A stretch of DNA of 64,000 nt from Flavobacteriales bacterium (GTDB lineage Bacteria; Bacteroidota; Bacteroidia; Flavobacteriales_D; Sanyastnellaceae): NCBI GenBank assembly GCA_947442505.1, contig CANEVR010000006.1:1-64000 (forward strand). Reading direction: 5' to 3'. Position numbers and translations under genes: made by a program. The notes under the pieces are model-generated. The model was not told where the DNA came from, searched no databases, and saw only the letters and a program-made list of their open reading frames with translations. This document shows, piece by piece, positions 1 to 64,000 of the stretch. Within the stretch, counting starts at the first letter, position 1, and each line of letters starts with the position of its first letter.

Positions 1-1
1 A

Positions 2-1261
2 ACTGCGGTTCTTCTCGGTTTACAATGGGGAGATGAAGGAAAAGGGAAAATAGTAGATGTACTCACCCCTCAATACGATATCATAGCCAGATTTCAAGGT
101 GGACCCAATGCGGGACACACCCTTATTTTTGACGGAAAAAAACACGTCTTGCACACCATACCCTCAGGTATTTTTCACGGCAATGTCATCAATGTCATTG
201 GAAATGGAGTTGTGATTGACCCCATAATCTTTCAGAAAGAAATAGAAAAACTTCAGGACAATGGAGTTCCTTTTCATGAGCGCCTTTTGGTCTCAAAAAA
301 AGCCCATCTCATCTTGCCCACCCACCGCATACTGGATGCAGCATCAGAGGCAGCCAAAGGAGCTGCTAAGATTGGGTCAACGCTCAAAGGAATAGGTCCC
401 ACCTACATGGACAAAACAGGGCGCAACGGTTTGCGTGTTGGTGATATATTAGAGGAAAATTTTGTTCAGAAATACAACGAACTCAAAGAAAAACATCTCA
501 AAATCCTCAGTCAATACACTTTTGAGTATGAATTGACCGAGATGGAAAACCAATGGATGCAGAGCATTGACTTCTTAAAGACAATGACCATCATTGACAG
601 TGAGCACTATATCAATGACGCACTAAACAAAGGACAAAAGGTGCTGGCCGAAGGTGCGCAAGGATCTCTTTTGGACATTGATTTTGGGTCTTATCCATTT
701 GTAACATCAAGCAACACCGTCACAGCGGGCGCCTGCACTGGATTGGGTATCGCTCCCAATAAAATTGGAGATGTGTTTGGTATATTCAAAGCCTATTGTA
801 CACGTGTGGGCTCAGGTCCATTTCCTACTGAACTTCATGATGAAGTAGGAGAGCGCATGAGAAAAGAGGGACATGAATTTGGATCAACCACCGGCCGACC
901 CAGAAGATGCGGATGGTTGGACATCCCTGCTTTAAAATATGCTTGTATGATCAATGGCGTGACTGAATTGTTCATGATGAAGGCAGATGTACTCAGCATA
1001 TTTGATGAGATCCAAATTTGCACGCATTACCGTTGGAAAAATGAAGTAATTGATTATTTGCCTTATAATGCAACAGAAAATTTAGAACCTGTTTACACTT
1101 CGGTAAAAGGTTGGAGCAAAGATTTGACACAAATCAATCACCCAGATCAATTCCCGGTTGAATTAAAAGACTACATTAAATTTATTTCAGACGCCGTAGG
1201 AATTCCCATCACCATTGTATCCGTTGGACCAGATAGGACGCAAACCATTTCTATGCGATGA
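2..1261 (+). CDS. purA: Adenylosuccinate synthetase, 5' end cut by window edge
   Basis: This enzyme joins IMP and aspartate using GTP to give adenylosuccinate, the first committed step from IMP to AMP, in the cytoplasm. The reading frame is open from base 2, so the true start lies before the window. The first visible residues contain the signature QWGDEGKGK that binds GTP and IMP, followed by GGPNAGHT. Further in are GAQGSLLDIDFGSYP, the arginine-rich STTGRPRRCGWLD and a C-terminal GPDRTQTI. About 420 residues are visible, close to full length, so only a few N-terminal residues are missing. The stop overlaps the next start (ATGA), indicating translational coupling with the OstA-like gene. Confidence 0.97.
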   Translation, partial: TAVLLGLQWGDEGKGKIVDVLTPQYDIIARFQGGPNAGHTLIFDGKKHVLHTIPSGIFHGNVINVIGNGVVIDPIIFQKEIEKLQDNGVPFHERLLVSKKAHLILPTHRILDAASEAAKGAAKIGSTLKGIGPTYMDKTGRNGLRVGDILEENFVQKYNELKEKHLKILSQYTFEYELTEMENQWMQSIDFLKTMTIIDSEHYINDALNKGQKVLAEGAQGSLLDIDFGSYPFVTSSNTVTAGACTGLGIAPNKIGDVFGIFKAYCTRVGSGPFPTELHDEVGERMRKEGHEFGSTTGRPRRCGWLDIPALKYACMINGVTELFMMKADVLSIFDEIQICTHYRWKNEVIDYLPYNATENLEPVYTSVKGWSKDLTQINHPDQFPVELKDYIKFISDAVGIPITIVSVGPDRTQTISMR

Positions 1262-2763
1262 TCAAGAAAATCCTGTGCAGTTGTATGATTGTGCTGTTAC
1301 AATCCATGATTGTGGGGCTAAATGCACAGGATAAGATTCAATTGATTTACTCTGACAACATCTTTTACTCCAAGAAACTGGTTGATGCACAGCGTGTCAT
1401 TGGCAATGTGCATTTTGAAAGACAAGGTACGCATCTGTATTGCGATAGCGCCTATTGGTTTGAAAACAGAGACTTTGAGGCCTTTGGAAAAATAAAAATT
1501 GTCAAACCTGCGGACTACACTTTAACGGGTAAATCTCTCAGATATACCAATGAAACCAATACGGCACGGTTAGAAGGTGACGCCAAGTTGGTGGATAATC
1601 AAATGACCCTGACCGCACCGCTCATGGTTTACAACATGGAGACAAAAGATGCCTCCTATTTTTCTGGAGGAAAAATTGTATCCAATAACAAAGAAAACCT
1701 TCTGACCAGTCAAACTGGAAATTACAACACAGAGCTTAACAAATCCCATTTTGAGAAAAAGGTAAAGCTCATTCATGGAGCCTACACATTAACCACGGAA
1801 AAGCTGGACTATGACAACAATACAGAAACGGCTTACATCATTACTGATACAAAAATCAGTTCCGAAGATGAAAAACTGTATTGCAAGAAAGGATTCTACA
1901 GAAGCACAGATGATTATACTGAGTTGTACGAAAGACCAAAATCCATTCATGAAAGTCAGATCATCATCGCTGACACATTGATTGGACATGGCGATGAAGG
2001 ATGGGGGAAATTCATGGGGAATGTTTACATCGCTGACAGCGTTGATGGTAAATGGATTACGGGAGGTTATGGTGAATTCCACGACCAAGAAAAAGTTCAA
2101 TGGATCAGCCAGCACCCAATCTACCATGAGTTGCTTGAGAACGATACGCTTTTTGTTCAGTCAGATACTTTGTGGATGAAAAACGATTCCATCCAAGGGG
2201 ATTTGGTCAAAGCGTTTCATCACGCTATCATTTACGCCCAGGATTTTCAAGCCAAATGCGACTCATTGGTTTTCCAAGCCTCTGATAGTACCATCCACTT
2301 CTTCCATGCACCTATACTTTGGAGCGATTCCCGACAGATTACTGGGGATAGCATGTACATGGTATTAAAATACAAATCACCCCACCGATTTCATGTCATG
2401 AAAAATAGCTTTATTGTTGGGCAAACTTTTGAAGGCGACACCACGTACTATGACCAAATCAATGGAAGAAATCTCGAAGCATTTTTTGTAGAAGGAAACT
2501 TGGTTCGCATTGATGTTAAAGGCAATGGAGAACTGATTTATTTTCCATTGGAAAAAGAGAGTGATACTGCACCTATTGGGCTGAATAAAGCGCAATGCAG
2601 CAATATCAGTGTATATGTAGACCAAAGGAAAATCAAGAGAATCAAACTCATCAATGAGCCTGATTCCTTTCTGATTCCCATGGAAAAAAGCAAAGAAGAA
2701 CCCACCAAGCTTAAAACATTTGTCTGGTGGCCAGAACTTAGACCACAACGCATAGATTTTTAA
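1258..2763 (+). CDS. OstA/LptA-like exported protein
   Basis: A 501-residue protein with an N-terminal signal sequence (residues 1-23, ending LNAQ). It consists of repeated short beta-strand units, for example [17 protein letters not shown] and [17 protein letters not shown], typical of the OstA-like/LptA family found across Bacteroidota. LptA-type proteins form the periplasmic bridge that carries lipopolysaccharide to the outer membrane. At about 500 residues this is a Bacteroidota-type long version rather than a short LptA, and direct LPS binding is an inference. It overlaps purA by 4 bases and glyA begins 2 bases after its stop, so the three are probably cotranscribed. Confidence 0.85.
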
Positions 2764-2765
2764 AT

Positions 2766-4040
2766 ATGAGCAACACAAAAGACATCGTCTTTTCTTTGAT
2801 TGAAAAAGAAAGAACAAGACAAACGAACGGTATTGAATTGATTGCTTCAGAGAACTACGTTTCTGACGCAGTACTGAGCGCTGCTGGTAGTATCCTCACC
2901 AATAAATACGCAGAGGGATTGCCCAACAAGCGCTATTATGGCGGATGCGAGGTAGTAGATGAAATAGAACAGCTTGCTATAGACCGTTTGAAACAACTGT
3001 TTGGCGCACAATGGGCCAATGTTCAACCCCACAGTGGAGCCAACGCCAATAGTGCCGTGATGTTGGCATTGCTAAAGCCAGGAGATAAAATCCTTGGTTT
3101 GGATTTGTCACAAGGTGGTCATTTGACCCACGGATCTCCAGTCAACTATTCCGGAAAATTGTACCAATCACACTTCTACGGTGTTGACCCTGACTCAGGA
3201 AGAGTGGATATGGAAACGGTTCGAAAAAAAGCCTTAGAAGTGCAGCCCAAGATGCTGATTGTTGGCGCATCTGCCTACAGCAGAGATTGGGATTACGCTG
3301 CGTTCAGAGCCATTGCTGACGAGGTAGGTGCCGTGCTACTTGCAGACATTTCTCATCCTGCTGGTCTCATTGCAAAGGGTCTTTTAAACAATCCGATGCC
3401 TCATTGTCATGTCGTTACTTCCACCACCCACAAAACACTCAGAGGTCCACGCGGTGGGATTATCATGACAGCACAAGATGGGCCAAATTCTGTTGGTATT
3501 AAAAACAACAAGGGTGAATTGAGATCGTTGAGCGGATTGCTGGACAGCGGTGTGTTTCCTGGCATGCAAGGCGGCCCGTTGGAACACGTTATAGCTGCCA
3601 AAGCCGTCGCATTTGGGGAAGCTTTAGAGGATTCATTCACAACTTACGGAAAACAAGTCAAAGCCAATGCGCAAGTACTTGCGCAATCCTTAGTTGAACT
3701 TGGATACAACATTGTAAGCGGAGGAACAGACAACCACTGTATGCTCATTGACTTGAGAAGCAAGAATGTCACCGGAAAAGAAGCGGATGCATTGTTGGGA
3801 AAAGTGCACATCACTGCCAACAAGAATATGGTTCCCGGTGATACTCAATCACCTATGGTTACTTCTGGTATTCGATTGGGAACACCTGCTATCACCACAC
3901 GCGGATTGATTGAAGATGATATGAAAATCATCGCTGGATTAATCGATGAGGCCATTGTAATGAAAGACAACGAAACCGCGCAGAAAGAAGTTGCCAAAAA
4001 GGTCCATGCATTGATGTCAGATCGACCATTGTTTGTTTAA
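2766..4040 (+). CDS. glyA: Serine hydroxymethyltransferase
   Basis: Converts serine and tetrahydrofolate to glycine and 5,10-methylene-tetrahydrofolate; a PLP enzyme of the cytoplasm and the main source of one-carbon units. The 424 residues match the usual length (about 420). Visible motifs are [11 protein letters not shown] near the N-terminus, [17 protein letters not shown], the active-site [14 protein letters not shown] with the PLP-binding lysine at about residue 223, and [13 protein letters not shown] near the C-terminus. It lies 2 bases after the OstA-like gene. Its one-carbon product also serves purine synthesis, which fits sharing a transcript with purA. Confidence 0.98.
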
Positions 4041-4041
4041 T

Positions 4042-5946
4042 ATGAACGAGCTCCGTGATCACCCCAACTTATACCTGAGGCAACACGGCAACAATCCCAT
4101 TCATTGGAAAGAATGGGGTTCTGCACAATGGGCGAATGCCATTGAGGACAAAAAATTGGTTATTGTTAGCATTGGATATAGCGCATGCCACTGGTGTCAT
4201 GTGATGGAAAAGGAATGCTTCGAAGACACTGAAGTTGCGCAATACACCAATGCGCATTTCATCAGCATTAAAGTGGATCGAGAAAGCCGCCCTGACATCG
4301 ATCAAATGTACATGAATGCCTTGCACTTGATGGGGAAACCTGGTGGATGGCCGCTGAACTGCATCTGCTTCCCCGACGGCACACCCATATTTGGAGGTAC
4401 TTATTTTCCAAAAAAGAAATGGCTCCAGGTATTGTCTGAATTGCATCATCTGTATCAAACCCGCAAGGAAACCTTGGATTCTTTTGCGGAAGAAATGAAA
4501 CAAGCCTTAAACCAATTTTCGGCGCATCATTCAAGCCAGTCCACTCCTCAATTGGATCACGATAGCATTCAAGGATTCATTGCCGACCTAGATTTTGAAT
4601 GGGGAGGCACATCCGGCTACCCTAAGTTTCCAATGCCGCCGCTCATCGAATCAATGTTGCAATATGGTTCTAACCAGCAACACAAAGCTTCACTTCGGTG
4701 GTGTCAAATCACTTTGGACAAAATAAAATTTGGAGGGATTCATGATTTGATTGATGGTGGTATTTCACGTTATAGCGTAGATCACCGATGGCATGTACCG
4801 CATTTTGAAAAAATGCTTTTTGACAACGCTCAACTGCTTTCCGTTTATGCCCAAGCTCACATGATATTTCCACAAAATGAGTATGATCAAGTTATGCTCG
4901 GAATTCATGAATGGCTGACAAATGAGATGAAACAAACATCAGGTTTGATGTCCAGCACCATGGATGCCGATAGTGAGGGAGAGGAGGGCAAATACTACGT
5001 TTTCAATAATGAAGAAATAAAAAACACTTTTGAATTAAAAGACAATACTTGGGAATCTGTTTTTGACTTTCTTCACCACAGTTGCTGGGAGGATGGGAAA
5101 ATTGTACTAAGCGCCAAAGAATCATTTTCCTTGAAGGGTAAGGATTGGAAAAACATTCAGGCCTCACTTCAAAAAATTCGCGCAAATAAAGCAAAGCCGA
5201 TTACCGATCACAAGGTGATTACCTCATGGAATGCGCAAACAGTCATTGCTTATTGTCAAGGCAGTGATGTCTTTGCTAATTGGATTAACCATGCTCAAGA
5301 TCTATACTGCGCCATGGAGCAAAATCTAAAAATCAATGGGCAATGGATTCAAGGAAAAGAAGGAGAAAAGACAATCGCTCCATTGCTCTTTGATACGTTG
5401 GCTTGGTTGCAGAAGGCCTGTATTGAATTGTTCTTAAAAACAACAGATTGGAAATACATCCAAGAAGCAACTAATATTCACAATAGCGCCAAAAAATTTC
5501 AGCAAGCATCTTCCCTGTATGCATTAAACGCTGAAGAAAACTTGTTGGCTAAAATCATTGAAATACAAGACAATGTAATTCCATCCAGTAATGCAATATG
5601 GGCAGAGAATATGTATTGGCTGGGTATCATAACTGGGGACCTCAGCTACCATGATGAATGCACACGGATGATGCAATGCCTAGGACAAGATGCCAATCAG
5701 ATGGGCTATTACGCACATTGGAATTTGGTTCTTCAATTGATTCAAGCCAATGCCGGGATTGTTGTTGCGAGTCAACCAGAATTGGATTGGCTGAAGAACA
5801 AAAAATGGCTGCACAAAACCGTTGTGATGCATAAAAATGTAGAAAATTCGTTTCTGCAAGGAAAATGGCATCCACAAACCCAATATTCTCTTTGTACATT
5901 AGCTTCATGCTATCCCCCCGTATTCCATTGCTCCGATATTGTTTAA
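4042..5946 (+). CDS. Thioredoxin-fold DUF255 protein (YyaL/SPATA20 family)
   Basis: A 634-residue member of the DUF255/YyaL family. The first ~160 residues are a thioredoxin-like domain with ACHWCHVM (Cys49, Cys52) and the family signatures HPNLYLRQHGNNPIHW and KVDRESRPDID. The rest is an alpha-helical, six-hairpin-glycosidase-like region with GGISRYSVDHRWHVPHFEKML and MDADSEGEEGKYYVF. The function of the family is not established; redox or sugar-modifying roles have been suggested. The ATG at 4042 was chosen over the in-frame TTG at 4033 because that TTG overlaps the end of glyA. It is 1 base after glyA and overlaps the next start (TAATG). Confidence 0.88.
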   Translation: MNELRDHPNLYLRQHGNNPIHWKEWGSAQWANAIEDKKLVIVSIGYSACHWCHVMEKECFEDTEVAQYTNAHFISIKVDRESRPDIDQMYMNALHLMGKPGGWPLNCICFPDGTPIFGGTYFPKKKWLQVLSELHHLYQTRKETLDSFAEEMKQALNQFSAHHSSQSTPQLDHDSIQGFIADLDFEWGGTSGYPKFPMPPLIESMLQYGSNQQHKASLRWCQITLDKIKFGGIHDLIDGGISRYSVDHRWHVPHFEKMLFDNAQLLSVYAQAHMIFPQNEYDQVMLGIHEWLTNEMKQTSGLMSSTMDADSEGEEGKYYVFNNEEIKNTFELKDNTWESVFDFLHHSCWEDGKIVLSAKESFSLKGKDWKNIQASLQKIRANKAKPITDHKVITSWNAQTVIAYCQGSDVFANWINHAQDLYCAMEQNLKINGQWIQGKEGEKTIAPLLFDTLAWLQKACIELFLKTTDWKYIQEATNIHNSAKKFQQASSLYALNAEENLLAKIIEIQDNVIPSSNAIWAENMYWLGIITGDLSYHDECTRMMQCLGQDANQMGYYAHWNLVLQLIQANAGIVVASQPELDWLKNKKWLHKTVVMHKNVENSFLQGKWHPQTQYSLCTLASCYPPVFHCSDIV

Positions 5947-6809
5947 TGCTCATCCTGCTGGTATTGGGCGTCACAATAGGATGTGCACAAATGTTAAACA
6001 ACAAAGAAGGCAAAGCATTTGACAATGCCTTTCTATTCAATCGTTCATTTATCTGGGAAAATAAAATTGCCTCTATTACGGCCATCAAACAGATCAAACT
6101 TCCAGGTCGACCAATCAATGAGACCGAATGGAAAGAAATCATGACGTTTAATTCCACCGGAATTTTGGAGCAAAAAATGCTCACCACACAGGGCACTTCT
6201 TTTCAGGATAGCAGCTCCATTTTATTTAATCGAAATGATATCGGGCAATTGTTCAGTATAGAACAAAATAAAAAAACTGAAACCACCATTACTGAGATGA
6301 CTTACGATAGCAATGGCAAAATCACAAGAGAAGACATCAAGCAGATTCTTCATCTTCAAGGTGAAGGCAGCCGAGAGATATTGGTGGAAAGTACAACCTA
6401 TGAATACAGTTTTCCCAAGCCCAATGTTGTCGTAAGAAACAACATCAACAATTACGGATTGGCTTATAGTTCATTTACTACCATTCGCAACGACCAAGGG
6501 TTTTTAATTCAAGAGCTGGAGAACTTCTTTGTAAGTCAACGTGAGATTACCACTCTGTATGAATACAATGAAAAAGGGTGGGTATCTAGAACAACCCAAA
6601 CAGACAACAAATCAAACAAAACAGAAGAAACTACATTTACTTATGACAACAAAGGCAACGTGATTTTTGCCAAGCACAGCATTAACAATCAACTTGTTGA
6701 AGAATTTGAAGTGCTGTACAATCAAGCCTCCATGATCAAAGCTATCTTGCATCAAGACATTGCCAGTCAAGCCATCACGATACACAAATACGAATACCAA
6801 TTCCGATGA
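5946..6809 (+). CDS. Exported protein of unknown function with YD-like repeats
   Basis: About 287 residues from the ATG at 5946, which overlaps the stop of the upstream gene. This start gives a clean signal sequence, MLILLVLGVTIGCAQ; in-frame starts at 5865 and 5907 lie inside the previous gene and would place extra sequence before it. The cysteine before AQ is in a poor lipobox context (TIGC), so cleavage by signal peptidase I is more likely than lipidation. The mature part has tyrosine-aspartate-like strand repeats such as TYDNKGNVIF, TYDSNGKIT and YEYNEKGWVS, resembling RHS/YD or toxin-rack repeats. No catalytic motif is visible. Probably an envelope or outer-membrane-associated protein. 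Confidence 0.6.
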   Translation: MLILLVLGVTIGCAQMLNNKEGKAFDNAFLFNRSFIWENKIASITAIKQIKLPGRPINETEWKEIMTFNSTGILEQKMLTTQGTSFQDSSSILFNRNDIGQLFSIEQNKKTETTITEMTYDSNGKITREDIKQILHLQGEGSREILVESTTYEYSFPKPNVVVRNNINNYGLAYSSFTTIRNDQGFLIQELENFFVSQREITTLYEYNEKGWVSRTTQTDNKSNKTEETTFTYDNKGNVIFAKHSINNQLVEEFEVLYNQASMIKAILHQDIASQAITIHKYEYQFR

Positions 6810-7096
6810 AAAATATTTTCAAAATTCTTTTTCTGTTCGCACTAGTTGCTGCTGCTTCTCATTGCACCGCGCAAAAAAGACCGCCCAAACAGGACAACGT
6901 GGTAACCCCTGCTGATGGCGCGCAAAAAAGTGCCGAAAATAAAAACCGAAAGTGGGAAGAGTATGATACCAAGAAAAATCATCACCATGAAATTCAGGAT
7001 AAGGCAACCAAAAAACGCATGAAAGAAAGCTTGAAAAAATCCAAAAATCACGGGTCGCCGAATCGTGTTCCATGGTACAGAAAACTTTTTTGGTAG
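6806..7096 (+). CDS. Small exported basic protein, unknown function
   Basis: A 96-residue protein whose ATGA start overlaps the preceding stop. A signal sequence spans residues 1-22 (ending CTAQ). The mature part is hydrophilic and strongly basic, with the conserved-looking tail IQDKATKKRMKESLKKSKNH and a final VPWYRKLFW. I recall small proteins with this kind of tail, KATRKRMKxxxKK followed by an aromatic-basic end, as recurrent in Bacteroidota, but I know of no function. The position at the end of a run of coupled genes supports it being real. Confidence 0.65.
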   Translation: MKNIFKILFLFALVAAASHCTAQKRPPKQDNVVTPADGAQKSAENKNRKWEEYDTKKNHHHEIQDKATKKRMKESLKKSKNHGSPNRVPWYRKLFW

Positions 7097-7133
7097 TTAA
7101 ACCCAATATCAAATTCACGCTCAAAGAACTGAA

Positions 7134-8690
7134 ATGAAAATAAAAAACTTTTGTCTTCTTGCCGTTTTGTATTTGCAATCGGCATTGATTATCGGTCAGA
7201 TGAATTGGGCTGAAAATGTTGCCCCCATTTTATTTGATCATTGCACCAAATGCCACCACCCAGGTGGTATAGGACCTTCCAGTTTTATGACATCGGATGA
7301 AGCTTCCAATAACGCAGCCTCTATTCTTGCAGCCATCTTAGATGGTTATATGCCACCATGGCCAGCCAATCCGGATTATCGGCACTTTATCAATGAAAAC
7401 GTTCTAACAGAAACAGAAAAAAACACCATTGAAAATTGGGTAATGAATGGAGCACCCAGTGGCAATATTGCACTAGCTCCCACTCCGCCTATATATGACA
7501 ATCAAACACAATTGGCCCAAGTAGATTTTAGCGGAACCACTCCACTCAATACCAGTCAAGCGGTGACAAGTGATTATTACAGGACTTTTGTCATTCCATC
7601 CAACTATTCGGTAGATCAATTCATAGATGGAATTGAAATCATTCCAGAAAACAGTGAAATTGTGCACCACGTTGTCATTTATTACGACCCCACCAATGAA
7701 TGCCTTTCATTGGATGCTGCAGATGCTGAACCTGGATTTCTAACCAACGGCACTGGGGGAGGTCTCCCTGCAGCGGCGCATTTCGTTGGCGCATGGGTTC
7801 CAGGAAAAGGCCCTCAAAATTTACCACCAGGTTTTGGTATACGGGCAGAAGCCAATGGATACTATTTGATTGAAATGCATTACCCTGCAGGAAGCGTGGG
7901 ACAACAAGACCAAACCATACTCAACATCAAACACTCATCAAGCAGCAATCCGCGGGAAGCCTGGTACAACCCTATCATTACGCACGACCCCTCCACCCTT
8001 GACGAGGCCGCATTGATCATTCCTGCCAATACTGAAAGAACATTTCATGCCACGTATAATGTACCCATTAACATATCGCTGATTGGCATCTTTCCACACA
8101 TGCATCTCATTGGCGAAAGCATCAAAAGTTTTTGCGTTAATGGAACGGACAGTATTCCATTGATAGATATTCCTCTTTGGGATTTTGATTGGCAATTGGG
8201 TTATGACTATACGCAGTTGGTTAGATTGCCCGCTCAGTCTCAACTCAAAGCCGTTGCCACATATGACAACACCATCAACAACCCAAACCAACCAGTAAAT
8301 CCGCCCCAATTGGTTACAGCCGGTGAAGAGACGAATGATGAAATGATGGTGATTTTTTATCTTTATACTTACTGGATGCCTGGAGATGAGAACATCGTTA
8401 TTGATCCAAATACAGCCATTTCAAGCAATGGCCTAGCACCCAATCTGTGGCGGTTTTATCCCAATCCAACCCATAACAACCTTCAATGGACTTGCATTGG
8501 ACCACAGTACAGAAAAGCACAATTTACCATCTCAGACATGCATGGAAGGATTTGTAAAAAAGAACAACAAATGGTTGCCGGCGGAATGGAATCTGGAAGC
8601 GTTGATTTGAGTGAACTACAGCCGGGAGTCTATTTCATCCAAGTGGTTTCTAACGAATACACCCATACAGAAAAAATAATTCTTGAATAA
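7134..8690 (+). CDS. Secreted cytochrome c/copper type II monooxygenase-like protein with T9SS sorting domain
   Basis: A 518-residue multidomain secreted protein. After a signal sequence (residues 1-22) comes a c-type haem motif, CTKCHH (Cys37, Cys40, His41), in a planctomycete-cytochrome-like context. Residues ~130-430 resemble peptidylglycine/dopamine monooxygenases. The six expected copper ligands can be placed: His178-His179 (VHHVVIYYD), His249 (EMHY), His322 and His324 (PHMHLIGE) and Met404 (DEMM). The C-terminal ~75 residues (RFYPNPTHNN ... GVYFIQVVSNE) are a type A T9SS sorting domain, so it should be exported through SprA. Substrate unknown. Its stop abuts the converging ruvC stop. 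Confidence 0.83.
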   Translation: MKIKNFCLLAVLYLQSALIIGQMNWAENVAPILFDHCTKCHHPGGIGPSSFMTSDEASNNAASILAAILDGYMPPWPANPDYRHFINENVLTETEKNTIENWVMNGAPSGNIALAPTPPIYDNQTQLAQVDFSGTTPLNTSQAVTSDYYRTFVIPSNYSVDQFIDGIEIIPENSEIVHHVVIYYDPTNECLSLDAADAEPGFLTNGTGGGLPAAAHFVGAWVPGKGPQNLPPGFGIRAEANGYYLIEMHYPAGSVGQQDQTILNIKHSSSSNPREAWYNPIITHDPSTLDEAALIIPANTERTFHATYNVPINISLIGIFPHMHLIGESIKSFCVNGTDSIPLIDIPLWDFDWQLGYDYTQLVRLPAQSQLKAVATYDNTINNPNQPVNPPQLVTAGEETNDEMMVIFYLYTYWMPGDENIVIDPNTAISSNGLAPNLWRFYPNPTHNNLQWTCIGPQYRKAQFTISDMHGRICKKEQQMVAGGMESGSVDLSELQPGVYFIQVVSNEYTHTEKIILE

Positions 8691-9257
8691 CTACTTTTTC
8701 CCAATGATTCGATCAGGATTGTTGGACAAAAAGGATTTCCAGGAATTGGACTTGGTGCCCAGCAAGGGATTGGATGTTTGATAAAAATGACAAACCGCTG
8801 CAGCCAAACCATCCGTTGCGTCCATCTTCTCTGGCATTTGAGAATCTTCTATTTTTAAAAGACGCTGTATCATCGCAGCAACCTGCTCTTTACTTGCATT
8901 TCCATTCCCTGTGATACTCTGCTTGATTTTTCTAGGTGCATACTCCGTTACGCTCAGTTGTCTGCTCAAAGCTGCGGCAATGGCCACACCTTGTGCCCTT
9001 CCCAACTTCAACATGGACTGCACATTTTTTCCGAAAAAAGGAGCTTCAATGGCCAACTCGTCAGGATGAAAACCATCAATGAGTTCTATGCAGCGTTCAA
9101 ATATTTTCTTTAGCTTCAAAGCATGGTCATCAATCTTATCTAAACGAACAACGCCCAAAGCCAACAAAGACATTTGTTTACCTTTGACCTCAATGATTCC
9201 GTAACCCAAAATGGAAGTTCCAGGATCAATACCCAATATGATGCGCTCCTTTTGCAA
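8691..9257 (-). CDS. ruvC: Holliday junction endodeoxyribonuclease RuvC
   Basis: Resolves Holliday junctions together with RuvAB during recombinational repair. The 188 residues fit the family. The acidic active site is visible: Asp11 in ILGIDPGTS, Glu71 in [11 protein letters not shown], and Asp146/Asp149 in [12 protein letters not shown]. The start must be the TTG at 9257, because an in-frame stop lies at 9270-9272 and there is no ATG before the first catalytic Asp. Only 8 bases separate this start from the divergent glycosyltransferase start. ruvA is in the same window but far away at 23 kb. Confidence 0.96.
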
Positions 9258-9265
9258 TTGATGAT

Positions 9266-10366
9266 ATGGTTATGGTGTTAAAAGTAATGACAATTTCCAT
9301 CGCAATCGTGTTGCAATGCATCTATGCTTTACAATTGCTCTGGTACCGGGGCAAAAGAAACAAAAAAACTGATTACCCTTCCTTTCAAACACCTCTACTC
9401 AGCATCGTCATTCCCTTTAGAAATGAAGCCCAACATATTCCAACTTTGCTTTCCAAATTGCATCAAATTCCAAAAGATGTTCTTGTTTATTGGGTCAACG
9501 ACCACAGCGATGATGAAGGTTCCCATTGGCTCATCAAACATCTGCCCCAACATCATATTCTGCTAAAAAACCAAGGACAAGGAAAAAAGTCAGCCTTGCA
9601 TACTGCTATTCAACAAATTCCTGAGAATCACTGGATACTGACCATTGACGCTGATGTACAAATCTCCGATACCTGGTGGGAGAACATTCGCCATCAATTC
9701 AACCCCAATTGTGCCCTCATGATTTTCCCCATTGCGATGGTACCTGGAAAAAAATGGATTGAAATTTTTCAATGTTTGGAATTCTCCTTCCTTCAAGCAC
9801 TCACAAAAGGTAGTATTTTAAGACAACGTACGCAACTCAGCAATGGTGCTCACTTGGCATTTCAAAAAAAATACTACACACAGGTGAACGGCTATTCCAG
9901 TCACTTGCACATCAGCAGCGGTGATGATCAATTTCTATTGGCAGCATTCCGAAAAAAAGGATGGAAAATAGGATGGGCCAACATGCAAGAAGAAACAATT
10001 TCCATATCTCCTTTGACCTCATGGAAAGCGCTTTTGTCTCAGCGCGTGCGTTGGGCAGGAAAATCCAAAGCCCTAGAAATGGGAGACATGAAACTATTGG
10101 CTTTCACCACAGCCATCAGCAATACCATTGCGCTCTATGCCTACGTTCAATTGCTTCTAGCGCCTTTTGAAAACACGACAATACTATTGGCAGCCTTGGT
10201 TTTCATCAAAATTACTGCGGAATGGGAGGTTTTTCAAATGGTAAAAAATAGACCCCGTTTTATCACCCTTCTGTTTTTAATAATCTATCCATTCTGGGTG
10301 CTCACCGTAGGGATGTCCGTACTATTTTTAAAACAAGAATGGAAAGGCAGAGCAATCAAACATTGA
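9266..10366 (+). CDS. Membrane glycosyltransferase, family 2
   Basis: A 366-residue GT-A-fold transferase. An N-terminal membrane segment (~9-26) precedes the catalytic domain, which starts [18 protein letters not shown] carries Asp128/Asp130, which bind the nucleotide-sugar metal; SSGDDQF (~218-223) is a likely acceptor acidic motif, and LLSQRVRW (~257-263) is the QxxRW motif of processive GT2 enzymes. Two or three hydrophobic segments follow (~275-355). It probably adds or polymerises sugars at the inner face of the membrane for a surface glycan or glycolipid. The ATG at 9266 is used; ATGs at 9272 and 9287 are alternatives. It overlaps the permease gene by 28 bases. Confidence 0.88.
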
Positions 10367-11265
10367 AAGTTTTTTGGGGGAAATTCTCTCAGGATAAATG
10401 GGCTTTAGCAGGGTTGTATTTTATTGCACTTTTGTTCGTCGTTAGTTTATTGGGTCCTTTCATTCGTCCTGACAAATCGGAAAATGCCAACGACCAACAA
10501 ATCCAATGGGCCAAACTTCCTCCGATGAGCAAAGTTTACTACGATTGGGATGAGCAAGGCGAACGCAATCTTGAAGGCCAATCAAAACAAAAAACTTTCC
10601 TCTTAGGGACTGACCGTTTGGGTCGTGATATTTTATCCCGACTTATGGCGGGAACATACATTAGCCTAACTGTAGGATTCATCTCTGTGGGCATCTCGCT
10701 GCTTGTCGGTGTGTTCATTGGTCTATTGGCTGGCTATTATCGGGGATGGGTAGATGCCGCGCTGTCATGGATCATCAATGTCATTTGGTCCATTCCCAAT
10801 TTGTTGGTGGTGATGGCCTTTATCCTAGCATTTGGTGCAGGATTTTGGAAGGTATTCATTGCCATTGGGCTAACGATGTGGGTGGAAGTGGCGCGTATTG
10901 TTCGGGGACAGATTTTAAGCATCCGTGAAAAAGAGTACATTGAAGCCGCAAGATCCATGGGAATGACAGCTGCACGAATCATGTTTCGCGAGATGCTACC
11001 TCAATTGTGGCCCACACTCATTGTGATCTCAGCAGCCAATTTCTCGAGCGCCATTCTCATAGAAAGTGGAATGAGCTTCTTGGGTCTAGGCGTGCAAATA
11101 CCTGCACCCAGTTGGGGCAACATGATCAGAGAAAATTACGCCATGATCCCAACTAAGCACGCGCACTTGGCATTGGCACCGGGCATTTGCATCATGCTTA
11201 CTGTTTTGGCATTGAGCTATGTGGGCAACGGCTTAAGATCAGCATTGGATATTAAAAAAATATAA
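10339..11265 (+). CDS. ABC transporter permease, DppC/OppC type
   Basis: A 308-residue inner-membrane permease of the dipeptide/oligopeptide/nickel class. It has an N-terminal membrane segment (~22-42), an extended periplasmic loop (~45-90), the class-typical LLGTDRLGRDILSRL, about five further membrane segments, and the EAA loop EYIEAARSMGMTAARIMFREMLPQ that docks the ATPase. No DppB-type partner permease, ATPase or binding protein is adjacent, so its partners must be encoded elsewhere. The start lies inside the glycosyltransferase gene (28-base overlap), which suggests coupling. Substrate unknown; peptides are the default guess for the family. Confidence 0.88.
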   Translation: MERQSNQTLKVFWGKFSQDKWALAGLYFIALLFVVSLLGPFIRPDKSENANDQQIQWAKLPPMSKVYYDWDEQGERNLEGQSKQKTFLLGTDRLGRDILSRLMAGTYISLTVGFISVGISLLVGVFIGLLAGYYRGWVDAALSWIINVIWSIPNLLVVMAFILAFGAGFWKVFIAIGLTMWVEVARIVRGQILSIREKEYIEAARSMGMTAARIMFREMLPQLWPTLIVISAANFSSAILIESGMSFLGLGVQIPAPSWGNMIRENYAMIPTKHAHLALAPGICIMLTVLALSYVGNGLRSALDIKKI

Positions 11266-12198
11266 ATGAATAAAATTGATAAAATATTTGTAGCAGGACA
11301 CCGCGGTATGGTGGGGTCAGCCATTTGTCGTAAATTACAACAAGAAGGTTATGCTCAAGTCATCACCCGCACCTCAAAAGAATTGGATTTGACCGATCAA
11401 AAAGCGGTGAATGCGTTTTTTGAAATCGAGAAACCGCAATTTGTCTTCTTGGCTGCTGCCAAAGTTGGAGGCATCCATGCCAATAATACCTATCGTGCCG
11501 ATTTCTTGTACCGCAATTTGATGATTGAGAGCAATGTGATTCATGCATCTCATGTTCATGGTGTTCAAAAATTGCTCTTCTTGGGGTCGTCTTGTATCTA
11601 TCCCAAAATGGCACCCCAGCCATTGAAAGAAGAGAGCCTTTTAACCGGTACATTGGAATACACCAATGAACCTTATGCCATCGCCAAAATTGCTGGTATC
11701 AAATTGTGCGAAGCCTACCGCGACCAATACGGAAGAAACTTTATTTCCGCCATGCCCACCAACTTGTATGGCCCCAATGACAACTATGATTTACAGAATT
11801 CACACGTACTTCCCGCGTTGATTAGAAAATTCCATGAAGCCAAAATCAATCAATCCCCTTCCGTGGAAGTATGGGGAACAGGAAGCCCCTTGCGTGAGTT
11901 CCTACATGTGGATGACTTGGCTGAGGCATGTTATTTTTTAATGCAACAATACAATGACACGCAATTTGTCAATGTAGGGTGTGGTGAAGATCTGAGCATC
12001 AAATCACTTGCAGAAATGATACAAACCATTGTTGGCTTCCAAGGTGAGTTGATTTGGAACACAGAAAAACCAGACGGTACTCCCAGAAAATTGATGGACA
12101 TTTCTATGATTAAAGCATTGGGATGGTCTCCCAAAATCAGCCTAGCAGAAGGCATAGCAGCTGTCTACAATGAATATCAGCACAAACTACATTCTTAA
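11266..12198 (+). CDS. fcl: GDP-L-fucose synthase
   Basis: Epimerises and reduces GDP-4-keto-6-deoxymannose to GDP-L-fucose using NADPH. It is an extended short-chain dehydrogenase of 310 residues, the usual length. NADP binding is shown by [11 protein letters not shown] (residues 10-20). The catalytic serine lies in [11 protein letters not shown] (~108) and the Tyr137-Lys141 pair in YAIAK. It starts directly after the permease stop. The precursor is made by GDP-mannose dehydratase (gmd), which is not in the window; GDP-mannose itself could come from ManC at 45.5-46.6 kb. This points to fucose in a surface polysaccharide or glycoprotein glycan. Confidence 0.96.
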
Positions 12199-12204
12199 AA
12201 TGCC

Positions 12205-13773
12205 ATGAAAAAGCTTTGCAAGCAACTGCAGCATTCGACAATTATTGCCCTTTTAATATTGTCTTTTGGTTCAATGTCAGGATGGGCACAACCGATACCC
12301 ATTGGTGATTATTGGAACAGAGAACTAGAGCGGGTTGAGCATTACAAAGGCAAGCCTGCCTTTACTACATACAAACCGCAACTCAAATCAACAGTCAATT
12401 TCAAAAGCATCACCGGTGAAGTAAAAGATTCCGTCAAGTATTACTCCATGCTTTCACGACTGGTTTTTAGGGATCATTTGATTGAATTCGAGAAACCAGA
12501 ATACACCATTACCATTGATCCGCTTTTGCAATTGGAGGTTTACCATGATATGAAGAATGAAGACTTCAACAACACGCGCGGGCGGATGTACAACAATGGC
12601 CGCGGAGCCATCGTGCAGGGACGCATTGGCAATGGCGTAGAATTTCAAACCATTTTTTTGGAAAGCCAAAGCGTTCTACCCTACTACCAAAGCCTTTGGG
12701 CTGACTCTACTAGTGTCATACCCGGTATGGGCCGTCACAAGGAATTTAAAAAATATGGGTATGACTATGGAATCTCTACGAGTTCATTGTTCATTGGACC
12801 AAAATCATGGTGGAACTTGGGATTGATGTACGGCAAACAATTTTTTGGAAATGGCTATCGTTCCTTGATATTATCAGATGCTTCCATGAATATGCCCATG
12901 GTTCAAATGGGACTTCAAAATCAACATTTTCAATACAAGAGTACTGTTGGCATAGGGCAAGAACAATCGAGAATTCCATTGGGAAGCACGGGGGAAAGTT
13001 TGTTTAAGCGAAAATTAATCACTTGGAATTATTTGTCTTATTTACCAACAGAAAAATTAGAGATTGCCTTGATGGAAACGGTAGTATCTAAACGATGGAC
13101 TCCACAGGGAGTTGTTGCACCTGAGTTGCATGCATACATCCCTATCATAGGTGCTAGGGGTTGGATGGCCCAAAAGGATAGCAATGCAACAGTCATGTAT
13201 GGTGCCAATTTAAAGTGGAATGCCAATCGCAATACCACTTTTTATGGTCAGTATGGATGGGTCACCAAAGGCCTAGGAAAGGATGCATTGCAATTTGGCG
13301 CATTGTTCACAGATTTAGGAATGAAAAACTTGGATTTGCGTGTAGAGTACAATCAAGTGGGAGCTTACTTCTATTCACAAAATGTAAACCTCATGTCGCT
13401 CACGCAACAAAATCAACCCTTGGGACATGCTTCAGGATCAGCATTGACAGAATGGTTGGTCAAAGGTCATTACCGCTGGAAAAGGTTGCTGGCTCAAGGA
13501 TGTTATCATTGGATACAACAGAACATAGGAAGCTCTGCCAATACTTATTCTATGCAGTATGGGGAAACCATAGGTAAGCGAGACTTCCAATACTTCCAAG
13601 GGGAGATTGGATACTTGGTTCAACCACATACCCATCTGTGTGTTTGGTTGGGGGTTACCCAAGTGGATGAATTAAAAACAACATTAGACAACAATTATAA
13701 AACCAACATCACAGGACAAATAATAACCTTCAAGTTAACCGGTGACATTTGCTATCGGGCATTCGATTTTTAA
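12205..13773 (+). CDS. Outer-membrane beta-barrel protein, Wzi/RemB-like
   Basis: A 522-residue exported protein with a signal sequence (residues ~1-28, ending GWAQ). The mature part is rich in aromatic, alternating beta strands that look like an outer-membrane barrel. GKQFFGNGYRSLILSD (~ residues 212-227) resembles the conserved GNGYRSLLLSD-type segment I associate with Bacteroidota capsule-assembly Wzi-family and RemB-like proteins. Wzi-type barrels help anchor or assemble surface polysaccharide, which fits the neighbouring fcl and WecA/TagO-like genes. The assignment rests on that motif, the predicted topology and the context. It starts 6 bases after fcl and is probably cotranscribed. Confidence 0.7.
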   Translation: MKKLCKQLQHSTIIALLILSFGSMSGWAQPIPIGDYWNRELERVEHYKGKPAFTTYKPQLKSTVNFKSITGEVKDSVKYYSMLSRLVFRDHLIEFEKPEYTITIDPLLQLEVYHDMKNEDFNNTRGRMYNNGRGAIVQGRIGNGVEFQTIFLESQSVLPYYQSLWADSTSVIPGMGRHKEFKKYGYDYGISTSSLFIGPKSWWNLGLMYGKQFFGNGYRSLILSDASMNMPMVQMGLQNQHFQYKSTVGIGQEQSRIPLGSTGESLFKRKLITWNYLSYLPTEKLEIALMETVVSKRWTPQGVVAPELHAYIPIIGARGWMAQKDSNATVMYGANLKWNANRNTTFYGQYGWVTKGLGKDALQFGALFTDLGMKNLDLRVEYNQVGAYFYSQNVNLMSLTQQNQPLGHASGSALTEWLVKGHYRWKRLLAQGCYHWIQQNIGSSANTYSMQYGETIGKRDFQYFQGEIGYLVQPHTHLCVWLGVTQVDELKTTLDNNYKTNITGQIITFKLTGDICYRAFDF

Positions 13774-13811
13774 AAATTTGGCGTATCTTCACCTAACCAA
13801 AACCAAAAACC

Positions 13812-14894
13812 TTGATTGTAGATTTAGCATTGGCTTTCTTAACAGCCTTGCTCTTGGTGATGATAGCTATGCCATCACTCATCAAAGTGGCCAAGCTGAA
13901 GCATCTGGTGGATGAACCAGGTGACCAAAGGAAACTGCACAACCGCAGCATCCCTACCATTGGCGGTATCATGATTTTTGCAGGAACCCTATTTGCTTAT
14001 TGTTTGATGTTTCCATCCAAGGACCAATGGATGATGGGAAATAATTATGATCCTTTGTCCGCGCTCAATGAGTTCAAATACTTGGTGGCTTCCATGTTTG
14101 TTTTGTTCTTTTTGGGATTGAAAGATGATATCATTGGTGTAGCACCCAACAAGAAATTATATGTGCATTTTTTGGTTGGTATCATTTTGGTATACATGGC
14201 AAACATCCGCATCACTAGTTTTTGGGGGTTGTTTTCAGTGGGCGAATTGCCTTATTGGGTGAGTTTGGTGGTGAGTTTGTTTACCTACATCGTCATTGTT
14301 AATTCCATCAATTTGATTGATGGTGTAGATGGATTAGCTGGAGGGATAGGCTTTATTGCCGCTGCTACATTTGGCGTTTGGTTTTACAGTACGGGTGATT
14401 TACCGTTATCTCTTTTGGCATTCAGTTTAGCTGGGTCATTGGTAGGGTTTTTGTTTTTCAATTTTCAACCCGCCAAGATTTTCATGGGCGATTCTGGATC
14501 ATTGATTTTGGGGATGGTGTTGTATGTGTTGGCCATGAAATTGATTGAGTTCCCTCCCAATAGGATGTATGGGATATTGGCCAATGTATCCAAGCCTGTA
14601 TTGGCCATGGCCATCCTGTGTTATCCTTTGATGGACACGCTCAGGGCCTTCACTGTCAGAATTTCAAAAGGCACTTCACCATTTAAGGCGGACAAGAATC
14701 ACATTCACCACAAATTGTTGTCCATGGGATTTTCTCACCAACATGTTTGTTTTATTCTTTACGGTTTTACACTGATTATTGTTGGCATCACTTTCATGAT
14801 GCCTCCTAACACGCCCAACATTAGCTTGGCCGTTGTTTTTATTACCACTTTCTTCAGCGCCAACGGCTTGTTTTGGTGGGGGAAGAAAAGTTAA
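13812..14894 (+). CDS. Undecaprenyl-phosphate GlcNAc-1-phosphate transferase-like protein (MraY/WecA/TagO family)
   Basis: A 360-residue polytopic inner-membrane enzyme with about ten hydrophobic segments. Family motifs are clear: LVDEPGDQRKLHNRSIPTIGG near the N-terminus, FLGLKDD (Asp105/Asp106), NLIDGVDGLAGG (167-178), KIFMGDSGSL and the C-terminal HIHHKLL. The sequence around LIDGVDGLAGG is WecA/TagO-like rather than true MraY. It should load a sugar-1-phosphate, probably GlcNAc or a relative, onto undecaprenyl phosphate to start a surface polysaccharide. The start is a TTG at 13812; no ATG is available before the first membrane segment. It closes the polysaccharide group that begins at 9.3 kb. 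Confidence 0.9.
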   Translation: MIVDLALAFLTALLLVMIAMPSLIKVAKLKHLVDEPGDQRKLHNRSIPTIGGIMIFAGTLFAYCLMFPSKDQWMMGNNYDPLSALNEFKYLVASMFVLFFLGLKDDIIGVAPNKKLYVHFLVGIILVYMANIRITSFWGLFSVGELPYWVSLVVSLFTYIVIVNSINLIDGVDGLAGGIGFIAAATFGVWFYSTGDLPLSLLAFSLAGSLVGFLFFNFQPAKIFMGDSGSLILGMVLYVLAMKLIEFPPNRMYGILANVSKPVLAMAILCYPLMDTLRAFTVRISKGTSPFKADKNHIHHKLLSMGFSHQHVCFILYGFTLIIVGITFMMPPNTPNISLAVVFITTFFSANGLFWWGKKS

Positions 14895-14910
14895 ATTCCA
14901 TTGTGATTAA

Positions 14911-14918
14911 TACGTTTG
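14911..14918 (+). promoter_or_regulatory. Possible -7 box TACGTTTG for the T9SS cargo gene
   Basis: TACGTTTG fits the Bacteroidota sigma-A -7 consensus TAnnTTTG and lies 44 bases before the ATG at 14963. No convincing TTG is seen at the expected -33 distance, so this is a weak prediction. Confidence 0.3.
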
Positions 14919-14962
14919 CGACTAATCACTTTTACATTAGCGCAAATTTAAAACTGAAAATC

Positions 14963-15607
14963 ATGAAAAAAGTTTTACTCCATTCATTGATGTTAGCATT
15001 CTCCAGCATCGGAATGGCACAAAACAGCACTGCTATAGAAGGCAAATGGGTATTGGAAGGTTTCTCTAACACCCTATACATACTTGAAGATGGGTTGAAA
15101 TACACCTATTATTGTTCTTCATCAAACTGTGACTCTTTGTTCAATACCTACGAGGCAGCAGATGGAAATCATATGCCCGGGGTAAATAACTACACCTACA
15201 CCAATGATAGCATTGTGATTGATCTTAATTTCGGTAATTTCTTCGAAGCCGGAGTAAGTTTTCAATGTGATGGAAATGTTGTTGTTTTTAACAACAGCAA
15301 TAGTGGTAGATGGATTAGACTGGGCACTAACATAGCGGATTGTAACTCAGTGGCAGTCAATACGCATCAAGAACAAAATGGAATGAGTATATATCCTAAT
15401 CCATCGGCTGATATTTTCAATTTCTCTTTTAATAACAATATCAATGGTGAGATTTTTGTCTATGATTTATTGGGACAAAAAGTTTTTGGTGAAAAAATCA
15501 ACGGACAATCTTTTACCATCAACCTTGCTCATTTGACAAAAGGAACATACAATGTCCGACTCAAAACCAATCAAGGTGTTCAATACAAAAAGATAATGAT
15601 AGATTAA
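14963..15607 (+). CDS. Small secreted protein with T9SS sorting domain
   Basis: A 214-residue protein from the ATG at 14963. The in-frame start at 14873 would overlap the previous gene and precede the signal sequence MKKVLLHSLMLAFSSIGMAQ, so it was rejected. The mature N-terminal half (~20-130) is a small beta-rich domain with ALEGKWVLEGFSN-like strands (here AIEGKWVLEGFSN), resembling lipocalin-like 'sum of stress' domains of Bacteroidota, without a recognised activity. The last ~75 residues (SIYPNPSADIFNF ... KGTYNVRLKTNQG) are a type A T9SS sorting domain. It is followed by a strong hairpin terminator. Confidence 0.85.
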   Translation: MKKVLLHSLMLAFSSIGMAQNSTAIEGKWVLEGFSNTLYILEDGLKYTYYCSSSNCDSLFNTYEAADGNHMPGVNNYTYTNDSIVIDLNFGNFFEAGVSFQCDGNVVVFNNSNSGRWIRLGTNIADCNSVAVNTHQEQNGMSIYPNPSADIFNFSFNNNINGEIFVYDLLGQKVFGEKINGQSFTINLAHLTKGTYNVRLKTNQGVQYKKIMID

Positions 15608-15631
15608 ATTCAATTTCTATTGCGAACTCCT

Positions 15632-15660
15632 AAACCCCTTCCTTTGAAGGGGTTTTTCTT
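15632..15660 (+). terminator. Rho-independent terminator after the T9SS cargo gene
   Basis: A 10-bp perfect stem, AAACCCCTTC (15632-15641) with GAAGGGGTTT (15646-15655), closes a CTTT loop and runs into a T-rich tract up to 15660. It lies 24 bases after the stop at 15607. The end of the converging sprA gene begins at 15660; the minus-strand side lacks a T tract, so it acts mainly on + strand transcripts. Confidence 0.88.
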
Positions 15661-18600
15661 TACCCATTCAAGGTAAACCTGATGGCAATTCCAGAATTGA
15701 TGTTGGTATTGTTGAAGGAATTGGAAATCTTGGGTTTGTTGAACTGGTGATCGTAGAAGAAACGCAAGGTCAACTTGTCACTAACAGCCATATCTGCACT
15801 GGTCTTCAAACTCCACAAGGTCTGACCTGCAGTAATCTGATTTTGCTGCTCTACAATCTTGCGGATCATGGTCACATTGTCACGCATGGTCAAATCGGCT
15901 CTCAAAGTCAACGTTGTACTCTTCAACAACTTCATCGGGAACTTCTTTCCTTTGATTTTAGCAATTGGATTGGGGATATCTGTAAACTTGTATCCTGTTC
16001 CAATCACAAAGCTATTGCTTCGGTTTTCTGTCACCTGATTGTTCGCTAATCCCAAAGCAATGGTGCGGTCGCGCTTCATTTCCACTTTGATTTGTGGATC
16101 ATTGCTCTTTTTGGTCTTCACTGTCATATCAAATCCCAACAATGGTGACATGGACTCTGTAATGGTAACCGTGTTGATCTGCTTCTGTGCTATCCAGTTG
16201 GGCTGAGCGTTGGCATCCAAGGCGGTGGGTCGTCCCAACATGTCCTGCTCAAAATTCAAATTGGTTACATAACTCGCATTCACCGTTGACTTGTATTGGT
16301 GATTGATGGTGAATTGCTTGAAATACTTCTTCACACTTTCCAATTTCGTTAATCCGTCGTAACTCACTTTCCAGTTGGGTTGTGCAGAGGTTTTGAATGG
16401 ATTCAATGAAACCTCACTGGTACTTTTTCCGCTGTAGGCCGCAATAAATGCTGGAATAATAACATCTTGCGCTGTCCCTCCAAACCCTTGATAATAACCA
16501 GTACTATCTACATCATTCAACTGATAGTTGCTGGTATTCAATCTTCCTGAAATCTCTTGACGGTATGCAATCAAATTCAAAAATGGGTCCGACATGTTTC
16601 CATTGCCCTTGTCATCTCTAGCAAAAGCTGTAGCCCAAGTGTTGATGGAGGCGCTGAAGTTTCCTGTCTCCATCGGCGATTGGAATTGGTATTCCATAGA
16701 ATCTGCAGAGTACCTGAAGAAACTGGTTAAGTTTCTTCCATCTTGACGGTTGGCCGTCAATTCTATTTTCAAATACTTTATGGGCTCAATGGATGCCTTG
16801 GCGTTCCAAGTTGTACTCGATGTTTCTGTATATTGATTGTTCTGATACGGAGATCCCACTACATAACCGCCATTGGCCATGTCCAATGCAAAATTACGAT
16901 CTGTCAAATCCCCTCGCCAATCCGTATTCTGTTGTCCCAAAACAAACCCAATGCCCGGTGCAGTAAACTGATTGTTCAATCCCAATAATCCCGCCCGTTG
17001 GTTGTATCCAGGCAACATCATTCCTTCATTCTTGGTGTAACTCATATTGGCATTGCGCACCATCATTAAGAAGCGCAGTGCAACATCTGACCAAACAATC
17101 GGCTCCTTCTTGTCCTTCTTATCCAAGTCCTTTCCAAACCCATCCTTGTTGTCTGGACTGTCCTTGTCTCCCTTCTTCTTGTCGTCCTTCTTCTTGCCTT
17201 GGTTGATCTCCTTCAACTTGGGAACCTTGTTGTACAATGTTTCAAAATTGGCCGTTGCATTAAAGTTCAACTGACGCGAATTCTGAATTTTATTTCCCAA
17301 TGTATCCTGCGTGAACGGCGCGCGATCCCAACGGAAACTAGAACCATATTTGACATCCGAATTCACAAAATCAATCAATGGGAATTTGTCAAAAGGCAAC
17401 TTATAAGATGCATTGAATTGGTGGTTGTAAATCGTCGGCTCACCCATGCTCAAGATATTTTGACGCACGGTATCCTTGTAAGCCTCGTACCAATCCTTAT
17501 CTTCCCTATTGATAACTCCACGAGGCTCACGGATCAACGCTGTTGTAGACGCTGTCAAATCCATCTTGATGCTCTTGGTCAAATCATACTTGACATTGTA
17601 ATTGCGGTTCCAACTCCAGTTCTTTTGCGCTTGTGTTTGAATCAACATGTCACTGTAGATACCCGATAACTCCAGAGTATTGTTCCGAATTCTACTCGTC
17701 TCATAGGAACGATTCATATCGGTATGGAATCCAACGGATTTGATACCAGGATAAAAATTGAATTCCTTGATCCACTTCAAATAAGGCGAAGTTTTAACCA
17801 ATGGCAACTTGGCAAAGGGTTTAATCTCCTTGGGTTTGTTGGTAAAGGCGTAATCAAAAGCTCCCGTGTATTGCTTGTTCAAACGCCAGTCGATATTGAT
17901 GTCGCGGAAGTAAATTTCATTGTAAGAATAACTCACAGAAAAATTATCAATGGCATAAAATTTTGGCTTATCTCCCCCACCAGCAGCTGCTGCGGGCGCT
18001 CCAGGCGCGGGTGGCGCCGCTCCACCTCCATCCTCCTTGGCTCCTTTCTTGGGCGCAATCTTTACGTTGGTCACGTTGATGCTTCGGCGGCGCGTCATCG
18101 TTTGCGACTTTTGCTTCAATGGTTTTGAAAGATTGGGCAAGTCATTCAATTCCAAATCCGGCTGCAATGGACTATAACGGGGTGTAGACACATTCTCTGA
18201 ATACCCCATGAACAAGGGCAATTGTACACCCCAATTTTCTGGCATCAATTTTCCCATTTGAATAGTGGTACTGGCATCCACACCCGTCTTGGTTTCTTGT
18301 TGTCTTTGCTGTACTTTTTGTTCCACTGATCCCCAACCAGGTGTACTGATATTTCCTGCAACATTGACTGTGGCCAAATCTGCCAATTGTGCCGTCATCC
18401 GTCCTACGGCAGCCCAACCAGAGGTATTATCAAACTCAGAGAGACGCAATTCATTCACCCATATCGTAGCGCACTTGGCCAATCCATCATCGTTTTTGAC
18501 AAAACTATTTTTCTTGTCATCCGGATTGCGAACCCCAATCATCAATACCGTGACATTGGAGACATTGGGATTACCCTTTACTGAAATGCGTACATTCTCC

Positions 18601-21600
18601 GTAAGCATTTTTGAAAACTCTTGTAAAGCGCTGAATCCCGCAGGTCGATTGGCTTTCAGGTCCTGCAAATCTTTGATAAGAATGTCAAAGTTGTTTTCCT
18701 CCGGCCAGATATCGTTGTCATCATCCGTGAACCAAGGAGTCACGGACATGGGCATCTCATACTCGTAATAGTTTTGATCAAAATCAGAACCCAAACGCAC
18801 AAACACCGTCAAATCTTTATTCTTTAATGCACTTTCTACTCCCTTGGCTTCAATATGAGCAAACATGCGTAAACGCTTGTACTGACGCATGTCAAAGGTT
18901 ACATTGCGATACGCGGCCTTGGCATCACCATCATTCAAATTACAAACAGTCATGGACAATGACTGCTCATTCATGCTGCGCAAATTGGCCGAAGCCACAT
19001 CCTGCTCGCGAATAATTCCAGGAGGCACGGTGTAAGGCACAGGCTCACGGTTTCCGTTCTCCTCAATGTTCACCGCAGCAATATCAAACTCTGTGGGTTC
19101 ATCGTCATTGGGCTCCAATTCTTGTGGTCCTAAAAGACTACTGTCAAATTTGCGCCACTCTCCACGCACCAATTCCAATCGCGCAAAACGCAAGGTCACG
19201 GGCTGCTCCCAACCTTTTAGGAACATCCGAATATATCGGATGGAGCGAAAATCTGGAATGTTGCCTATGCGCTTTTCAAACTCTTTGATGGGTACTTTGA
19301 ATTGATACCATCTGATTTCTCTTTCCTCACCATCTGCCGTGGTTTTGGTCGTCACAAAACTGTCCGTGATGTAATTGTCACCAATGTTATTCTCCCCCAA
19401 ATCACCAGGACGTAAGCTCACTTTATACTGAAAGTAACTTTCTATTTGATTCAATGTAATGTCCTGATTGATGTCCTCTGTATTGGGAACCGTAGTGGCT
19501 GCGATGGGATATCCTTCCGGACTAGATGTATTGGAGTTGCCCTCGTAACCATTGAATTGTTTGTAACGCTCAATGGTATTCAAATTTTCTTGGTCACTCT
19601 GGCTGCCTCTGAAATATCGGAAGTCATCCGCAGCTGGATCTTGTGCTATTTTTCCGTACGCATCTGCTGTCACATGTCCTTGAACAGAGGACAACCATTG
19701 CGAAAAAAACGTTTGCTCCCCACCAGATGTCAATCCATCAATACCGATGTCCTGCTGTGCATAAGATCCTGTTGTGTTGTCAAATGCGTTGACCACATTG
19801 AAAGTGGAAGGATTGGGATAATTGCCCCATGTCCCTTGAAGCGTGGGCAATGGATTATTGTCTGTTGGGTAACCATTCTCAAACGACAACTGAGAATCGT
19901 TCAATACATCTTCTGATACATTACCCAAATTGAAATACAAGTCACCACCATTGTCATTGGGGGAATCCTCATGAAAAGGATCCATCAACCAGAATTGAAT
20001 AAACTGAACGTTACTCATTTCAAAATCCGTGGTGGTTAATGCGCGCTGAATACCTCCCCAGCGGGTTTCTGGATCATTCAAAAATCCATCTTCACTCAAT
20101 CCGGATGAATAGCCTGGAACGCCATCAGGGTCGTCAAAGTTGTAAGGTCCACGTTCATTCGGATAGTAAGTCAAATCGAGTGTAGCAATGTTGGGCGGTG
20201 TGCCTGGAGGCAATTGGCGGTTAGGGAAAACCTCAGACTCCAAAACTTCTCGCATGCGGTGATCACTCTGCATGTCTGCATCCACATTGGGAGGCGTCAA
20301 AGCATTGGACCGATAAAACAATGGATCAATCACATACCAACTCAAACGTGCACGGTTGTAATTGTAAATCAAACTGTCTTCGATGTTTCCTTCAGGAAAC
20401 AAGCCTTGTTGCAGTTTGGGCGTACTGGCCAAAAACCATTGGTTGATGGTCCGCAAATCAATGATGCTCTGGCTTCCTTCAAAGTCATCAATGTAGGAAT
20501 TACCAATTTTGGAAATGGCCTTGCTGTGACCTGGGAAAAGCTTGGCAGCCTCTCCGCTAAAGGTGATGGTAGACTTGGCTTTGGTTTTAATAAAAGGCAA
20601 TCGGTCAATCATCTCCGTGATGAAAGGAATTTCTTCTTGGTAATTGAAATCCGCTCCCAACACCCAGTTGTTCACTGGCTCATCGCCTATGTTGACTTTC
20701 TGTGTCAATGGCCTTTCCCGCAGGTTCATCACCGTAGATCCAACGGTCAATTTATCACTGAACTTGTAATCAAAACGACTACCAATCATGGTCTTGAATT
20801 GCATGTTGAACAATGAATTGCTCTCCACAGAAACCTTGATGGGATTGCCACTGTTCATCACCCCTTCATTGATGATCTTGACACGACCCAAATTGTAATC
20901 CACTGTATAGTCCTGCCCCTCTACCAATTTAATGCTCCCCGATGTGACACTTACAGATCCTTGCGGAATATTCATCGCATTCAATGAAATGTCAGATCCC
21001 GAAGCACTTTGATATTGCCCTTTAATTCTAAATCGATTCAACTGCGGAAAGTTAATCTGCGCAGAAGTTTTTGTACTATCATACAACGGTTGAAAAACCA
21101 CTTGGCTAATCATTTGCTGCGCCGTTGAAGTATTTCCCAGGCCTGCTATAATCTCATTGGACAAGTGTTGACCAAAGGGTTCTACATGCGGAAAAAATAT
21201 CCTACCTGTTTGCGCATCAATCAAACCACCTTGCGTGGCAGCATTGGGAACAAAGTCAAAGAAGGCATCAGGATACGGCATTTGTTGATTATCAATGCGG
21301 TCCAAGTCCAATACCTGCAACAGCAATCTGCCAGACAAGGGGTCGCGCTGAATGCTGTTCATGTTCACTCCTGTAGACGGGTTGTTGTACCAAACATCCA
21401 AACGGAAATTTTCAGGTGATACCCCAAACGCTCCCAGGTTGTAGACGTTTTTCATCATGTTGTCCCACAAAGGAGCGGGATCGCTGTTGCTCAACTTGAC
21501 CATGGTGATGGACGACTTCAACATTTTTAATACCAAAGCATTGGGCGCTGCTACACCATCTTGCGAAAATGTTCCAACTTGATAGGTCTGTCCGTTCAGG

Positions 21601-23036
21601 GTGTATTCAAAGGCAACACCCAGAACTTCGGCGTTGTTGAGGGCCTGCTTCAATGAGATAAATCCCAATCGGGCATTGTAAGTAAATTCTGAACTCGTTA
21701 ATTTTCTTGCATTTCCGACGCGCTCATAATGCACGCCTTGTTTCAACCCCAGTCCAAGCGCTTGAATGGCCGGATTGGCGTTGGTGAATCCCAAGATTTC
21801 AGGAGCACCCATCATGACATCATACAGTGCGTTGTTATCGTTGTCGGGATTGGGGATTTGGTTCGGATTCATTAGCCCTTGAAAGGCATAATCCGTAGAC
21901 ATGTAATTTTGACTTTCACCAAGATCAGAGAAGGTCAAAATATTCCGAACGTCCTGCGTATTGGCTTGTTGGTTCACTACCCATACTTCAATCCTCGTAA
22001 TATTGGCACCACTATTTACCACTGGTAGGGTCTCCATTGCCTTGTCGTAGGAATTTCTGAAAAATCCTGAAAGGAAATAATGTCGATTGGCCTCGTAATT
22101 GTCCGCAGCAATGTCAAACTGCTGGGTCTGCGCACCGCCTTGGACGGTGATTTCTTTGCGCTCACCTTTTTGCTGAGAGAGAACAGTGGTGTTTTTTAGC
22201 TTGCCCCATTGGGTCTCAATCTTAGCTCCAAACAAACTAGAACTTCCCTGTATCAGTGAGCCAGATAGCGGCATCTGAACGGTGCCCAATTCAATTTTCT
22301 TTACAATTTGATCTTCATCACCCGTATATCCCAACTTCATTTGGTTCTCAAAATCAAACTGACTTTCTGTGTTGTAATTCACGTTGAGCTTCATCCTCGT
22401 TCCGATATTACCGGTAACGTTGAGCTGAATTTTCTGATCAAAATTGAAGGTGGTTACCTTTCGTTGGCGTTCCGGAATCCTTGGATTGTCTACCTTGGAC
22501 ATGTTCATTCCAAAGGTCAACTCAGCACTTCCTTGAGGTCGAATCTCAATTTCATTGGATCCAAAAATATTTTCAAATGCTTCAGATTGAATTTTAAAAA
22601 CAGGAGCAAACTCTCTCTTGGCTTGGTCGTCCTCTTCAACCAACTCTTTCCAATAAGCCGTCACGTTGTCTTTTAATTGAAAATCCATGAACTCCTCACG
22701 GGTCATTTGTGTGGCACTTCTGAAATCAATTCTGTCACCTACCTTCTGTGAAACTTCATACATGCCCGTTACAGGATTGTACTCCACATGGTACTTGATG
22801 TTTTTGGGAAGCGGTATGGCTATTCCTGAAGGATTGGGGGTAGGGTTGATTGGATCTTGATTGGGCCAAATGGGCGGCGGTGTAGTAGTATCTGCAACAG
22901 CCGCGGTTACTGAATTGCGTCTGACATAATGAACAGCATTTTCAATGGTGGTAACAGAAAGGGCTACCCATGAGGAAACCGCCGTGATAACAGCAATAAA
23001 CACCCAATGAACGATATGCCCAAAACTACGCCTCAC
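15660..23036 (-). CDS. sprA: SprA (Sov), outer-membrane translocon of the type IX secretion system
   Basis: At 2458 residues this matches the giant SprA family. SprA is the very large outer-membrane barrel through which proteins with T9SS sorting domains leave the cell. An N-terminal hydrophobic segment (~11-30, HWVFIAVITAVSSWVAL) serves for export. After a proline-rich linker, the sequence repeats SprA_N-type blocks such as GNIGTRMKLNVNYNTESQFDFEN. The remainder alternates beta strands with long loops, and the C-terminus ends in FTLNG as expected of a barrel. Lys/Asp-rich (~1945-1980) and Pro/Ala/Gly-rich (~1668-1690) loops are low complexity. The start is GTG at 23036, adjacent to the ruvA stop, so both are probably cotranscribed. 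Confidence 0.95.
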   Translation of the reverse strand: MRRSFGHIVHWVFIAVITAVSSWVALSVTTIENAVHYVRRNSVTAAVADTTTPPPIWPNQDPINPTPNPSGIAIPLPKNIKYHVEYNPVTGMYEVSQKVGDRIDFRSATQMTREEFMDFQLKDNVTAYWKELVEEDDQAKREFAPVFKIQSEAFENIFGSNEIEIRPQGSAELTFGMNMSKVDNPRIPERQRKVTTFNFDQKIQLNVTGNIGTRMKLNVNYNTESQFDFENQMKLGYTGDEDQIVKKIELGTVQMPLSGSLIQGSSSLFGAKIETQWGKLKNTTVLSQQKGERKEITVQGGAQTQQFDIAADNYEANRHYFLSGFFRNSYDKAMETLPVVNSGANITRIEVWVVNQQANTQDVRNILTFSDLGESQNYMSTDYAFQGLMNPNQIPNPDNDNNALYDVMMGAPEILGFTNANPAIQALGLGLKQGVHYERVGNARKLTSSEFTYNARLGFISLKQALNNAEVLGVAFEYTLNGQTYQVGTFSQDGVAAPNALVLKMLKSSITMVKLSNSDPAPLWDNMMKNVYNLGAFGVSPENFRLDVWYNNPSTGVNMNSIQRDPLSGRLLLQVLDLDRIDNQQMPYPDAFFDFVPNAATQGGLIDAQTGRIFFPHVEPFGQHLSNEIIAGLGNTSTAQQMISQVVFQPLYDSTKTSAQINFPQLNRFRIKGQYQSASGSDISLNAMNIPQGSVSVTSGSIKLVEGQDYTVDYNLGRVKIINEGVMNSGNPIKVSVESNSLFNMQFKTMIGSRFDYKFSDKLTVGSTVMNLRERPLTQKVNIGDEPVNNWVLGADFNYQEEIPFITEMIDRLPFIKTKAKSTITFSGEAAKLFPGHSKAISKIGNSYIDDFEGSQSIIDLRTINQWFLASTPKLQQGLFPEGNIEDSLIYNYNRARLSWYVIDPLFYRSNALTPPNVDADMQSDHRMREVLESEVFPNRQLPPGTPPNIATLDLTYYPNERGPYNFDDPDGVPGYSSGLSEDGFLNDPETRWGGIQRALTTTDFEMSNVQFIQFWLMDPFHEDSPNDNGGDLYFNLGNVSEDVLNDSQLSFENGYPTDNNPLPTLQGTWGNYPNPSTFNVVNAFDNTTGSYAQQDIGIDGLTSGGEQTFFSQWLSSVQGHVTADAYGKIAQDPAADDFRYFRGSQSDQENLNTIERYKQFNGYEGNSNTSSPEGYPIAATTVPNTEDINQDITLNQIESYFQYKVSLRPGDLGENNIGDNYITDSFVTTKTTADGEEREIRWYQFKVPIKEFEKRIGNIPDFRSIRYIRMFLKGWEQPVTLRFARLELVRGEWRKFDSSLLGPQELEPNDDEPTEFDIAAVNIEENGNREPVPYTVPPGIIREQDVASANLRSMNEQSLSMTVCNLNDGDAKAAYRNVTFDMRQYKRLRMFAHIEAKGVESALKNKDLTVFVRLGSDFDQNYYEYEMPMSVTPWFTDDDNDIWPEENNFDILIKDLQDLKANRPAGFSALQEFSKMLTENVRISVKGNPNVSNVTVLMIGVRNPDDKKNSFVKNDDGLAKCATIWVNELRLSEFDNTSGWAAVGRMTAQLADLATVNVAGNISTPGWGSVEQKVQQRQQETKTGVDASTTIQMGKLMPENWGVQLPLFMGYSENVSTPRYSPLQPDLELNDLPNLSKPLKQKSQTMTRRRSINVTNVKIAPKKGAKEDGGGAAPPAPGAPAAAAGGGDKPKFYAIDNFSVSYSYNEIYFRDINIDWRLNKQYTGAFDYAFTNKPKEIKPFAKLPLVKTSPYLKWIKEFNFYPGIKSVGFHTDMNRSYETSRIRNNTLELSGIYSDMLIQTQAQKNWSWNRNYNVKYDLTKSIKMDLTASTTALIREPRGVINREDKDWYEAYKDTVRQNILSMGEPTIYNHQFNASYKLPFDKFPLIDFVNSDVKYGSSFRWDRAPFTQDTLGNKIQNSRQLNFNATANFETLYNKVPKLKEINQGKKKDDKKKGDKDSPDNKDGFGKDLDKKDKKEPIVWSDVALRFLMMVRNANMSYTKNEGMMLPGYNQRAGLLGLNNQFTAPGIGFVLGQQNTDWRGDLTDRNFALDMANGGYVVGSPYQNNQYTETSSTTWNAKASIEPIKYLKIELTANRQDGRNLTSFFRYSADSMEYQFQSPMETGNFSASINTWATAFARDDKGNGNMSDPFLNLIAYRQEISGRLNTSNYQLNDVDSTGYYQGFGGTAQDVIIPAFIAAYSGKSTSEVSLNPFKTSAQPNWKVSYDGLTKLESVKKYFKQFTINHQYKSTVNASYVTNLNFEQDMLGRPTALDANAQPNWIAQKQINTVTITESMSPLLGFDMTVKTKKSNDPQIKVEMKRDRTIALGLANNQVTENRSNSFVIGTGYKFTDIPNPIAKIKGKKFPMKLLKSTTLTLRADLTMRDNVTMIRKIVEQQNQITAGQTLWSLKTSADMAVSDKLTLRFFYDHQFNKPKISNSFNNTNINSGIAIRFTLNG

Positions 23037-23630
23037 TTAAATCTGCTTCAATACCCATTTGATCCATTCTTCCAATCCTGCATTGGGCCATTCTTTCATC
23101 ACCTTGTCCAAGGTTTTTTCAGCTTTGGTTTTGTCCAATCCCAATGAGGAAAGGGCTAATAACGCATCATGCTTTTGAATATTGTATGCAATTCCAGATT
23201 TCTCAGTGGTGCTCATATTCTCCAATTTGCCCATTTTATCGTGCAAATCAACAATCATGCGCTCCGCAGTTTTCTCACCAATTCCCTTGATTCGCTTTAA
23301 ACTGGCCACATCTTTCTGTACGATAATGGTTCTCAGTTCATCCGCAGTCAAGCTAGACAACACGACACGTGCTGTATTGGGGCCCACGCCACTCACCGAA
23401 ATCAATTTTTTAAATACCTCGCGATCTTCCGCATTGCTGAAGCCATACATCACCAATGAGAAATCATTCCCATTGACGTGCATATGGGTGAACAAAGTCA
23501 CCTCTCCTCCGTCAGGCAACTGGCTATAAGTGCTCAGTGGTATTTGGATCAAATAGCCCATGCCGTTCACATCAATAACAGCGTGAACCGGGCTTTTTTC
23601 CAATAGTTTTCCCCTAATACTCGTTACCAT
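23037..23630 (-). CDS. ruvA: Holliday junction helicase subunit RuvA
   Basis: RuvA binds Holliday junctions as a tetramer and loads the RuvB motor for branch migration. The 197 residues have the expected three parts: an OB-fold N-terminus (MVTSIRGKLLEKSP ... DVNGMGY), tandem helix-hairpin-helix motifs (LISVSGVGPNTARVVLSSL and LKRIKGIGEKTAERMIVDL), and a C-terminal RuvB-binding domain (ALLALSSLGLDKTKAEK). It sits between maeB and sprA on the same strand. In many Bacteroidota I recall ruvA preceding sprA, so the arrangement looks ancestral. Confidence 0.96.
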   Translation of the reverse strand: MVTSIRGKLLEKSPVHAVIDVNGMGYLIQIPLSTYSQLPDGGEVTLFTHMHVNGNDFSLVMYGFSNAEDREVFKKLISVSGVGPNTARVVLSSLTADELRTIIVQKDVASLKRIKGIGEKTAERMIVDLHDKMGKLENMSTTEKSGIAYNIQKHDALLALSSLGLDKTKAEKTLDKVMKEWPNAGLEEWIKWVLKQI

Positions 23631-23679
23631 AGCCTCTCATTTTTTTGAAAGGCTCGAAAATACAAAAAAACCCGCAATT

Positions 23680-25959
23680 TTATGCGCGTCCCGTACCCTT
23701 GAATTGAGCATCTACAACGGCAATTCGAATCATGTTGATGATTTCCCTTACTGAGCAACCCATTTGGAGGATATGATAACTGTGATTCATGCCCAACAAT
23801 ACAGGTCCAATGACCTCATACCCTGCCGTTTCTTGCAATAATTTATAAGCAATGTTTCCAGCGGAAAGGTTAGGAAAAATCAGGGTATTGACCTGATGTC
23901 CTACCAATTTAGAGAATGGAAAATTCTCTTCCATCATTGCTTGATTCAGGGCAAAATTGGCCTGCAATTCGCCATCGACGATCAACTGAGGATAATCACG
24001 CTGTAAAATTTCTGCTGCCTTGGCCATTTTCATGGGATCTTTTCCTTTGGCCGATCCAAAATTGGAATAACTCAACAGGGCAATGCGCGGTGTAATCTTC
24101 ATCTTGCTGATGGACTCCGCTACCCTTAGGGTAATTTCCACAATATCTTCTGCACTGGGATCTTCATTGACCGTTGTATCTGCAATGAACAATGGTCCTT
24201 TCAAGGTTTGCACGATGTACATACCGCAAACTTTCTTCACTCCCTCAGCAGGTCCAATGACCTGTAATCCGGGACGAATCACCTTGGAATAATTTCTGGT
24301 CATTCCGCTGATCATGGCATCCGCCATGCCCGTCTCCACCATCATCGCGCCAAAATAATTCCGCTCACGCATGGAACGCACAGCATCTGTAAAAGTGACT
24401 CCTCTGCGTTGTTTTCTTTCGAAATAAATCTGTCCAAAACGCTCTCTGTTGGCATCATTGGCTTCAACACGGGGATCAAAAATTTGTGCGTCGCGCAAAT
24501 CAATGTCCCACTCTTCCATCAATTCTCGGATGCGCTTTTCATCTCCCAACAAAATGGGGATGGCGCAGCCCTCATCCTTAGCGGCTTCCGCAGCTTTCAA
24601 TATTTTAATGTTCTCACCTTCTGCAAATACAACCCGCTTGGGTGATTTTCTGGCACGCTCTGCAATTCCTCTGGATAAGGCATTGTCACGACCAATGCGG
24701 TTCAACAACTCTGCTTTGTAGGCCTCTTCCTCTTTCATTGGTAGTTTGGCAACTCCGCTGTCTACAGCTGCTTTGGCTACTGCCGTTGATACTACGTAAA
24801 TCAACCGAGGATCCAACGGTTTTGGAATGATGTAATCTCTTCCAAAACTCAAAGACTGTAAGTTGTATGCTTGCACAACTTCTTCAGGGACAGATTCCTT
24901 GGCCAATGAGGCCAAAGCCTGAACGGCAGCCAACTTCATTTCATTGTTGATGCAACGTGCACGTACATCCAACGCTCCACGGAAAATAAATGGAAATCCC
25001 AATACATTATTCACTTGATTGGGATGATCACTGCGCCCCGTTGCCATAATCACATCCGGACGTGCAGCTAGTGCTTCATCATAAGAAATCTCTGGATTGG
25101 GATTGGCCAAAGCAAAAACAACGGGGTTGTCATTCATGGCAACAATCATCTCCTGCGAAACAATATTTCCTTGAGACAAACCCAAAAACACATCGGCTCT
25201 AACCATGGCTTCTGCCAAGGTTCCCAAGTTGTCTTCTGTTGCAAATCTTCTTTTTCGATGATCCAAATCCTCACGATCTGCGGTAATTAATCCCTTAGAA
25301 TCATACATGAAAACGTTCTTGGGATTGGCACCCAATTGTATCATCATATCAACACAACTCAAAGCAGCTGCACCTGCACCACTCACAACAATTTTCACCG
25401 CACCTATTTTCTTCTCCGCCAATTCCAAGGCATTGATTAACGCCGCGCTGCTGATGATGGCCGTTCCGTGCTGGTCATCATGCATGATGGGGATGTCCAA
25501 CTCTGCCTTCAATCGTTCCTCTATCTCAAAAGCCTCAGGGGCCTTTAAATCCTCCAAATTGATGCCGCCAAAAGTGGGCGAAATATTTTTTACCGTATTG
25601 ATGAATTCATCCACATCCGTAGCTTTCACTTCAATATCAATGCTATCGATGTCTGCAAAAATCTTGAACAACATACACTTCCCTTCCATCACTGGCTTGG
25701 AAGCTTCTGGGCCCAAATTTCCCAATCCCAAAATGGCCGTTCCATTGGAAATAACAGCAACCAAATTTCCCTTGGCGGTATAGCGGTATACATCATCCGG
25801 ATTCTCTGCTATGGCCAAAACCGGTTCAGCTACACCAGGTGAATAAGCCAAGGCCAAGTCACGTTGTGAACTGTAGGGCTTGGTAGGTATAATTTCCAAC
25901 TTCCCTGGTCTTCCTTGCTCATGATAATCCAGAGCGTCTTTCTTTTTAATGGCTTCCAT
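23680..25959 (-). CDS. maeB: NADP-dependent malic enzyme with C-terminal phosphotransacetylase-like domain
   Basis: Oxidatively decarboxylates malate to pyruvate, yielding NADPH. The 759 residues from the ATG at 25959 match the long MaeB type. An upstream in-frame start at 26040 was rejected because it overlaps the epimerase gene. Residues ~1-430 are the malic enzyme with LALAYSPGVAEPVLAI, ILGLGNLGPEASKPVMEGK, IMHDDQHGTAIIS and VVSGAGAAALSC. Residues ~440-759 resemble phosphate acetyltransferase (VVFAEGENIKILKAA ... VIGPVLLGMNHSYHILQMG); in this family that part is usually regulatory rather than catalytic. It begins 1 base after the epimerase stop. Confidence 0.95.
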   Translation of the reverse strand: MEAIKKKDALDYHEQGRPGKLEIIPTKPYSSQRDLALAYSPGVAEPVLAIAENPDDVYRYTAKGNLVAVISNGTAILGLGNLGPEASKPVMEGKCMLFKIFADIDSIDIEVKATDVDEFINTVKNISPTFGGINLEDLKAPEAFEIEERLKAELDIPIMHDDQHGTAIISSAALINALELAEKKIGAVKIVVSGAGAAALSCVDMMIQLGANPKNVFMYDSKGLITADREDLDHRKRRFATEDNLGTLAEAMVRADVFLGLSQGNIVSQEMIVAMNDNPVVFALANPNPEISYDEALAARPDVIMATGRSDHPNQVNNVLGFPFIFRGALDVRARCINNEMKLAAVQALASLAKESVPEEVVQAYNLQSLSFGRDYIIPKPLDPRLIYVVSTAVAKAAVDSGVAKLPMKEEEAYKAELLNRIGRDNALSRGIAERARKSPKRVVFAEGENIKILKAAEAAKDEGCAIPILLGDEKRIRELMEEWDIDLRDAQIFDPRVEANDANRERFGQIYFERKQRRGVTFTDAVRSMRERNYFGAMMVETGMADAMISGMTRNYSKVIRPGLQVIGPAEGVKKVCGMYIVQTLKGPLFIADTTVNEDPSAEDIVEITLRVAESISKMKITPRIALLSYSNFGSAKGKDPMKMAKAAEILQRDYPQLIVDGELQANFALNQAMMEENFPFSKLVGHQVNTLIFPNLSAGNIAYKLLQETAGYEVIGPVLLGMNHSYHILQMGCSVREIINMIRIAVVDAQFKGTGRA

Positions 25960-25960
25960 T

Positions 25961-26968
25961 CTAATTTTTTTCGGTTGACAAAGGTAACTGCGGAAATAGA
26001 TTGCGCGCGGTTTGTTGGATAACATCTTCCACGGACTCAAACTTCCATTGCAGTTGCTTCACTATTTTTTCGTTATTAAATCGCTTGATTTGTGCAGTAT
26101 TGCGGATGGTTTCAGCTGTCACCATGGCCTTCTTGCCTGATAGCAGTTCCCTAATGGCATCCATCCAATAAATAAGCTTCAACATCCATTGGCTGAGCGG
26201 CCTTTGCGGAATCCTCTTTTTCATTGCCTTTGCCATGGATACAAATGCCCATTCCATCGTTTGATTCTCGGCCACCAAAATATATCGCTCTCCCCAGCAT
26301 TGCTTTTCCACCAAACCCAACATGATTTTTGCTGCATCATTGGCGCCAATCCAACCTGTTCCTCCGAGCGGAAAATAGTTGTAACCGCGCGCTACAGTAT
26401 TAAACAATTGGCCCGAACTCTGTTGCAAATCCACTTCGCCGATGATCACTCCAGGGTTGACAATCACCGCCCTTAGGCCTTCCTCTATTCCACGCCAAAC
26501 CTCCATTTCACCCATGAATTTTGTTCTTGAATACTCCGTGTGTGACTTGGATGGTTGCCAAAAACATTGCTCGTCAATGGGGGCATTTTCTACAGATTTG
26601 CCCAGAGCAGCAATTGAACTTACGTGACAAAAGGCAACGTCAAATTCCAATGCCCAATCCACCCATTCCGCTGTCTGATGCACATTTACTTGCATCATCC
26701 TAGCGTGATCTTTGGCATGATAACTCACCACAGCCGCACAATGATAAATCGTTTTGTAATGATCAAAATTAGATTGCTTCCAAAACGATTCTGTTGTCAT
26801 CCAATACAACTGATGGGTTTCCCAATTGACTCCTTTGCTGCGCAACCATTTCTCGGTTTCTTCAGGCTTTCTGTGGTGGTACAAAGCGGTCACCTCTTCT
26901 CCTTTTTGTAAAAGATACTTTAAGACATGTGAGCCTACCAATCCCGTTGCTCCTGTGATCAATTGCAT
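25961..26968 (-). CDS. NAD-dependent epimerase/dehydratase family protein
   Basis: A 335-residue extended short-chain dehydrogenase. The cofactor loop is ITGATGLVGSHV at the very N-terminus, and the catalytic pair is in YSRTKFMGE (YxxxK) with the serine in HVSSIAALG. The overall pattern resembles dihydroflavonol-4-reductase-like or 3-beta-HSD-like members rather than sugar epimerases, as shown by IYHCAAVVSYHAKDHARMMQVNV. The substrate cannot be told from sequence. It is the first gene of a minus-strand run (epimerase, maeB, ruvA, sprA) and is divergent from uvrC, with 40 bases between the starts. Confidence 0.85.
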   Translation of the reverse strand: MQLITGATGLVGSHVLKYLLQKGEEVTALYHHRKPEETEKWLRSKGVNWETHQLYWMTTESFWKQSNFDHYKTIYHCAAVVSYHAKDHARMMQVNVHQTAEWVDWALEFDVAFCHVSSIAALGKSVENAPIDEQCFWQPSKSHTEYSRTKFMGEMEVWRGIEEGLRAVIVNPGVIIGEVDLQQSSGQLFNTVARGYNYFPLGGTGWIGANDAAKIMLGLVEKQCWGERYILVAENQTMEWAFVSMAKAMKKRIPQRPLSQWMLKLIYWMDAIRELLSGKKAMVTAETIRNTAQIKRFNNEKIVKQLQWKFESVEDVIQQTARNLFPQLPLSTEKN

Positions 26969-27008
26969 GGCGCTAAGTTAAACCACATTCGCATTAACTT
27001 CGCCACGT

Positions 27009-28835
27009 TTGAAAACCAATGCCAACATAGAGAACATCCTCAAAACGCTGCCGGACAAGCCCGGCGTGTACCAATACTATGATGAACAAGGGCAATTGTT
27101 GTACATCGGAAAGGCCAAGGTGCTTAAAAACCGGGTGAGCAGTTATTTCAGCAAAATCAAATTTGAAAATGCCAAGACCTTTCAATTGGTCAAACGCATT
27201 GCTGATATCAAATTCATTGTGGTAGCAACAGAGTCAGATGCGTTGTTGCTGGAAAATTCACTGATAAAAAAATTCAAACCCAAATACAATATTGCGTTAA
27301 AGGATGACAGAACCTATCCGAGTATTGTTATCAAAAATGAAAAGTTTCCAAGGGTATTTGCCACACGTAAAATTTTAAAAGACGGGTCAACTTATCTAGG
27401 GCCTTTTACAAGTGTCAAAGCGATGCACCAAGTTTTAGAATTGGCCAAAACACTCTATCCCATTCGAACCTGCAATTTGCCCCTTTCACAAGACAACATT
27501 GAAAAAGGCAAATTCAGGGTTTGCCTGGAATACCACATCGGCAATTGCTTGGGTCCTTGTGATGCCAGGCAATCAGAAGATGAGTATGATCAACACATCT
27601 TTCAAATCAAACGCATCATCCGGGGATATTACGGAGATGTGCTTCGCGATTTAAAACAAGAAATGTTTCAACGCGCCACTGCCCTGGAATTTGAATCGGC
27701 ACAAAAGATCAAGGAAAAAATAGACGCGCTGGAAAGTTTTCAAACCAAAAACACCATTGTACACCCTTCCATTTCACACATTGACGTCTTCACCATGGTC
27801 TCAGATGACAACAGCTCCTTTGTCAATTATCTGCAAATCATGAATGGCACCATTGCCATAGGATACAACATGGAACTGAAAAAGAAGATGGACGAAACCG
27901 ACGAGGAAGTGCTGACTTTTGCCGTCACCCATATCAGAGACAAATTCAAATCCAAGTCCTTTGAAGTCTTGGTTCCTTTTGACATCGAATGGCCTTGGGA
28001 AAAAGTTAAGCTTACCGTTCCGTTGCGCGGCGACAAGAAGAAGCTTTTGGAATTGTCAGAGCGTAACGCCAAACAAAGCTTGCTGCAATCGCACAAACAA
28101 ATAGAGCTGACAGATCCTGCCCGACATACAGAGCGGATATTGTCTACTTTACAAAAAGACCTTCACCTCAAAGATTTGCCTCGCCACATTGAGTGTTTTG
28201 ACAATTCAAACATACAAGGGACCAATCCTGTTAGTGCTTGTGTGGTTTTCAAAGATGCCAAGTCAAGCAAAAAAGATTACCGCATTTTCAATGTCAAAAC
28301 AGTGCAAGGACCCGATGATTTTGCCACCATGCGTGAAGCCATTTTCAGGAGATACCATCGGGTAATGGAAGAAAATGAACCGATGCCGCAGTTGATTATT
28401 ATTGATGGAGGTAAGGGACAATTGAGTGCTGCAATGGAGAGTCTCAATACCCTAGATCTGGTTGGAAAAGTGGCCGTTATTGGAATAGCCAAAAAATTAG
28501 AGGAGATCTATTTTCCAGGTGATTCAGACCCCCTCTATTTGGACAAACGCTCTGAATCATTAAAACTCATTCAACAATTGCGGGATGAGGCGCATCGATT
28601 TGGTCTATCCAAGCACCGCAACCGAAGAAGCAAAGAAGCCCTGCAAACTGAATTGACCCAAATTCCAGGACTTGGAATCAAGAGTGCCCAAAAACTTTTG
28701 ATACAATTTGGCAGTGTGGACAATATCAAAGCTCAGAGTGTTGAATCCTTAACCAGTTGCGTTTCCGCTCCAGTAGCCAAAAAGATTCACGGTTACTTCC
28801 ATGCTTTTGACTCTGAAATCCAGGTTGAGAAATGA
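27009..28835 (+). CDS. uvrC: Excinuclease ABC subunit C
   Basis: Makes both incisions around DNA lesions in nucleotide excision repair with UvrA and UvrB. The 608 residues have the GIY-YIG nuclease at the N-terminus (KPGVYQYYDEQGQLLYIGKA, ~18-37), a UvrB-interacting UVR motif (~215-245), a cysteine patch (RTCNLPLSQDNIEKGKFRVCLEY-type segment), the RNase H-like second nuclease domain (IECFDNSNIQGTNPVSACVV; IIIDGGKGQLSAA), and C-terminal helix-hairpin-helices (IPGLGIKSAQKLLIQFG). The start is a TTG at 27009; there is no earlier in-frame ATG near it and the nuclease motif begins soon after. Confidence 0.96.
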   Translation: MKTNANIENILKTLPDKPGVYQYYDEQGQLLYIGKAKVLKNRVSSYFSKIKFENAKTFQLVKRIADIKFIVVATESDALLLENSLIKKFKPKYNIALKDDRTYPSIVIKNEKFPRVFATRKILKDGSTYLGPFTSVKAMHQVLELAKTLYPIRTCNLPLSQDNIEKGKFRVCLEYHIGNCLGPCDARQSEDEYDQHIFQIKRIIRGYYGDVLRDLKQEMFQRATALEFESAQKIKEKIDALESFQTKNTIVHPSISHIDVFTMVSDDNSSFVNYLQIMNGTIAIGYNMELKKKMDETDEEVLTFAVTHIRDKFKSKSFEVLVPFDIEWPWEKVKLTVPLRGDKKKLLELSERNAKQSLLQSHKQIELTDPARHTERILSTLQKDLHLKDLPRHIECFDNSNIQGTNPVSACVVFKDAKSSKKDYRIFNVKTVQGPDDFATMREAIFRRYHRVMEENEPMPQLIIIDGGKGQLSAAMESLNTLDLVGKVAVIGIAKKLEEIYFPGDSDPLYLDKRSESLKLIQQLRDEAHRFGLSKHRNRRSKEALQTELTQIPGLGIKSAQKLLIQFGSVDNIKAQSVESLTSCVSAPVAKKIHGYFHAFDSEIQVEK

Positions 28836-28890
28836 GCAAACCATTGTTAAAACAAGGACAACTCCATCGATGAGGGCAATGCTTGGCTTT

Positions 28891-28898
28891 TATCTTTG
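28891..28898 (+). promoter_or_regulatory. -7 box TATCTTTG for the PBP1A operon
   Basis: TATCTTTG is an exact match to the Bacteroidota -7 consensus TAnnTTTG. It ends 5 bases before the ATG of the PBP1A gene, so transcription should start at or next to the start codon. No clear TTG is found at the -33 distance. Confidence 0.6.
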
Positions 28899-28903
28899 CA
28901 TGA

Positions 28904-31324
28904 ATGGAAAAATTTAGCCCTGAGCAAACCAAGAAATACAATAAGCGCCTCATTTGGATTGGAGCCAGTCCTGTACTGCTGGTTCTTCTCATCCTGCTCG
29001 TCACCCTGCTGAGCGGTCTTCCCAACGTAGAAACCTTAGCCAATCCCAAGGTCAGCTTGGCTTCCTCCATTTATTCTGCTGATGGAAAAATGATTGGATC
29101 CTATTTCAAGGAAAACCGCGCTGACGTGAAGTTCAATGAAATACCGAAACATGTTGTGGATGCCCTAGTGGCAACGGAAGATGAAAGATTCTACCAGCAC
29201 AGCGGCGTAGATTACTTGGGATTATTCAGAGCCATGTTCAGCTTGGGACAAGATGGCGGAGGTTCCACCATCACGCAACAATTGGCCAAACAACAGTTCA
29301 CCAAGAATTTCGAAAAAGTGGGCAAAGTAAAACGCGCCTGGCAAAAAATCCGTGAATGGATTATCGCCTGTAAGCTCGAACGCCTTTACACCAAAGAAGA
29401 AATCATTACCCTTTACTTGAACCAATATGATTTCTTAAACCAAGCTGTGGGTATCAAATCAGCAGCCCTGGTGTATTTTAATACAACGCCTGATAAACTA
29501 ACAGTGGAACAAGGAGCCATGCTTATCGGTATGCTTAAAAACTCTTCTCTGTTCAATCCTGTAAAACGAGAAGAAAAAGTGACCAAACGCCGGGAAGTGG
29601 TTTTAAAACAGATGGTAAAAAACAAATACCTTACGGATCAGCAATATGACAGCTTGCGTGTTTTACCACTGGGATTGGATTTTCAAAAAATCAGCCATAC
29701 GGAAGGAATGGCTCCTTATTTCAGAGAGGTTTTACGATTAAAAATTCAGGAGATTTTTGACGAAAAAGATGCGGATGGAAATTTAAAATATGTCAAAGCG
29801 GATGGTACTCCCTATAATATTTACAAGGACGGACTAAAAATCTACACCACACTGGATGCCAAGATGCAAGAATACGGTGAATGGGCTGTAGAAGAGCATT
29901 TGAGCACAGAGTTACAAAAAGCATTTACCCAAGATTTAAAATCGAGAAGAAAAGAAAACTATCCTTTCTACAATGGTATTGCGGAGAGTGATCGCAAGAA
30001 TATTATGGATCAAGCTTACAAACAAAGTGAGCGCTATAAATTCTTGGCAGGCCACATGTGCCCAGAATGCAAAAGACCCAAGAGCTATATTGTAAATGAA
30101 GGCAAAGAGTACATATGCGATGCAGAAGCTGGAGGATGCGGTGAGCATTGGGCATCGCACGATGAAGCGGAGATTCAAAAAATCTTCCAAACCAAAACCA
30201 AAATGAAGGTTTATACCCATAAAGGACCCAAGGATACGCTGATGAGTCCGATGGATAGCATTTTATACCACAAGACAGTACTTCACGCCAGCCTCATGTC
30301 CATGGATCCAAAAACTGGGCATATCAAAGCCTGGGTTGGTGGCATAGATTACAACTATTTTAAGTACGACAATGTGTATCAATCACGTCGTCAAGTGGGA
30401 TCAACATTTAAGCCCATCGTTTACGCCACAGCGCTGCGCATGGGTAAAAAACCGTGTGACCCCATCGTCGTAGCATCGCCTTGTTTTAATTTACCTACCG
30501 GTGAACGCTGGTGTCCTCGCGGTGGCAGTGCAGGGCGCTATGTGATGAACAAAGCATTGGCCGCCTCCGTCAACACCGTAGCAGCGCAATTGATCAGTGA
30601 TTACGGCGTAGATGCCGTTGTTGCCTTGGCGCGTAACCTAGGAATCAAAAGTGACATTCCACGCACCTACTCCATTGCATTAGGCGTTGCGCAGCTCTCT
30701 TTGTATGAAATGGTAGGAGCCAACTCGGCCATGGTCAATCACGGCATGTACATTGAACCAACCTATTTACTCCGCATTGAAGACCGCAATGGCAACATGA
30801 TTTACGAGGCCGATCCGCAAATCAGCCAAGCACTTGATCCGAGCGTTTCCTATGCGCTAGTAGATATGATGAAAGGCGTTTGTAACTTTGGAACAGCTGC
30901 TCGAATCAGAAGTGGCAGACCATATGGAAATCTGCGCTATCCACTAGCAGGAAAAACCGGCACAACCCAAAGCAATACAGACGGTTGGTTCATCGGGATG
31001 ACCCCCGACTTGGTTACTGGTGTTTGGGTGGGTGCGCAAGATCCCACAATTCGATTCAGCAGCACCAACCTCGGCCAGGGAGCCAATACAGGTCTTCCCA
31101 TCTTTGGCTACTTCATGAACAAAGTTTACGCTGATCCCAATATCAAAATCTCCAAAGGTGACTTCCCAAGACCTGATAATTACGATACTTTGCGATTTGA
31201 TTGTAATGTGCATGAACCGGACGCTATTTTTGCAGAGGATGTATTCTCCGATGATGGCGATGAAGATTTGTACAACAATGGAGAGTTGTTTATGGGCGGA
31301 GAAGATTCAATACTAAAAAAATAA
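28904..31324 (+). CDS. Bifunctional penicillin-binding protein 1A (transglycosylase/transpeptidase)
   Basis: A class A PBP of 806 residues that polymerises and cross-links peptidoglycan. After a short cytoplasmic tail comes one membrane anchor (~17-40). The GT51 domain has ATEDERFYQHSGVD (catalytic Glu ~92) and GGGSTITQQLAKQ. The transpeptidase domain has the SxxK serine in VGSTFKPI (Ser ~500), SVN in AASVNTVAAQ and KTGTT near residue 685. An oddity is a four-cysteine insert between the two domains (Cys386, 389, 405, 412; CxxC-x15-C-x6-C) that looks like a zinc knuckle. The scoA start follows 2 bases after the stop. Confidence 0.94.
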   Translation: MEKFSPEQTKKYNKRLIWIGASPVLLVLLILLVTLLSGLPNVETLANPKVSLASSIYSADGKMIGSYFKENRADVKFNEIPKHVVDALVATEDERFYQHSGVDYLGLFRAMFSLGQDGGGSTITQQLAKQQFTKNFEKVGKVKRAWQKIREWIIACKLERLYTKEEIITLYLNQYDFLNQAVGIKSAALVYFNTTPDKLTVEQGAMLIGMLKNSSLFNPVKREEKVTKRREVVLKQMVKNKYLTDQQYDSLRVLPLGLDFQKISHTEGMAPYFREVLRLKIQEIFDEKDADGNLKYVKADGTPYNIYKDGLKIYTTLDAKMQEYGEWAVEEHLSTELQKAFTQDLKSRRKENYPFYNGIAESDRKNIMDQAYKQSERYKFLAGHMCPECKRPKSYIVNEGKEYICDAEAGGCGEHWASHDEAEIQKIFQTKTKMKVYTHKGPKDTLMSPMDSILYHKTVLHASLMSMDPKTGHIKAWVGGIDYNYFKYDNVYQSRRQVGSTFKPIVYATALRMGKKPCDPIVVASPCFNLPTGERWCPRGGSAGRYVMNKALAASVNTVAAQLISDYGVDAVVALARNLGIKSDIPRTYSIALGVAQLSLYEMVGANSAMVNHGMYIEPTYLLRIEDRNGNMIYEADPQISQALDPSVSYALVDMMKGVCNFGTAARIRSGRPYGNLRYPLAGKTGTTQSNTDGWFIGMTPDLVTGVWVGAQDPTIRFSSTNLGQGANTGLPIFGYFMNKVYADPNIKISKGDFPRPDNYDTLRFDCNVHEPDAIFAEDVFSDDGDEDLYNNGELFMGGEDSILKK

Positions 31325-31326
31325 AA

Positions 31327-32031
31327 ATGGGTTTTAATAAAGTTGTAAAAGATGCCAATGAAGCCTGCCAAGGGATTCAAAGCGGAATGACGCTGATGCT
31401 CGGAGGTTTTGGCCTCTGTGGTATTCCCGAAAACTGCATCACTGAATTGGTGAATATGCAAGTAAATAATCTTACGTGTATCTCCAACAATGCAGGAGTC
31501 GACGATTTTGGACTTGGTCTTTTATTACAAGGAAAGCAAGTCAAAAAAATGATCAGCTCTTACGTTGGTGAAAACGAAGAATTTGAAAGGCAAATGCTCA
31601 GTGGAGAATTAGACGTAGAGCTGATTCCCCAAGGCACATTGGCCCAGCGATGCATGGCAGCAGGCTATGGAATGCCCGTCATCTATACCCCCGCTGGCGT
31701 AGGGACGGAAGTAGCCGAAGGAAAAGAAATGCGCGTTTTCAATGGAAAAAAATACCTCATGGAATATGCCTTTGATGCAGACTTTGCCATTGTCAAAGCT
31801 TGGAAAGGAGACACCATGGGCAATTTGATATTCAGAAGTACCGCAAGGAATTTTAATCCCATGATGGCCATGGCGGGAAAAATCACCATTGCTGAAGTAG
31901 AGGAATTGGTTCCTGCTGGCGAATTGGACCCTGACCACATACATACCCCAGGCATCTATGTGCATCGTATCTTCCAAGGAAAGCGATACGAAAAGAGAAT
32001 TGAACAAAGAACCACCCAAAAACGCGCGTAA
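31327..32031 (+). CDS. scoA: 3-oxoacid CoA-transferase subunit A
   Basis: With subunit B it moves CoA from succinyl-CoA to acetoacetate or another 3-oxoacid. The 234 residues match the alpha subunit of the SCOT/AtoDA class, with the signature LMLGGFGLCGIPENCI near the N-terminus, GLLLQGKQVKKMISSYVGEN, and TPAGVGTEVAEGKE. It begins 2 bases after PBP1A and ends 2 bases before scoB, so the pair is clearly coupled. Being transcribed with a cell-wall synthase is probably a matter of neighbourhood rather than function. Substrate preference cannot be read from the sequence. Confidence 0.93.
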   Translation: MGFNKVVKDANEACQGIQSGMTLMLGGFGLCGIPENCITELVNMQVNNLTCISNNAGVDDFGLGLLLQGKQVKKMISSYVGENEEFERQMLSGELDVELIPQGTLAQRCMAAGYGMPVIYTPAGVGTEVAEGKEMRVFNGKKYLMEYAFDADFAIVKAWKGDTMGNLIFRSTARNFNPMMAMAGKITIAEVEELVPAGELDPDHIHTPGIYVHRIFQGKRYEKRIEQRTTQKRA

Positions 32032-32033
32032 TC

Positions 32034-32684
32034 ATGTTGGATAAAAATGGAATTGCAAAAAGAATTGCATTAGAAGTCAAAGACGGCATGTACGTCAACT
32101 TGGGCATTGGAATCCCAACATTGGTGGCCAATTATGTCCCCAGTAACATTGAGGTAGTTCTGCAATCTGAAAATGGGCTACTCGGAACTGGACCATTTCC
32201 CTTTGAAGGAGAAGAAGATGCCGATCTTATCAATGCTGGAAAACAAACAGTAACGACATTGCCAGGATCATCCTTCTTTGACAGTGCCATGAGCTTTGGA
32301 ATGATTCGCGCGCAAAAAGTGGATTTGACCATTTTAGGGGCCATGGAAGTCAGTGAATGGGGAGACATTGCCAATTGGAAAGTGCCAGGGAAAATGGTCA
32401 AAGGAATGGGCGGCGCCATGGATTTGGTGGCCTCTGCCAAGCATATTATAGTAGCCATGCAACACTGCGACAAAGCCGGTCACTCCAAACTTTTGCCGCA
32501 ATGCACTCTTCCCCTCACAGGCATTCATTGCATCCAAAAGGTGGTGACAGATTTGGGCGTATTCGACATCAGAGACGGCGCCTTTCATTTGATTGAAAGA
32601 GCACATGATGTCAGCGTTGAAGAAATCCAAGCCAAAACTGCTGGCAAGCTGGTGATACCCGAAGTTGTTGGTGTGATACATTAA
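32034..32684 (+). CDS. scoB: 3-oxoacid CoA-transferase subunit B
   Basis: The catalytic beta subunit, 216 residues. The catalytic glutamate that forms the CoA thioester lies in LQSENGLLGTGPFP (Glu46). Other family motifs are VNLGIGIPTLVANY, SFFDSAMSFGMIR and the TLPLTG near the C-terminus. It directly follows scoA. Together they allow ketone-body or acetoacetate use, or branched-chain catabolism. Confidence 0.94.
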   Translation: MLDKNGIAKRIALEVKDGMYVNLGIGIPTLVANYVPSNIEVVLQSENGLLGTGPFPFEGEEDADLINAGKQTVTTLPGSSFFDSAMSFGMIRAQKVDLTILGAMEVSEWGDIANWKVPGKMVKGMGGAMDLVASAKHIIVAMQHCDKAGHSKLLPQCTLPLTGIHCIQKVVTDLGVFDIRDGAFHLIERAHDVSVEEIQAKTAGKLVIPEVVGVIH

Positions 32685-32731
32685 GTCTTTCAGGCCTTTC
32701 GTTTCAACTGCTTTTTGCTTATCATTGCAGT

Positions 32732-35700
32732 ATGCGAAAAATGATCTTGTTTGCTGCATTGGTCCAATCTGTTTGGGCTTATGCACAACCCACTTTCCCT
32801 GTCAATGGCGCAAGAGAAAAAGAGGTGGTTCATACCGCCATTACCCATGCCATTCTCCACGTCAATGACATTGAAGTACTCAACGATGCTACCCTATTGT
32901 TTTACAAAGGTCGAATTGTCAATGTTGGTAGCAACATTGCATTGCCTTCTGGCACTGTGATTTTAGATTACAAAAACAAGCACATCTACCCTTCTTTTGT
33001 TGACTTGTATAGCAACTATGGTCAACCTGCAGTGGAGCAAGCGCAATGGTCTCCCTTTCCCAATCCCGATCGCAATAGAAAAGGCGCATATGGTTGGAAT
33101 GATGCCATTCACGCCGATTATGCAGCTAGCTACCATTTCAACTACGATGAAGCCGCCGCCAATGATTTGATCAAAGCAGGCGTTGGTGCTGTCGTCACGC
33201 ATCGCAAAGATGGGATTGTGAGAGGAAGCGGAGCATTGGTTGCACTAGATGACAACGAGAATATGGCCCTACTCCAATCCAATGTTGCCGGTCATTACTC
33301 TTTTGAAAAAGGAAGCAGCAAGCAAGAGTATCCATCCAGTTTAATGGGTTCCATTGCACTTTTGCGCCAAACCTACTTTGATGCAGAGTGGTACAAAAAT
33401 CAGGGCATTCAACAAGAACGAAATCTTAGCTTAGAGTCATTTTTACAATTACAGCAATTCCCCTCTTTTTTTGAAACCGATGACAAATGGAACGTCATGC
33501 GTGCCGACAACATTGGCGATGAGATGAAGGTGCAATACATCTTCAAGGGTTCTGGAAATGAATACCAAAGAATCCAAGAAATTTCCGCAACCAAAGGATC
33601 GTTTATTCTTCCTGTAAATTTTCCGGGACCTTATGATTTGATCGATCCTCTTCTAGCCAGACAAATACCCCTTGAAGAATTGAAACATTGGGACTGGGCT
33701 CCCGCCAACGCTTCATCGCTCAAGCAGGCTGCTGTTCCTTTTGCGTTTACCACTGATGGACTGGAAGACAAGGCTTCTTTCTTATCCAACATTAGAAAGG
33801 CAGCCAGATATGGCCTTGACGAATCCGATGTGATTCGCGCTTTGTGCAAAAATCCTGCGCAATGGATTAACGCCTATGACCAATTGGGTAGCCTTGAAAA
33901 AGGCAAATGGGCCAATTTCATCATCACCAGTGAACCCCTACTTTCTAAAAAATGTAAGATTGAAGAAAACTGGGTAATGGGAAAAAAACATGAGGTCAAC
34001 GTTACCCATGAAAATCCTTGGCTGGGAACATACGCGCTACAGACCGATAAAAATCAGGATTTAAAAATTGTTGTAGAAGACAAACCTCAAGGCGTTCTAG
34101 CCATGTGGATTCAAGGCCAAGATACATTGTCTCTAAATAGCACTGTTAAAACAGATGACTCCCGCATCACCATTTCATTAACTCCTAAAAATGACAGTTC
34201 TAACGTTTCACAACAATACCTCAGTTTGCAAAAACTCAACAACAGTGTAACGGGTTGGTTGTTGATTGCTCAAAATGGCGACAGCAAGAACATAACAGTA
34301 AACGGAAAATTTGAGCCAAAAATCATTGAAACCGATACCACCACCGAAGTCATTGAAGAGTGGATCAACCCCATTACGGAAATGACATACCCTTTCGGAG
34401 CATACGGTAGAACTGAATTGCCGAAGCAAGAAACGGTATGGATTAAAAATGGAACCTTGTGGACCAATGAAAAAGAAGGAATTGTTCAAGGTGATCTTTT
34501 AATTCAAAATGGCAAAATTCTTCAGATTGGAAAAGTAACCCCACCCTCCGGGATAAAATTCACCACCATTGACGCTACTGGAAAACACATTACCTGCGGT
34601 ATCATAGATGAACATAGCCACATTGCATTGATGTCCGTGAATGAGCACGCCCAAACGTCCAGCGCAGAAGTTGAAGAGTCCCGTGTGGTTTGGCCGGAAG
34701 ACATTGACATTTATCGACAATTGGCTGGTGGTGTAACTGCCTCACAACTGCTCCATGGTAGTGCCAACGCCATCGGCGGACAAAGCGCATTGATTAAGAC
34801 CAGATGGGGTGTCAATCACGAACAAATGCTCATCGAAAACGCTCCAGGTTTTATCAAGTTTGCACTTGGAGAAAACGTCAAGCACAGCAACGCTGGAGAC
34901 TTTAACAGCATTCGTTTTCCTCAAACCAGAATGGGCGTGGAACAGGTGTACTATGATCATTTCCACCAAGCCCGTGAATATGGCAACGAATGGAAAAATT
35001 ACAACTTGTCTTTAAAGTCAAAAACAAAATTACCCAAGCCAAGGGTTGACTTGGAGAAGCAAGCTTTGTTAGAAATATTAGAAGGAAAGCGATTCATCAC
35101 TTGTCACAGTTACGTTCAAAGTGAAATCAACATGCTGATGCACATGGCGGACAGCATGGGCATCAAGATAAACACCTTCACCCATATTTTAGAGGGATAT
35201 AAAGTAGCAGACAAAATGAAAGCCCATGGTGCTGCAGCTTCGTCCTTCAGCGATTGGTGGGCATATAAAATGGAGGTGCGCGATGCCATCCCATACAATG
35301 GAGCGCTAATGCACCGTGAAGGAATTGTTGTTGCCTTCAATTCAGATGATGCTGAAATGGCCAGAAGATTAAACCAGGAAGCTGCTAAAGCGGTCAAATA
35401 TGGAAATATCTCTGAAGAAGAAGCGTGGAAATTTGTGACCCTCAACCCTGCAAAAATGTTACATCTAGACAATAGAATGGGCTCATTGAAAGTTGGCAAA
35501 GATGCAGATGTTGTCATTTGGAACAACAGCCCATTGAGCGTTTATGCCATGGCTGAAAAAACATATGTGGATGGGCGCTGCTATTTTGATCGTGAAGAGG
35601 ATGGCTTCTTGCACCAAGAAGAGTGGAATGACCGCAAAGCCTTGATGGATGCCATGCAAAAAGCCATCATCAATGGAGAAACGCCACAAAAGCCAAAAGG

Positions 35701-35782
35701 AAGAAAACGCCGTCACTTCCATTGTGACAGCACCGGAAATTTGTATCACTTTGAAGAACACGACCATGAGAACCACCACTAA
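32732..35782 (+). CDS. Exported tandem amidohydrolase (imidazolonepropionase-like)
   Basis: A 1016-residue exported protein with a signal sequence (residues 1-19, ending AYAQ) and two amidohydrolase-like halves. The first half (~30-420) keeps the fold outline, for example HIYPSFVDLYSNYGQP and LGSLEKGKWANFIIT, but lacks the metal-binding HxH where it is expected. The second half (~570-990) keeps it in GIIDEHSHIALM, with FITCHSY, NTFTHILEG and FNSDDAEMARR as further ligand candidates. So only the second half is probably a working metal hydrolase. The substrate may be a peptide or cyclic amide, which is unknown. The gene has a His-rich tail and overlaps the next gene by 17 bases. Confidence 0.85.
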   Translation: MRKMILFAALVQSVWAYAQPTFPVNGAREKEVVHTAITHAILHVNDIEVLNDATLLFYKGRIVNVGSNIALPSGTVILDYKNKHIYPSFVDLYSNYGQPAVEQAQWSPFPNPDRNRKGAYGWNDAIHADYAASYHFNYDEAAANDLIKAGVGAVVTHRKDGIVRGSGALVALDDNENMALLQSNVAGHYSFEKGSSKQEYPSSLMGSIALLRQTYFDAEWYKNQGIQQERNLSLESFLQLQQFPSFFETDDKWNVMRADNIGDEMKVQYIFKGSGNEYQRIQEISATKGSFILPVNFPGPYDLIDPLLARQIPLEELKHWDWAPANASSLKQAAVPFAFTTDGLEDKASFLSNIRKAARYGLDESDVIRALCKNPAQWINAYDQLGSLEKGKWANFIITSEPLLSKKCKIEENWVMGKKHEVNVTHENPWLGTYALQTDKNQDLKIVVEDKPQGVLAMWIQGQDTLSLNSTVKTDDSRITISLTPKNDSSNVSQQYLSLQKLNNSVTGWLLIAQNGDSKNITVNGKFEPKIIETDTTTEVIEEWINPITEMTYPFGAYGRTELPKQETVWIKNGTLWTNEKEGIVQGDLLIQNGKILQIGKVTPPSGIKFTTIDATGKHITCGIIDEHSHIALMSVNEHAQTSSAEVEESRVVWPEDIDIYRQLAGGVTASQLLHGSANAIGGQSALIKTRWGVNHEQMLIENAPGFIKFALGENVKHSNAGDFNSIRFPQTRMGVEQVYYDHFHQAREYGNEWKNYNLSLKSKTKLPKPRVDLEKQALLEILEGKRFITCHSYVQSEINMLMHMADSMGIKINTFTHILEGYKVADKMKAHGAAASSFSDWWAYKMEVRDAIPYNGALMHREGIVVAFNSDDAEMARRLNQEAAKAVKYGNISEEEAWKFVTLNPAKMLHLDNRMGSLKVGKDADVVIWNNSPLSVYAMAEKTYVDGRCYFDREEDGFLHQEEWNDRKALMDAMQKAIINGETPQKPKGRKRRHFHCDSTGNLYHFEEHDHENHH

Positions 35783-37064
35783 GATTTTAAGCATTTGCTT
35801 TGCACTGATAAGCTGCATCGCGCAAGCGCAATATTCTCCCGCACCTCAGCAATCCAAGTCTGTTCTCATCATGAATGTGGTGGCACACTTGGGCAATGGT
35901 CAAGTTTTGGAAAACGCTGCCATTGGATTTAAACAAGGAAAGATAGAATTGGTGGCGGATGCAAGAACCATTCGCTTGGCGCCCGATGCCTACGAGGAAA
36001 TCATCCAAGCCGACGGAAAACACTTGTATCCTGGTTTTATTGCACCAGCCATAAACCTTGGGTTAATCGAAATGGAGGCCGTTCGCGCTACCAGTGACTT
36101 CTATGAAGTAGGTGATTACAATCCCCACATTCGATCACTCATCGCCTTTAATACTGATTCAGAGATATTGCCTACCGTGCGGAGCAACGGTGTTTTGATT
36201 ACACAAGTAACACCAAAAGGAGGGACCATCTCAGGCACTTCGTCAGTGGTGCACCTCGATGCTTGGAATTGGGAAGATGCCGTCATTAGGGCCAACGATG
36301 GAATACACGTCCATTGGCCTTATCCCTACCAACGTTCCTCTGGTGGCCTGGAGAGCAATAAAAATTATTCGGATGAGGTGAGCCAATTGGGCCTGTTCTT
36401 TGAAGCTTCCAGAGCCTATTGCGGCATGCCCCAACACAATGAAGTGGATCCCAGAATGGAGGCCATGTGCCCGGTTATTGATGGAAATTCCACTTGGTAT
36501 GTCCATGCTGATGACGAGCGTCAAATCACTGAATCGGTGCGTTTCAAGCAAAACCACAAGATACCAGAAATGGTCATCGTTGGTGGATCTGATGCCGCGT
36601 GGGTGGCGCCATTGCTCAAAGAAAACAACATCCCTGTGATGATTCCCCGCGTTCACAGTTTGCCTCGCTTTTCAGGAGATGAAATTGACGCGCCATACAC
36701 TTTGGCTAAGCGACTGAATGAGGCAGGAGTTCTTTTCTGTTTCCAAAACGCCGGAGATATGGAGGCCATGAATTCGCGCAACCTACCCTTCTTGGCAGGA
36801 ACTGCAGTTGGATACGGTCTACCTTATGAAGCTGCTGTTAAAGCGTTAACATTGGATGCTGCCAAAATTCTTAAGATTGACGCCCAATATGGAAGCGTTG
36901 AGTTGGGAAAAAGTGCGACATTCTTTATTTCTGAAGGAGATGCATTGGACATGAAAACCAATAACATCGTGCGCGCATTCATTGATGGTCGAGATATCAC
37001 CATCCGCAACAAACAAGTGGACTTGTACGAGAAATACCAAAGGAAGTACGGTCAAATCAAATAA
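35766..37064 (+). CDS. Exported amidohydrolase-like protein, probably inactive
   Basis: About 432 residues from the ATG at 35766, chosen because it gives a signal sequence (ICFALISCIAQAQ); the in-frame start at 35649 lies well inside the upstream gene. It has the amidohydrolase outline: LVADARTIRLAP, HLYPGFIAPAINLG in place of the usual PGxIDxHxH, LTLDAAKILKIDAQYGSVELGKSATFFI at the C-terminus. The HxH metal ligands are absent, much as in the first half of the upstream protein. It may pair with that protein as a non-catalytic subunit. The overlap of 17 bases suggests translational coupling. Confidence 0.8.
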   Translation: MRTTTKILSICFALISCIAQAQYSPAPQQSKSVLIMNVVAHLGNGQVLENAAIGFKQGKIELVADARTIRLAPDAYEEIIQADGKHLYPGFIAPAINLGLIEMEAVRATSDFYEVGDYNPHIRSLIAFNTDSEILPTVRSNGVLITQVTPKGGTISGTSSVVHLDAWNWEDAVIRANDGIHVHWPYPYQRSSGGLESNKNYSDEVSQLGLFFEASRAYCGMPQHNEVDPRMEAMCPVIDGNSTWYVHADDERQITESVRFKQNHKIPEMVIVGGSDAAWVAPLLKENNIPVMIPRVHSLPRFSGDEIDAPYTLAKRLNEAGVLFCFQNAGDMEAMNSRNLPFLAGTAVGYGLPYEAAVKALTLDAAKILKIDAQYGSVELGKSATFFISEGDALDMKTNNIVRAFIDGRDITIRNKQVDLYEKYQRKYGQIK

Positions 37065-37093
37065 CTTCCATCACTTGCGTTAACGTTACAGTG

Positions 37094-37125
37094 TTGATTA
37101 TTCTCTCAAACGAGCAAATAATCAA
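37094..37125. repeat. Inverted repeat between amidohydrolase and nucleotidyltransferase genes
   Basis: TTGATTATT (37094-37102) pairs perfectly with AATAATCAA (37117-37125) around a 14-base loop that can form a further CTC/GAG stem. There is no T tract behind it, so it is a weak terminator candidate; it could equally be a regulatory or mRNA-stabilising hairpin. Confidence 0.45.
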
Positions 37126-37165
37126 GGGACTTGTGAATTTTCTTTGGTACTGCTAATCATTACGC

Positions 37166-38170
37166 ATGAATGTCATTGTACCCATGGCGGGCATGGGCAA
37201 GCGCCTTCGCCCGCATACTTTAACCACTCCCAAACCACTGATTCACGTGGCTGGCAAGCCCATTGTCCAACGATTGGTGGAGGAAATTTGCCAAGTAAGT
37301 GATCAAAAAGTGGAGCACATCGCCTTCGTCACCGGACGATTTGGTGAAGCTGCTGAGCAACACTTGCTTGAGGTAGCCAACACCTTGGGCGCCAAGGGAA
37401 GCATCCATTACCAAGACCAAGCTTTGGGAACAGCACACGCTGTTCTCTGCGCAGCAGAACACCTGGAAGGTCCTGTTACCGTTGCCTTTGCCGATACCCT
37501 GTTCAAAGCCAATTTCGAATTGGATCAAAATGCAGATGGTGTCTTGTGGGTTCAAAAAATTGACGATCCCAGACAGTTTGGTGTAGTTGTCACAGATGAC
37601 AACGGAAAAATTTTGGAGTTCGTAGAAAAACCACAACAATTTGTCAGTGACTTGGCCATGATTGGTATTTATTACTTCAAAGATGGTCAGTGGCTGAGAA
37701 GGGAATTGGAATATTTGGTGAACAATAACATCACCAATGGTGGCGAATATCAATTGCCTGATGCTTTGCGCAATATGATGAAACAAGGAGCCCTATTCAC
37801 ACCCGGTACGGTGAATGATTGGATGGACTGCGGCAACAAGTCTGCTGTGGTAGAAACCAATCAAAAAATATTGGGTTATGAACCTCAATATGCACAGGCA
37901 ATCACTCTGGGAGAAAACAGTCAGGTTATTCCACCATGCTTCATTGCGGATGATGTTGTCCTTAAAAATGCAGTAGTTGGTCCCTACGTATCACTAGAAA
38001 AAGGGGTTAAAATCATCAACTCAAAAATCGAAAATGCCATTGTCAATGCACAAACCGTCATTGCAGAATCCAATATAGAAAATGCCATGATTGGTTCACA
38101 TTGTCACATCAGGCATTATTCAGGCGATTTAAATTTGGGTGATTATTCCACCGTAGGCAGCATTGAATAA
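37166..38170 (+). CDS. Sugar-phosphate nucleotidyltransferase
   Basis: A 334-residue enzyme expected to make an NDP-sugar from NTP and a sugar-1-phosphate. The N-terminal nucleotidyltransferase domain has PMAGMGKRLRPHTLTTPKPL (GxGxRxxPxTxxxPK signature), ALGTAHAV and VAFADTLF. The C-terminal ~80 residues look like short left-handed beta-helix hexapeptide repeats (VVLKNAVVGPYVSLEKG). Substrate specificity is not clear; glucose-, mannose- or GlcNAc-1-phosphate enzymes share this layout. It overlaps the next gene and begins a run (nucleotidyltransferase, TPR lipoprotein, DUF4292, EnvC-like) that I recall as conserved in Bacteroidota. Confidence 0.87.
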   Translation: MNVIVPMAGMGKRLRPHTLTTPKPLIHVAGKPIVQRLVEEICQVSDQKVEHIAFVTGRFGEAAEQHLLEVANTLGAKGSIHYQDQALGTAHAVLCAAEHLEGPVTVAFADTLFKANFELDQNADGVLWVQKIDDPRQFGVVVTDDNGKILEFVEKPQQFVSDLAMIGIYYFKDGQWLRRELEYLVNNNITNGGEYQLPDALRNMMKQGALFTPGTVNDWMDCGNKSAVVETNQKILGYEPQYAQAITLGENSQVIPPCFIADDVVLKNAVVGPYVSLEKGVKIINSKIENAIVNAQTVIAESNIENAMIGSHCHIRHYSGDLNLGDYSTVGSIE

Positions 38171-39848
38171 ATACATCCTACATATCATTCTCGCGTCAAT
38201 ACTGGTGTTCAGCAGTTGTGCTAAAAAACAAACCAGTATTTTTCTTTCAAAGGAAAAGGCAAAAGAAGCCAACGACCAATTTTTCAAAGGCATTGAAATG
38301 AAAAACAATGCCAAATGGGAATTGTCCGTCAAAGCCTTTGAAGACTATCTGGTTATTTTGCCCAATGAAGCCGCAGCACACTATGAAATTGCAAGGATAC
38401 AGAGGGAACAATTGTTGATTCCTGAAATGGCCCTAACACACGCCAGGCGTGCCGCAGAGCTGGACAAAAACAACAAATGGTATGGCCTTGAATACGCCCG
38501 TTGTTTGGGAGCCAATAATCAGTGGCCACAAAGCATCAAACAGTACCAAGCACTCATCAAACATGACCCCAATTGGACACTACCCATTCTTGAACTCTCT
38601 GAAACTTGCGCCAGAAATGGAGAAATCAGACAGTCCATTGAAGCCCTCGATCAATTGGAAAAAGTCAACGGTATAGATCCCTATATCTCACATCTAAAAC
38701 AAGAACTGTATATACAATTAAAAGATTTGGAAGCCGCCGGTCTAGAGTTAGAAAAATTAGCATTGGCATTTCCTGAACAAACAGAATTTACGCTACAAGC
38801 TGCTGAATTTTATTTGGGAATAAATGCCAATGATCGAGCTTTAAACCTCATCAATAAAAATCCACACACTCCGGAAAGTCAGAAAGCGTTTCTTCAATAC
38901 AAAATCCTTTCTAAAGATCCAAAGGCGCATCCCCAAGACATCCTAATTGCACTAGATAAAGCACTAGACATGCCCGGAATAGAGATAGATCAACGCATCA
39001 ATGCTCTGGCACCTTTTGTTTATAGCGAAAATATTCAAGAAGAGTGGAAATCCATCATTGAACGTTGTATTGAAAAAACAACTGTCGCATATCCAAGTGA
39101 GGCCAAAGCATTTTCACTGGCGGGTGATTTCTATGCTTTGAACGATAAAAAAACCAAAGCCGTTGAGGCGTATCTCATTACTGTAAAGCTTGACCCTTCC
39201 AAAAAAGTGGTTTGGACAGCTTTGTTGGGCATGTTTGAAGAAGACCCCAGCTCTTCGCCAATGCAGTACTATGATCTTTCTCAAGAAGCCTGTAACCTTT
39301 TCCCTTTTGCAGCAGAATTCAGGAACCAAGCGGCACAGGCGCTTTTCAGAATGGGCGAATTTCAAGTGTGCATTGAAGAATGCGATGCAGGCCTAGCCAT
39401 TGTCCTAGACGATGCCAAAAATGAATCCGGGCTGTACCTCATGAAATTATTCAGTCTGGCAGCAATAGGCGATAAAACTAAGGCGCGAAAGCAAGGCGAA
39501 ATCATGATGAAAAAGATGAGTACGCTGAGCACAATGACGGTTCTACAATTGGGATGGATTGATGCATTTTTCACTCTGAACATTCCAGGACTTGAAGAGC
39601 AAATAATCGTACTCATCAACAATCAAATTCCAGGATATGAAATAACGCTTCACGCCATGCGAATGAGCAAAGGAGAAAACATTTCAGAATCAGAATTCGA
39701 AAAAAATAGCTTCTTTGATGCCTTAAACGCAGCAAAGTATTTCACCCAGAAAAAAGACAATGCCACTGCGTGCAAATTCTTAACGGAAGCCAAGAAGAAA
39801 ATGCCATACAACACTTGGCTGAATCAAATCAATCCAGAATGTCCTTAA
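38163..39848 (+). CDS. TPR-repeat lipoprotein
   Basis: A 561-residue protein starting at a TTG (38163) inside the end of the previous gene. A lipoprotein signal, ILVFSSCAKKQ, places the lipid-anchored cysteine at about residue 20. The rest is alpha-helical with tetratricopeptide-like repeats, for example WELSVKAFEDYLVILPNEAAAHYEIAR and ALTHARRAAELDKNNKWYGLEYAR. TPR proteins act as protein-binding scaffolds. The partner is unknown, but the neighbours (DUF4292 lipoprotein, EnvC-like) suggest an envelope assembly role. Confidence 0.85.
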   Translation: MNKYILHIILASILVFSSCAKKQTSIFLSKEKAKEANDQFFKGIEMKNNAKWELSVKAFEDYLVILPNEAAAHYEIARIQREQLLIPEMALTHARRAAELDKNNKWYGLEYARCLGANNQWPQSIKQYQALIKHDPNWTLPILELSETCARNGEIRQSIEALDQLEKVNGIDPYISHLKQELYIQLKDLEAAGLELEKLALAFPEQTEFTLQAAEFYLGINANDRALNLINKNPHTPESQKAFLQYKILSKDPKAHPQDILIALDKALDMPGIEIDQRINALAPFVYSENIQEEWKSIIERCIEKTTVAYPSEAKAFSLAGDFYALNDKKTKAVEAYLITVKLDPSKKVVWTALLGMFEEDPSSSPMQYYDLSQEACNLFPFAAEFRNQAAQALFRMGEFQVCIEECDAGLAIVLDDAKNESGLYLMKLFSLAAIGDKTKARKQGEIMMKKMSTLSTMTVLQLGWIDAFFTLNIPGLEEQIIVLINNQIPGYEITLHAMRMSKGENISESEFEKNSFFDALNAAKYFTQKKDNATACKFLTEAKKKMPYNTWLNQINPECP

Positions 39849-40756
39849 AGTTCTTTGCCCTCACCTTGTGTTCAATATTCATCCTCATGGGTTGTCAATC
39901 ATCCAAAGGACTAAGCACTGGTGAAGAAAACATTCGCCCAAAGCCCGCCATGACCGTCCTTAAGCAAAATGAAAAAAGTTGGACAGAATACAAGCAACTT
40001 GGAATGAAAATCGAAGGATTTACAAAAAAAGCAGAAGACAACATTGAATTCAAAGCCAATGTCCGAATTAAAAAAGACAGCGCTATTTGGATGAGTTTTT
40101 CACCAGCTTTAGGAATAGAAGTGGCACGGGTTCTAATCCTTGAGGACAGCTTAAAAGTACTATCTAAAATTCCAGATAATAAATTTGCCTACATCAGTGA
40201 TATTGATTCATTGGAAGAATTCTTGCATTTCGAATTTGATTTGGAAGATTTGGAAAGCATCATGAGTGGAAGACCTGTAGGTATAGATCGCATTGGAGGA
40301 AAGTTCAAATCTGATATTGACGATAATCAATACCTCATCTCCACCAGATACAAAAGACGCATTAAAAAATCAATGGCCATTCTGAACCAAAATCCAGATA
40401 CATTGGAAACAGATGACGACCGAATCAGAAACAGAGAAAAAAGAAGGCAACACAGACTTGAGGAAGACGGCCTTATCCTTTCTAAATATTGGTTTGAGAA
40501 CGAGCACTATCATCTCAACAGATGTGTATTTCAAGACCTCATGAACAACAGGGTAATTGAAATAAAATACAACTCTTGGAGCTTTGATGAAAACGAAGAA
40601 AAGCAAAACGCTTATCCTGGTCAAGTGGAAATCATCGTGACAGACAAAGAGAAACAATTTATATTCGGCTGGAACGTTAACAAATGGGTCACCGATCGAA
40701 CTTTTGAATATCCCTTTGAGGTTCCAGAAGGTTACGAAGTGAAAAAGAAATTATGA
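39839..40756 (+). CDS. DUF4292 lipoprotein
   Basis: About 305 residues from the ATG at 39839; it overlaps the end of the TPR gene by 10 bases, and an earlier in-frame start at 39770 was rejected because it lies before the signal sequence. The lipobox IFILMGCQSS marks a lipidated cysteine. The mature domain matches the DUF4292 pattern: KANVRIKKDSAIWMSFSPALGIEVARVLI, LSKIPDNKFAYISDIDSLEEFL. I believe this family is distantly LolA/LolB-like, which would fit a role in lipoprotein or lipid handling at the outer membrane, but that is inference. Its stop overlaps the EnvC-like start. Confidence 0.85.
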   Translation: MSLKFFALTLCSIFILMGCQSSKGLSTGEENIRPKPAMTVLKQNEKSWTEYKQLGMKIEGFTKKAEDNIEFKANVRIKKDSAIWMSFSPALGIEVARVLILEDSLKVLSKIPDNKFAYISDIDSLEEFLHFEFDLEDLESIMSGRPVGIDRIGGKFKSDIDDNQYLISTRYKRRIKKSMAILNQNPDTLETDDDRIRNREKRRQHRLEEDGLILSKYWFENEHYHLNRCVFQDLMNNRVIEIKYNSWSFDENEEKQNAYPGQVEIIVTDKEKQFIFGWNVNKWVTDRTFEYPFEVPEGYEVKKKL

Positions 40757-42078
40757 GAAAACTGTTGCACTTTTTTATCATTGTTTCGAGCATCCTTACT
40801 GGTGTTCTGGTCAGTCAATGGATGCTAGCGCAAAACAAAAAAGAATTGCTCAAAACCCAGCGGGATGAGATAACGGCCAAAATCAAGGAAACCAAGGCCA
40901 TGATCGCTGATTCTGAAAAGAAACAAAAACTAACGGCCAATCAAATTGCCGTCCTCAATGAGCAAATTCGGTATAGGGAAAACATGATTGACAACATCGA
41001 TGGCGAGTTGGGGCAATTGGACGTGACCATTCAGCAGGAACAAAACCAAATCGTTCAATTGGAATTTCAATTGGAATCACTCAAGTCTGAATATGCCAAA
41101 ATGGTTTACCAAGCTTACAAAAACCGAAGCACCTACAACAGTATCGTTTTTATTCTAAGTGCCGATGACTTTTATCAAGCGTACAAGCGTTACAAAATCA
41201 TGCAAGCCCTGTCAGAAGGGCGACAGAAGCAGGTAGAGATTATTCAAGAAACAGAACAAACTTTAAAGGATAAGATCAACGAGCTGAAATACAGCAGACA
41301 CGAAGCCTTGGCACTAAAACAAGAGCAGGAGGTGGTGAAATCAGAAATCAATCAAGACCGCCAAACGCAACAAGAGAAGTTGGGAAAACTCAAAAAGGAA
41401 GAAGGTAAACTTCGTGCACAACAAAAAAAGCTGGATGGGGATCGAAAGAAATTAAGCAGTAAAATTCAAGACATCATCAACCGAGAATTGGCAGCCGAAA
41501 GAAAAAAAGAAGAAGAGAAAATAAAAAAACTTACCGCTATCAACACGGCCAAGAAGCCAGAAACTCCCAAAGGAGAAATGCCAAAGGCGCCATTGGCAAC
41601 CAAAACAGAAACCAAAAGCACAGCCATTACATTGGCACCTGAAGTTATTGCATTAAATAGCAACTTTGAAACCAACAAAGGAAATTTACCATGGCCAGTG
41701 GCACAAGGCACCATCACATCAAGATTTGGCAAACACAATCATCCAAGCCTTGATGACATTGTATTAAACAACAATGGGGTTGATTTTACAACCAAACAAG
41801 GTGAGAACGTATTGTGTGTATTTGGCGGAAAGGTGACCTCTGTATTCAGCATACCCGGTGCAGGCTACAACATTATTGTCACCCATGGAACGTACAAGAC
41901 CGTTTATTCAGGATTGGCTCAAGTTAGCGTTAAGGTGGGGGATAAAGTCAATTCCAAACAATCATTGGGCAATGTAGGAATGACCGACGACGAGGCAGTA
42001 CTTCACTTTGAATTGTGGTCAGTAAACAGTACCAAAGGAACTGCGCAAAATCCCGAATCTTGGATCAAACGCCGTTAG
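40753..42078 (+). CDS. EnvC-like murein hydrolase activator (M23/LytM fold)
   Basis: A 441-residue envelope protein. A signal or anchor sequence (~5-27) is followed by a long coiled coil (~28-260, e.g. QRDEITAKIKETKAMIADSEK) and a Lys/Pro/Thr-rich linker. The C-terminal LytM domain begins LPWPVAQGTITSRFGKH. The canonical HxH of active M23 peptidases is not complete: the segment is VTHGTYKTVYSGLA, with Ser-Gly where a second histidine is expected. That agrees with EnvC-type proteins, which activate amidases rather than cut peptidoglycan. The 3' end overlaps the converging deaminase-like gene by 14 bases. Confidence 0.9.
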   Translation: MRKLLHFFIIVSSILTGVLVSQWMLAQNKKELLKTQRDEITAKIKETKAMIADSEKKQKLTANQIAVLNEQIRYRENMIDNIDGELGQLDVTIQQEQNQIVQLEFQLESLKSEYAKMVYQAYKNRSTYNSIVFILSADDFYQAYKRYKIMQALSEGRQKQVEIIQETEQTLKDKINELKYSRHEALALKQEQEVVKSEINQDRQTQQEKLGKLKKEEGKLRAQQKKLDGDRKKLSSKIQDIINRELAAERKKEEEKIKKLTAINTAKKPETPKGEMPKAPLATKTETKSTAITLAPEVIALNSNFETNKGNLPWPVAQGTITSRFGKHNHPSLDDIVLNNNGVDFTTKQGENVLCVFGGKVTSVFSIPGAGYNIIVTHGTYKTVYSGLAQVSVKVGDKVNSKQSLGNVGMTDDEAVLHFELWSVNSTKGTAQNPESWIKRR

Positions 42079-42976
42079 TCTCAAAACTGCGGTTTCCACT
42101 AAGACCCCCGGTATGCACCAAGAGAACATCAACTCCTAGTGGATTGGTTAAAGGTCCATTTGCTATAGCATAAGCCATTTTTGCAGAGTAAACACGATCC
42201 CATTTAAACCCCTTCCTATCTTCCTCTTCCATCCAATCTATCAATTCCGCCTGTATCTTTCCAAAACCACCCCAGCGATCATCGCCATATACTTCCAAGC
42301 GCTCCATCACCTCCTCCACCGCCTCTGCATCATGCAATACCCACCGCAATTTTTGACGAACCATTTCCCGCATTTCTGATGCACTCAACTTCAATCCAAA
42401 AAAAGCATGCACCTTATGATGCGTTGTACTCAATAACAAACCAGCTGCTGATGTTCCTGTGCCAGCACATATACAGAAATCAGAATATTGTTCTTTGTCC
42501 TTAGGGGATAACAACTCCATACACCCCATAATACCCAGATAATTGGCACCGCCCTCAGGAATAAAATAAGCATGTGGATAATGATCGTGCAACCAGACCT
42601 TGAAATCTTCTGTTCCGCGCTCGTCATACAAGGCCGTATCAATAGGAACAACTTCCATTCCCTCCTGCTCGCAATCTCTCATCACCAAAGTAGGTTGTTC
42701 TTTGTGCCAAAAACCCCGCACCAATCCCACAGAAGACATTCCATTGTTTCGGGCATATTGGGCAGTGGCCAACAAATGATTGCTCCATGCACCTCCCATG
42801 GTAATAATGGTGTCAAAGCCCTTCTGTACTGCATCTTGTACATTGTACAATAACTTAAAACGCTTATTCCCTGACTCCCATTCTGGCAGGTGCCAGGCTT
42901 GACGCAGGGTGTAATTCACGCTGGATTGTTGTGTCTCAACAATCCATTTCTCATATCTCCATTGAACTGATTCCAT
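42065..42976 (-). CDS. ACC deaminase/D-cysteine desulfhydrase family PLP enzyme
   Basis: A 303-residue fold-type II PLP enzyme. The lysine that holds PLP lies in SGNKRFKLLYN (Lys41 by comparison with GNKxRKLEY), with the substrate-binding IITMGGAWSNHLLATA after it and ICAGTGTSAAGLL for the PLP phosphate. The C-terminus has LLVHTGGLSGN. Members break down 1-aminocyclopropane-1-carboxylate or D-cysteine; in bacteria outside plant niches D-cysteine desulfhydrase is more usual, but I cannot decide here. It is slightly short for the family (~320-340). Confidence 0.87.
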   Translation of the reverse strand: MESVQWRYEKWIVETQQSSVNYTLRQAWHLPEWESGNKRFKLLYNVQDAVQKGFDTIITMGGAWSNHLLATAQYARNNGMSSVGLVRGFWHKEQPTLVMRDCEQEGMEVVPIDTALYDERGTEDFKVWLHDHYPHAYFIPEGGANYLGIMGCMELLSPKDKEQYSDFCICAGTGTSAAGLLLSTTHHKVHAFFGLKLSASEMREMVRQKLRWVLHDAEAVEEVMERLEVYGDDRWGGFGKIQAELIDWMEEEDRKGFKWDRVYSAKMAYAIANGPLTNPLGVDVLLVHTGGLSGNRSFETNGV

Positions 42977-43018
42977 TTTGGGTTGTTGTTTAACGCGCTA
43001 TATCATTACTTTACAAGC

Positions 43019-43192
43019 ATGCAATCCAACCGCAATATACCCCGAGAAGAAGGTGATTATTACTACACCGAAGAGGGATTTATTGTTTTTACAGAACAAT
43101 ACCATCTGAAACGCGGCCATTGTTGTCAAAGTGGATGCAAGCACTGCCCATATGGTTTTGATAAAAAGACAGGGAAGGTGAAGAAGAAGTAG
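43019..43192 (+). CDS. Small DUF5522-type cysteine-cluster protein
   Basis: About 57 residues from the ATG at 43019; a longer in-frame start at 42983 (TTG) is less likely because the family begins near the NIPREEGDYYYTEEG segment. The signature RGHCCQSGCKHCPYGF has four cysteines and matches the DUF5522 pattern, probably binding a metal. The function is unknown. It stands alone, divergent from the PLP enzyme with 42 bases between the starts. Confidence 0.8.
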   Translation: MQSNRNIPREEGDYYYTEEGFIVFTEQYHLKRGHCCQSGCKHCPYGFDKKTGKVKKK

Positions 43193-43241
43193 TGAATTGG
43201 GGTAGTCCCGGATTCTTGATGGCTCCAGCCGCAGCGCATAC

Positions 43242-43559
43242 TCACCTCACCTCATCCAATATCTCCAACACCGTTCTAAACGCCGCACAGTGTTGTCCAA
43301 ATTTCTCGTTATGATCCGCCTGCAATGCCGTGGCAAACTCCTCTCGGTAGCGTGTCAAATCCCCCGAACTCGCACAGACATACTGCACCGCGTATGTAAT
43401 GCCCCCTTCCTCAAAATCCAATACCCGACAGATCCGATTTTCCAGAAACATTCCAGTAGCCATCACGTCCGGTATGTGAACACTTTTCATCCACTCCAAC
43501 CAGGTCTCATGCACCGCCTCATCCACTGAAACAGTGACGTTGTACAATACTTTATTCAT
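43242..43559 (-). CDS. DUF4286 family protein
   Basis: A 105-residue protein with the family pattern LYNVTVSVDEAVHETWLEWMKSVHIPDVMATGMF near the N-terminus and ITYAVQYVC centrally. DUF4286 proteins have a ferredoxin-like (dimeric alpha-beta barrel) appearance and no known function. No signal sequence; probably cytoplasmic. It is divergent from the membrane protein gene at 43618, with 58 bases between. Confidence 0.88.
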   Translation of the reverse strand: MNKVLYNVTVSVDEAVHETWLEWMKSVHIPDVMATGMFLENRICRVLDFEEGGITYAVQYVCASSGDLTRYREEFATALQADHNEKFGQHCAAFRTVLEILDEVR

Positions 43560-43597
43560 TTGTCAAAAATGAGGCATCTTATTGGTCCTTCAAAGAT

Positions 43598-43605
43598 TAT
43601 ATTTG
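43598..43605 (+). promoter_or_regulatory. -7 box TATATTTG overlapping a 12-bp palindrome
   Basis: TATATTTG fits TAnnTTTG exactly and ends 12 bases before the ATG at 43618. It overlaps the perfect palindrome ATTTGTACAAAT at 43601-43612, which covers the expected transcription start and could be an operator. The nearest upstream TTG (43582) gives only 13 bases to the box, so the -33 element is weak. Confidence 0.5.
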
Positions 43606-43617
43606 TACAAATTAAAA

Positions 43618-44055
43618 ATGATGACTGGTATTTTACACTTACATTCTTTTCTGCGTTATGTCGCAGTGTTCTTGATCATCTGGACCATCGTTCATGCTTT
43701 CATGAACATGAAAAAGAAAGAAGCTGCTCCTAGCAAGTGGTCCATGCTCAGCATGCTTGTTGTACACACTCAATTTATTCTGGGCTTGGTACTTTGGTTT
43801 CAAAAGTTTTCTGCAGTTTCAGGAACTCCAGAAATGAAACTTCCTGAGAATCGCTATTTTATCATGGAACATTCCATGATGATGTTGATTGCCATCGCAC
43901 TCATTACTTTGGGCCATATCAAAGGGAAAAGAGCGGCTGACAGTGCAACGCGATACAAAACGATTTTCCGCTTCTTTTTGATTGGCTTCATCATCATGAT
44001 GGCCATGATTCCTTGGCCTTTCTTGTCCTTTGCTCCTGTCCGTGGTTGGTTCTAA
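43618..44055 (+). CDS. Four-helix membrane protein, cytochrome b-like
   Basis: About 145 residues from the ATG at 43618 (ATG at 43621 is equally possible). Four hydrophobic segments are visible: HSFLRYVAVFLIIWTIVHAF, the LSMLVVHTQFILGLVLWF segment, MMMLIAIALITLGH and FLIGFIIMMAMIPWPFL. Histidines lie in helices 1-3 (HLHSF, VHTQF, MEHSM and LGHIK), as in haem-binding four-helix bundles, and such Bacteroidota proteins are often labelled cytochrome b. It ends 1 base before the c-type cytochrome gene, which supports an electron-transfer role, but haem binding is not proven. Confidence 0.75.
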   Translation: MMTGILHLHSFLRYVAVFLIIWTIVHAFMNMKKKEAAPSKWSMLSMLVVHTQFILGLVLWFQKFSAVSGTPEMKLPENRYFIMEHSMMMLIAIALITLGHIKGKRAADSATRYKTIFRFFLIGFIIMMAMIPWPFLSFAPVRGWF

Positions 44056-44056
44056 T

Positions 44057-44365
44057 ATGAGGTCACTGATTTTAATCGGGCTTTCATTCGTTGTCTTTTC
44101 TTGCAACAATGGTAATGCTCCTCAACAGGAAACTGCCGTAAACGCCAAAGACATTTATACTACTCGCTGTGCGGGATGTCACGGATTGGACGGTCAGTTG
44201 CAAATGTCTGGAGCCAAAGCATTGCCCGCTTCAACGTTGAAAAAAGAAGAGGTGGTGACACAAATACAAATGGGAAAAGGCAACATGCCCCCATTCGATA
44301 GTCGTCTTTCTCCGCAAGAAATTAAGGCGGTGGCGGATTATGTTATTCAAATGCGCCCCCATTAA
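44057..44365 (+). CDS. c-type cytochrome lipoprotein
   Basis: A 102-residue class I cytochrome c. The lipobox FVVFSCNNG marks lipidated Cys16. The haem-binding motif is CAGCH (Cys38, Cys41, His42), and the likely axial methionine is in GKGNMPPFDSRLS. The C-terminal helix EIKAVADYVIQMR is typical. The ATG at 44057 was taken because the in-frame start at 44030 lies inside the preceding gene. It lies directly after the four-helix membrane protein and 3 bases before hflX. Confidence 0.93.
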   Translation: MRSLILIGLSFVVFSCNNGNAPQQETAVNAKDIYTTRCAGCHGLDGQLQMSGAKALPASTLKKEEVVTQIQMGKGNMPPFDSRLSPQEIKAVADYVIQMRPH

Positions 44366-44368
44366 TCC

Positions 44369-45529
44369 ATGGCCAAACTAGTAGAAACGGCCAAGCCACA
44401 GGAGACCTGTGTATTGGTGGGCATCATCACCCAAACGCAAACCAAACGCCTGCTTACTGAGTACTTAGATGAATTGGCCTTCTTGGCTGAGACAGCCAAT
44501 GCCCAGACTTTGGAACGCTTTACACAATCCCTTCCCCACCCTGATTCTAGAACTTTTGTGGGAACAGGTAAAATTGAGGAAATCAAAAACTACGTGCATG
44601 AGCACGATGTGGACATGGTCATTTTTGATGACGAATTGGCCCCATCACAATTGCGCAATTTGGAGCAGGTTTTCAATATTGAAGACAAAAAGGTCAAAGT
44701 ATTGGACCGGAACAACCTCATCTTGGACATCTTTGCCCGCCGAGCACGCACCGCCCATGCCAAGGTGCAGGTAGAATTGGCGCAATACCAATATTTGCTG
44801 CCCCGCCTAACCCGAATGTGGTCGCATTTGGAACGTCAAAAAGGAGGTATCGGTATGCGTGGTCCTGGAGAACAAGAAATTGAAACCGACCGACGCATCG
44901 TTCGTGACCGCATCTCCTTCTTGAAAAAAGAATTGGCCGTCATTGATCGCCAAAAGAAAACACAACGCAGCAACAGAGGCGATATGCCCCGCTTGGCCCT
45001 TGTCGGCTATACCAACGTGGGCAAATCTACTTTGATGAACGCCTTGAGTAAAAGCGATGTTTTTGCAGAAAACAAACTCTTTGCTACACTAGATACCACA
45101 GTTCGCAAAATTGTACTAGAAAACAAACCATTCTTACTCACAGATACCGTTGGTTTTATCCGAAAACTTCCACACGATTTGATTGAATCTTTCAAATCTA
45201 CTTTGGATGAGGTAAGAGAAGCCGACATCCTCATTCATGTGGTAGATGTCTCCCATCCCCAATTTGAAGACCATATCCGAGTGGTGAACGACACGCTCAA
45301 AGACATCGATTGCGGTGATAAGAAATCCCTCCTGCTCTTCAATAAAATGGATGCCTTTCACCCAGAGCACGACGAAGCCAGCCTAGAAGAGCCGATGAGC
45401 AAAGAAGAAACATTGTTGTATTTAAAGAAAACATGGATGGCCAAAATGCAATCCGATGTTCTCTTCATTTCTGCTCAGAATAAAATCAATTTGGATGAAT
45501 TACGGGCTTGGATCGTTGATCACATTTGA
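44369..45529 (+). CDS. hflX: GTPase HflX
   Basis: A 386-residue ribosome-associated GTPase that splits stalled or stressed ribosomes. The N-terminal domain ends in the family signature GGIGMRGPGEQEIETDRR. The G domain has LALVGYTNVGKSTLMNAL (G1), DTVGFIRKLPHDLI (G3) and LLFNKMD (G4). Length and domain order are normal. The stop is immediately followed by the converging manC stop (TGATCA junction, no gap). Confidence 0.96.
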   Translation: MAKLVETAKPQETCVLVGIITQTQTKRLLTEYLDELAFLAETANAQTLERFTQSLPHPDSRTFVGTGKIEEIKNYVHEHDVDMVIFDDELAPSQLRNLEQVFNIEDKKVKVLDRNNLILDIFARRARTAHAKVQVELAQYQYLLPRLTRMWSHLERQKGGIGMRGPGEQEIETDRRIVRDRISFLKKELAVIDRQKKTQRSNRGDMPRLALVGYTNVGKSTLMNALSKSDVFAENKLFATLDTTVRKIVLENKPFLLTDTVGFIRKLPHDLIESFKSTLDEVREADILIHVVDVSHPQFEDHIRVVNDTLKDIDCGDKKSLLLFNKMDAFHPEHDEASLEEPMSKEETLLYLKKTWMAKMQSDVLFISAQNKINLDELRAWIVDHI

Positions 45530-46615
45530 TCACACGGCCTCATCTCCCTTTTTCATTTTGATGTCGTTCACAAAGGTTTTGATTTTTTGTTCGTCCTCCA
45601 ACTTACACACCAAAAGTGTATTGCCAGAATCCACGACAATGTAACCATTCAATCCATGTAAGACCACCTGCTTGTTGTCTGGCATGTGTACGACATTGTT
45701 GCTGCAATTGTACAAACTCACATTCTTTCCTACCACACCATTGCGGTGTTCATCGTGCTTCAATTGTCCGTGCAATGAGCCCCAAGTGCCCAAATCACTC
45801 CAACCGAAATCACTCAACACCACATTGACATTCTTGGCTTTTTCCATGATTCCATAATCAATGCTGATGTTCTCACAGGCTGAATACATGCCATTGATAA
45901 AGGCCTGCTCCTGCGGGGTTCCGTAAACGGATTGACCCTCAGTAAAAGCTTTATTCATGTCTGGTAAAAACTGCTCAAATGCCGCAACGATAGAACCCAC
46001 TTTCCAAATGAAAATCCCGCTGTTCCATGAAAAATCACCACTGGCCAAAAAGTCCTTGGCCAATTCCAAATCGGGTTTTTCAGTAAAGGTTTTCACACGC
46101 TTTACACGATCATTGATGGCCGCTGCATCGTCCGCCCATTGGATATAACCGTAACCGGTATCAGGTCGTGTGGGTTTAATGCCCAAAGTCACCAGCTGTC
46201 CTTTCTCTGATTGATCAAAAGCAATTTGAATGGTCTCTTCGAACTGCGTTGTATTTAAAATCAAATGATCTGAAGGAGCTACCACCATGCGCGCATCTGG
46301 ATTGGCTGCCTGAATGCGGTGAGCGGCATAAGCGACACAGGGCGCAGTGTTGCGCATGAAAGGCTCACACAAAATTTGATTAGCGGCCAATTCCGGCAAT
46401 TGCTGATGAACCAAGTCGCGGTAGCGCTCATTGGTAACAATCAATATATTCTCCGTTGGACATAGTGTTCTGAATCGATCAAAAGTCTGCTGGATGAGGG
46501 TTCGGCCAACACCCAAAATATCGTGAAATTGCTTTGGAAAAGCAGTGCGGCTCATGGGCCAGAACCGAGAGCCGATTCCACCTGCCATGATCACGCAATA
46601 GTTGTTCTTGTTCAT
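45530..46615 (-). CDS. manC: Mannose-1-phosphate guanylyltransferase
   Basis: Makes GDP-mannose from GTP and mannose-1-phosphate. The 361 residues begin at the ATG at 46615; an upstream in-frame start at 46633 adds only six residues and falls in the promoter region. The nucleotide-binding MAGGIGSRFWPMSRTAFPKQF, the FMRNTAPCVAYAA, VAPSDHLI and TFTEKPD motifs are all present. It lacks the C-terminal isomerase domain of bifunctional ManC/AlgA, so it is the single-function type. GDP-mannose can serve mannosylation or, through gmd and fcl, GDP-fucose; fcl lies in this window. Confidence 0.95.
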   Translation of the reverse strand: MNKNNYCVIMAGGIGSRFWPMSRTAFPKQFHDILGVGRTLIQQTFDRFRTLCPTENILIVTNERYRDLVHQQLPELAANQILCEPFMRNTAPCVAYAAHRIQAANPDARMVVAPSDHLILNTTQFEETIQIAFDQSEKGQLVTLGIKPTRPDTGYGYIQWADDAAAINDRVKRVKTFTEKPDLELAKDFLASGDFSWNSGIFIWKVGSIVAAFEQFLPDMNKAFTEGQSVYGTPQEQAFINGMYSACENISIDYGIMEKAKNVNVVLSDFGWSDLGTWGSLHGQLKHDEHRNGVVGKNVSLYNCSNNVVHMPDNKQVVLHGLNGYIVVDSGNTLLVCKLEDEQKIKTFVNDIKMKKGDEAV

Positions 46616-46630
46616 TGTTAAATAAAGGTA

Positions 46631-46638
46631 CAAAAGTA
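46631..46638 (-). promoter_or_regulatory. -7 box TACTTTTG upstream of manC
   Basis: On the minus strand TACTTTTG fits TAnnTTTG exactly and ends 15 bases before the manC ATG, leaving an untranslated leader of about 11 bases. A matching -33 TTG is not evident. Confidence 0.5.
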
Positions 46639-46661
46639 ATACATCCGCGTGTTGTGGATGA

Positions 46662-47066
46662 TCACAGAATCGTCAGGATTCTGAGGTCTCCCTCCCGTCT
46701 GATTTGCCAGGTAATGGGTGATTCATAAAAAGGCTGCCCCAGCGCAGGCCATTCCACAAAATGATAGTCCGCCGTTTCCAACAAATCCTGAAATCCAATC
46801 TCCATCAACTCCTCTGCATTCTTAATGCGGTACAAATCATAATGATGAACCGTCTGCCCGCTGGGAGTTCGGTAAACATTGCAAATGCTGTACGTGGGGC
46901 TACTCACATCATGAATCCCCCATTGTTTTAGAATTTGAGATATCAAAGTGGTCTTACCTGTTCCCATCTCCGCATCCAACAGCACAACGGCCTTAGGGGG
47001 TAACTGCGCAACCAGCAATTGGGCCACTGACGCTATCTGATCAAGGGAATATTCAAACTGGCTCAT
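46662..47066 (-). CDS. tsaE: tRNA threonylcarbamoyladenosine biosynthesis ATPase TsaE
   Basis: An ATPase that works with TsaB and TsaD to make t6A37 on ANN-decoding tRNAs. The 134 residues match the small family. The P-loop is DAEMGTGKTTL, followed by VSSPTYSICNVY and the HHYDLYRI and FVEWPALG motifs. Its start overlaps the end of porX by 4 bases. I recall porX-tsaE as a recurrent neighbour pair in Bacteroidota, so the linkage looks ancestral and not specific to this genome. Confidence 0.95.
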   Translation of the reverse strand: MSQFEYSLDQIASVAQLLVAQLPPKAVVLLDAEMGTGKTTLISQILKQWGIHDVSSPTYSICNVYRTPSGQTVHHYDLYRIKNAEELMEIGFQDLLETADYHFVEWPALGQPFYESPITWQIRREGDLRILTIL

Positions 47067-48619
47067 TTGGCTTGTAATACAACAAAAGGAATCAGTACCT
47101 CTTCCAAACTAATCCCACCGTGTTGGAATGTATTGCGGAAGTGGGTAACAAAGTGATTGTAATTGTTGGGGTAAACAAAATACCCTTTGGACTTGGCAAA
47201 TACATATGAACTGCTCAACTGTGGTCTTGGCAAATGGGCCGCGGCAGGATCTTTCACTTCAAAAACATCCTTTGCATTATAATTCAAATTTTTACCAACC
47301 TTATAACGCAAATTGTTATTGGTTGCCTTGTCGCCAACAATCTTGATGGGGTCTTCCACCCGAACCGTTCCATGGTCGGTTGTAATGATGACACGCGCCT
47401 TTTGCTCCGCCATTTTTTCCAACATCTCACGCAAAGGACTGTGCTCAAACCAAGATTTCGTCAGGGACAAATACGCCGGTGTATCTTCCGCCAACTCTTT
47501 GATGACTTCCATCTCACTTCGCGCATGGCTCAGCATGTCTACAAAATTGTACACAATGACATTCAAATCATTTTGCTTCAAATTGGAGATTTGATCCACC
47601 AATTTTTTTCCAAACTGATTTTGCACAACTTTGTGGTAACTGGTCTTGACATTCATTCCCAAACGTTTCAATTGCGCTTGAAGGAAGTCATGCTCATGTT
47701 CATTTTTTGACCCCTCTTCATCCTCCTCCTTCCACCATTGGGAATGCAGTTTTTGCATCTCCGTGGGCAACAATCCAGAAAACATAGCATTTCGCGCATA
47801 CATTGTAGCTGTTGGCAAAATGGAGTAATAGATGTCTTCTTCTTCTGTTCTAAATAAATCTTTCAAGAAAGGCGCTATGACTTTCCATTGATCATACCGC
47901 AAATTGTCAATGACCACCCAATACAAGGGTTGGCCGGGCTGAACCAAGGATTTTATTTTCTTATTGAACAACGTGTGTGACATGACAGGCGCCTCAGTCT
48001 TGGCATTGATCCAATCCAAATAACGCTGCTCGTAAAACTTGACAAATTGTTGATTGGCTTCAATCTTTTGCGTCTGCAAAATTTCTTTCATCGATTCCTC
48101 ACTGGTTTGGGACAACTCTGTTGTCCAATAAACCAATTTTTTCATGAACTCCTTCCATTCATCCGCATTCATGGACTGACCCAACTGCATGGAGATTTCA
48201 CGAAATTCCTGACGATAATCTTGGGTGGTTTTCTCCTGAATCAAGCGCTTATCATCCAAATTTTTCTTGATGCTCAATAGAATTTGGTTGGGATTCACGG
48301 GCTTGATGAGGTAGTCGGCAATTTTGGAACCGATGGCGTCTTCCATGATGTGCTCTTCCTCACTTTTGGTAATCATCACCACTGGAATGTCGGCATTCAA
48401 TGCCTTGATCTCCTGAAGGGCTTGCAAACCGGAGATACCGGGCATATTCTCATCCAAAAAAACCAAGTCGAACGAACGTTCCTTGACCAAGGATACGGCC
48501 TCTCGTCCGTTGTTTACTGTAGTCACATCATATCCTTTTTGCTCTAAAAACAGCACATGCGGTTTGAGCAATTCAATCTCATCGTCCGCCCACAATATCA
48601 TTGGTTTCATTGACTTCAT
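47063..48619 (-). CDS. porX: PorX, response regulator with PglZ-type phosphatase domain controlling type IX secretion
   Basis: PorX with the PorY kinase and an ECF sigma factor controls T9SS genes in Porphyromonas. The receiver domain shows the acidic pair Asp12/Asp13 (ILWADDEIE), phospho-acceptor Asp56 (VFLDENMPG), Thr84 and Lys106 (KPVNP). After a helical linker, the C-terminal PglZ/alkaline-phosphatase-like domain has WVVIDNLRYDQW, a central TATMYARN and TTDHGTVRVEDP. The 518 residues from the ATG at 48619 match the family length; an ATG at 48610 is an alternative. The pairing with sprA in the same window fits a complete T9SS. Confidence 0.94.
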   Translation of the reverse strand: MKSMKPMILWADDEIELLKPHVLFLEQKGYDVTTVNNGREAVSLVKERSFDLVFLDENMPGISGLQALQEIKALNADIPVVMITKSEEEHIMEDAIGSKIADYLIKPVNPNQILLSIKKNLDDKRLIQEKTTQDYRQEFREISMQLGQSMNADEWKEFMKKLVYWTTELSQTSEESMKEILQTQKIEANQQFVKFYEQRYLDWINAKTEAPVMSHTLFNKKIKSLVQPGQPLYWVVIDNLRYDQWKVIAPFLKDLFRTEEEDIYYSILPTATMYARNAMFSGLLPTEMQKLHSQWWKEEDEEGSKNEHEHDFLQAQLKRLGMNVKTSYHKVVQNQFGKKLVDQISNLKQNDLNVIVYNFVDMLSHARSEMEVIKELAEDTPAYLSLTKSWFEHSPLREMLEKMAEQKARVIITTDHGTVRVEDPIKIVGDKATNNNLRYKVGKNLNYNAKDVFEVKDPAAAHLPRPQLSSSYVFAKSKGYFVYPNNYNHFVTHFRNTFQHGGISLEEVLIPFVVLQAK

Positions 48620-48624
48620 CAACG

Positions 48625-48632
48625 CAAAGGTA
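48625..48632 (-). promoter_or_regulatory. -7 box TACCTTTG for porX-tsaE
   Basis: On the minus strand TACCTTTG matches TAnnTTTG exactly, with a TTG 23 bases upstream as a possible -33 element. The box ends 5 bases before the ATG at 48619, so the transcript would be leaderless, or have a ~10-base leader if the ATG at 48610 is used. Confidence 0.55.
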
Positions 48633-48698
48633 GGGGGATTATTGCGCAAAAAATACAAGATTGGATCAATCAAATTGGGACCTATGCGAACCCTACAA

Positions 48699-48735
48699 AA
48701 TATCAAAACTTGTAATTTTTGCAAGTTTTGATATT
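48699..48735. repeat. 14-bp perfect inverted repeat, probable operator
   Basis: AATATCAAAACTTG (48699-48712) is repeated as its exact reverse complement at 48722-48735 around a 9-base loop. It lies between the divergent porX and AAA/DUF4143 genes. The TTTG at 48718-48721, a candidate -33 element for the ATPase gene, sits in the loop. The layout fits an operator where a bound protein would block RNA polymerase. A T-poor flank argues against a terminator. Confidence 0.7.
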
Positions 48736-48749
48736 ATTGAGTACTTTTG
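48718..48749 (+). promoter_or_regulatory. Promoter of the AAA/DUF4143 gene
   Basis: A -33 TTTG (48718-48721) and a -7 TACTTTTG (48742-48749), 20 bases apart, give the best full promoter match in the window. The -7 box ends 6 bases before the ATG at 48756. The -33 element is inside the inverted repeat. Confidence 0.65.
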
Positions 48750-48755
48750 TTCATC

Positions 48756-49979
48756 ATGCAGACCATTCCTCGAAAACAATACTTAAGTAAGCTCATGTCC
48801 TTTAAAGACAAGGATTTGATTAAAGTTGTAAGCGGCCTAAGACGCTCTGGAAAATCTACACTGCTTCAACTTTTTCAAAAAGAGCTCCAAAAAAAAGGCA
48901 TTGGAAAAAAACAAATTCACGTTTACAATTTTGAGCTTCCTGAAAATTACGTCAACAAAGATTGGTATGCAATCTATCAAGAAATCAAAAGCCATTTGCA
49001 TTCGCAAAAAATGAATTACATCTTTTTAGATGAAGTTCAAAACATTCCATTTTTCGAAAAACTAGTTGATGGATTGTTTGCCAATGATCTTACCGATTTA
49101 TACATAACAGGATCTAATGCATTCCTACTCAGCAGCGAACTCGCTACTTTGCTCGGAGGAAGACATATTGAAATTTCAATTTTGCCCTTTTCCTTTGAAG
49201 AATATCTCACTGCCAGAGAAATCGATACCAAAAATCGATACCTCAACTTTGAGTCATTATTCTTCGACTATGTGAATGAAACATCATTGCCAAAAGGAGT
49301 TGATTTGCGTGAAGAGGGATATGATAAAATATATGAATACCTAGAAGCCATTTATAGCACCATCATTGAAAAAGACATCACCACTCGTCACCAAATCAAT
49401 GATAAAAGAGCTTTTGGCAACATCATCCGATACCTTGCTTCTCATGTTGGAAGTAAATTATCTCCTAGTAACATTTCTAAATCGCTGACATCGGATAATC
49501 AAGCGATACACCATAAAACGGTTGAAAAATATCTTGAATACCTTACTGCCAGTTTCGTCTTTTACAAAGTCAATCGATTTGATTTAAAAGGTAAAAAATT
49601 ACTAGCAACCCAAGAAAAATACTACTTGGTGGACCCTGGTTTGATGAATATTCTTATTGGTAAAGAAAACAACCGCGATCGCGGACATATCCTCGAAAAC
49701 GTCGTTTACCTGGAACTGCTTCACCGGGGGTATAAAGTTTGGACAGGATCAGCTCGAGACCATGAGGTAGATTTTGTTTGCAAAAATCCTTCAGGAGAAA
49801 TCATTTACTACCAAGTTGCTTGGCAACTCTCCAATACAGAAACCATTGAAAGAGAGTTTAACGCACTAGAAAAAATCAAAGACAATTTTCCAAAATATGT
49901 CTTAAGTACCGACTCGTTTTTAATAGACAGAAGTGGCATTGATCATATCAATGTTTTCCAATGGTTATTGGATAAATGA
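48756..49979 (+). CDS. AAA ATPase with C-terminal DUF4143 domain
   Basis: A 407-residue ATPase of the AAA_14/DUF4143 class. The Walker A motif is VVSGLRRSGKSTLL (~25-38), Walker B is YIFLDEVQNI (Asp92, Glu93), and YITGSNAFLLS is sensor-1-like. A middle helical part has the LSPSNISKSL winged-helix-like segment, and the C-terminus (RGHILENVVYLELLHRGYKVW ... HEVDFVCKN) looks like a PD-(D/E)xK nuclease-like DUF4143 region. The family is patchy and often transferred between bacteria; its function is unknown. The ATG at 48756 follows the promoter; the in-frame TTG at 48747 lies within it. The gene splits porX from the HD gene on the opposite strand. Confidence 0.9.
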   Translation: MQTIPRKQYLSKLMSFKDKDLIKVVSGLRRSGKSTLLQLFQKELQKKGIGKKQIHVYNFELPENYVNKDWYAIYQEIKSHLHSQKMNYIFLDEVQNIPFFEKLVDGLFANDLTDLYITGSNAFLLSSELATLLGGRHIEISILPFSFEEYLTAREIDTKNRYLNFESLFFDYVNETSLPKGVDLREEGYDKIYEYLEAIYSTIIEKDITTRHQINDKRAFGNIIRYLASHVGSKLSPSNISKSLTSDNQAIHHKTVEKYLEYLTASFVFYKVNRFDLKGKKLLATQEKYYLVDPGLMNILIGKENNRDRGHILENVVYLELLHRGYKVWTGSARDHEVDFVCKNPSGEIIYYQVAWQLSNTETIEREFNALEKIKDNFPKYVLSTDSFLIDRSGIDHINVFQWLLDK

Positions 49980-49997
49980 TGTGACTGGTTAATCAGA

Positions 49998-51215
49998 TTA
50001 TTGCGCCACAAACCACTTCCGCACTTCGCGGGTCATGGGTGCCAAGCTCAAATGATCGCTGACTTCGGCAGCATTGCGCACACTGCCATCTTTCATTTTG
50101 ATGAGAATAATGTCTCCGCTTTGGCTGTAAGCGCGATTGGCCGCTTCGCCGGTCATCACAAAATAAGCCGCCTCGTGCTCCCCTATTCCTCGCTCCTTAG
50201 CCACTTCCGTAATCCGAGCTTGAAGTGCTTCGGGTGAAATGGGTTCAGTAAGAATTTGTATTTTAAACAACTTTCGTTGCACCAATTTCTGGGACAATTC
50301 CTTTAGGACAACATCATCATGGTGTTGCCAAACTTTTAGAGCACTGAGGACATCTTGGTCGTCCAATTCCAAAAAGGTGCTCAATGCTTTTGGATGCTCG
50401 AAAAAAGTAGTTTTGGTAAAATTTTGTTGCAAGAAAAACGCCAATGCAGGCGTACTCCACACCGATTGACCTTGCTCCACCAACTCCTTGGCCCGCTTGA
50501 GTACATTGACCAACATGTATTCCGCACTCAATACCGTCTTGTGCAAATACACTTGCCAGTACATAAATCTTCTGGCGACAATGAATTTCTCAATGCTATA
50601 GATGCCTTTTTCTTCGACGACCAATTGATTGTCCACCACATCCATCATTTTGATGATGCGCTCGCTGCCCACTTGACCTTCTACAACACCAGAGAAGAAA
50701 CTATCACGAGCCAGGTAATCCAATCGATCCATATCCAACTGGGAACTGACCAAGCTGTGCAGAAAAGCTTTGGGATGTTTGTTGTTAAAGATGTCAATGG
50801 CCAATTGCAAACCACCATGGAGTTCGCGGTTCATTTGGTCCATCAAGCCTGCGCTGATGTCCTCATGGTGCACACCACCGACAATGCTGTGTTCCAAGGC
50901 GTGACTATAGGGTCCATGACCGATATCATGCAGCAGAATAGCAGCCAAAAGACCTTCTTCTTCCGCTTTGGTGATTTCAACGCCGCGCACGCGCAACTCA
51001 TCCACTGCATTTTGCATCAAGTGCATCGCACCAAGGGCATGTTGAAAACGATTGTGAATCGCACCGGGATAAACCAAGTGACTCAATCCCAATTGGCTGA
51101 TGCGGCGCAGACGCTGAAAAGCCGGATGATTGATAAGTTGAAAAATAAATGGATGGCGAATCGTGATAAAACCGTAGACCGGATCGTTGATTATTTTTCG
51201 GAAGAGTTGAGTCAT
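49998..51215 (-). CDS. HD-domain phosphohydrolase, dNTPase/SAMHD1-like
   Basis: A 405-residue metal-dependent phosphohydrolase. The metal site is clear: GAIHNRFQHALG (His59), ILLHDIGHGPYSHALEH (His96, Asp97) and SQLDMDRLDYLARDS (late Asp). That order matches the SAMHD1/dGTPase-like branch of HD enzymes. The N-terminal PVYGFITIRHPFIFQLINHPAFQRLRRISQ segment is typical of the group. Likely a nucleoside-triphosphate hydrolase, but the substrate is unproven. The start at 51215 fits its promoter; an earlier in-frame start at 51260 contains the promoter sequence. Confidence 0.9.
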   Translation of the reverse strand: MTQLFRKIINDPVYGFITIRHPFIFQLINHPAFQRLRRISQLGLSHLVYPGAIHNRFQHALGAMHLMQNAVDELRVRGVEITKAEEEGLLAAILLHDIGHGPYSHALEHSIVGGVHHEDISAGLMDQMNRELHGGLQLAIDIFNNKHPKAFLHSLVSSQLDMDRLDYLARDSFFSGVVEGQVGSERIIKMMDVVDNQLVVEEKGIYSIEKFIVARRFMYWQVYLHKTVLSAEYMLVNVLKRAKELVEQGQSVWSTPALAFFLQQNFTKTTFFEHPKALSTFLELDDQDVLSALKVWQHHDDVVLKELSQKLVQRKLFKIQILTEPISPEALQARITEVAKERGIGEHEAAYFVMTGEAANRAYSQSGDIILIKMKDGSVRNAAEVSDHLSLAPMTREVRKWFVAQ

Positions 51216-51235
51216 GGTAATGGTTGAATCAGGTA

Positions 51236-51243
51236 CAAAGATA
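51236..51243 (-). promoter_or_regulatory. -7 box TATCTTTG for the HD phosphohydrolase gene
   Basis: On the minus strand TATCTTTG matches TAnnTTTG exactly and ends 20 bases before the ATG at 51215, giving a leader of about 15 bases. It also argues against the longer start at 51260. Confidence 0.6.
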
Positions 51244-51354
51244 ATGGGAAGTTCCGCCACTCCGAAGCTAGCAGCTCAACAGAAAGAAAAACAGAAACAG
51301 AGCGAAAAAGAATGACAACTTGACTCCTCATCCCTTCATCACCTCATCAACTTC

Positions 51355-51867
51355 TCACCACGCATAGGTCACCGCAACATCCACGGACATGCTGCCAGAA
51401 GAAAAGGTCAGCACACTGGGGAAAAGAGAGCCTGATTGATAAGGTTTGAATGGAACCACGCCCATTTGATCATCGGGGTTGATAAAGGTTCCACCGTCGT
51501 TGTCGTAAAGAACAACGTTATAGGTCATGGTGGGGTAGAGAATATCGATGGGAGTAGTGGGATTAAAACTGTATGAACCAGTGGCCGCAGCATCTTCATA
51601 GTAGGTGGTGGCTCGCCAGATTTCATTGGTGGTGCTTTCACCGGTAATGGCAATGTAAATATCCCCGCTGTTGCCGATATCCCATTGGCTGCCGTTGGGA
51701 TCATTGGCAGCAAAGCTTTTGACCGTCACCTTGGTAATGGTCATTTTCACCGGTGTTTTCTCGACATCACAGTTGGAACCAGTATAACCGTCTTCGCAGG
51801 TTTTTTGACATCCCGAAAAGGATAGTAGGGCAATGATAGCGGTAACCAAAAAGTATAACTTTTTCAT
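51355..51867 (-). CDS. Lipoprotein with EGF-like segment and beta-sandwich domain
   Basis: A 170-residue protein from the ATG at 51867. The lipobox IALLSFSGCQK marks lipidated Cys20. Immediately after comes CEDGYTGSNCDVE, an EGF-like cysteine knot fragment seen in many Bacteroidota lipoproteins. The rest (VKMTITKVTVKSF ... VDVAVTYAW) is all beta strand with Asp-rich loops (NDPNGS, YDNDGG, NPDDQ), resembling C2-like calcium-binding sandwiches. Function unknown. A hairpin terminator precedes it, so it probably has its own promoter. An earlier in-frame start at 52050 crosses that terminator and was rejected. Confidence 0.75.
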   Translation of the reverse strand: MKKLYFLVTAIIALLSFSGCQKTCEDGYTGSNCDVEKTPVKMTITKVTVKSFAANDPNGSQWDIGNSGDIYIAITGESTTNEIWRATTYYEDAAATGSYSFNPTTPIDILYPTMTYNVVLYDNDGGTFINPDDQMGVVPFKPYQSGSLFPSVLTFSSGSMSVDVAVTYAW

Positions 51868-51921
51868 TGAGCAAGGATTTGATGTAAAAATAAGGAAGAA
51901 GGGGGAAAGAAATGAGCGGGA

Positions 51922-51946
51922 TAAAAAAATCCCCTGTGAAGGGGAT
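51922..51946 (-). terminator. Rho-independent terminator on the minus strand
   Basis: ATCCCCT (51929-51935) pairs with AGGGGAT (51940-51946) around GTGA; on the minus strand this stem is followed by a run of seven T (51922-51928). It ends the transcript of the lipoprotein gene at 52101-52481. The + strand side also has a short T tract, so it may work both ways. Confidence 0.85.
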
Positions 51947-52035
51947 CTTTTTCTCGAAAACAATAAACAGAAACAAAAATGATTTGGAATTAGCTCACGG
52001 GCTGAAATTTTCAATTTTAGTTGTAAAAGAAAGCA

Positions 52036-52064
52036 ATTCCAGAAATCCAATGGATTTCTGGAAT
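52036..52064. repeat. Perfect 14-bp inverted repeat in a 233-base gap
   Basis: ATTCCAGAAATCCA (52036-52049) is followed after one base by its exact reverse complement (52051-52064). It lies 37 bases after the stop of the lipoprotein gene at 52101 and ahead of the T-tailed terminator. It may be an mRNA 3' hairpin, an attenuator, or a dispersed palindromic element. Apart from this hairpin and the terminator the gap 51868-52100 holds nothing I can recognise. Confidence 0.75.
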
Positions 52065-52100
52065 GACATAAAAACTAAAACTAAATTGATATTTAGATGA

Positions 52101-52481
52101 TTAAGGGACCAATTGAACATTGATACAACCACCATCTTCAATCTTAACCGTGCCCTCACTCCAAATATCACCATCCTCATCCACGATTTTGTAGGGAAGG
52201 GTTTTGGAATCCTCTTTGTCTAGATCGACATCTTTGGATACAGCACCACCTTCACCGCATGCGGGTTGAGAAACAGAATAAACAGTAGCAGAGGATGACC
52301 CGATAATCTCACCATCCAAATAGTAGGTAAATGAATTCACACCGTAAAAAGCGGCGTCTTGCGCAATCCCTTCACCATACCAGAATGTTACTTTACCACT
52401 GGTTTCCTTGTTACAAGAGCTCAAAGAGGTCATCAAAAGAATTGACGCCGTTGCTAAAAAAAATAAACTTGTTTTTTTCAT
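52101..52481 (-). CDS. Small lipoprotein, unknown function
   Basis: 126 residues from the ATG at 52481. The lipobox MTSLSSCNKE marks a lipidated cysteine at ~23. The mature part (KVTFWYGEGIAQDAAFYGVN ... GGCINVQLV) is a small beta-rich domain with two further cysteines (PACGEGG and GGCIN) that may form a disulfide. I do not recognise a family. It is followed by two hairpins and is probably the last gene of the transcript that starts near 57.36 kb. An upstream in-frame start at 52508 would only add a hydrophilic stretch before the signal. Confidence 0.7.
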   Translation of the reverse strand: MKKTSLFFLATASILLMTSLSSCNKETSGKVTFWYGEGIAQDAAFYGVNSFTYYLDGEIIGSSSATVYSVSQPACGEGGAVSKDVDLDKEDSKTLPYKIVDEDGDIWSEGTVKIEDGGCINVQLVP

Positions 52482-52524
52482 GTTATTTTGGGTTTTAAAT
52501 TGTTTCAATTTCTTACTTGACAGA

Positions 52525-53001
52525 TCATTTTAATTTTCGAAATTTCACTTCATTGAATTCTGCTTCCGTGATTTCCTTGATTTTGGTCACTCCACCATTT
52601 TGATTAAGTTCAATTATGCCAAAAGTTGGATAAGTCTGATCTATTTGAGAAAGAGCTGGATCAATTAACGGAGTTCCTTCTACAATAGCAAAATGCTGTC
52701 CATAGACATACGGAACATACCAATACCTAGTTGATATAACCCCATCAAGTAAGGCAACACATCCAGGGATACTCTCTATTGCCTTATCTAAAGCCTCTTT
52801 GATGCTGCCATAACTTGTCGGCAGAATTATCCAATGCGCCTTGTCCTCTCCTGTTACCCTTGACTTTCCTCTTACAAAGCTAGCACCTCTGGATAAATCA
52901 ATATTCTTTGAAGAAACCATTGTGAAATCCAAAATTCGATTTGTACAAGAGGCCATTACTAACGTCAGAACAACCCAGATTGAAACCGTTTTCATTTTCA
53001 T
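52525..53001 (-). CDS. Lipoprotein of unknown function
   Basis: 158 residues; the lipobox LTLVMASCTNR gives lipidated Cys19. The mature segment has GSIKEALDKAIESIPGCVALLDG and YGQHFAIVEGTPLIDP, a layout I associate with small exported lipoproteins of Bacteroidota in which a helix with ALDKAI is followed by a YG..VEGTP strand. No catalytic site is visible. The start overlaps the subtilase stop by 1 base, so it is coupled to it; an internal ATG two codons later is possible. Confidence 0.75.
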   Translation of the reverse strand: MKMKTVSIWVVLTLVMASCTNRILDFTMVSSKNIDLSRGASFVRGKSRVTGEDKAHWIILPTSYGSIKEALDKAIESIPGCVALLDGVISTRYWYVPYVYGQHFAIVEGTPLIDPALSQIDQTYPTFGIIELNQNGGVTKIKEITEAEFNEVKFRKLK

Positions 53002-56000
53002 TATTTATTTGTTTTAATTAATTTCTGATTTATTACAACTGAATCTCCATGCAGCCTAACAGCATAAACGCCCTCAGCAAATGGCGATAAATCAAATTGC
53101 TCGTCAGTTGTACTAAATAACAATTTTCCTGAAAGATCAAAGACTTCAATCAACTGAATTCTATCGGCTGATTTAACCATGACAACTCCAGAACTTGGAT
53201 TGGGGTACAACAAACCTTCCATTCCTCTTATAACTTCTTCAATATCCGTCACCGTTAAATTCACTTCTGTTGAAGGACTTGAACAACCCGTTGCGTTGGT
53301 CACTATTACGGAATAATTCCCGCTCTGAGTAGCCAAATGAGTCTGCCCAATCGCACCATTGATGGCTACGCCATTCAAATACCATTGGTTTCCATTATTG
53401 GAACTAGAAGTCAACACATTGCCATCAACGGATATGATTGGGGTTTGGGGATCATTCACCACAGTGATGTATGCATTGGTTGTAATGGCATCATTGCCAC
53501 CTGCGTTGGAAACGGTCAAAGCAACAAGATAAACTCCTGAGTTATTGTAACAGATGTTGGATGGATTCTGCGCTGTGGAGGAAGAGGGTGTTCCTCCAGG
53601 AAACGACCACTGCCAAGAAGTTGGTGCATTAGCTGATTGGTCAAGGAATCCAATGCATTCCCCAACACACAAAGCTTGATCATTGTTTTGGGTTGAAAAG
53701 GCTGCAAATGGCGCATTGGTATATACAAAACCAAAGGGCTGCGACATTTCGCTGCAACCATTGCTATTGGTTACTTGGACGTAATACGTTCCACTTGCGG
53801 TGGGTGAATAAGTCTGTCCCGTTGCCCCGGAAATGGGGGTGTTGTTCAAATACCATTGATTGCTTTGAGAAGCGCTAGAGGACAATTGATTTCCATTACC
53901 TGAGATTGTTGGAATGGACGGTGATGCTGTAACTGTGATGTATCCACTTGAAGTCTGCACATCACTTCCTCCCGCGTTGGACACCGTTAAAGATACAAAA
54001 TAAGTACCTGGAATTTGGTAACAAATTGAGCTTGGCGTTTGACTGGATGAAGAAGACGGTGTTCCTCCTTGGAATACCCAACTCCAGTTGGTTGGTTGAT
54101 TGGATGAGTTGTCTGAAAATACAATGCAGTCACCCGCGCATACTTGATTCAGATTGGATTGAAATTGCGCTACGGGAGCTGGAGTGTAGATAAAATTAAA
54201 AGGCGCGGAATTCTCCGAGCAACCATTGCTGTTGGTTACTTGGACGTAATACGTTCCACTTGCGGTAGGTGAAAAGGTTTGACCAGTTGCACCGGAAATG
54301 GGGGTGTTGTTCAAATACCATTGGTTGCCGGAATCAGAACTTGAAACCAAGTTAATACCATTCTCTGTTATCAGCGGTATTGAAGGAATCAGATTAAAAG
54401 TTACATTTATTGGAGAAGACCATGGGCTTATGTAACCATCATTATTTGCGACTCTTACAAAATAATTTCCAGAATTAGATACAGAAATACTCTGCGAAGT
54501 TTCACCATTGCTCCACTGATAATAAGGGTAATTTAGTGGTGCATTGAGCTGAACAACTTGCCCTTGGCAAGGAGATAAATCTCCAACAGGAGTAATAGTG
54601 GGCACTGATGGTAAACTTGCCAACAAATTCAGTAGGCCTTGATGCGCGTTCACCTTGCCCCATCCCCAAGTATTATTACCTGTTGATGGAATTGTTCCTG
54701 TGAAGCTGTCAGTCCAGGCATTTTGTTTAATCAGATTTAAGGCTTGTGTTTGATTTAGATTTGGATAAGCCTGTAACCAAAGAGCTAAAATGCCCGTAAC
54801 CATTGGACTTGCCATAGATGTACCTTCCATCATTCCAAAATACCAATTGTTTGTACCATTGGTAATACCTGAAACTGTTCTTCCGCTTAATGATGTGTAA
54901 CTGTTATCAAAACGACTTACAGAGGAAGCTAGTATATTACCAGGTGCTGTTATATCAGGTTTTATTCTATTGTCTGCTGTTGGTCCTTTACTGGAAAAAG
55001 GTGCAATTGCTCCAACGGGAGCAAATTCAGGTGCAGTTTGTGAACTTAAATTAAATGCAGTCCAAGAATTCTTTGAAGTATATGCACCAACTGAAATAAT
55101 AGCATTTCCAGTACCACCAATTTCCATAACAGTTGAATTTGTTGAGCCGTTAACCCAAGGAGATGGCCTTCCTGCATTTGTAAATTGAGAGCCACCAGTT
55201 GCAGCCCACATCTTTGTTTGTCCTGTATTTGCAATAATTTCGACCATTGCCCAACGATAACTATCATCCTGTGCTGTATGATCTATTAAAATTTGAACAT
55301 TTCTTTTATTGTTTGCAGGGTACAGCGAAGTAGCAATTGTTACACTGCAAGCATCAGGTGAAAAGAAGTCATCATCGAAAAGAGTATAGTTAAATGTATT
55401 ATTTGAATTGGCTTGAATATATGGTGTCCAGTCTTCAAATGAATTAGTATTTGTATTGTAGATGTTTACAGCTACTTCATAATTTTGATTTGGGTTTCCC
55501 CAAATATCAATTAAAGCACTTCCGTTAGTACCATCTGAAGAATTTGGAAATTGAACGAAAGAATAAAGTGTATTATCATTTGTTGTATATGACTTGCCAA
55601 CATAAAGCTGTTTTTGGCCTTCATTACCTGCTGCACCAACTATGATTTTGCCATTTCCAACCACCCCTTCACAATATTGATCAAAAGGTGAAAAGCCATC
55701 GTGTGGACCGACATTCGAGCCAATGCTAATGTTTATTACACAAGGTTTGTTTTGTGAATTTGCATAGTTGATAATGTACTGTATACCATCTGCAATAGAA
55801 ACAGTAGTCATTGGCGTTGCAACAAACACTAATTCGCTTTGAGGTGCGACACCCGTTAATGTAGTGTTTACACCACCACCAGCTCCACCAGCTATGCCAG
55901 ATACGTGTGTTCCGTGAGAATTGTCAATTTGGTCTCTTTGAGCGTTTAAAATTGCTGATTGTGTTGTCAGCTCTCGTCCATATGTAAATCCACTTGGAGG

Positions 56001-56660
56001 TGTTCCAGTTGTTGCACTTTGTTCCCATACTCTTTTCACTCGATAATTATTTGAGCCAGTGCCGTCATAAAAGTTAGGATGCGTGTAGTCGAATCCATTA
56101 TCTATTACACCAATTACAACTCCAGTTCCAAAATAGGCTTGTGGTAATTGTTGTCCTTGATGAACCCAATTCACCCAAGTAGCATTCCTAGCGCTATCCA
56201 TAGTTCTTTCAGCTTTTTCTGCAATCTGGATATATAATATTCCTTCAACTTCAATAGTTTCATTGAGCTTATTAACAGGAATGCTTGCTGTTGCGATACC
56301 TTTACTTGTTGAATTGACAAATCCGCCTTTGCTCTCAAATTTAAATTTGTCAAATTCTTCATTTATAATGAGAAATGAATTTACGAACAGTTCGCTTCCT
56401 ATGTAAAATAGATTGTATCTCTCGATTAAAATAGAGTCTGCGGGTTGTATAGCTCTATTTTCTTTTTTAAGCTTGTCAAGTTCCATCAATAAAAAAGCAG
56501 ATTGAGGAGAAAAGCCCTTAGTTGGTAAAACAGCGTGCGACTGAGATGGTGGCTTTAAACCTTTTGTGTTTCCACTAGGCATCACAACCCTTGGGTTCTC
56601 TTGCCCCCAAGAAAAAAATACACTCAGAACGAGGATTGCACAGAGAATTGAATTTTTCAT
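53001..56660 (-). CDS. T9SS-exported subtilisin-like serine protease with PKD domains
   Basis: A 1219-residue secreted protease. After a signal sequence (1-19, ending FSWGQ) comes a ~130-residue prodomain-like region, then the S8 catalytic domain with Asp187 (GVIDNGFDYTHPN), His249 (NSHGTHVSGIAGG) and Ser615 (GTSMASPMV). It is followed by Ig-like or PKD units: three repeats of the type GNQWYLNNTPISGATGQT and two PKD-like domains (~828-915 and ~982-1070, with FSDNSSNQPTNWSW and GVYLVALTVSNAGG). The last ~80 residues (LLYPNPSSGVVMV ... GVYAVRLHGD) are a type A T9SS sorting domain. It lies 28 bases after the DUF4190 gene and is probably cotranscribed. Confidence 0.93.
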   Translation of the reverse strand: MKNSILCAILVLSVFFSWGQENPRVVMPSGNTKGLKPPSQSHAVLPTKGFSPQSAFLLMELDKLKKENRAIQPADSILIERYNLFYIGSELFVNSFLIINEEFDKFKFESKGGFVNSTSKGIATASIPVNKLNETIEVEGILYIQIAEKAERTMDSARNATWVNWVHQGQQLPQAYFGTGVVIGVIDNGFDYTHPNFYDGTGSNNYRVKRVWEQSATTGTPPSGFTYGRELTTQSAILNAQRDQIDNSHGTHVSGIAGGAGGGVNTTLTGVAPQSELVFVATPMTTVSIADGIQYIINYANSQNKPCVINISIGSNVGPHDGFSPFDQYCEGVVGNGKIIVGAAGNEGQKQLYVGKSYTTNDNTLYSFVQFPNSSDGTNGSALIDIWGNPNQNYEVAVNIYNTNTNSFEDWTPYIQANSNNTFNYTLFDDDFFSPDACSVTIATSLYPANNKRNVQILIDHTAQDDSYRWAMVEIIANTGQTKMWAATGGSQFTNAGRPSPWVNGSTNSTVMEIGGTGNAIISVGAYTSKNSWTAFNLSSQTAPEFAPVGAIAPFSSKGPTADNRIKPDITAPGNILASSVSRFDNSYTSLSGRTVSGITNGTNNWYFGMMEGTSMASPMVTGILALWLQAYPNLNQTQALNLIKQNAWTDSFTGTIPSTGNNTWGWGKVNAHQGLLNLLASLPSVPTITPVGDLSPCQGQVVQLNAPLNYPYYQWSNGETSQSISVSNSGNYFVRVANNDGYISPWSSPINVTFNLIPSIPLITENGINLVSSSDSGNQWYLNNTPISGATGQTFSPTASGTYYVQVTNSNGCSENSAPFNFIYTPAPVAQFQSNLNQVCAGDCIVFSDNSSNQPTNWSWVFQGGTPSSSSSQTPSSICYQIPGTYFVSLTVSNAGGSDVQTSSGYITVTASPSIPTISGNGNQLSSSASQSNQWYLNNTPISGATGQTYSPTASGTYYVQVTNSNGCSEMSQPFGFVYTNAPFAAFSTQNNDQALCVGECIGFLDQSANAPTSWQWSFPGGTPSSSTAQNPSNICYNNSGVYLVALTVSNAGGNDAITTNAYITVVNDPQTPIISVDGNVLTSSSNNGNQWYLNGVAINGAIGQTHLATQSGNYSVIVTNATGCSSPSTEVNLTVTDIEEVIRGMEGLLYPNPSSGVVMVKSADRIQLIEVFDLSGKLLFSTTDEQFDLSPFAEGVYAVRLHGDSVVINQKLIKTNK
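53760..54331. repeat. Two nearly identical ~95-bp DNA repeats inside the subtilase gene
   Basis: About 95 bases at 53766-53859 recur at 54233-54326 with only a handful of differences, including the stretch GGTTACTTGGACGTAATACG at the start and GGGGGTGTTGTTCAAATACC near the end. They encode the repeated NNTPISGATGQT units. The high DNA identity suggests a recent internal duplication or gene conversion. Confidence 0.8.
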
Positions 56661-56688
56661 AAAGATTTAAAATTGTTGAATGTTGTCT

Positions 56689-57330
56689 TTACAGAATCAA
56701 AGCCAACAATATGATCCATAGAATAATATCGACAACACCAACTACGAGTCCTGCGATCGCCATTCCTTTACCTTTCCATCTTGAAGAGTCTTTGGCAATT
56801 TTTCCGAGACCAATGGCGCTGAATATTATTCCCAATACACCAAGAACTACTCCGAAAATGAACAACCCTGCTAAACTGCAGATAAATCCAGCCAATGCCA
56901 TCCCATTGGTTCTTTGATCATCTGGTGGTGACATGATCACACCAACGCCATTTTTGAACTCATTTCGAAAAGAGCTGACATCATCTGAAGCTGAGATAGA
57001 TTCAGACACAGGAGATTTGCTTCTATCCTTCTGTGCAATAAGAACTTCATTGTCTTCAATACTTGCAACAGCTATAGGCTCATTGGAATTTTCGTCCACT
57101 AACATTTCGATTTGAGCTAAATCCTTTTTTTCGTTGCCCATTTCTGTATATGAAACATTAGATTCTGCTATTGCAACCTTTTCCGTTGTTTCAGGTTTCA
57201 TTTTTTTAGACTTTCCATCAAACCAATCCACATAATACCCCTTTGAATAAACACACTTTTGCATGGTGCAAGAAGAAAGAAAAGCGGACATCACAATGCC
57301 CAATAAAACTAAATTCTTTACTGTTTTCAT
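56689..57330 (-). CDS. DUF4190-type membrane lipoprotein
   Basis: 213 residues from the ATG at 57330. The lipobox AFLSSCTMQK marks lipidated Cys21, and the adjacent CVYSKGYYVDWF is a motif I recall at the N-terminus of several Bacteroidota lipoproteins. A variable hydrophilic region (~45-140) leads to a C-terminal pair of hydrophobic hairpins with GMALAGFICSLAGLFIFGVVLG and GMAIAGLVVGVVDIILW, the DUF4190 pattern. Such a lipidated protein with membrane helices would sit in the inner membrane. It is the first gene of the minus-strand run and divergent from the HTH gene. A longer in-frame start at 57369 includes the promoter and was rejected. Confidence 0.8.
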   Translation of the reverse strand: MKTVKNLVLLGIVMSAFLSSCTMQKCVYSKGYYVDWFDGKSKKMKPETTEKVAIAESNVSYTEMGNEKKDLAQIEMLVDENSNEPIAVASIEDNEVLIAQKDRSKSPVSESISASDDVSSFRNEFKNGVGVIMSPPDDQRTNGMALAGFICSLAGLFIFGVVLGVLGIIFSAIGLGKIAKDSSRWKGKGMAIAGLVVGVVDIILWIILLALIL

Positions 57331-57366
57331 ATTGTTTGGTTTAAAGATTTTCATTCTCCTAAAAGC

Positions 57367-57374
57367 CAAATATA
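57367..57374 (-). promoter_or_regulatory. -7 box TATATTTG for the exported-protein operon
   Basis: On the minus strand TATATTTG fits TAnnTTTG exactly and ends 36 bases before the ATG at 57330 (leader ~32 bases). The inverted repeat at 57383-57422 covers the region where the -33 element should lie, so a bound repressor could block this promoter. Confidence 0.5.
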
Positions 57375-57382
57375 TACAATAT

Positions 57383-57422
57383 TTTACACTTTATACATTT
57401 TTGAGTATGAACAAAGTGTAAA
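57383..57422. repeat. 10-bp inverted repeat in the divergent region, possible operator
   Basis: TTTACACTTT (57383-57392) and its exact reverse complement AAAGTGTAAA (57413-57422) are separated by 20 bases, so the centres of the arms are 30 bases (about three helix turns) apart on the same DNA face. It lies between the HTH gene (start 57476) and the divergent lipoprotein operon (start 57330). A dimeric or tetrameric regulator could bind both arms. Confidence 0.6.
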
Positions 57423-57475
57423 TTCTTTCCACAGTTGTGTACTTCCGGAAACAAAATATTTCGCTATTTTGACCT

Positions 57476-57799
57476 GTGAAAGTTCATGTAGGAAAAGAGT
57501 TGGAAGATGCCGTGCGTGCGTCAGAGTGGAGTATTACCGCATTGGCCCAAAAACTGAAACTTTCCCGCAAAACCATTTACAACTACTTTGAAAACCCTGA
57601 CCTAGACGAGTATATTGTAAAACGATTTGAGAACGTTTTACACGTATATATAATGCCCGTACAAAACGAAGGGAAATGGGTACAAGAAGCATCCACTCTT
57701 AATTCAGAAAATCCGTCAGAAAATTCCGCCCAATTTTGGAAAAACAAATACCTGGAATTGCTGGAGAAGTATACGCAATTGCTGGAGAAAATGGCTTAA
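57476..57799 (+). CDS. Small HTH DNA-binding protein with coiled-coil tail
   Basis: 107 residues starting with GTG at 57476. Residues ~18-45 form a helix-turn-helix: SEWSITALAQKLKLSRKTIYNYF resembles the Xre/resolvase type, with the recognition helix SRKTIYNYF. The C-terminal part (~80-107, WKNKYLELLEKYTQLLEKM) is a short amphipathic coiled coil, probably for dimerisation. It stands alone, divergent from the exported-protein operon, with a 10-bp inverted repeat between. It may regulate that operon and itself. Its stop overlaps the stop of the converging SPOR gene by 4 bases (TTAA). Confidence 0.75.
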   Translation: MKVHVGKELEDAVRASEWSITALAQKLKLSRKTIYNYFENPDLDEYIVKRFENVLHVYIMPVQNEGKWVQEASTLNSENPSENSAQFWKNKYLELLEKYTQLLEKMA

Positions 57800-59667
57800 T
57801 TCTTTAAAGCACGCGCTTCATACAACGGAATTCGTTTACCATTTCTGTAAGCCACCAAAAAAGCGTCAGGATATCCAATTTGTCTTATCTGAATGAGTGC
57901 CGATTGCGCCTCAGACTCGTTGACAAAACAACCAGCAATATACCGATTCAATTGCCCATCAACATTCTCGATACGTATTGGTCCAAAATCCCGGTAGAAA
58001 TCGTTGGGCAATTCTTTCCTGAATGCTCCCACTTGAACACTAAAAACCACACCGTCAGGCATCACTACATTCTTTGGTATAGGATTGCGTCGGCTGTATT
58101 TAAAATCAGCGCTCATCTTAAAAATACTTTGGTTTAGATTCTTGGGGAAATCCTCACCAATCGTTTTCTCAACCATCTCCGTTGGCTGCTGATTAGATTT
58201 AATTGTCTCATCAAAAACTTCCAAGTTCGAGGCCGGTGCTGCACTCAATTGATCCATTCTACGATAACATAACGCTGCGCGATAAAGAGTAAGCAATTGC
58301 TTACGAAAAATCTGTAAATCCTTATCGCTTTGAATACTCATCTTCAACTCGCTTGGTAATGTTTTCAGGTAATCATTCGCTCTTGTTTCCAACTCACGAA
58401 TCAAAGTATTTTTGTTGGTGTCGCCATTTTGAGAATAATCCTTGGAAGACAATTTCACCAATATGGTTTGCATGACATAGATCAATTGTTTGGCATTCTG
58501 CCTTTCCAACTGGGTAAGTTTCTCATCCAATGAATTGTAATCCTCCGCTGTGGAATTGTTACTAAAGTATACCGACAAAAATTCATTCTCGAAAAAATAC
58601 AATCTATCAAAATCAACAAAATCAACAAGCCCTTGCATATCCAATCTTTTAATTAAACTGGCAACAGCAAAATCATGGTAAATGTAAAAATCATCCGAAA
58701 TATCTTGATCAACACCCGTCACCTTGGCTTCATCATTTTCATTGATAACATTTGGTGCTTTTTCTTTGCTAGGCTCTTCTTCTTTATTTGCCTCAATACC
58801 CACTTGCTGTTCTTCATTGGCTAGTGACACCCTGCTTTCCTCTTGCTCTCTGACAGCTATGTCCTCATTGCTCGTTCGGTTATTCGACAACGATTCGTTG
58901 GCCTTGGAATCTAACTTCTCATTTGTCTTTAAAGAATCACTCGATAAAAATTCAATGTTGGATTCTGCAACCAATTCTGGCTTCACCAATATTGAATCTG
59001 TAAACTTTACATCATTGATTTCAATCTGATTCTGAATTGTATCCAATTTTTCCAATTGCTTTTGATCGGAAGAATCCAGAGATTGATTTATACCCAAAAT
59101 CACTTCATCCTGCAACAAATTATCCTCCAACTTTTTCTCTACATCAACATCGACCGAATGGTTATCAATAACAGATACATCGACTATTCTCTCAATTCTA
59201 AGATCTGAAAATTGTTGATTGTTCGTATACTCCTCACCCATTATCCACCTCAACTTTTGAATATCTAATTCAGAGATATACCCCATTTGATCAATAGACT
59301 CAGACCAAGGTTTCTGTCCACAATAATTTCCTTGAAATCCTTGAATTTTTGAGCGATACCGGGTAAATAAAAATAGAACCCGCTTCGATTGAATTTCAAA
59401 AATAGGAGAAACCAACACATCCGTTTCAGGGGAAGAGAGTAGCGCGTTCCAATAAGCCTCTTCTCTCGATTCTTTTGGCGACTTTCTCCATTCGGAGTTT
59501 GACCGAATGATCTGTTTAAAGTCAATACATAAATTGGCTGATGTTGGAAATGTTTCGACGCTCCGATTGGCCATGTATACTATTCTTCCTTGAGAAATCT
59601 TCGAGGTACATGCAGAAAGGAACCACACCCCGACGAGTATGGCCAATATGTTCCGAATCAGTCTCAA
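57796..59667 (-). CDS. Lipoprotein with paralogous N-domain, acidic linker and C-terminal SPOR-like domain
   Basis: 623 residues. The lipobox GVWFLSACTSK marks lipidated Cys20. Residues ~25-145 match the protein encoded just upstream: VDFK/VDFS, SEW/SSW, AY...DVLV.PI and GF.G.Y recur in the same order. A long Glu/Ser/Asn-rich low-complexity linker follows (~170-320), then a helical region (~330-480), and at the end GVVFSVQVGAFRKEL ... YIAGCFVNESEAQSAL (~536-610), a SPOR-like fold that in other proteins binds denuded peptidoglycan. It starts 3 bases after its neighbour's stop. Confidence 0.75.
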   Translation of the reverse strand: MRLIRNILAILVGVWFLSACTSKISQGRIVYMANRSVETFPTSANLCIDFKQIIRSNSEWRKSPKESREEAYWNALLSSPETDVLVSPIFEIQSKRVLFLFTRYRSKIQGFQGNYCGQKPWSESIDQMGYISELDIQKLRWIMGEEYTNNQQFSDLRIERIVDVSVIDNHSVDVDVEKKLEDNLLQDEVILGINQSLDSSDQKQLEKLDTIQNQIEINDVKFTDSILVKPELVAESNIEFLSSDSLKTNEKLDSKANESLSNNRTSNEDIAVREQEESRVSLANEEQQVGIEANKEEEPSKEKAPNVINENDEAKVTGVDQDISDDFYIYHDFAVASLIKRLDMQGLVDFVDFDRLYFFENEFLSVYFSNNSTAEDYNSLDEKLTQLERQNAKQLIYVMQTILVKLSSKDYSQNGDTNKNTLIRELETRANDYLKTLPSELKMSIQSDKDLQIFRKQLLTLYRAALCYRRMDQLSAAPASNLEVFDETIKSNQQPTEMVEKTIGEDFPKNLNQSIFKMSADFKYSRRNPIPKNVVMPDGVVFSVQVGAFRKELPNDFYRDFGPIRIENVDGQLNRYIAGCFVNESEAQSALIQIRQIGYPDAFLVAYRNGKRIPLYEARALKN

Positions 59668-59670
59668 GGA

Positions 59671-60174
59671 CTATTTTTTAAAGAATCCTAGAATTCCCTT
59701 GCGGGCCTTTGGGGGACTTCCGAACTCCCCAGACGATGAAGAGCCTCCTGACATAACCAAGTTGTATTTTTCTATATTCAATTTATCGACTTGATCCATT
59801 TCATTGATTATAGCAATCTTGCTGCGGGGATTTTCATACATACCAGCAAATCCATAGACAGTAGCTTGACTTCTCGGGAAGAAAACCAAAAATCTAGGTT
59901 TCGATTCTACTTTGTAGATTGGATCTACTAAAACATCGATATTATTCTCAGTTATTGCCTTTAAATAGGCATCTCCTTTTGCCTCAGATACACTTTTCAT
60001 CCAAGATGAATAAGTAGTGATTTTTTTTGAGAAGTCAACTTTCAAATCAGCAACCATAGGAACCGATTGAATATTAGAATTAACAACCTCAACCCTTCTT
60101 GAGGTAAATTGGAATGTTCCACAAGCCCCAAACATAATTGAAGCGAAAACAAAGAATAGAATAGATTTTTTCAT
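59671..60174 (-). CDS. Lipoprotein, paralogue of the N-domain of the next gene
   Basis: 167 residues with the lipobox ASIMFGACGTF (lipidated Cys18). The core (~35-140) holds MVADLKVDFSKKITTYSSW, DVLVDPIYKVESKP and VYGFAGMYENPRSKI, the last two being typical of small Bacteroidota lipoproteins whose function I do not know. The C-terminus is Ser/Gly-rich followed by a basic tail (KARKGILGFFKK). It shares this core with the adjacent 623-residue lipoprotein, so the two arose by duplication. It has its own promoter-like sequence after lspA. Confidence 0.75.
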   Translation of the reverse strand: MKKSILFFVFASIMFGACGTFQFTSRRVEVVNSNIQSVPMVADLKVDFSKKITTYSSWMKSVSEAKGDAYLKAITENNIDVLVDPIYKVESKPRFLVFFPRSQATVYGFAGMYENPRSKIAIINEMDQVDKLNIEKYNLVMSGGSSSSGEFGSPPKARKGILGFFKK

Positions 60175-60178
60175 TATC

Positions 60179-60225
60179 CGTATATTTTATACGAATATAA
60201 GAAAATTAACTTATGGATATACAAA
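60179..60225 (-). promoter_or_regulatory. Promoter with palindrome ahead of the lipoprotein pair
   Basis: On the minus strand TTTG (60222-60225) and TATATTCG (60192-60199) are 22 bases apart and resemble the -33 and -7 elements, with one mismatch in the latter. A 15-base palindrome, CGTATATTTTATACG (60179-60193), overlaps the end of the -7 box and the transcription start, so it may be an operator or leader hairpin. Confidence 0.45.
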
Positions 60226-60240
60226 TTATGTTATTCCGTT

Positions 60241-60885
60241 TTATTCCTTAACCAACAACCTCCGTTGGAAAAGCAATAAGACCACAATTCCTACACTAAT
60301 GGCTGTATCAGCGATATTGAAAATGGGGGGAAACAATGGCTTTACTTCACCGCCCACCATGGGAACCCACTCCGGAAAATGAATGTACTTGGTTACATGG
60401 ATCATGTCTACCACATTGCCCATCAACCATGGCGCATAACCTTCACTGCTCCATTGCGCAATGTCATGGTATGGCACAAAGTCCTCATACGCCTCATCAT
60501 ACACTGATCCCTTATCAAATACTACCCCGTAGAATACACTGTCCAATATATTGCCCAATGCACCCGCCAATATCAAAGCCATGCAGGCAATGAGCCCAAC
60601 TTTGGACTTTTGTTTGATCAATTGTACCAAGTACCAAGTGATTCCAACGAATACCAAAATACGAAAGACGCTTAGAATCAACTTGCCACTCTGTCCCGGT
60701 AGCATCCAACCAAAGGCCATTCCCGGATTCTCAACAAATTGAATGTGCAGCCAATTGGGTATTACCTCAACAGCTTCACCGTAATGAAAGGTTGTTTTAA
60801 TGTACAACTTAACCCATTGATCCAATATGATCACCGCTCCAAAAATCCCAATGGCCCACCATGCTCTTTTGTCCCAACTCCTCAT
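60241..60885 (-). CDS. lspA: Lipoprotein signal peptidase (signal peptidase II)
   Basis: Cleaves lipoprotein signal peptides after lipidation at the inner membrane. The 214 residues show four hydrophobic segments, LDQWVKLYI near the N-terminus, and the two catalytic aspartates in GNILDSVFYG (Asp115) and NIADTAI (Asp193). The ~75-residue loop between them is longer than in Escherichia coli, as is usual in Bacteroidota. It follows the DksA-like gene by 9 bases; ileS, dksA and lspA in this order recur in Bacteroidota. Many lipoproteins encoded in this window would be its substrates. Confidence 0.96.
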   Translation of the reverse strand: MRSWDKRAWWAIGIFGAVIILDQWVKLYIKTTFHYGEAVEVIPNWLHIQFVENPGMAFGWMLPGQSGKLILSVFRILVFVGITWYLVQLIKQKSKVGLIACMALILAGALGNILDSVFYGVVFDKGSVYDEAYEDFVPYHDIAQWSSEGYAPWLMGNVVDMIHVTKYIHFPEWVPMVGGEVKPLFPPIFNIADTAISVGIVVLLLFQRRLLVKE

Positions 60886-60894
60886 GGCTGGTCC

Positions 60895-61992
60895 TTATTG
60901 CATGTTCTTGGCCTCGATACTCAACGTGGCATGCGGTACCAATCTCAATCGTTCTTTAGGTATCAACTTACCCGTAACTCGACAAATGCCGTAGGTCTTA
61001 TTCTTGATGCGCAACAACGCATTCTCCAATGATAAAATAAACTTCTCCTGACGAGCTGCCAACTGCGCTACTTCCTCACGACTGGTGGTATCGGTACCAT
61101 CCTCCATCATTTTAAATGTTGGCGATGTATCATCTGTGCTGTTATCTCCTTCATGTGATAAGCTCTGCTTCAACTCATCCAAATCAGACTTGGCTTGCAC
61201 CAATTTCTCGCGAATCAATCCTTCAAACTCCTTCAAATCGGAATCTGAATAACGCTGTGATACGATATTGGCATTCTCTGCTAGACTTGGCGCTTCTATT
61301 TTCACATTGGGTGATACCACTGGTTTGCTCTTGATGGGTGTTTTCACATTCTTCACCGGCTCAGGCTTCTTCACTTCTGGTTTTTTTACCTCTGCCTTCT
61401 TCACTTCTACCTTTTTTGGAGCAGCCGCCTTAGCAACAGGAGCTGATTTCACCGGTGCAGTTTTGATGGCGGGCTTTGACGTTGTCTTTTTAACTGCGGG
61501 CTTAGCAATGGGTTTTGCCACCACTTTCTTAGCAGCAGGCTTTACGGCTTTTTTGGCCACTGGCTTAACCACCGGTTTACTCGCCGCCTTCTTTGCTACT
61601 GGCTTTACGACCTTTTTTGGAGCTGCCTTAGATGCAGCTTTCTTCGGTGCTGGCTTGGCCACAACTTTCTTGGCTGCTGGCTTTGCCACAACTTTCTTGG
61701 CTGCTGGCTTGGCCACAACTTTCTTGGCTGCTGGCTTGGCAACTTTCTTAACCACTGGCTTAGGCGCAGCCTTTTTTGCTACAGGCTTCACCACCTTTTT
61801 GGGCGCTGGTTTGGCCGCTTTTTTAGCTACAGGCTTTGGAGCAACTTTCTTAGGAGCAGGTTTGGCCGCCTTTTTGGCTACTGGTTTAGGCGCAACTTTC
61901 TTTGGAGCTGACTTGGCCACCTTCTTTGCTACTGGTTTTGCTGCCTTTTTAGCCACTGGCTTAACAGCCTTTTTTACAACTTTCTTCGCCAT
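60895..61992 (-). CDS. TraR/DksA-like protein with long histone H1-like N-terminal tail
   Basis: 365 residues from the ATG at 61992 (a GTG one codon earlier is not needed). Residues 1-~225 are almost only Lys, Ala, Pro and Val, repeating KPVAKKAAPK- and KPAAKKVVA-type units as in histone H1 tails. Residues ~240-365 are the DksA/TraR domain: a coiled coil (DLKEFEGLIREKLVQAKSDL ... QEKFILSLENALLRI) and the NKTYGICRVTGKLIPKERL segment. Only one cysteine remains there, so the zinc finger is degenerate, as in other Bacteroidota members. DksA acts on RNA polymerase; the tail should bind DNA non-specifically. It lies between ileS and lspA. Confidence 0.9.
   Translation of the reverse strand: MAKKVVKKAVKPVAKKAAKPVAKKVAKSAPKKVAPKPVAKKAAKPAPKKVAPKPVAKKAAKPAPKKVVKPVAKKAAPKPVVKKVAKPAAKKVVAKPAAKKVVAKPAAKKVVAKPAPKKAASKAAPKKVVKPVAKKAASKPVVKPVAKKAVKPAAKKVVAKPIAKPAVKKTTSKPAIKTAPVKSAPVAKAAAPKKVEVKKAEVKKPEVKKPEPVKNVKTPIKSKPVVSPNVKIEAPSLAENANIVSQRYSDSDLKEFEGLIREKLVQAKSDLDELKQSLSHEGDNSTDDTSPTFKMMEDGTDTTSREEVAQLAARQEKFILSLENALLRIKNKTYGICRVTGKLIPKERLRLVPHATLSIEAKNMQ
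61657..61737. repeat. Three 27-bp tandem repeats in the dksA-like gene
   Basis: Units at 61657-61683, 61684-61710 and 61711-61737 are nearly identical and encode nine residues (KPAAKKVVA) each. Longer, ~60-bp approximate repeats occur in the flanking part of the tail. Such repeats can change copy number by slippage. Confidence 0.85.
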
Positions 61993-61995
61993 CAC

Positions 61996-64000
61996 TTAAG
62001 ATTTTTGAATGTGTATATTCAATGTTAGGTTTTCATCCCACTCTACTTGCACTCCCTCTTTCAAGTCGTTTACAAATGTTATATCATCCGCTAAAACTTG
62101 ATTGCGAATATATTGGGAATTTTTTTCAATTGCATCATTCCAAATTGAATTTGCCGTTAAGCTTACCTGAATTCGGTCTGTAACCTGCAATTGTGACTCT
62201 TTTCTAATGTTCTGTATCCTATTTACAACCTCACGCGCAATGCCCTCATCTCGCAGGGTTTCGGTAATGGTAACGTCCAGGGCCACGGTCAAATTGCCTT
62301 GGTTTACCACCTTCCAACCGGGTATATCCACGGGAATTATCTCCACATCTTCCATCAACAATTCAATATCTCCAACGGACGTTGGAACCTTGGTTGCCCC
62401 TTGTTTTTCTATATCCTCAATCATCTGCTGACCATTCTTCTCCGCAAACATTTGCACTTCCTTCATCGACTTGCCACATTTTTTACCCAATGTCTTAAAA
62501 TTCAGTTTCAAATTCTTGACAAACTTGGACTCGCTCTCATCCACAAAGACCAACTCCTTCACATTGACTTCGGACAAAATCAAATCTTGCACTTTTTTAA
62601 TTCTTTCAGCCATTTCCGCATGGACCACAGGGATTTTCACGGATTGCAATGGCTGCCTCACCCTAATATTTTCTTTTTTGCGTATGGACAATACCATGGA
62701 AGAAATGCGTTGTGCCAATTCCATATTCTCCTCCAAGTCCGCATGGATGTTGGCTTCAACAGCCAATGGCCATTCTGTCAAATGAACGGAATCCTTCTCT
62801 TTGCCCAAGGTCAATTGCAAATACAACCAGTCTGCAAAAAATGGGGCAAATGGCGAAATCATTTTGCTTACCGCTGTCATACACTCATGCAGCGTTAAAT
62901 AGGCAGACAATTTATCTCCTGACATCTCCCCATGCCAAAACCGTTTGCGGCTCAAGCGGACATACCAATTGGACAAATGCACGTCAACAAACTCATCAAT
63001 GGCACGGGCCGCTGGCGTGGGATCAAAGTCGGACAAATGCTTATCTACAAATTGAATCAATGAGTTCAAACGAGAGATGATCCAACGATCCAACTCTGGA
63101 CGATCGGCAACGGGTATGGTGTCATACTTGTATTCAAACGAATCGATATTGGCATATATAGCAAAAAACTGATAGGTATTGAGAAGGGTACCAAACAGCT
63201 TGCGCTGTGTCTCCACGATGCCTTCCTCATCAAATTTCAAATTGTCCCAAGGTTGTGCATTGGTCAACATGTACCAACGCGTCGCATCTGGACCATACTT
63301 TGAGAGGGTGATAAATGGATCTACAGCATTGCCCAATCGCTTGGACATTTTATTTCCATTCTTATCCAAAACCAATCCGTTGGACACTACATTTTTATAG
63401 GCCACTGAATCAAAAACTGCGGTAGCAATGGCGTGCAGTGTATAAAACCAGCCACGGGTTTGGTCGACTCCCTCTGCAATAAAATCAGCTGGAAAAGCTT
63501 TTCGCTCATCCACCAATGCCTTATTCTCAAATGGATAATGCAATTGGGCATAGGGCATCGAACCGCTATCAAACCAAACATCAATCAAATCGCTCTCACG
63601 CTTCATGGGCTGTCCCGTGGAACTGATCAATACCCATTGATCAACATAAGGTTTGTGCAAATCAAAGGTGTCGTAATTTTCTTTGGTGTTGGCTCCATTG
63701 ACAAAGTGGGCCAATGGATTATCCTTCATTACACCCGCTGCTACCGCCTTTTCCAATTCCTCCTTCAACTGAGATACAGAGGAGATGCAAACGACTTCAC
63801 TTCCATCCTCTGTGCGCCAGATGGGCAATGGTATTCCCCAAAATCGAGAACGAGACAAGTTCCAATCATTGGCACTTTCTAACCAATTGCCAAAACGGCC
63901 GGTACCAGTAGCTTCCGGTCTCCAGTGGATGGTTTTGTTCAATTCCACCATGCGATCGCGGATCTCAGGAACCTTGATAAACCAAGAATCCATAGGATAA
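61996..64000 (-). CDS. ileS: Isoleucyl-tRNA synthetase, 5' part cut by window edge
   Basis: Charges tRNA-Ile with isoleucine. The frame is open to the window edge, so the N-terminal half (with HIGH and most of the editing domain) is outside. Visible are PMDSWFIKVP, SRSRFWGIPLPIW, LIDVWFDSGSMPYAQ, the ATP-binding NKMSKRLGNAVDP (KMSKS type, ~63.33 kb), the anticodon-binding helical domain (SNWYVRLSRKRFW) and a C-terminal DUF5915-like extension (VQVEWDENLTLNI) usual for the long type 2 enzymes. It ends 3 bases before the dksA-like start, so they are probably cotranscribed. Confidence 0.97.
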   Translation of the reverse strand, partial: YPMDSWFIKVPEIRDRMVELNKTIHWRPEATGTGRFGNWLESANDWNLSRSRFWGIPLPIWRTEDGSEVVCISSVSQLKEELEKAVAAGVMKDNPLAHFVNGANTKENYDTFDLHKPYVDQWVLISSTGQPMKRESDLIDVWFDSGSMPYAQLHYPFENKALVDERKAFPADFIAEGVDQTRGWFYTLHAIATAVFDSVAYKNVVSNGLVLDKNGNKMSKRLGNAVDPFITLSKYGPDATRWYMLTNAQPWDNLKFDEEGIVETQRKLFGTLLNTYQFFAIYANIDSFEYKYDTIPVADRPELDRWIISRLNSLIQFVDKHLSDFDPTPAARAIDEFVDVHLSNWYVRLSRKRFWHGEMSGDKLSAYLTLHECMTAVSKMISPFAPFFADWLYLQLTLGKEKDSVHLTEWPLAVEANIHADLEENMELAQRISSMVLSIRKKENIRVRQPLQSVKIPVVHAEMAERIKKVQDLILSEVNVKELVFVDESESKFVKNLKLNFKTLGKKCGKSMKEVQMFAEKNGQQMIEDIEKQGATKVPTSVGDIELLMEDVEIIPVDIPGWKVVNQGNLTVALDVTITETLRDEGIAREVVNRIQNIRKESQLQVTDRIQVSLTANSIWNDAIEKNSQYIRNQVLADDITFVNDLKEGVQVEWDENLTLNIHIQKS

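What the first reader, a model, noticed from the sequence alone, without database searches (positions are those of the whole stretch)
48699..49979. AAA/DUF4143 ATPase gene behind a 14-bp inverted repeat, inserted between porX and the HD gene
The gene is on the opposite strand within an otherwise minus-strand tsaE-porX-HD stretch that I believe is normally continuous in relatives. The candidate -33 element lies in the loop of a perfect 14-bp inverted repeat, an operator-like layout. DUF4143 ATPases are patchily distributed and of unknown role. A mobile gene with its own built-in repressor site, landing next to a T9SS regulator, is worth following.
Basis: partly seen in the sequence, partly recalled or inferred. 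Interest (0 to 1): 0.55.

Follow-up and report, generated by a model that had tools for sequence, protein, structure and literature searches.

The report
Mobile ATPase gene with own operator
A recently inserted bacterial ATPase gene of a very common, unexplained candidate phage-defence family sits behind a DNA palindrome that its own protein most likely binds, and comparing relatives points to the single amino acid that reads the palindrome.

Summary
A 37-bp palindrome (14-bp perfect arms, 9-bp centre) lies at 48699-48735, over the -33 element of an AAA_14/DUF4143 gene (48756-49979). Two sister genomes have porX and the HD gene adjacent at this place; here about 1.35 kb, the most AT-rich stretch of the window, is inserted between 10-11 bp direct repeats. 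The gene matches PADLOC's candidate defence family PDC-S01. In its subfamily (62-75% identity, 16 of 395 class genomes) DNA similarity starts at the palindrome's edge and ends near the stop codon. 28 of 29 distinct genes with complete upstream DNA keep the palindrome, mostly centred at -39. Of 282 variable protein columns only residue 253, first residue of the predicted recognition helix, separates operators with C:G from those with T:A at one base pair (H/R 21 of 21, N 7 of 7; two origins); three later-fetched genes fit. I infer that the protein binds and represses its own promoter. Across the wider family upstream palindromes are enriched (45 of 93 against 15 of 162 other ORFs), as are flanking direct repeats (19 of 142 against 2 of 191). 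How the unit moves is not shown, nor any link to PorX.

The parts
48637..48647 (.). Left copy of the flanking direct repeat GATTATTGCGC
   Evidence: sister genomes G002 and G005 have a single copy (TTTATTGCGC) at the empty site
48648..49996 (.). Inserted segment, about 1.35 kb, absent from G002 and G005
   Evidence: 35.2% GC, the lowest of 1254 windows of that size in the 64 kb
48699..48735 (.). Palindromic operator: arms 48699-48712 and 48722-48735, centre 48713-48721
   Evidence: conserved upstream of 28 of 29 distinct subfamily genes
48719..48721 (+). Probable -33 element (TTG), inside the palindrome
   Evidence: spacing of 20 nt to the -7 box; Bacteroidota promoter consensus recalled
48742..48749 (+). 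Probable -7 element TACTTTTG, just downstream of the palindrome
   Evidence: a similar box lies at about the same place in nearly all focal homologues
48756..49979 (+). AAA_14-DUF4143 ATPase gene (407 aa), PADLOC family PDC-S01
48816..49208 (+). AAA_14 ATPase domain (residues 21-151); Walker A K33, Walker B D92 E93
49404..49628 (+). Winged helix-turn-helix (residues 217-291): helices 217-229, 237-246 and 253-265, wing strands 269-276 and 281-291
   Evidence: AlphaFold2 model, mean pLDDT 89.9, pTM 0.90
49512..49514 (+). Codon of H253, first residue of the recognition helix; predicts operator base pair d13
49668..49955 (+). PD-(D/E)XK-like C-terminal part of DUF4143 (E314, D339, Q353); the canonical lysine is replaced (QVA)
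   Evidence: superfamily assignment of PDC-S01 from PMC12988326
49996..50006 (.). Right copy of the direct repeat GATTATTGCGC; contains the last codons and stop of the HD gene

Best explanation
This is a horizontally transferred one-gene unit: a promoter palindrome plus a gene for a STAND/ORC-like ATPase (AAA+ core, winged helix-turn-helix, degenerate PD-(D/E)XK-like domain) of the candidate defence family PDC-S01. The protein, probably as a dimer, binds the palindrome with its winged helix and covers the -33 element, so it represses its own promoter. Residue 253 (with 252) reads base pairs d13 (and d14) of each half-site, so each lineage carries its own matched operator and can be regulated in a new host without host factors. 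Shown: insertion relative to sisters, direct repeats, conserved fixed geometry, symmetric changes, residue-base match. Inferred: binding, dimer, repression. Speculative: that an infection or nucleotide signal takes the protein off the promoter and starts the effector action.
For: Empty site in G002 and G005; lowest GC in the window. Among subfamily loci similarity runs from about the palindrome edge (-57 to -61) to about the stop codon, flanks at 26-28% identity, 22 genes, 231 pairs. Palindrome in 28 of 29 genes, mostly centred at -39 with a 9-nt centre. Symmetric changes: d13 pairs in 28 of 28 with two pair types, 17.5 expected. Only residue 253 of 282 variable columns separates the two operator classes, with two origins of the T:A class forced by well-supported branches. 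Three later-fetched genes fit (L252, L253, L255). In the wider set H253 goes with C in 14 of 14, D253 with G in 3 of 3, N253 with T in 11 of 14. Residue 253 starts the recognition helix in the model. The palindrome lies upstream of the -7 box and mismatches show no G-T excess (11 G-T, 13 A-C), so it acts as DNA. In the own genome the operator occurs once.
Against: No binding or expression data. L168 (61% identity) has no palindrome and L095/L101 have weak ones (12 of 19 symmetric positions). N253 goes with C in L175 and L179, and with a doubtful site in L109. The side rule 'R253 goes with G:C at d14' is broken by L252, which has H253 and G:C at d14. In the scan across subfamilies residue 253 is first by adjusted mutual information but sixth by z, and 252 is fourth and fifth for d14: phylogeny confounds this wider scan. 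Only 44 of 164 genes show the AAAAC-core geometry, and 48 of 93 representatives lack an inverted repeat of score 10 or more. Defence function is database inference only; 0 of 10 neighbours tested matched PADLOC.
Confidence: 0.78

Rival explanations
1. The palindrome is mainly an end or target site for movement of the gene: the ATPase (ORC/IstB/TnsC-like) binds it to mobilise the unit, and regulation is secondary.
For: Similarity begins at the outer edge of the palindrome. In 3 of 100 genes tested (L007, L020, L196) a copy also lies within about 16 bp after the stop. Solo palindromes (L144, L152) and internally deleted genes behind an intact palindrome (L141, L151) exist. Direct repeats of 16 bp or more flank 19 of 142 genes.
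Against: No second palindrome in this window; most copies have one only; no transposase, integrase or strand-transfer domain in the unit; direct repeat length varies from 10 to about 260 bp, unlike a transposase; the fixed place over the -33 element is what an operator needs.
Confidence: 0.15
2. A host regulator, not the ATPase, binds the palindrome.
For: No binding data; covariation could in principle follow lineage (tree).
Against: The sequence follows the ATPase lineage across bacterial families while flanks are unrelated; residue 253 alone among 282 columns tracks the base pair, with two origins; one copy in the own genome.
Confidence: 0.06
3. The repeat works as an RNA hairpin in the leader.
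For: Its arms are complementary, so it could fold as a hairpin.
Against: It lies upstream of a conserved -7 box that is about 4-6 nt from the ATG, so it should not be transcribed; no G-U bias (11 against 13); no Rfam match in 46500-51500.
Confidence: 0.02
4. The gene is ancestral at this place and the sister species lost it by recombination between the direct repeats.
For: Direct repeats permit precise loss; internally deleted copies elsewhere show that loss happens; distant DUF4143 paralogues adjoin the HD 3' end in G001 and in G004.
Against: Patchy distribution (14 of 100 relatives at E 1e-20), lowest GC in the window, and higher identity to the class-level copies (62-75%) than PorX has in the same genomes (52-62%).
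Confidence: 0.06

Closest known systems
PDC-S01 (PADLOC phage defence candidate), Pfam AAA_14 + DUF4143
   Same: Full-length match, E 1.6e-145 to PDLC04787; AAA_14 and DUF4143 domains; PMC12988326 (passages seen) describes an ATPase fused to a PD-(D/E)XK-superfamily domain and places PDC-S01 fourth among defences of prokaryotes
   Different: The promoter operator and its matching residue were not found in print; defence by this member is untested
Archaeal STAND-like ATPases SSO1545 (2fna) and PABY2304 (2qen)
   Same: Best fold matches, Z 17.5 and 18.1 over residues 1 to about 302
   Different: 16-19% identity; the match does not test the C-terminal domain
Orc1/Cdc6 and DnaA initiators
   Same: AAA+ core followed by a winged helix (2qby Z 13.0, 1w5t Z 13.3); AAA+ proteins that bind DNA repeats; autorepression of DnaA is recalled
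   Different: No replication context; PD-(D/E)XK-like C-terminus; operator is a single palindrome at the gene's own promoter
NLR/Apaf-1/CED-4/Avs STAND ATPases
   Same: Fold of the ATPase and winged-helix region (7dfv Z 16.2, 3lqq 15.4, 9jap 13.0)
   Different: In STAND proteins the winged helix is not known to read DNA (recalled); here it is inferred to
REP-RAYT and other palindrome-gene units (recalled)
   Same: A gene travelling with a matched palindrome; solo palindromes and deleted copies exist
   Different: No transposase domain; the palindrome sits at a fixed promoter position and usually in one copy

Membership tests
PDC-S01 / AAA_14-DUF4143 | Full-length profile match | tested here: met
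   PADLOC PDLC04787 E 1.6e-145, residues 1-406; Pfam AAA_14 104 bits, DUF4143 97 bits, both over cut-off
PDC-S01 / AAA_14-DUF4143 | Walker A and B motifs | tested here: met
   K33 and D92 present; aligned K and D in 164 of 164 genes of the table, which was filtered on such motifs
PDC-S01 / AAA_14-DUF4143 | Antiviral activity | not testable with these tools
   PMC12988326 passages say validation is pending for most such candidates
PD-(D/E)XK nuclease, catalytically active | D...(E/Q)xK with the lysine in place | tested here: not met
   D339...Q353-V-A; D..E-x-K found in 28 of 164 genes, DQVA in 94 of 164
STAND/ORC-type AAA+ with winged helix | AAA+ core followed by winged helix | tested here: met
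   Model and fold matches
STAND signalling ATPase | Nucleotide-gated oligomerisation on a trigger | not testable with these tools
   needs biochemistry
Autorepressor | Conserved operator over the core promoter of its own gene | tested here: met
Autorepressor | Protein-DNA specificity match | tested here: met
   residue 253 against d13 in 28 of 28, three later-fetched genes fit
Autorepressor | Measured binding and repression | not testable with these tools
   needs gel shift and reporter
Insertion sequence / transposon | Transposase or integrase in the unit | tested here: not met
   The insert holds one gene, an ATPase
Insertion sequence / transposon | Target duplication of constant length | tested here: not met
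   Repeat length varies: 11 (L006), 20 (L097), 28 and longer (L158), up to about 262 aligned bp (L100)

The most novel reading that the evidence does not exclude
One of the most abundant candidate defence families of prokaryotes is a self-contained sensor, repressor and effector: a STAND-like ATPase that in its resting state is parked by its winged helix on a lineage-specific palindrome in its own promoter, and whose release at once derepresses the gene and frees the effector. The palindrome-gene unit spreads as a minimal transposase-free cassette that lands at gene 3' ends between duplicated host sequence, with the palindrome also able to act as an end.
Probability: 0.25. Interest if true: 0.88.

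Novelty: new variant of a known kind. Interest (0 to 1): 0.7.

Why it matters
[quoted passage not shown] If the protein reads its own promoter, there is a direct molecular handle on the family: a defined 37-bp ligand, a predicted residue-to-base rule that one point mutation can test, a reporter for whatever signal releases the ATPase, and an explanation of how single-gene units stay silent and regulated in each new host. It would also give a STAND-like winged helix a DNA-reading job, linking immune ATPases to Orc1/Cdc6-like DNA binders.

Tried and rejected
RNA hairpin: rejected (upstream of the -7 box, no wobble bias, no Rfam hit). Regulon outside its own gene: no second site in the own genome (33-mer with up to 3 mismatches; degenerate pattern). 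In 395 class genomes the pattern hit 16 sites in 15 genomes, the reversed control 1 site: 10 sites adjoin full-length genes (9 genomes, two sites in G078), 2 adjoin deleted genes (G172, G194), 2 are solo (G479, G240), 2 lie inside open frames and are probably chance (G370, G229).

Phage or plasmid vehicle: plasmid relatives are all under 60% identity (228 records, best row 45.5%); phage records 20, of the listed rows the best full-length one 40.5%; viral contigs gave 4 relatives, best 45%; none of the 9 viral contig stretches that carry the palindrome pattern gave a match to the ATPase. Functional link to PorX or T9SS: no support. PHROGs: no match. Solved relatives by sequence: none convincing. 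The wider column scan is confounded by phylogeny and I lean on the within-subfamily result. The parA flank of paralogue L001 gave no clean empty site. Some flanking direct repeats in other loci (for example L021, L105, L011) may be dispersed repeats of those genomes; the two control ORFs with repeats of 16 bp or more include one in the L021 locus.

Rows dropped: from 31 subfamily loci L102 (5' end cut off by the contig), L167 (not in the deduplicated gene list; its DNA match to L095 has the same length and identity as that of L101) and L168 (no palindrome; counted as the miss in 28 of 29). In the gene tables 14 loci without a gene passing my motif filter were left out; L096, L155 and L163 were added back by hand for the focal set. 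The held-out test has only three genes. Neighbour genes were tested for 10 hand-picked neighbours only.

Full report
What is there. The window holds a 407-residue AAA_14-DUF4143 ATPase gene at 48756-49979 (+) between porX (47063-48610, -; response regulator plus PglZ domains) and an HD-domain gene (49998-51260, -). The inverted repeat at 48699-48735 has perfect 14-bp arms around a 9-bp centre; extended, 16 of 17 positions pair. It is the best-scoring inverted repeat of the window. A Bacteroidota-type promoter (consensus recalled) fits: TTG at 48719-48721 at the edge of the centre, 20 nt, then TACTTTTG at 48742-48749, six nt before the ATG. The message should thus be nearly leaderless and the palindrome should not be transcribed.

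It is an insertion. In the same genus, G002 and G005 (PorX 98 and 97% identical) have the HD stop codon and the porX start a few tens of bases apart with no gene between. Their empty site reads GGGGGTTTATTGCGCCACGAACC; the window has GGGGGATTATTGCGC on the left and CAGATTATTGCGCCACAAACC on the right, that is a 10-11 bp direct repeat around about 1.35 kb. The repeat holds the last codons of the HD gene. The insert has 35.2% GC, the lowest of 1254 windows of that size. Sister G003 has a different 3.1-kb insert, with a 777-aa open frame, at the same place, flanked by TTATTGC. In G001 and G004 the HD gene is divergent from porX and a distant DUF4143 paralogue adjoins its 3' end. The HD 3' end is therefore a repeated landing place.

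It moves between lineages. Of 100 relatives 14 have a match at E 1e-20; of 395 class genomes 36 have one at E 1e-60, 16 of them (own included) in the focal subfamily at 62% identity or more. In the 15 of these other than the own genome the ATPase is 62-75% identical to the window's and PorX 52-62%. One copy is 95% identical in DNA between G462 (same order as the window's genome) and G118 (another order), in both beside a tRNA-Met gene (the G118 flank read through L167). For 22 focal genes (231 pairs) mean DNA identity is 0.26-0.28 upstream of -65, 0.60 in the palindrome, 0.53 in the -7 region, 0.58 in the first 300 coding bases and 0.27 after the stop; pairwise alignments of similar copies mostly start at -57 to -61 and end near the stop. 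The conserved unit is palindrome, promoter and gene.

The palindrome is an operator. Of 31 focal loci, 29 distinct genes have complete upstream DNA; 28 have the palindrome (two of them, L095 and L101, in weak form) and L168 has none. It is mostly centred 39 bp before the ATG, consensus AATTATCAAAACTTG-N9-CAAGTTTTGATAATT, followed by TATCTTTG-like -7 boxes. Position d13 (13th base from the centre) pairs in 28 of 28 with two pair types (C:G 21, T:A 7; 17.5 expected), d14 in 28 of 28, d16 in 27 of 28 (19.1 expected); G-T and A-C mismatches are about equal (11, 13), as expected of DNA.

The protein reads it. Among 282 variable columns only column 253 has non-overlapping residues between the C:G and T:A operators: H or R against N. 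The tree needs two origins of the T:A class, forced by well-supported branches. The two R253 proteins (L094, L096) are the only ones of the 28 with G:C at d14, but the later-fetched L252 has G:C at d14 with H253. In the AlphaFold2 model (mean pLDDT 89.9, pTM 0.90) residue 253 is the first residue of helix 253-265, the third helix of a winged helix-turn-helix. Genes fetched afterwards fit at d13: L252 (H, C), L253 (N, T), L255 (N, T). In the wider family the same core occurs with 15- or 16-nt spacing: 44 of 164 genes upstream against 7 of 157 downstream regions; the bases outside the core agree between arms in 41, 40 and 40 of 44 (13-18 expected), although the search did not ask for it. H253 goes with C in 14 of 14, D253 with G in 3 of 3, N253 with T in 11 of 14; exceptions L175 and L179 (C) and L109 (doubtful site). 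In that wider set 253 ranks first by adjusted mutual information but sixth by z; phylogeny confounds it.

Family-wide. Upstream inverted repeats of score 10 or more occur in 45 of 93 representatives (below 70% identity) against 15 of 162 upstream regions of other ORFs, 12 of 88 downstream regions and 31 of 930 shuffles. Direct repeats of 16 bp or more within 400 bp flank 19 of 142 genes against 2 of 191 control ORFs (Fisher P 3.7e-6); three of the 19 are palindrome copies after the stop (L007, L020, L196), and long ones reach 124 aligned bp (L158) and 262 (L100). Some may be dispersed repeats of those genomes.

Identity and mechanism. PADLOC files the protein as PDC-S01 (E 1.6e-145). PMC12988326 (passages seen) calls PDC-S01 the fourth most common defence across prokaryotes, an ATPase fused to a PD-(D/E)XK-superfamily domain, with validation pending for most such candidates; PMC13356809 (passages seen) reports 10,358 occurrences in rumen genomes. 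The model's fold is closest to the archaeal ATPases 2qen and 2fna (Z 18.1, 17.5), then NLRs, CED-4, ORC and Avs5. The canonical nuclease lysine is replaced in this subfamily (QVA; D..E-x-K in 28 of 164 genes), so nuclease activity is doubtful. I conclude that the ATPase represses its own promoter through its winged helix. Binding, dimerisation, repression, the releasing signal and the defence role remain untested. I found no account of the operator in print (searches; the library holds no preprints and lacks most subscription journals).

Noticed in passing
L055:717-3835 (G003): An unrelated 3.1-kb insert with a 777-aa open frame sits at the same HD-porX junction, flanked by TTATTGC on both sides: a landing hot spot at the HD 3' end.
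   Followed up: partly
L002, L249, L250 and L066 (G000, G002, G003): In G003 a 66-bp palindrome lies between two divergent DUF4143 genes of different types; in G000 and G002 one of the two genes is missing at that place.
   Followed up: partly
L141:1501-1609 and L151:1102-1529: Internally deleted ATPase genes behind an intact palindrome: only the last 16 residues left in L141; residues 1-20 fused to 303-405 in L151.
   Followed up: partly
L144:1501-1529 (G479): Solo palindrome without ATPase about 100 bp before a 467-aa frame that looks like mfd (identified from recall, not tested).
   Followed up: no
L095:1192-1400 (G462): The ATPase unit lies behind a tRNA-Met gene whose 3' end appears duplicated (GCCTGTGTGGGACCAC twice), like an attachment site.
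   Followed up: partly
L096 and L163: L096 has Walker A GEST in place of GKST and L163 has an in-frame stop early in the gene, yet both keep the palindrome.
   Followed up: no
L001, L002, L004 (own genome): The three other DUF4143 genes of this genome also have inverted repeats near their starts, each of different sequence.
   Followed up: partly
HD-porX region, G000/G002/G003/G005 against other relatives: The HD gene is on the same strand as porX in these four genomes; in 21 of 24 PorX loci with an HD gene found within 1.5 kb the two genes are divergent.
   Followed up: partly
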